Shown piece by piece: positions 1 through 10,738 of a DNA stretch of 10,738 bases. The first letter of the stretch is position 1, and each line of letters opens with the position of its first letter. The notes beneath the pieces were generated by a model. The model was not told the DNA's origin. It made no database searches and saw only the letters and a list, made by a program, of their open reading frames with translations. The stretch spans positions 1 to 10,738 of the forward strand of contig JAITVR010000177.1 in the NCBI GenBank assembly GCA_031285695.1, in the 5' to 3' direction. A program made the position numbers and the translations under genes. Origin of the DNA: Prevotellaceae bacterium (lineage in GTDB: Bacteria > Bacteroidota > Bacteroidia > Bacteroidales > UBA932).

Positions 1-2
1 TT

Positions 3-1310
3 TCGCTATTTTTTGCGCTGCAATCCTGCACCGACATGGACAAAACCTTGGGCGAAAACTTTATCCCCGACAGCCAGCAGCTGCAGGTCGAACTTTTTGA
101 CGCATCAAACTTTTGCAGCTTCAGCACGGTGCGCCCCAAGGATTCTATGCTAACATCGTACTACCCCTACGGCAATTTTTTGCGCGGCGTGCTTGGCGTA
201 GCTAACGACCCGCGCTTGGGAAAAACGCAGGCGGGATTTGCCCTTACCTTTGTGCCGCAGGAGTACGGCTTTGACTTTGGCGATACGGTGGCCGGCTTCG
301 ATTCGGTGTGCTTGGTGCTTGATGTTTCGGAGGCGGGCTACGGCAGCAAAACGGCCAACATGCAGGTAGAGGTGTACGCGCTTACGCAAAATCTTGCGGA
401 TTCGGCTAAATTTTACGGAACAAGAAGCTTTGATAAAAGCACCTCGGGATTTAATATTGACAGCATAATAGGCACCGAAAATTTAGTGGTAAGCGGCGGC
501 GCGCTGGCCTACGATACTACAAAATTATCAATACGGTTAAACGATAATTTGCTGGAAAAATTGTGGCGCAACATGAGCGCTGCCGATACTTTTGCGGTCG
601 CTTTCAAGGGCTTGTACATTACGGTAAAAAATGAGAACGACGGCTGCATAAAGTACGCCGGCGCTGGCCAAACATCGCTTACGGCCTACTACCACCCCAC
701 CGATTCTACCACAAGAAGTTTTTTGTACGGCGTGAGCGGTCAAAACTTCAACTACTTTCAGCACGATTACAAAGCGGAATTTGCGCAAACCGGCAACAAC
801 GATGTGCTGGCCATGCAAGGCTTGTGCGGCGTTGCTACAGAGCTAAGGTTTGATACGGCGGCAATACGCAGCTGGGCAAATGAACGCAACATTGCCGTAA
901 GCCGTGCGGAGCTTGTTTTGCCGGTAGAGGATAGCGAAAACTACTCGGCGGTAGATGCGTATTCCACCACAATGAAGTGCGTTGAGTTGGGCACAAGCAG
1001 CTATGGCTACATTACTGACTTTTCAATTTCGAGTAGAAGCACATTTGGCGGAGCTTTAAATCGCTCGCAAATGCAGTACGCCATCAACATTACGCACGCT
1101 TTTAGCGAAGCGCTGCCGAAAAAAATTAACGATAGTGAGCGAGCAGGCGTTAGCAAGCCAATACTGATTACGCCCTACGCGTTTACTTACACCTCTGACA
1201 GCAACGGAAATGCTGTTGAGGTTGAACAAGAAGATGCTCGCAGCATTTTTATCAGCAACAGAGCGGGAAAAAAACCGCAGGTGAAAATTTGGTACAGCGA
1301 GGTAAAGTAA
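3..1310 (+). CDS. DUF4270-type lipoprotein, 5' end outside window
   Basis: Partial gene; the protein is probably an envelope lipoprotein of the Bacteroidota DUF4270 type, whose function is not known. The first ATG in the window is at 36, but the frame stays open to the left edge. The codons before that ATG read S-L-F-F-A-L-Q-S-C-T-D, the end of a hydrophobic signal peptide with a lipobox LQSC. The cysteine (27-29) would be the lipidated residue, so the true start lies upstream of position 1 and the ATG at 36 is an internal methionine. The mature N-terminus continues M-D-K-T-L-G-E-N-F-I-P, matching the short 'LG-x-x-(F/L)-(I/L)-P' stretch these proteins carry after the lipid cysteine. The rest (435 codons visible) is rich in beta-prone, aromatic and small residues with no further membrane segment, and ends near W-Y-S-E-V-K. 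The family call is from memory of sequence style, not a search. The gene ends at the shared terminator with rluB. Confidence 0.72.
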   Translation, partial: SLFFALQSCTDMDKTLGENFIPDSQQLQVELFDASNFCSFSTVRPKDSMLTSYYPYGNFLRGVLGVANDPRLGKTQAGFALTFVPQEYGFDFGDTVAGFDSVCLVLDVSEAGYGSKTANMQVEVYALTQNLADSAKFYGTRSFDKSTSGFNIDSIIGTENLVVSGGALAYDTTKLSIRLNDNLLEKLWRNMSAADTFAVAFKGLYITVKNENDGCIKYAGAGQTSLTAYYHPTDSTTRSFLYGVSGQNFNYFQHDYKAEFAQTGNNDVLAMQGLCGVATELRFDTAAIRSWANERNIAVSRAELVLPVEDSENYSAVDAYSTTMKCVELGTSSYGYITDFSISSRSTFGGALNRSQMQYAINITHAFSEALPKKINDSERAGVSKPILITPYAFTYTSDSNGNAVEVEQEDARSIFISNRAGKKPQVKIWYSEVK

Positions 1311-1314
1311 ATAA

Positions 1315-1344
1315 AAAAAGCGGTGAAAATTTTCACCGCTTTTT
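1315..1344. terminator. Bidirectional terminator between convergent genes
   Basis: A perfect 30-bp palindrome: A5-GCGGTGAAAA (1315-1329) followed by its exact reverse complement (1330-1344). It gives a GC-containing hairpin followed by a T run on both strands. It begins 4 nt after the stop of the upstream lipoprotein gene and ends 3 nt before the stop of rluB on the other strand, so it can serve both converging transcripts. Confidence 0.88.
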
Positions 1345-1347
1345 CTT

Positions 1348-2841
1348 TTATTCGTAAGCTCCCATTTTGAGCATGCTCACCTCTTTAGGCGTTAGCACGC
1401 GCCACTTTCCGCGCTCCAACGATTTCTTTGTTAGCCCGGCAAAGTAAACGCGGTCGAGTTTTTTTACCTCGTATCCCAGCGCTTCAAACATGCGGCGCAC
1501 AATGCGGTTGCGACCCGAATGAATTTCAAGCCCCACCTCGCACTTATCCTCCAAGTTGGCGTAACCAACTTCATCGGCTATTGCCAAGCCATCTTCAAGT
1601 TCAATGCCCTTCACGAGTTTTTCCATGTCGGGTTTTTTGAAGGTTTTGTCCAACACTGCGTGGTACACCTTGCGCTTGTTGTAGCTGGGGTGGGTAAGCT
1701 GTTTGGTCAGCTCGCCATCGTTGGTAAAAAGCAGCACGCCGGTGGTGTTTTTGTCCAATCTTCCAACAGGATAAACGCGCTCTTTGCACGCGCCGGCAAT
1801 CAAATCCATCACCGTTTTATCGGCGTGCGGGTCTTCTACGGTTGTAACGTAACCCTTTGGTTTATTGAGCAGCACGTACACTTTTTTTTCGCCCGAAAGT
1901 CGTTCGCCATTCCAGCGAATATCATCGGTAATCAAAACCTTTGTGCCCAACTCGGTAACCACCGCTCCGTTTACGGTAATTTCGCCATTTTCAATATATT
2001 CGTCAGCTTCGCGGCGCGAGCACACGCCCGAGTTGGCAATAAACTTGTTGAGCCGAACCGGCTCGTTGGGGTCCTGCGCTTTTGCTTTTGCCTTAGATTT
2101 ATCTAACACGCGAATGTCCTTGCGCGGCTTGTCCTCAAACGTTCTGCGCGGACGCCTTGCATCATCGGAAAAAGATTTTTCTTCATACGATTTTTTGGCG
2201 TATGGCTTACGCTCAAAAGGCTTATCCTCGCCGTAGGTTTTTCGGCGTTCGTATGGTTTTTTGTCATCGCTAAAGCTCCGGCGCGGCTTGTCGTCTCCGT
2301 ACGATTTTCTTTCATACGGCTTGCGCTCGTAGGGTTTTCCATCGCTGAAATTTCTGCGCGGTTTTTCCTCGCCATCGCGCCCAAAGCGTGGCTGACGGGG
2401 CTTGTCGCCATACGGCTTACGCTCGTAGGGTTTTCTGTCCTTATCGTACGCCTTTTTTTCGTAAGGTTTTCGCACAAACGATTTTTTATCATCGCCAAAA
2501 CTTCTGCGCGGTTTTTCCTCGCCATCATACGATTTTCGCGGCGCCCGCTTAGGTTTATCCTCGCTGTCGAAAGATGATTTTCGTGGTGCGCGCTTCGGTT
2601 TTTCGTCAAAATTTTCCTCACGTTGCTCCGCTTGTGGCGTGCGATTTTTGAAAAAACTTTGTCGTGTGGCGCGCTTTGCAGGAGCCTCCTCTTCGGTTTT
2701 TTCCTTGCGTACGCGCTTCGGTTTTTCCTCGCCGTCATCGGACTTTGCGGCGCGTTTTGGCACTGCGCTTGCCGTTTTTTTACGCTCCATGCTGCCCGTG
2801 CGCGGGCGGTAGGTCGATGTTTCTTCGTTGCTATTTTCCAT
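1348..2841 (-). CDS. rluB: 23S rRNA pseudouridine synthase, RluB/RsuA family
   Basis: Converts a specific uridine in rRNA to pseudouridine; by family, RluB acts on 23S rRNA. Numbering from the ATG at 2841 (497 aa), residues 1-258 are a low-complexity Lys/Arg/Glu/Asp/Pro/Tyr region with repeated units such as KPYERKPY and EEKPRRSF. The S4 RNA-binding domain starts at about 261 (VRLNKFIANSGVCSRREAD) and runs to about 308. The catalytic domain follows, with the signature GRLDKNTTG at 360-368 (Asp363 is the predicted catalytic aspartate) and HSGRNRIVRRMFEALGYEV at about 441-459. The enzyme core is of normal length, and the N-terminal half is the extension. A TTG two codons further upstream (2847) also opens the frame, but ATG 2841 is preferred. 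That ATG lies inside the end of the toxin gene (11-nt overlap), so rluB appears to be the last gene of the toxin-antitoxin operon. I see no promoter of the TAnnTTTG type inside the toxin gene. The substrate could also be the RluE or RluF site. Confidence 0.93.
   Translation of the reverse strand: MENSNEETSTYRPRTGSMERKKTASAVPKRAAKSDDGEEKPKRVRKEKTEEEAPAKRATRQSFFKNRTPQAEQREENFDEKPKRAPRKSSFDSEDKPKRAPRKSYDGEEKPRRSFGDDKKSFVRKPYEKKAYDKDRKPYERKPYGDKPRQPRFGRDGEEKPRRNFSDGKPYERKPYERKSYGDDKPRRSFSDDKKPYERRKTYGEDKPFERKPYAKKSYEEKSFSDDARRPRRTFEDKPRKDIRVLDKSKAKAKAQDPNEPVRLNKFIANSGVCSRREADEYIENGEITVNGAVVTELGTKVLITDDIRWNGERLSGEKKVYVLLNKPKGYVTTVEDPHADKTVMDLIAGACKERVYPVGRLDKNTTGVLLFTNDGELTKQLTHPSYNKRKVYHAVLDKTFKKPDMEKLVKGIELEDGLAIADEVGYANLEDKCEVGLEIHSGRNRIVRRMFEALGYEVKKLDRVYFAGLTKKSLERGKWRVLTPKEVSMLKMGAYE
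2107..2613 (-). repeat. Degenerate in-gene repeats encoding basic linker
   Basis: This is the repetitive part of the rluB N-terminal extension. At DNA level, 2313-2339 and 2409-2435 are 27-nt copies with one mismatch. At protein level, short units built from KPYERK(P/S)Y, (D/E)(D/E)KPRRSFSDDKK and KRAPRKS recur in varying order. Alternating basic and acidic residues with Pro and Tyr suggest an intrinsically disordered, nucleic-acid-binding tail. The repeats also keep a second minus-strand frame open for about 210 codons, which is an artefact of composition. Confidence 0.75.
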
Positions 2842-3169
2842 TGTCAACTTCAGTAGTCAAAATATCGTTGATTTCTTTGTCTGAAATTGTATCCCTTTCG
2901 CTCTTGTCGTAAATGGAGAGCAGGAATACACTTCCTTGTTCGGTTTTTAGATAGGTAATTACTCTTGCGCCACCGCTTTTTCCTCTTCCCTTTGAGGCTA
3001 TGGCAAGGCGTATTTTATACAGGTTATTGCCAAGCGGAGTGCCTTTTTCGGGATTTTCCGAGAGTTCTTTTCCGAGTTCTTTCAGCTCATTTTTTAGGGA
3101 TGCAAATTTTTTTAGTAGAGGCTTCGCTTCACGCTCAAAATTGCGGGTAGTTTCTACTTTATAGCTCAT
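2831..3169 (-). CDS. RelE/ParE-family toxin (type II TA)
   Basis: Probable toxin of a type II toxin-antitoxin pair. Characterised members of the RelE/HigB group are mostly ribosome-dependent mRNA endonucleases; ParE members poison gyrase. The 112-aa product has the compact RelE-fold layout: an N-terminal strand plus helix (YKVETTRNFEREAKPLLKKF, 3-22), a second helix with S-L-K-N-E-L, the motif NPEKGTPLG (39-47), then the strongly conserved block YKIRLAIASKGRGKSGGARV (51-70) and LLSIYDKSERDTIS (83-96). Arginines and lysines in these last two blocks are the likely RNA-contacting residues. The ATG at 3169 overlaps the end of the antitoxin gene by 11 nt, and the stop overlaps the start of rluB by 11 nt, so translational coupling is likely. 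The closest subfamily (HigB-like or other) cannot be fixed from sequence alone. Confidence 0.85.
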   Translation of the reverse strand: MSYKVETTRNFEREAKPLLKKFASLKNELKELGKELSENPEKGTPLGNNLYKIRLAIASKGRGKSGGARVITYLKTEQGSVFLLSIYDKSERDTISDKEINDILTTEVDNGK

Positions 3170-3473
3170 CTAAAAATTCACTTAAGGAGCGTGTTTTCAA
3201 TTTTCCCGCCTTGATTAACCTCAAATCTTTGGCTGCCTCTTTGAGGTTGGCAATAATTTCCTCACGCGAATCGCCGCTATTTTCTTCTACCTGCACAAAG
3301 CTGAAGCTGCCGAGCAACTCCATTAAAAAGTTGTACTTACGTGCTGCAACATTCAGCACTACCCGTTGCTGCTGTTTAGATGCGGGATTAGCCGCCGTGC
3401 GTTGCCGTGTGCTTTGCAGCGCTACCCGTTGCAGTGGCTTGCGTTTGGATATGTCCAGCGTTGCTGTTGCCAT
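3159..3473 (-). CDS. Antitoxin of the RelE-type module
   Basis: Small protein (104 aa from ATG 3473) directly upstream of, and overlapping, the RelE-family toxin; the standard antitoxin-first order. The C-terminal half resembles a Bacteroidota antitoxin type: a YNFLMELLGSFSFVQVEE block (47-64), then an acidic-to-basic helix EEIIANLKEAAKDLRLIKAG (71-90) and KLKTRSLSEFLDEL at the end, the part expected to wrap the toxin. Residues 1-38 are basic and rich in Gln, Arg and Thr; I recognise no ribbon-helix-helix or helix-turn-helix there. The frame can be extended to a TTG at 3500, but those bases are the last three of the TACCTTTG -7 element, so they lie upstream of any transcript from that promoter. 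The ATG at 3473 is therefore chosen, leaving a leader of about 20 nt. By family, the antitoxin alone or with toxin would repress this promoter. Confidence 0.75.
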   Translation of the reverse strand: MATATLDISKRKPLQRVALQSTRQRTAANPASKQQQRVVLNVAARKYNFLMELLGSFSFVQVEENSGDSREEIIANLKEAAKDLRLIKAGKLKTRSLSEFLDEL

Positions 3474-3497
3474 TTTTGTTTTTGTATGTAGGACTGA

Positions 3498-3527
3498 CAA
3501 AGGTACGAATATTCACGCAGAAATCAA
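3498..3527 (-). promoter_or_regulatory. Promoter of antitoxin-toxin-rluB operon
   Basis: Reading on the minus strand, TTG (3527-3525) is followed after 19 nt by TACCTTTG (3505-3498). This matches the Bacteroidota -33/-7 promoter pattern TTG-N19/21-TAnnTTTG. The expected transcription start is about 3490, some 17-20 nt before the antitoxin ATG. A perfect 8-bp palindrome GAATATTC (3507-3514) sits between the two boxes and could be an operator. Confidence 0.7.
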
Positions 3528-3567
3528 TATTTTAGAGCGCAAAAGGTAAAAATATTCGGAATTACGC

Positions 3568-3593
3568 TATATTTGCAATGGCTACTATCTTTG
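3568..3593 (+). promoter_or_regulatory. Candidate -7 elements for the MG2/plug gene
   Basis: Two matches to TAnnTTTG lie upstream of the gene starting at 3633: TATATTTG (3568-3575) and TATCTTTG (3586-3593). Neither has a TTG at the expected -33 distance, so this is weaker than the other promoters in the window. The downstream match would give a leader of about 33 nt. Confidence 0.35.
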
Positions 3594-3603
3594 CCACATG
3601 ATT

Positions 3604-3620
3604 AAAATGGCTGCCATTTT
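3604..3620. repeat. 17-bp interrupted palindrome in gene leader
   Basis: AAAATGGC-T-GCCATTTT: two perfect 8-bp arms around one base, ending 12 nt before the ATG at 3633. The one-base centre is typical of a dimeric protein-binding site rather than an RNA hairpin. It is either an operator for the downstream gene or a chance palindrome. Confidence 0.4.
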
Positions 3621-3632
3621 TGTACATGCCTT

Positions 3633-6221
3633 ATGAAGTATTTTACTCTACTTTTTCCCCTGCTTTTCACCCTACAAGTATTTGGACATGTGATGGATAG
3701 CACGCATGTTAAGCTCGGCGCTTTCATTCAATCGCTTCAAGGTTTTTCAAAAAATATTCCGCAAGAGAAAGTTTACCTGCACCTTGACAACACCAGCTAC
3801 TACCAGGGCGATAATATTTGGTTTGCGTGCTACGTGGTTACCGCAGCACAGCATCAGCTCAGCCGGCTGAGCAAAACCTTGTACGTTGAGCTGCTAAGCC
3901 CAAATGGCGAGCTGGTGGACAAGCGGATTTTGAAAGTAGAAAACGGGCGCTGCCACGGCGAATTCACGCTTAGTCAGCTGCCGTTTTACTCGGGTTTTTA
4001 CGAGGTGCGCGCCTACACCAAGTACATGCTGAACTTTGGCGAAGACGCTATTTTTTCGAGGCTGCTGCCGGTTTTCAACAAGCCAAAGGAGGAGGGCAAC
4101 TTTGAGGAAAAAGAAATGCTTAAGTACGGTAAAAGCGGCGTGCGCGATTACCCTATGAAAAGGGAGCCTCTGCTAATGGGGAAAACAGTAAACCTGCGAT
4201 TTTTTCCCGAAGGCGGCAGCTTAATTCAGGGTGTTGAAGCTCGCGTGGCCGTTGAAGCTACCGATGAGGTTGGCAACCCGATAGCGGTTAAGGGGAGTAT
4301 TGTAAATGAAGAAAAGCGGGAGCTGCTGCAATTTTCCACCTGGCACGAGGGGCGCGGCATATTTACCTACACGCCAAAAGCGGATAGGCAGGAAGCTGTA
4401 GTTGAGTATTTAGGAAAAAAATATAGCGTTGATTTGCCCACAGCGTTGCCGCAGGGCGTAGCCATGGAGGTGGATAACCTATCGCACCGCGACAGCATTG
4501 AAGTTACCCTAAGGAGAAATACAAGCACACCTGCCGAAATGCTTGGCGTAGTTGTTGTAAGCGGCGGAAAATTACAAAACCGCTGCCTTGCCTACGTGGC
4601 GGACGAAAAATTCCGCTTTAAAATGGATAAAAGTCGCCTGCCTTCGGGCGTTTCCCAGGTAGTTTTGTTCAACAGCAAAGGCGAAATTTTGGGCGACCGA
4701 TTGATATTTACCAGCAAAAATAATTTTTTGGACATCACGGCAAAAGCTAACAAAGCAGCTTACCGACCTCACGAGCTGGTTGAAATGGAGGTGGCTTTAG
4801 CCGATAAAAAAGAAAATCCGGTTAGCGCAACGTTCTCTTTATCGGTGCGCGATGGAGCAAACGAGGTGGAGGGCAAGCATAACATTTTGACCGACCTTTT
4901 GCTGATGTCGGAAATCAAGGGGTACGTTCGCAACCCTTTTTACTACTTTGAAAAAGATGATAGCACGCGGCGCGCAGCGCTCGACCAGCTGCTCATGGTG
5001 CAGGGTTGGCGGCGCTACTCGTGGCGGCAAATGGCGGGTGTTGACACTTTTGAGGTAAAATATTTTCCCGAACAAGGAGTAGAGGTCAACGGAAAGGTGG
5101 TAACTTTTGTAAGGCAAAAGCCGCGACCAAACGTTGATGTTTCCCTTTTTTTGCATAAAAAAGAGGAGAGTAGCGACAGTAGCGTTAGCCATGTTGAATC
5201 CTTTGTAACGAACGAACAGGGACGCTTCTCCTTTGTGTCGGAGCTGCAGGGAAGGTGGAGCATGATACTCAGTGCCACCGAAAAAGGAAAACCGAAAGAC
5301 CACCGCATACTTTTAGACCGCCTTTTCAGCCCTGCGCCCAAGCGGTATAATTATGTAGAGCTACAGGTAAACCTTGCCCAAGAAGATAGCGAAAGCTTAA
5401 ACGAAGAAAAAATATCGGCTCAGCTTGAAGACGATTCGGAATCATTTTTAGCCGCCTACAAAGATTCATTAGCAAGGGTGGGCATTGACGAAAAAATGCA
5501 CCTTATTGATGAGGTACGAGTAAAGGCGCGACGAACGCCGGCGCAGGACATACACCACAACCGCTCCACTGCTGTAGCCCACTATGATGTTGCTTCGGAG
5601 GCGAGCACTATCTACGACAAGGGGCAGTACGTTGGCAACGATATACACGAGCTGCTGAAGAATATGAGCGAACATTTTTCAACGGTGATAGGTGGAGACA
5701 CCGAAATTTTATTTTACAAGATAGAGAAGCAAATTATAACTAAATTCACTTATCAGCCTCAATTTGCGCTTGTGGTTATCAATTACGAGCAGCCAGAACA
5801 CCTGCTCTCCTATCAGGACAATCTGAATTTTGCCGCCATTAAGACTATTTACATCAATGAGTCGCAAGGCGCTATAGCAAGCTATATGCCGCATAGGATG
5901 AAAGCCGAAATGTTTGGCTGCGCCGTATTTATTGAAACCCACCCCGAGGGGAAAATTCCGGTTGAGGGTGCAAAGGGCGTACGAAAAACGTTCCTCGAAG
6001 GGTATAGCCCTGTCAAGGAATTTTACAGCCCAAATTATTCTGAGCTGCCGCCCGTGTCCGATTACCGCCGCACCTTGTACTGGAACCCATCGGTAGCTAC
6101 CGATGAAAACGGCAGAGCAAAAGTAACTTTTTACAATAACAGCAGCAGTAAAAAATTCAGCATTAGCGCCGAAACCATAACGCCGCAGGGAGCGATAGGA
6201 ATTTATAAAAGAAAGAAGTAG
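3633..6221 (+). CDS. Secreted MG2/TonB-plug-like envelope protein
   Basis: A large (862 aa) exported protein of a Bacteroidota-specific type with an alpha-2-macroglobulin-like MG2 region and a TonB-plug-like region; the biological role is not established. Residues 1-19 are a signal peptide (hydrophobic core TLLFPLLFTLQVFG). Residues 44-147 look like the MG2 domain (EKVYLHLDNTSYYQGDNIWF ... GFYEVRAYTKYML). FFPEGGSLIQGVEARVA follows at 190-206. The block DLLLMSEIKGYVRNPFYYFE (421-440) and GWRRYSW (458-464) are hallmarks of this type. A carboxypeptidase-regulatory-like beta domain is at about 482-550. LIDEVRVKARR (624-634) introduces a plug-like segment (GNDIHELLKNMSEHFSTVIG ... ALVVINYEQ, 668-720), with no beta-barrel after it. 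A final beta domain spans about 810-858 (LYWNPSVATDENGRAKVTFY). It is probably periplasmic or at the outer membrane. It stands 8 nt before hemW and is probably co-transcribed with it. Confidence 0.8.
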   Translation: MKYFTLLFPLLFTLQVFGHVMDSTHVKLGAFIQSLQGFSKNIPQEKVYLHLDNTSYYQGDNIWFACYVVTAAQHQLSRLSKTLYVELLSPNGELVDKRILKVENGRCHGEFTLSQLPFYSGFYEVRAYTKYMLNFGEDAIFSRLLPVFNKPKEEGNFEEKEMLKYGKSGVRDYPMKREPLLMGKTVNLRFFPEGGSLIQGVEARVAVEATDEVGNPIAVKGSIVNEEKRELLQFSTWHEGRGIFTYTPKADRQEAVVEYLGKKYSVDLPTALPQGVAMEVDNLSHRDSIEVTLRRNTSTPAEMLGVVVVSGGKLQNRCLAYVADEKFRFKMDKSRLPSGVSQVVLFNSKGEILGDRLIFTSKNNFLDITAKANKAAYRPHELVEMEVALADKKENPVSATFSLSVRDGANEVEGKHNILTDLLLMSEIKGYVRNPFYYFEKDDSTRRAALDQLLMVQGWRRYSWRQMAGVDTFEVKYFPEQGVEVNGKVVTFVRQKPRPNVDVSLFLHKKEESSDSSVSHVESFVTNEQGRFSFVSELQGRWSMILSATEKGKPKDHRILLDRLFSPAPKRYNYVELQVNLAQEDSESLNEEKISAQLEDDSESFLAAYKDSLARVGIDEKMHLIDEVRVKARRTPAQDIHHNRSTAVAHYDVASEASTIYDKGQYVGNDIHELLKNMSEHFSTVIGGDTEILFYKIEKQIITKFTYQPQFALVVINYEQPEHLLSYQDNLNFAAIKTIYINESQGAIASYMPHRMKAEMFGCAVFIETHPEGKIPVEGAKGVRKTFLEGYSPVKEFYSPNYSELPPVSDYRRTLYWNPSVATDENGRAKVTFYNNSSSKKFSISAETITPQGAIGIYKRKK

Positions 6222-6229
6222 GCAGTATT

Positions 6230-7528
6230 ATGTTTGGCATTTACTTTCATATTCCCTTTTGTAAAAGCAAGTGCGGCTACTGCGATTTTTACTCGGTAGC
6301 CTCGCAAACCCTTGTGCAGCCTATGGTTGAAGCCATGCTGCAGGAGGTGGAGCTGCGCAAAAATTATTTTGACAATATTGTCATTCCGTGCTCGACACGG
6401 AAACGAAGTTCGGCGCAAGCCAATCTACAAATCGAAGGATTGCAAGTCAAGCCTGCAATGACAGATGAAAAAAACGAAGCCACCCTGTACTTTGGCGGCG
6501 GCACACCTTCGCTGCTTCAGCCAGCGCAAATTGCTGCGCTTGCGCAAAAAGTCATTCAAACTTTTGGCGTAAAAAATGTTACCGAATTTACCGTCGAAAT
6601 TAATCCCGACGATGCTACAACAGAGTATTTGCAAGCCTTGCGCAATATTGGAGTTAATCGTTTGAGCATCGGCATTCAATCTTTTTTCGACGATGATTTG
6701 CAGCGCGTCAATCGCCGGCACACCGCGCAGCAAGCCAAGCTGAGCGTACAGAATGCACAAAAAGTCGGCTTCAAAAATATTTCGGTTGACCTCATTTACG
6801 GCCTTCCGCAAATGACGTTGGAGCACTGGCGAAGCAACTTAGAAACCGCGTTTTCGTTGAACATTCAGCACCTTTCGGCCTACGCGCTGTCGGTGGAGGA
6901 GCGCACGCCGTTTGGCGTTCAGCAGCGTAAGGGGCAGCTATTTTTACCAACCGAAAACGAGGTTGCCGAACAAAGTGCGCTGCTTGATGAGCTCAGCGCG
7001 CAGCACAATTTTACGCGCTATGAAATTTCTAATTTTGGAAAAAAAGGATTTTTTTCGCAGCACAACACCGCGTACTGGCAGCAAAAACCCTACATTGGCC
7101 TTGGCCCGTCGGCGCACTCGTACAGCGGCGCACAGCGGCAAAATAATGTGGCAAATAATGCGTTGTATATGGAGCGTATTGCCGGCTGTCATTCCGCGCT
7201 TGACGCGGAAACGAAGTTCGGCGCAAGCCAATCTCCAAATCGGGAGATTGCGGGTCAAGCCCGCAATGACAAGTTTTTTGAGCTCGAAAATCTCACCTCG
7301 GAGCAGCGGTACAACGAGTATATTTTTACCGGACTGCGCACCATGTGGGGAATAGATTTGAACTATATTGAGCAAGTTTTCGACAAAAAGCTGTATGACT
7401 ACTGCTGTAAAAACTTATCACAACTTATTGATAATAAAATAGTTATATTAAAAAATAACAAAATAACAATTCCGCAAAACAAGTGGATTGTAGCCGATAG
7501 CATTATTGTCGATTTGATTTGGGCGTAG
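6230..7528 (+). CDS. hemW: Radical SAM heme chaperone HemW, with two insertions
   Basis: HemW is the HemN-like radical SAM protein that binds heme and delivers it to target enzymes; older annotations call it oxygen-independent coproporphyrinogen III oxidase. Of 432 residues, the visible motifs are: IPFCKSKCGYCDF (8-20), with the [4Fe-4S] cysteines at 11, 15 and 18 and no HemN-type fourth cysteine; YFGGGTPS (87-94); VEINPDD (122-128); LSIGIQSF (145-152); NRRHTAQQAK (161-170); VDLIYGLPQMT (186-196); YEISNFG (264-270); and QHNTAYW (277-283), the HNxxYW motif linked to heme binding in HemW. The C-terminal wing RYNEYIFTGLRTMWGIDL is at 360-377. Residues about 51-78 and 320-347 have no place in the family. 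They are translated copies of an 83-bp palindromic repeat, each followed by the resumed HemW sequence (EATLYFGGG; ELENLTSEQRYNEY). Removing both leaves about 376 residues, the usual length. No catalytic motif is interrupted, so the protein is probably functional. Start at 6230, 8 nt after the upstream stop. Confidence 0.93.
   Translation: MFGIYFHIPFCKSKCGYCDFYSVASQTLVQPMVEAMLQEVELRKNYFDNIVIPCSTRKRSSAQANLQIEGLQVKPAMTDEKNEATLYFGGGTPSLLQPAQIAALAQKVIQTFGVKNVTEFTVEINPDDATTEYLQALRNIGVNRLSIGIQSFFDDDLQRVNRRHTAQQAKLSVQNAQKVGFKNISVDLIYGLPQMTLEHWRSNLETAFSLNIQHLSAYALSVEERTPFGVQQRKGQLFLPTENEVAEQSALLDELSAQHNFTRYEISNFGKKGFFSQHNTAYWQQKPYIGLGPSAHSYSGAQRQNNVANNALYMERIAGCHSALDAETKFGASQSPNREIAGQARNDKFFELENLTSEQRYNEYIFTGLRTMWGIDLNYIEQVFDKKLYDYCCKNLSQLIDNKIVILKNNKITIPQNKWIVADSIIVDLIWA
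6380..6462. repeat. Palindromic repeat copy 1, inside hemW
   Basis: An 83-bp element with inverted ends GTCATT (6380-6385) and AATGAC (6457-6462), extendable by one base each side to TGTCATT/AATGACA. It contains two imperfect sub-hairpins, near 6384-6402 and 6439-6459. It aligns without gaps to copy 2 with 10 mismatches, mostly A/T here against G/C there, so it looks like the more decayed copy. It starts at codon position 1 of hemW and is read V-I-P-C-S-T-R-K-R through V-K-P-A-M-T. Confidence 0.85.
7188..7270. repeat. Palindromic repeat copy 2, inside hemW
   Basis: An 83-bp element with the same ends as copy 1 (GTCATT 7188-7193, AATGAC 7265-7270). It has two good sub-hairpins: TTCCGCG...CGCGGAA (7192-7210) and ATTGCGGG...CCCGCAAT (about 7247-7267). 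It starts at codon position 2 of hemW, one base out of step with copy 1, and is read C-H-S-A-L-D-A-E-T through G-Q-A-R-N-D. All three frames of this strand need not be open, but both frames used in hemW are. Confidence 0.87.
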
Positions 7529-7543
7529 AATTCATTATTTTTG
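7513..7543 (+). promoter_or_regulatory. Candidate promoter for the glucosaminidase gene
   Basis: TTTG (7513-7516), 19 nt, then TATTTTTG (7536-7543), matching the Bacteroidota -33/-7 pattern. The -33 box lies inside the last codons of hemW. The expected start at about 7550 would give a leader of roughly 120 nt carrying the palindrome at 7561-7648. The -7 match is in a T-rich stretch, so chance is possible. Confidence 0.45.
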
Positions 7544-7560
7544 TATGATAAGAATTGAAC

Positions 7561-7648
7561 CCACGTCATTGCGAGGAGTGAGGTACGAGCGACGAAGCAA
7601 TCTCACGCCTGATGTTGAGATTGCTTCGCTTTGCTCGCAATGACGTGG
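7561..7648. repeat. 80-bp palindromic element in intergenic leader
   Basis: Perfect 15-bp inverted ends (7561-7575 and 7634-7648, CCACGTCATTGCGAG and its complement) enclose a second perfect 13-bp pair (7593-7605 and 7616-7628, CGAAGCAATCTCA and its complement). The core from GTCATT to AATGAC is 7565-7644. It shares these ends and a central CAATCT with the two copies inside hemW, but the rest of its sequence differs. It can form a long cruciform or RNA hairpin. A plus-strand frame from 7612 runs through it into the glucosaminidase, but that N-terminus is only translated repeat. Confidence 0.85.
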
Positions 7649-7668
7649 TAAAAAATATAAATATTTCC

Positions 7669-8235
7669 ATGAATAAAATAGCCGCCATATTTTTACTAAG
7701 TTTTTTACCCCTTTGCACGTTTGCAAATCCCAACGGAGCGCCCACCAAAATTATGGGCAGCGGCAGGCTCACCTCGGAGCAGCTGCACACCTTTTTTGTA
7801 CGCGCAGCCGTGGATAGCGATGCTACTCGCGTGGCGCGGCTTGCGGCCATTTACGTGGACGAAGCGCAGGTGGAGGGCGTAAATCACGATGTGGCGTTTG
7901 CGCAAATGATTTTGGAAACCGGCTGGCTGCGCTACCGCGGCGTGGTGCGACCGGAAATGAATAATTTTTGCGGTTTGGGCGCAGTAAGCGCTACCAAAAA
8001 CGGGCACAAATTTCCCGATGAGCGCATAGGCGTTCGCGCCCACATTCAGCACCTCAAAGCTTACGCAAGCAAGGCGCCGCTTACCGGTCAGCTGGCCGAC
8101 CCGCGCTACCACCACGTGAGTCCAAGAGGAAAATGCCCCACCGTGGACGGGCTTGCCGGCACCTGGGCAACCGACCCCATGTACGCCGTAAAAATAAAAT
8201 CGCTGCTGCAAAGAATGTACGCAGCCGCTCAATAA
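7669..8235 (+). CDS. Secreted glucosaminidase-domain protein (GH73-type)
   Basis: Probable peptidoglycan hydrolase cleaving after N-acetylglucosamine in the glycan strands. The product is 188 aa from ATG 7669. Residues 1-19 form a signal peptide ending T-F-A before N-P-N; Cys16 in LPLC is a weak lipobox alternative. The domain runs from about 38 to 187: YVDEAQVEGVNHDVAFAQM (62-80), ILETGWLRYRG (81-91) with Glu83 as the likely catalytic acid, MNNFCGLGA (97-105), FPDERIGVRAHIQHLKAYA (115-133), DPRYHHVSPRGKCPTVDGLA (144-163) and TWATDPMYAVKIKSLLQRM (165-183). This is the compact Bacteroidota form with no separate wall-binding domain. An in-frame ATG at 7612 was rejected because the 19 residues it adds come from the palindromic repeat and would bury the signal peptide. 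Confidence 0.88.
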   Translation: MNKIAAIFLLSFLPLCTFANPNGAPTKIMGSGRLTSEQLHTFFVRAAVDSDATRVARLAAIYVDEAQVEGVNHDVAFAQMILETGWLRYRGVVRPEMNNFCGLGAVSATKNGHKFPDERIGVRAHIQHLKAYASKAPLTGQLADPRYHHVSPRGKCPTVDGLAGTWATDPMYAVKIKSLLQRMYAAAQ

Positions 8236-8245
8236 TTCCAAGTTC

Positions 8246-8299
8246 CAAATTTCAAATTATATCGGGCACAAGTTTTCCATTGCATTAATTTGAAATTTG
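8246..8299. repeat. 14-bp inverted repeat between genes
   Basis: CAAATTTCAAATTA (8246-8259) and its exact reverse complement (8286-8299) are separated by 26 nt. A further related AAATTTGAAATC follows at 8307-8318. It fills most of the 89-bp gap before the next gene. It may act as a weak terminator for the glucosaminidase transcript or be one of the AAATTTGAAA-type intergenic repeats; there is no clear T run. Confidence 0.6.
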
Positions 8300-8324
8300 A
8301 AATCAAAAATTTGAAATCCTTAAT

Positions 8325-9731
8325 ATGTCATTAATCAAATCCATTTCGGGCATTCGCGGCACCATTGGCGGCGCTGCGGGCGATAATCTTACGCCTATTG
8401 ATGTTGTAAAATTTACCTCGGCCTACGCCGCGTGGCTGCAAGGGCAGCTGTGCTGCAAGCAGCGGTTGAAAGTTGTGGTTGGGCGCGATGCGCGCATTTC
8501 GGGGCCCGTGGTGAGCAACCTCATTGTATCCACGCTGCAAGCCTGCGGAGTTGACGTTATAAATATTGGGCTGGCCACCACGCCCACCGTCGAAGTGGCA
8601 GTGCCGTACAAGCGCGCGCACGGCGGCATTATTATTACCGCCAGCCACAACCCCAAGCAGTGGAATGCGCTGAAGCTGCTCAACGCAAAGGGCGAATTTT
8701 TGAGCGGAAAAGACGGCGAACAGCTGCTGCAAATTGCCGAAAAAAGCGACTTGCAGTTTGCCGAAGTTGATGAATTAGGAAAAGAAGAGCAAGATTTCAG
8801 CTTTTTGCAAAAGCATATAGATATGGTGCTCGCCCTACCTTTGGTAAACGCAAAAGCCATAAAAGAAGCCAAGCTAAAAGTGGTGGTTGATGCCGTAAAT
8901 TCCGTTGGCGGAACGGCAATTCCCGAGCTGCTGCGCGCGCTGGGCGTAGAGCAAATTACCGAAATAAACTGCACGCCCAACGGACAATTTGCGCATAACC
9001 CCGAGCCGCTGCCCGAGCACTTGACCGAAATTTCGGCCGTGGTAAAAAATCAGCAATGCCACATGGGCATTGTGGTTGACCCCGATGTTGACCGCCTTGC
9101 GCTGGTGTGCGAAAACGGCGAAATGTTCGGCGAAGAATACACTTTAGTTGCCGTGGCCGACTACGTTTTGCAGCGCAAAAAAGGCAACACCTGCTCCAAC
9201 CTTTCCTCATCGCGCGCGCTGCGCGATGTAACGGAAATGCACGGCGGCGCTTACACCGCTGCTGCTGTTGGCGAGGTAAATGTAGTAGAAAAAATGAAGC
9301 AAACCGCAGCCGTAATTGGCGGCGAGGGCAACGGCGGCGTCATTTACCCCGAGCTGCACTACGGCCGCGATGCCTTGGTGGGCGTGGCCTTGTTCCTGTC
9401 GCACTACGTGCAGCAGGGCAAAAGCATGAGCGCGCTGCGCGCCACGTATCCGCCGTATTTTATGTCAAAAAATAAGTTGACGCTTACGCCAAACATCAAC
9501 GTAGATGCGGTGTTGAGCGCCATGAAAACAGCTTACGCTGATGGGCGCGTAACGGATATTGACGGCGTAAAAATTGATTTTGACGCCAAAAAAGAGTGGG
9601 TGCACCTGCGCAAATCGAACACCGAACCTATAGTAAGGGTGTACGCCGAAAGCAGCACGCAAGCTTTGGCCGATAAGCTGGCGGCCGAGGTTATGCAAAA
9701 AATGGCGGAAATATCACAAAAAGTGCAATAG
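8325..9731 (+). CDS. glmM: Phosphohexomutase, probably phosphoglucosamine mutase
   Basis: Member of the alpha-D-phosphohexomutase family. GlmM converts glucosamine-6-phosphate to glucosamine-1-phosphate on the way to UDP-GlcNAc for peptidoglycan and lipopolysaccharide. All four active-site loops are visible in 468 aa: ITASHNP (104-110) with the phosphorylated Ser107; DPDVDR (252-257), the Mg2+-binding loop; GEGNGG (333-338), the sugar-recognition loop; and RKSNTEPIVRVYAE (429-442), the phosphate-binding loop. N-terminal GIRGTIGG (9-16) and VGRDAR (52-57) are also typical. Length is normal for the family. The GEGNGG loop differs from the GE(Q/M)SGH loop of well-studied GlmM and PMM/PGM enzymes but is the form I expect for the Bacteroidota enzyme. 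Phosphomannomutase or mixed specificity cannot be excluded. It is separated from the preceding gene by an AT-rich inverted repeat, with no clear promoter seen. Confidence 0.88.
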   Translation: MSLIKSISGIRGTIGGAAGDNLTPIDVVKFTSAYAAWLQGQLCCKQRLKVVVGRDARISGPVVSNLIVSTLQACGVDVINIGLATTPTVEVAVPYKRAHGGIIITASHNPKQWNALKLLNAKGEFLSGKDGEQLLQIAEKSDLQFAEVDELGKEEQDFSFLQKHIDMVLALPLVNAKAIKEAKLKVVVDAVNSVGGTAIPELLRALGVEQITEINCTPNGQFAHNPEPLPEHLTEISAVVKNQQCHMGIVVDPDVDRLALVCENGEMFGEEYTLVAVADYVLQRKKGNTCSNLSSSRALRDVTEMHGGAYTAAAVGEVNVVEKMKQTAAVIGGEGNGGVIYPELHYGRDALVGVALFLSHYVQQGKSMSALRATYPPYFMSKNKLTLTPNINVDAVLSAMKTAYADGRVTDIDGVKIDFDAKKEWVHLRKSNTEPIVRVYAESSTQALADKLAAEVMQKMAEISQKVQ

Positions 9732-9761
9732 TAACAAGGTTTTGTTGATATTTTTTTGCCT

Positions 9762-9812
9762 AAGCATAAATATTTAACTTGTTGAAAATCAAACAGTTAA
9801 ATATTTATACTT
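9762..9812. repeat. AT-rich hairpin downstream of glmM
   Basis: Arms 9762-9778 and 9796-9812 match over 17 bp with one mismatch (the central 13 bp ATAAATATTTAAC are perfect), with a 17-nt loop. It lies 30 bp after the glmM stop. It could act as a terminator or mRNA 3' stabiliser for glmM, or as an AT-rich binding site upstream of hup. It has no GC core and no following T run, so it is not a classical intrinsic terminator. The rest of 9732-9860 is AT-rich with nothing else that I recognise. Confidence 0.55.
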
Positions 9813-9861
9813 GTAAAATACGCAAAAAACGGCGAAAACATTGAAAAAAGAGGCAAAAAAA

Positions 9862-9893
9862 TTTGGTAGTTAGTGGAAACACGCCTACATTTG
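9862..9893 (+). promoter_or_regulatory. Promoter of the HU gene
   Basis: TTTG (9862-9865), 20 nt, then TACATTTG (9886-9893): a near-ideal Bacteroidota -33/-7 promoter. Expected start is about 9900, leaving a leader of about 40 nt, AT-rich and without a Shine-Dalgarno sequence, as usual for highly translated genes of this phylum. Confidence 0.82.
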
Positions 9894-9938
9894 TCTCAGA
9901 AAATGTTCAGAAGTTTAACCATTTAAAAATTTAATGAC

Positions 9939-10202
9939 ATGAACAAGGCAGAACTGATTGACGCAATTGCTGACAAGGCAGATTTGACCAAGGTAGCAGC
10001 AAAGGCAGCGCTTGACGCGTTTACCGAAGTGGTAGCAAAGGCTATGAAGAAGGGCGATAAGGTTGCCCTCGTAGGCTTTGGTACGTTTAGCGTATCGCAG
10101 CGCAGCGCCCGCACCGGCCGCAACCCTCGCACCGGCGAGCCTATCAAAATTAAGGCTAAGAAGGTAGCGAAGTTCAAAGCTGGCAGCGAACTTTCTTTCT
10201 AA
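9939..10202 (+). CDS. hup: HU-family nucleoid DNA-binding protein
   Basis: Small basic histone-like protein that bends and compacts DNA as a dimer. The 87 aa show the whole HU fold: helices at [20 protein letters not shown] (1-20) and [20 protein letters not shown] (21-40), then the signature [20 protein letters not shown] (45-64), continuing [23 protein letters not shown]. Pro63 in RNPRTG is the residue that intercalates into the DNA minor groove. Length is close to the usual 90, ending a few residues short at the C-terminus. Lysine codons are mostly AAG here, whereas neighbouring genes favour AAA, and alanine and glycine codons are also more uniform, as expected for a very highly expressed gene. 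It stands alone between its own promoter and terminator. The paralogue (HU-alpha, HU-beta or other) cannot be assigned. Confidence 0.95.
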
Positions 10203-10228
10203 GAAATTGCGTTGAGGCAAAAGAAATG

Positions 10229-10252
10229 GGGAGGCAAAAGCCTCCCTTTTTT
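10229..10252 (+). terminator. Intrinsic terminator of the HU gene
   Basis: Stem GGGAGGC (10229-10235), AAAA loop, GCCTCCC (10240-10246), then six T residues. It lies 26 nt after the HU stop codon. Perfect 7-bp GC-rich stem. Confidence 0.93.
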
Positions 10253-10272
10253 GTTGGTAAATGGCCTAAAAT

Positions 10273-10304
10273 TTTGCGAAATGCAAAAAAATGTACTACA
10301 TTTG
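10273..10304 (+). promoter_or_regulatory. Promoter of the tRNA-Gln pair
   Basis: TTTG (10273-10276), 20 nt, then TACATTTG (10297-10304): the same boxes and spacing as the HU promoter. The expected start at about 10310 is some 20 nt before the first tRNA. Confidence 0.82.
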
Positions 10305-10330
10305 CACCCGCAATTGTAAAATTGTGCTAT

Positions 10331-10401
10331 TGACCTATGGTGTAATGGTAGCACAACAGATTCTGGATCTGTTTGTCTAGGTTCGAATCCTGGTAGGTCA
10401 A
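10331..10401 (+). tRNA. tRNA-Gln, anticodon CTG
   Basis: A 71-nt cloverleaf. The acceptor TGACCTA pairs with TAGGTCA (10394-10400), and the discriminator is A10401. The D arm is GTGT-AATGGTA-GCAC. The anticodon stem ACAGA/TCTGT encloses the loop TTCTGGA, giving anticodon CTG, which reads CAG. The T arm is CTAGG-TTCGAAT-CCTGG. The weak U1-A72 pair is a glutamine tRNA feature. CCA is not encoded (ACG follows), so it must be added enzymatically. Confidence 0.96.
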
Positions 10402-10437
10402 CGTAAAAAAGTTTTGATAGAAAGTTTGTCGCATTAT

Positions 10438-10508
10438 TGACCTATGGTGTAATGGTAGCACAACAGATTTTGGTTCTGTTTGTCTAGGTTCGAATCCTGG
10501 TAGGTCAA
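10438..10508 (+). tRNA. tRNA-Gln, anticodon TTG
   Basis: A 71-nt cloverleaf identical to the preceding tRNA except for two anticodon-loop bases. The loop is TTTTGGT, giving anticodon TTG, which reads CAA (and CAG by wobble). Acceptor TGACCTA (10438-10444) pairs with TAGGTCA (10501-10507), with discriminator A10508. CCA is not encoded. It is 36 nt after the first tRNA, presumably in one transcript. Confidence 0.96.
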
Positions 10509-10515
10509 CATGAAA

Positions 10516-10547
10516 AATCCCGCTGAGTAGCTCGGCGGGATTTTTTT
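10516..10547 (+). terminator. Intrinsic terminator of the tRNA operon
   Basis: Stem AATCCCGCTGAG (10516-10527), loop TAG, CTCGGCGGGATT (10531-10542), with one G-T pair, running into a seven-T tract (10541-10547). It lies 7 nt after the second tRNA. With its A tract on the other side it may also stop the convergent riboflavin synthase transcript. Confidence 0.92.
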
Positions 10548-10597
10548 GTGCTTATTAAGCCACGTGCGCTGTCATTGCGAGCGGGTTTGTTGTTTCC

Positions 10598-10738
10598 TTA
10601 CTTCATGTACAGCTTGGCTAGCTTGGTGATGTATTTTCCTACAATGTCGAACTCAAGGTTTACTACCGTGCCTTTTTGTATGGCGTGGAAGTTGGTGTTT
10701 TGGTAGGTGTAGGGAATGATGGCGACTTGAAAGCTGCC
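10598..10738 (-). CDS. ribE: Riboflavin synthase (alpha subunit), C-terminal end
   Basis: Riboflavin synthase dismutates two 6,7-dimethyl-8-ribityllumazine molecules to riboflavin and the pyrimidine precursor. Only the last 46 residues are in the window; the frame runs off the right edge with no start. They read [17 protein letters not shown], then [20 protein letters not shown] and TKLAKLYMK. This matches the end of the second lumazine-binding repeat, where 'F-x-V-x-(I/L)-I-P-x-T-x-x-x-T' is followed by 'G-x-x-V-N-(L/I)-E-x-D-x-x-x-K-Y-(V/I)'. The stop is TAA (10600-10598). Some annotation systems call this gene ribC. It converges on the tRNA operon, with the tRNA terminator between them. 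Confidence 0.88.

Follow-up and report, generated by a model that had tools for sequence, protein, structure and literature searches.

How can a gene be entered twice by a palindromic repeat and still encode one continuous protein? The question is raised by hemW, encoding a radical SAM family heme chaperone, in a 10,738-nucleotide stretch of a Prevotellaceae bacterium genome (contig JAITVR010000177.1 of assembly GCA_031285695.1; hereafter, the window). An original prediction, made from the sequence of the window, held that one palindromic element had been inserted twice into this gene and was translated in two frames, in parallel with the protein-coding palindromic elements (RPEs) of Rickettsia. 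We examined the gene, its homologs, and the source assembly (G000; 255 contigs, 1.48 Mb, 77% complete).

Two palindromic repeats lie within an intact hemW gene

The features of the locus are as follows.

6230..7528, + strand: hemW, radical SAM family heme chaperone, 432 aa, carrying two REP-dimer inserts
6379..6463, + strand: copy 1, inverted REP dimer in loop 1 of HemW; 85 bp including the outer T/A; residues 51-78 (VIPCSTRKRSSAQANLQIEGLQVKPAMT)
6380..6403, + strand: left REP of copy 1; the T of the TGTC tag stands just before it; from the consensus rule and a hairpin in the RNA fold
6439..6462, − strand: right REP of copy 1, inverted; from the consensus rule and a weaker hairpin in the RNA fold
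7187..7271, + strand: copy 2, inverted REP dimer in loop 2 of HemW; 85 bp including the outer T/A; residues 320-347 (CHSALDAETKFGASQSPNREIAGQARND)
7188..7211, + strand: left REP of copy 2 (GTCATTCCGCGCTTGACGCGGAAA); positions 7188-7212 have one mismatch to the half-site pattern; also from the RNA fold
7246..7270, − strand: right REP of copy 2; matches the half-site pattern exactly (GATTGCGGGTCAAGCCCGCAATGAC)
7564..7645, no strand assigned: third palindromic repeat, located in the spacer downstream of hemW and belonging to a second family (GTCATTGCGAGGAG...); RNA fold of −39.5 kcal/mol (z = −5.39)

Both repeats were found, as predicted, within a single HemW reading frame. In the ORF list of the window, 6230-7528 is one intact ORF of 432 stop-free codons; it scored 263.1 bits against the NCBIfam HemW model TIGR00539 (cutoff, 205.4) and matched the Pfam families Radical_SAM and HemN_C. 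At the 80 columns conserved at ≥90% in a 69-row alignment, the protein showed no deviations. An AlphaFold2 model computed from this alignment had a mean pLDDT of 90.9, and its best match among solved structures was Escherichia coli HemN (1olt; TM = 0.74 by query length). When the inserts were mapped on this model, a check that the original prediction had proposed, both fell in blocks of low confidence (pLDDT 43-56 for insert 1 and 61-79 for insert 2), while the rest of the fold was confident.

The copies lie at the predicted coordinates, with 73 of 83 bases identical in an ungapped comparison, and their codon phases are also as described: the GTC of copy 1 stands at codon position 1 and that of copy 2 at codon position 2. 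They are two copies of one repeat, but the unit length of 83 bp had to be revised. Among the dimers extracted from the source genome, by a search rule that itself includes GTC, T precedes GTC in 55/55 and A follows GAC in 53/55; the repeat unit is therefore 85 bp, TGTCATT...AATGACA. Over these 85 bases the copy pair is 88% identical (family D2 of the repeat-family listing).

The element is an inverted dimer of hairpins, in which opposite-facing ends flank a variable core. The common hairpin forms of the ends are GTCATTGCGGGCTTGACCCGCAATC and GTCATTCCGCGCTTGACGCGGAATC, and the form ATTGCGGG-CTTGA-CCCGCAAT has an 8-bp stem and a 5-base loop. The left REPs of the two hemW copies have lost their outermost A-T pair and have ACG as the tail. 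The predicted RNA fold of copy 2 reached −38.6 kcal/mol (z = −3.94 versus shuffles); that of copy 1 had z = −1.40, with 20 of 200 shuffles at least equally stable.

The third repeat (7564-7645) overlaps the upstream part of an ORF called at 7612, the real start of which is probably an in-frame ATG at 7669. Elsewhere in the window, two tandem, near-identical tRNA genes (10331-10401 and 10438-10508; repeat family D1) were the only matches to Rfam at the gathering threshold. On the minus strand, two short overlapping ORFs (2831-3169 and 3159-3500) resemble, by sequence impression, a RelE-type toxin-antitoxin pair, and an ORF with a long N-terminal low-complexity stretch (1348-2847; repeat families D3-D7) presumably encodes a pseudouridine synthase.

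The element is dispersed across the source genome

The original prediction required further copies elsewhere in the genome, and these were abundant. A BLAST search of the source assembly with copy 2 gave at least 69 matches (40 of 84 candidates scored). A search for half-sites, using a one-end pattern with up to 3 mismatches allowed, identified 136 across the assembly of 1.48 Mb, 69 in forward and 67 in reverse orientation, whereas the reversed-pattern control returned none. By a consensus rule, at least 55 complete dimers, a lower bound, were extracted from 61 stretches, the window included. Three of the extracted dimers share the hemW type of core: the two hemW copies and one on contig C196. 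Copy 2 shares more bases with the C196 copy (78/83) than with copy 1 (73/83), which does not favor the idea that either hemW copy is a duplicate of its partner.

At the family level, the element matched in at least 28 of 199 genomes, with up to 4 candidates evaluated in each genome. Within the genus (11 genomes), it was found among these candidates only in G000 and, with one match, in G006. No match to the Y1 transposase family PF01797 was detected in G000, which is 77% complete, while the control matched in 5 of 14 genomes; a RAYT as mobilizer found no support in this assembly.

Two properties of the assembly were noted alongside. Some contigs (C79 and C132) start at or near such repeats. The assembly also seems to be a mix of two strains: second ends of a ubiD-type gene (C132/C79) and of folC (C253/C174) share 90% and 95% protein identity, respectively. 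Between these strain fragments, dN/dS was 0.135 for folC (118 codons outside the element) and 0.583 for ubiD (139 codons including a few element codons), both over short stretches.

Close relatives of HemW lack the inserts

Uninserted relatives, which the original prediction had proposed to look for, were found within the genus. Complete HemW proteins were recovered from seven of the ten further genomes in the genus; all seven are 382 aa long and lack both inserts. From the remaining three came a short fragment, a weak match that proved unrelated, or no match at all. Because the element is patchy, these relatives may merely lack it. Short loops were also seen, where covered, in the closest insert-free proteins, P0003 (63% identical), P0010 (69%, partial), and P0013 (73%, partial): loop 1 is short in P0003 and P0013, and loop 2 in all three.

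The net gain in loop 1 is 27 aa relative to P0003 and P0013 (9-aa loop) and 24 aa relative to the genus (12-aa loop); in loop 2 of the window HemW it is 26 aa. Removal of the inserts had been said to restore a normal length of about 376 aa. The arithmetic is correct (432 − 28 − 28), but the result is six residues below the 382-aa relatives, which implies that host codons were lost or that the loops were originally shorter. The target duplication that had been offered as one source of extra bases found no support: no sign of a duplication was seen, and net gains below the element size in hemW, folC, and mnmE point to loss instead.

The element is readable in several frames

The coding strand of each REP contains a single TGA, which lies within CTTGAC in the left REP and within AATGAC in the right one. 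For GTC-to-GAC lengths of 2 mod 3 (here 62, 77, 80, or 83 bp), both TGAs share one frame, so that the other two frames can be open; by symmetry, the same holds for two frames of the complementary strand. Among the 35 dimers of this class, 28 had three or four open frames (14 of these had four), versus two with three and none with four among the 20 dimers of other lengths. In hemW, each of the two plus-strand open frames is used once, as explained by the presence of two open frames per strand in 2 mod 3 dimers. That one element yields two unrelated stop-free peptides was thus correctly described, although such a capacity is common among these dimers, which makes the observation less surprising.

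All six gene-internal dimers (see below) are of the 2 mod 3 class, compared to 29 of the 49 others; the difference is not significant (Fisher P = 0.076), and the length class was rejected as proof of selection. Gene-internal dimers have 3 to 4 open frames (mean, 3.8), versus a mean of 2.4 in the other 49. Relative to other dimers of the same length class, the excess gave P = 0.011, which is partly a selection effect because the genic copies were found via their open frames.

In-frame copies occur in other conserved genes

Open frames through the elements were listed, and twelve of the longer ones were translated. At least 6 of the 55 dimers lie in frame inside conserved genes: two in hemW and one each in folC, mnmE, a menaquinone-biosynthesis (UbiD-family) decarboxylase gene, and a sigma-54 regulator gene. 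This count is a minimum because open frames resembling nothing familiar were left outside it. FolC, MnmE, and the decarboxylase each scored above an NCBIfam cutoff; the sigma-54 regulator, truncated by a contig end, matched many such families and passed no cutoff. In all four non-hemW proteins, the insert is translated as CHCGLDPQS...IAGQARND, in the same frame as hemW copy 2. Not counted were four ORFs with the element before the likely start codon, namely, TadA, TrmB, and two that we take to be MetAP-like and AroC-like. In a search of other proteins with the copy 2 peptide, which is weak given length and word limits, the window's own protein alone was found among two candidates.

For folC, mnmE, and the ubiD-type gene, the sites were compared within the genus. 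FolC has 29 residues at the site versus 11 in 7/7 informative relatives. The MnmE region has 31 residues versus 23 in six of seven relatives and 26 in one; a simple insertion does not describe this case because the net gain is 8 aa against a 21-aa reading. The UbiD region has 49 residues versus 13 in 8/8 relatives, a gain of 36 aa, which is larger than the element. A second repeat-like stretch, YPKPVEG, adjoins the insert there and is presumably the translation of another repeat.

The same two loops of other HemW proteins carry inserts

The top 120 matches of an unselected HemW search were scanned with a list of 24 words, mostly of REP type. Matches to REP words occurred in the window's own protein (P0001), P0002, P0054, P0064, and P0099, and always in these two loops. 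In addition, loop 1 of P0082 contains TPSPSP, which matched the word of another repeat and is, we assume, its translation. P0002 (415 aa, 68% identical, encoded on an 883.8-kb contig) has inserts in both loops: both ends of loop 1 (VIAGLTCKPLKEDGLLIGRPRVEHGMT) match the reverse complement of copy 1, i.e., the opposite orientation, and loop 2 (SVIARRNDEAIS) reads, in protein letters, like the second repeat family at window positions 7564-7645. In a set of 17 proteins, loop 2 contains forms of (R)HCEEARRSNPE...RLPRFARND, and one of these proteins, P0121, also has SHCGLDPQS in loop 1. This set was selected, having been found with the P0064 loop as the query; 11 of the 17 were inspected whole and the rest were word-scanned. 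By their similarity to Bacteroidales HemW proteins, they likely belong to that order. Peptides of the second-family type appear to occupy loop 2 in both P0002 and the P0064 set.

The 69-row alignment was hand-chosen and comprises the window protein and 68 of 134 collected proteins, 8 of which belong to the selected 17. In it, loop 2 has 5 residues in 59 proteins, and all 10 exceptions carry REP-type inserts. In a separate set of 130 HemW proteins from 131 loci, loop 2 has ≤10 residues in 127. Inspection of five long-loop cases in this set recognized no second REP insert, that of the window being the sole one. Two further enlargements in the HemW proteins of other genomes were unlike REP translations. 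In L042 (genome G018), both loops are enlarged (29 and 27 residues). In L077 (Bacteroidales MAG Tb.RUG.288), loop 2 holds a 186-residue low-complexity insertion of GGGGGAAAGSCGAAAG repeats, a case of extreme tolerance at the same site.

The two loops of other HemW proteins thus contain elements of either orientation, and these elements come from two repeat families. Going by these sequences, at least five insertion events in the two loops would be needed, or six if loop 1 of P0002 was filled independently. An alternative for the latter is that a single ancestral loop 1 insertion was inherited by both species, that of the window and that of P0002, and later turned around at its site in one of the two, flipped rather than reinserted. 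Recombination between the inverted REP arms, or a template switch from one arm to the other, would have produced the flip. P0002 loop 1 contains VIAGLTC...RVEHGMT, the same reading as in the reverse complement of copy 1; among 110 half-readings of G000 dimers, VIAGLTC and VEHGM occur twice each and both together in copy 1 alone. These uncommon hairpin variants suggest, as a lead, that P0002 loop 1 may derive from the same insertion turned around. The two ubiD alleles offer a second lead, the core of the second allele (C79) agreeing with the C132 element at 11/15 bases in inverse and 7/15 in the same orientation, although the C79 allele begins at a contig end and P0002 was compared at the protein level. 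Against this alternative, the cores of P0002 loop 1 and copy 1 show no resemblance and differ in length by one codon, and the right end of P0002 resembles a G000 subfamily (IGRYRVKHGMT) about as well as it does copy 1 (global scores of 63 and 64). Since the cores differ and the scores are so close, an independent insertion fits about equally, and we regard an inversion in place as possible but rather doubtful.

A broader speculation, which we consider unlikely, would treat REP dimers of 2 mod 3 length as cassettes neutral to frame and orientation that land or flip in permissive loops and leave the protein unbroken. Several lineages would then have used the HemW loops, each on its own, as standing landing sites, and each flip would swap one peptide of ~28 residues for another.

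Comparison with known systems

The parallel with RPEs proved apt. Di Nocera et al. (2013, PMC3733652), who describe the CGTC-tagged REP superfamily, count RPE-6 and RPE-4 of Rickettsia conorii as CGTC-1 and CGTC-4. According to the same authors, Bacteroidetes are among the host phyla, the elements have no dedicated transposase and are often dimers, and each REP has an unpaired C/TGTC tag, an 8- to 9-bp stem with A and T residues first, a loop of 4 to 5 bases, and a short unpaired tail, mostly CCA. Dimers inside genes code for 20 to 30 residues, some genes are hit twice, and recB of two Xanthomonas was hit at about the same site. The element studied here has the TGTC tag (T in 55/55 and A in 53/55 dimers) and the 8-bp stem with a loop of 5; unlike the CCA consensus, its tails are CTC, CCC, and similar, with ACG on the left in hemW. 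As to a dedicated transposase, G000 had no PF01797 match, in an assembly that is 77% complete and in which the neighbors of most copies are untyped. The likeness is one of description.

REPIN/RAYT systems also consist of paired inverted REPs dispersed in a genome, with GTAG-type tags and an associated Y1 transposase; the tags and the transposase are also described in PMC3733652. The paired inverted REPs are alike, but here the tag is TGTC, and the Y1 transposase had no matches in the 77%-complete assembly.

For Rickettsia, PMC3767692 reports that orthologs of genes with RPE-4, -6, or -7 have been entered at one and the same locus across species, sometimes by another RPE group; it notes ATGAC as a frequent motif and weighs a hotspot against common origin. 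In-frame RPEs are reviewed in PMC10969869. The present element shares with RPEs the in-frame insertion into conserved genes (hemW twice, folC, mnmE, the ubiD-type gene, and the sigma-54 fragment). It differs in that its host is not a member of the Rickettsiales, the nearest named HemW records being those of Prevotellaceae and Bacteroidales MAGs, and in that two loops of one protein are used in more than one lineage; here too the likeness is one of description. Isolate names hint at a termite gut as the source. The accessible text of PMC3733652 does not mention HemW as a REP host gene, and none of the titles found in a literature search reports such elements in HemW. The kind of element is already known; hemW as a host and the recurrence at the same loops appear to be new.

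Origin of the inserts and rival explanations

The original proposal that one palindromic element was inserted twice in frame is borne out by the dispersion of the element, its absence from the seven complete HemW proteins of the genus, the low pLDDT of the inserts, and its presence in at least four other genes. We conclude, with a probability of about 0.86, that the inserts are dispersed non-autonomous palindromic elements, passengers that survive in permissive HemW loops with the frame kept open. A dispersed, non-autonomous inverted dimer of TGTC-tagged REP hairpins would have entered hemW at two loops, both probably surface exposed, and the survival of the copies there would reflect both the tolerance of these loops for extra residues and the frame being left open. 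HemW would then still be active, and selection would have purged frame-breaking copies. Judging by its dispersion, the element is presumably mobile; mobilization would need a transposase in trans.

Selection of the inserts for a function, such as mRNA hairpins tuning HemW synthesis or interaction surfaces, is in our view highly unlikely. The use of the same two loops in different lineages, the fold of copy 2 (z = −3.94 versus shuffles), and the retention of the P0064-type insert in 17 proteins would fit such a role. However, the insert peptides vary in sequence, frame, orientation, and repeat family among proteins, copy 1 folds little better than shuffles (z = −1.40; 20/200 at least as good), close relatives have no inserts, and unrelated genes carry the same elements. 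If hemW were instead misassembled, or a pseudogene in decay whose loss of function lets the repeats drift, this would suit a fragmented source (255 contigs, 77% complete) in which C79 and C132 begin at or near repeats, but the idea is scarcely credible given 432 stop-free codons, no deviations at 80 conserved columns, a confident core fold, and a separate protein, P0002, with inserts in the same loops on an 883.8-kb contig.

The findings matter in several respects. (i) Coding palindromes, best known from Rickettsia, occupy at least six places in five genes of a Bacteroidales genome. (ii) The same HemW loops, filled with different repeats, frames, and orientations, provide a natural map of tolerance for 12 to 30 extra residues. 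(iii) The choice between a hotspot and an old insertion, raised for RPE-4, -6, and -7 in PMC3767692, becomes testable with sister strains. Taken together, these results suggest that parasitic DNA can become extra protein at tolerant spots.
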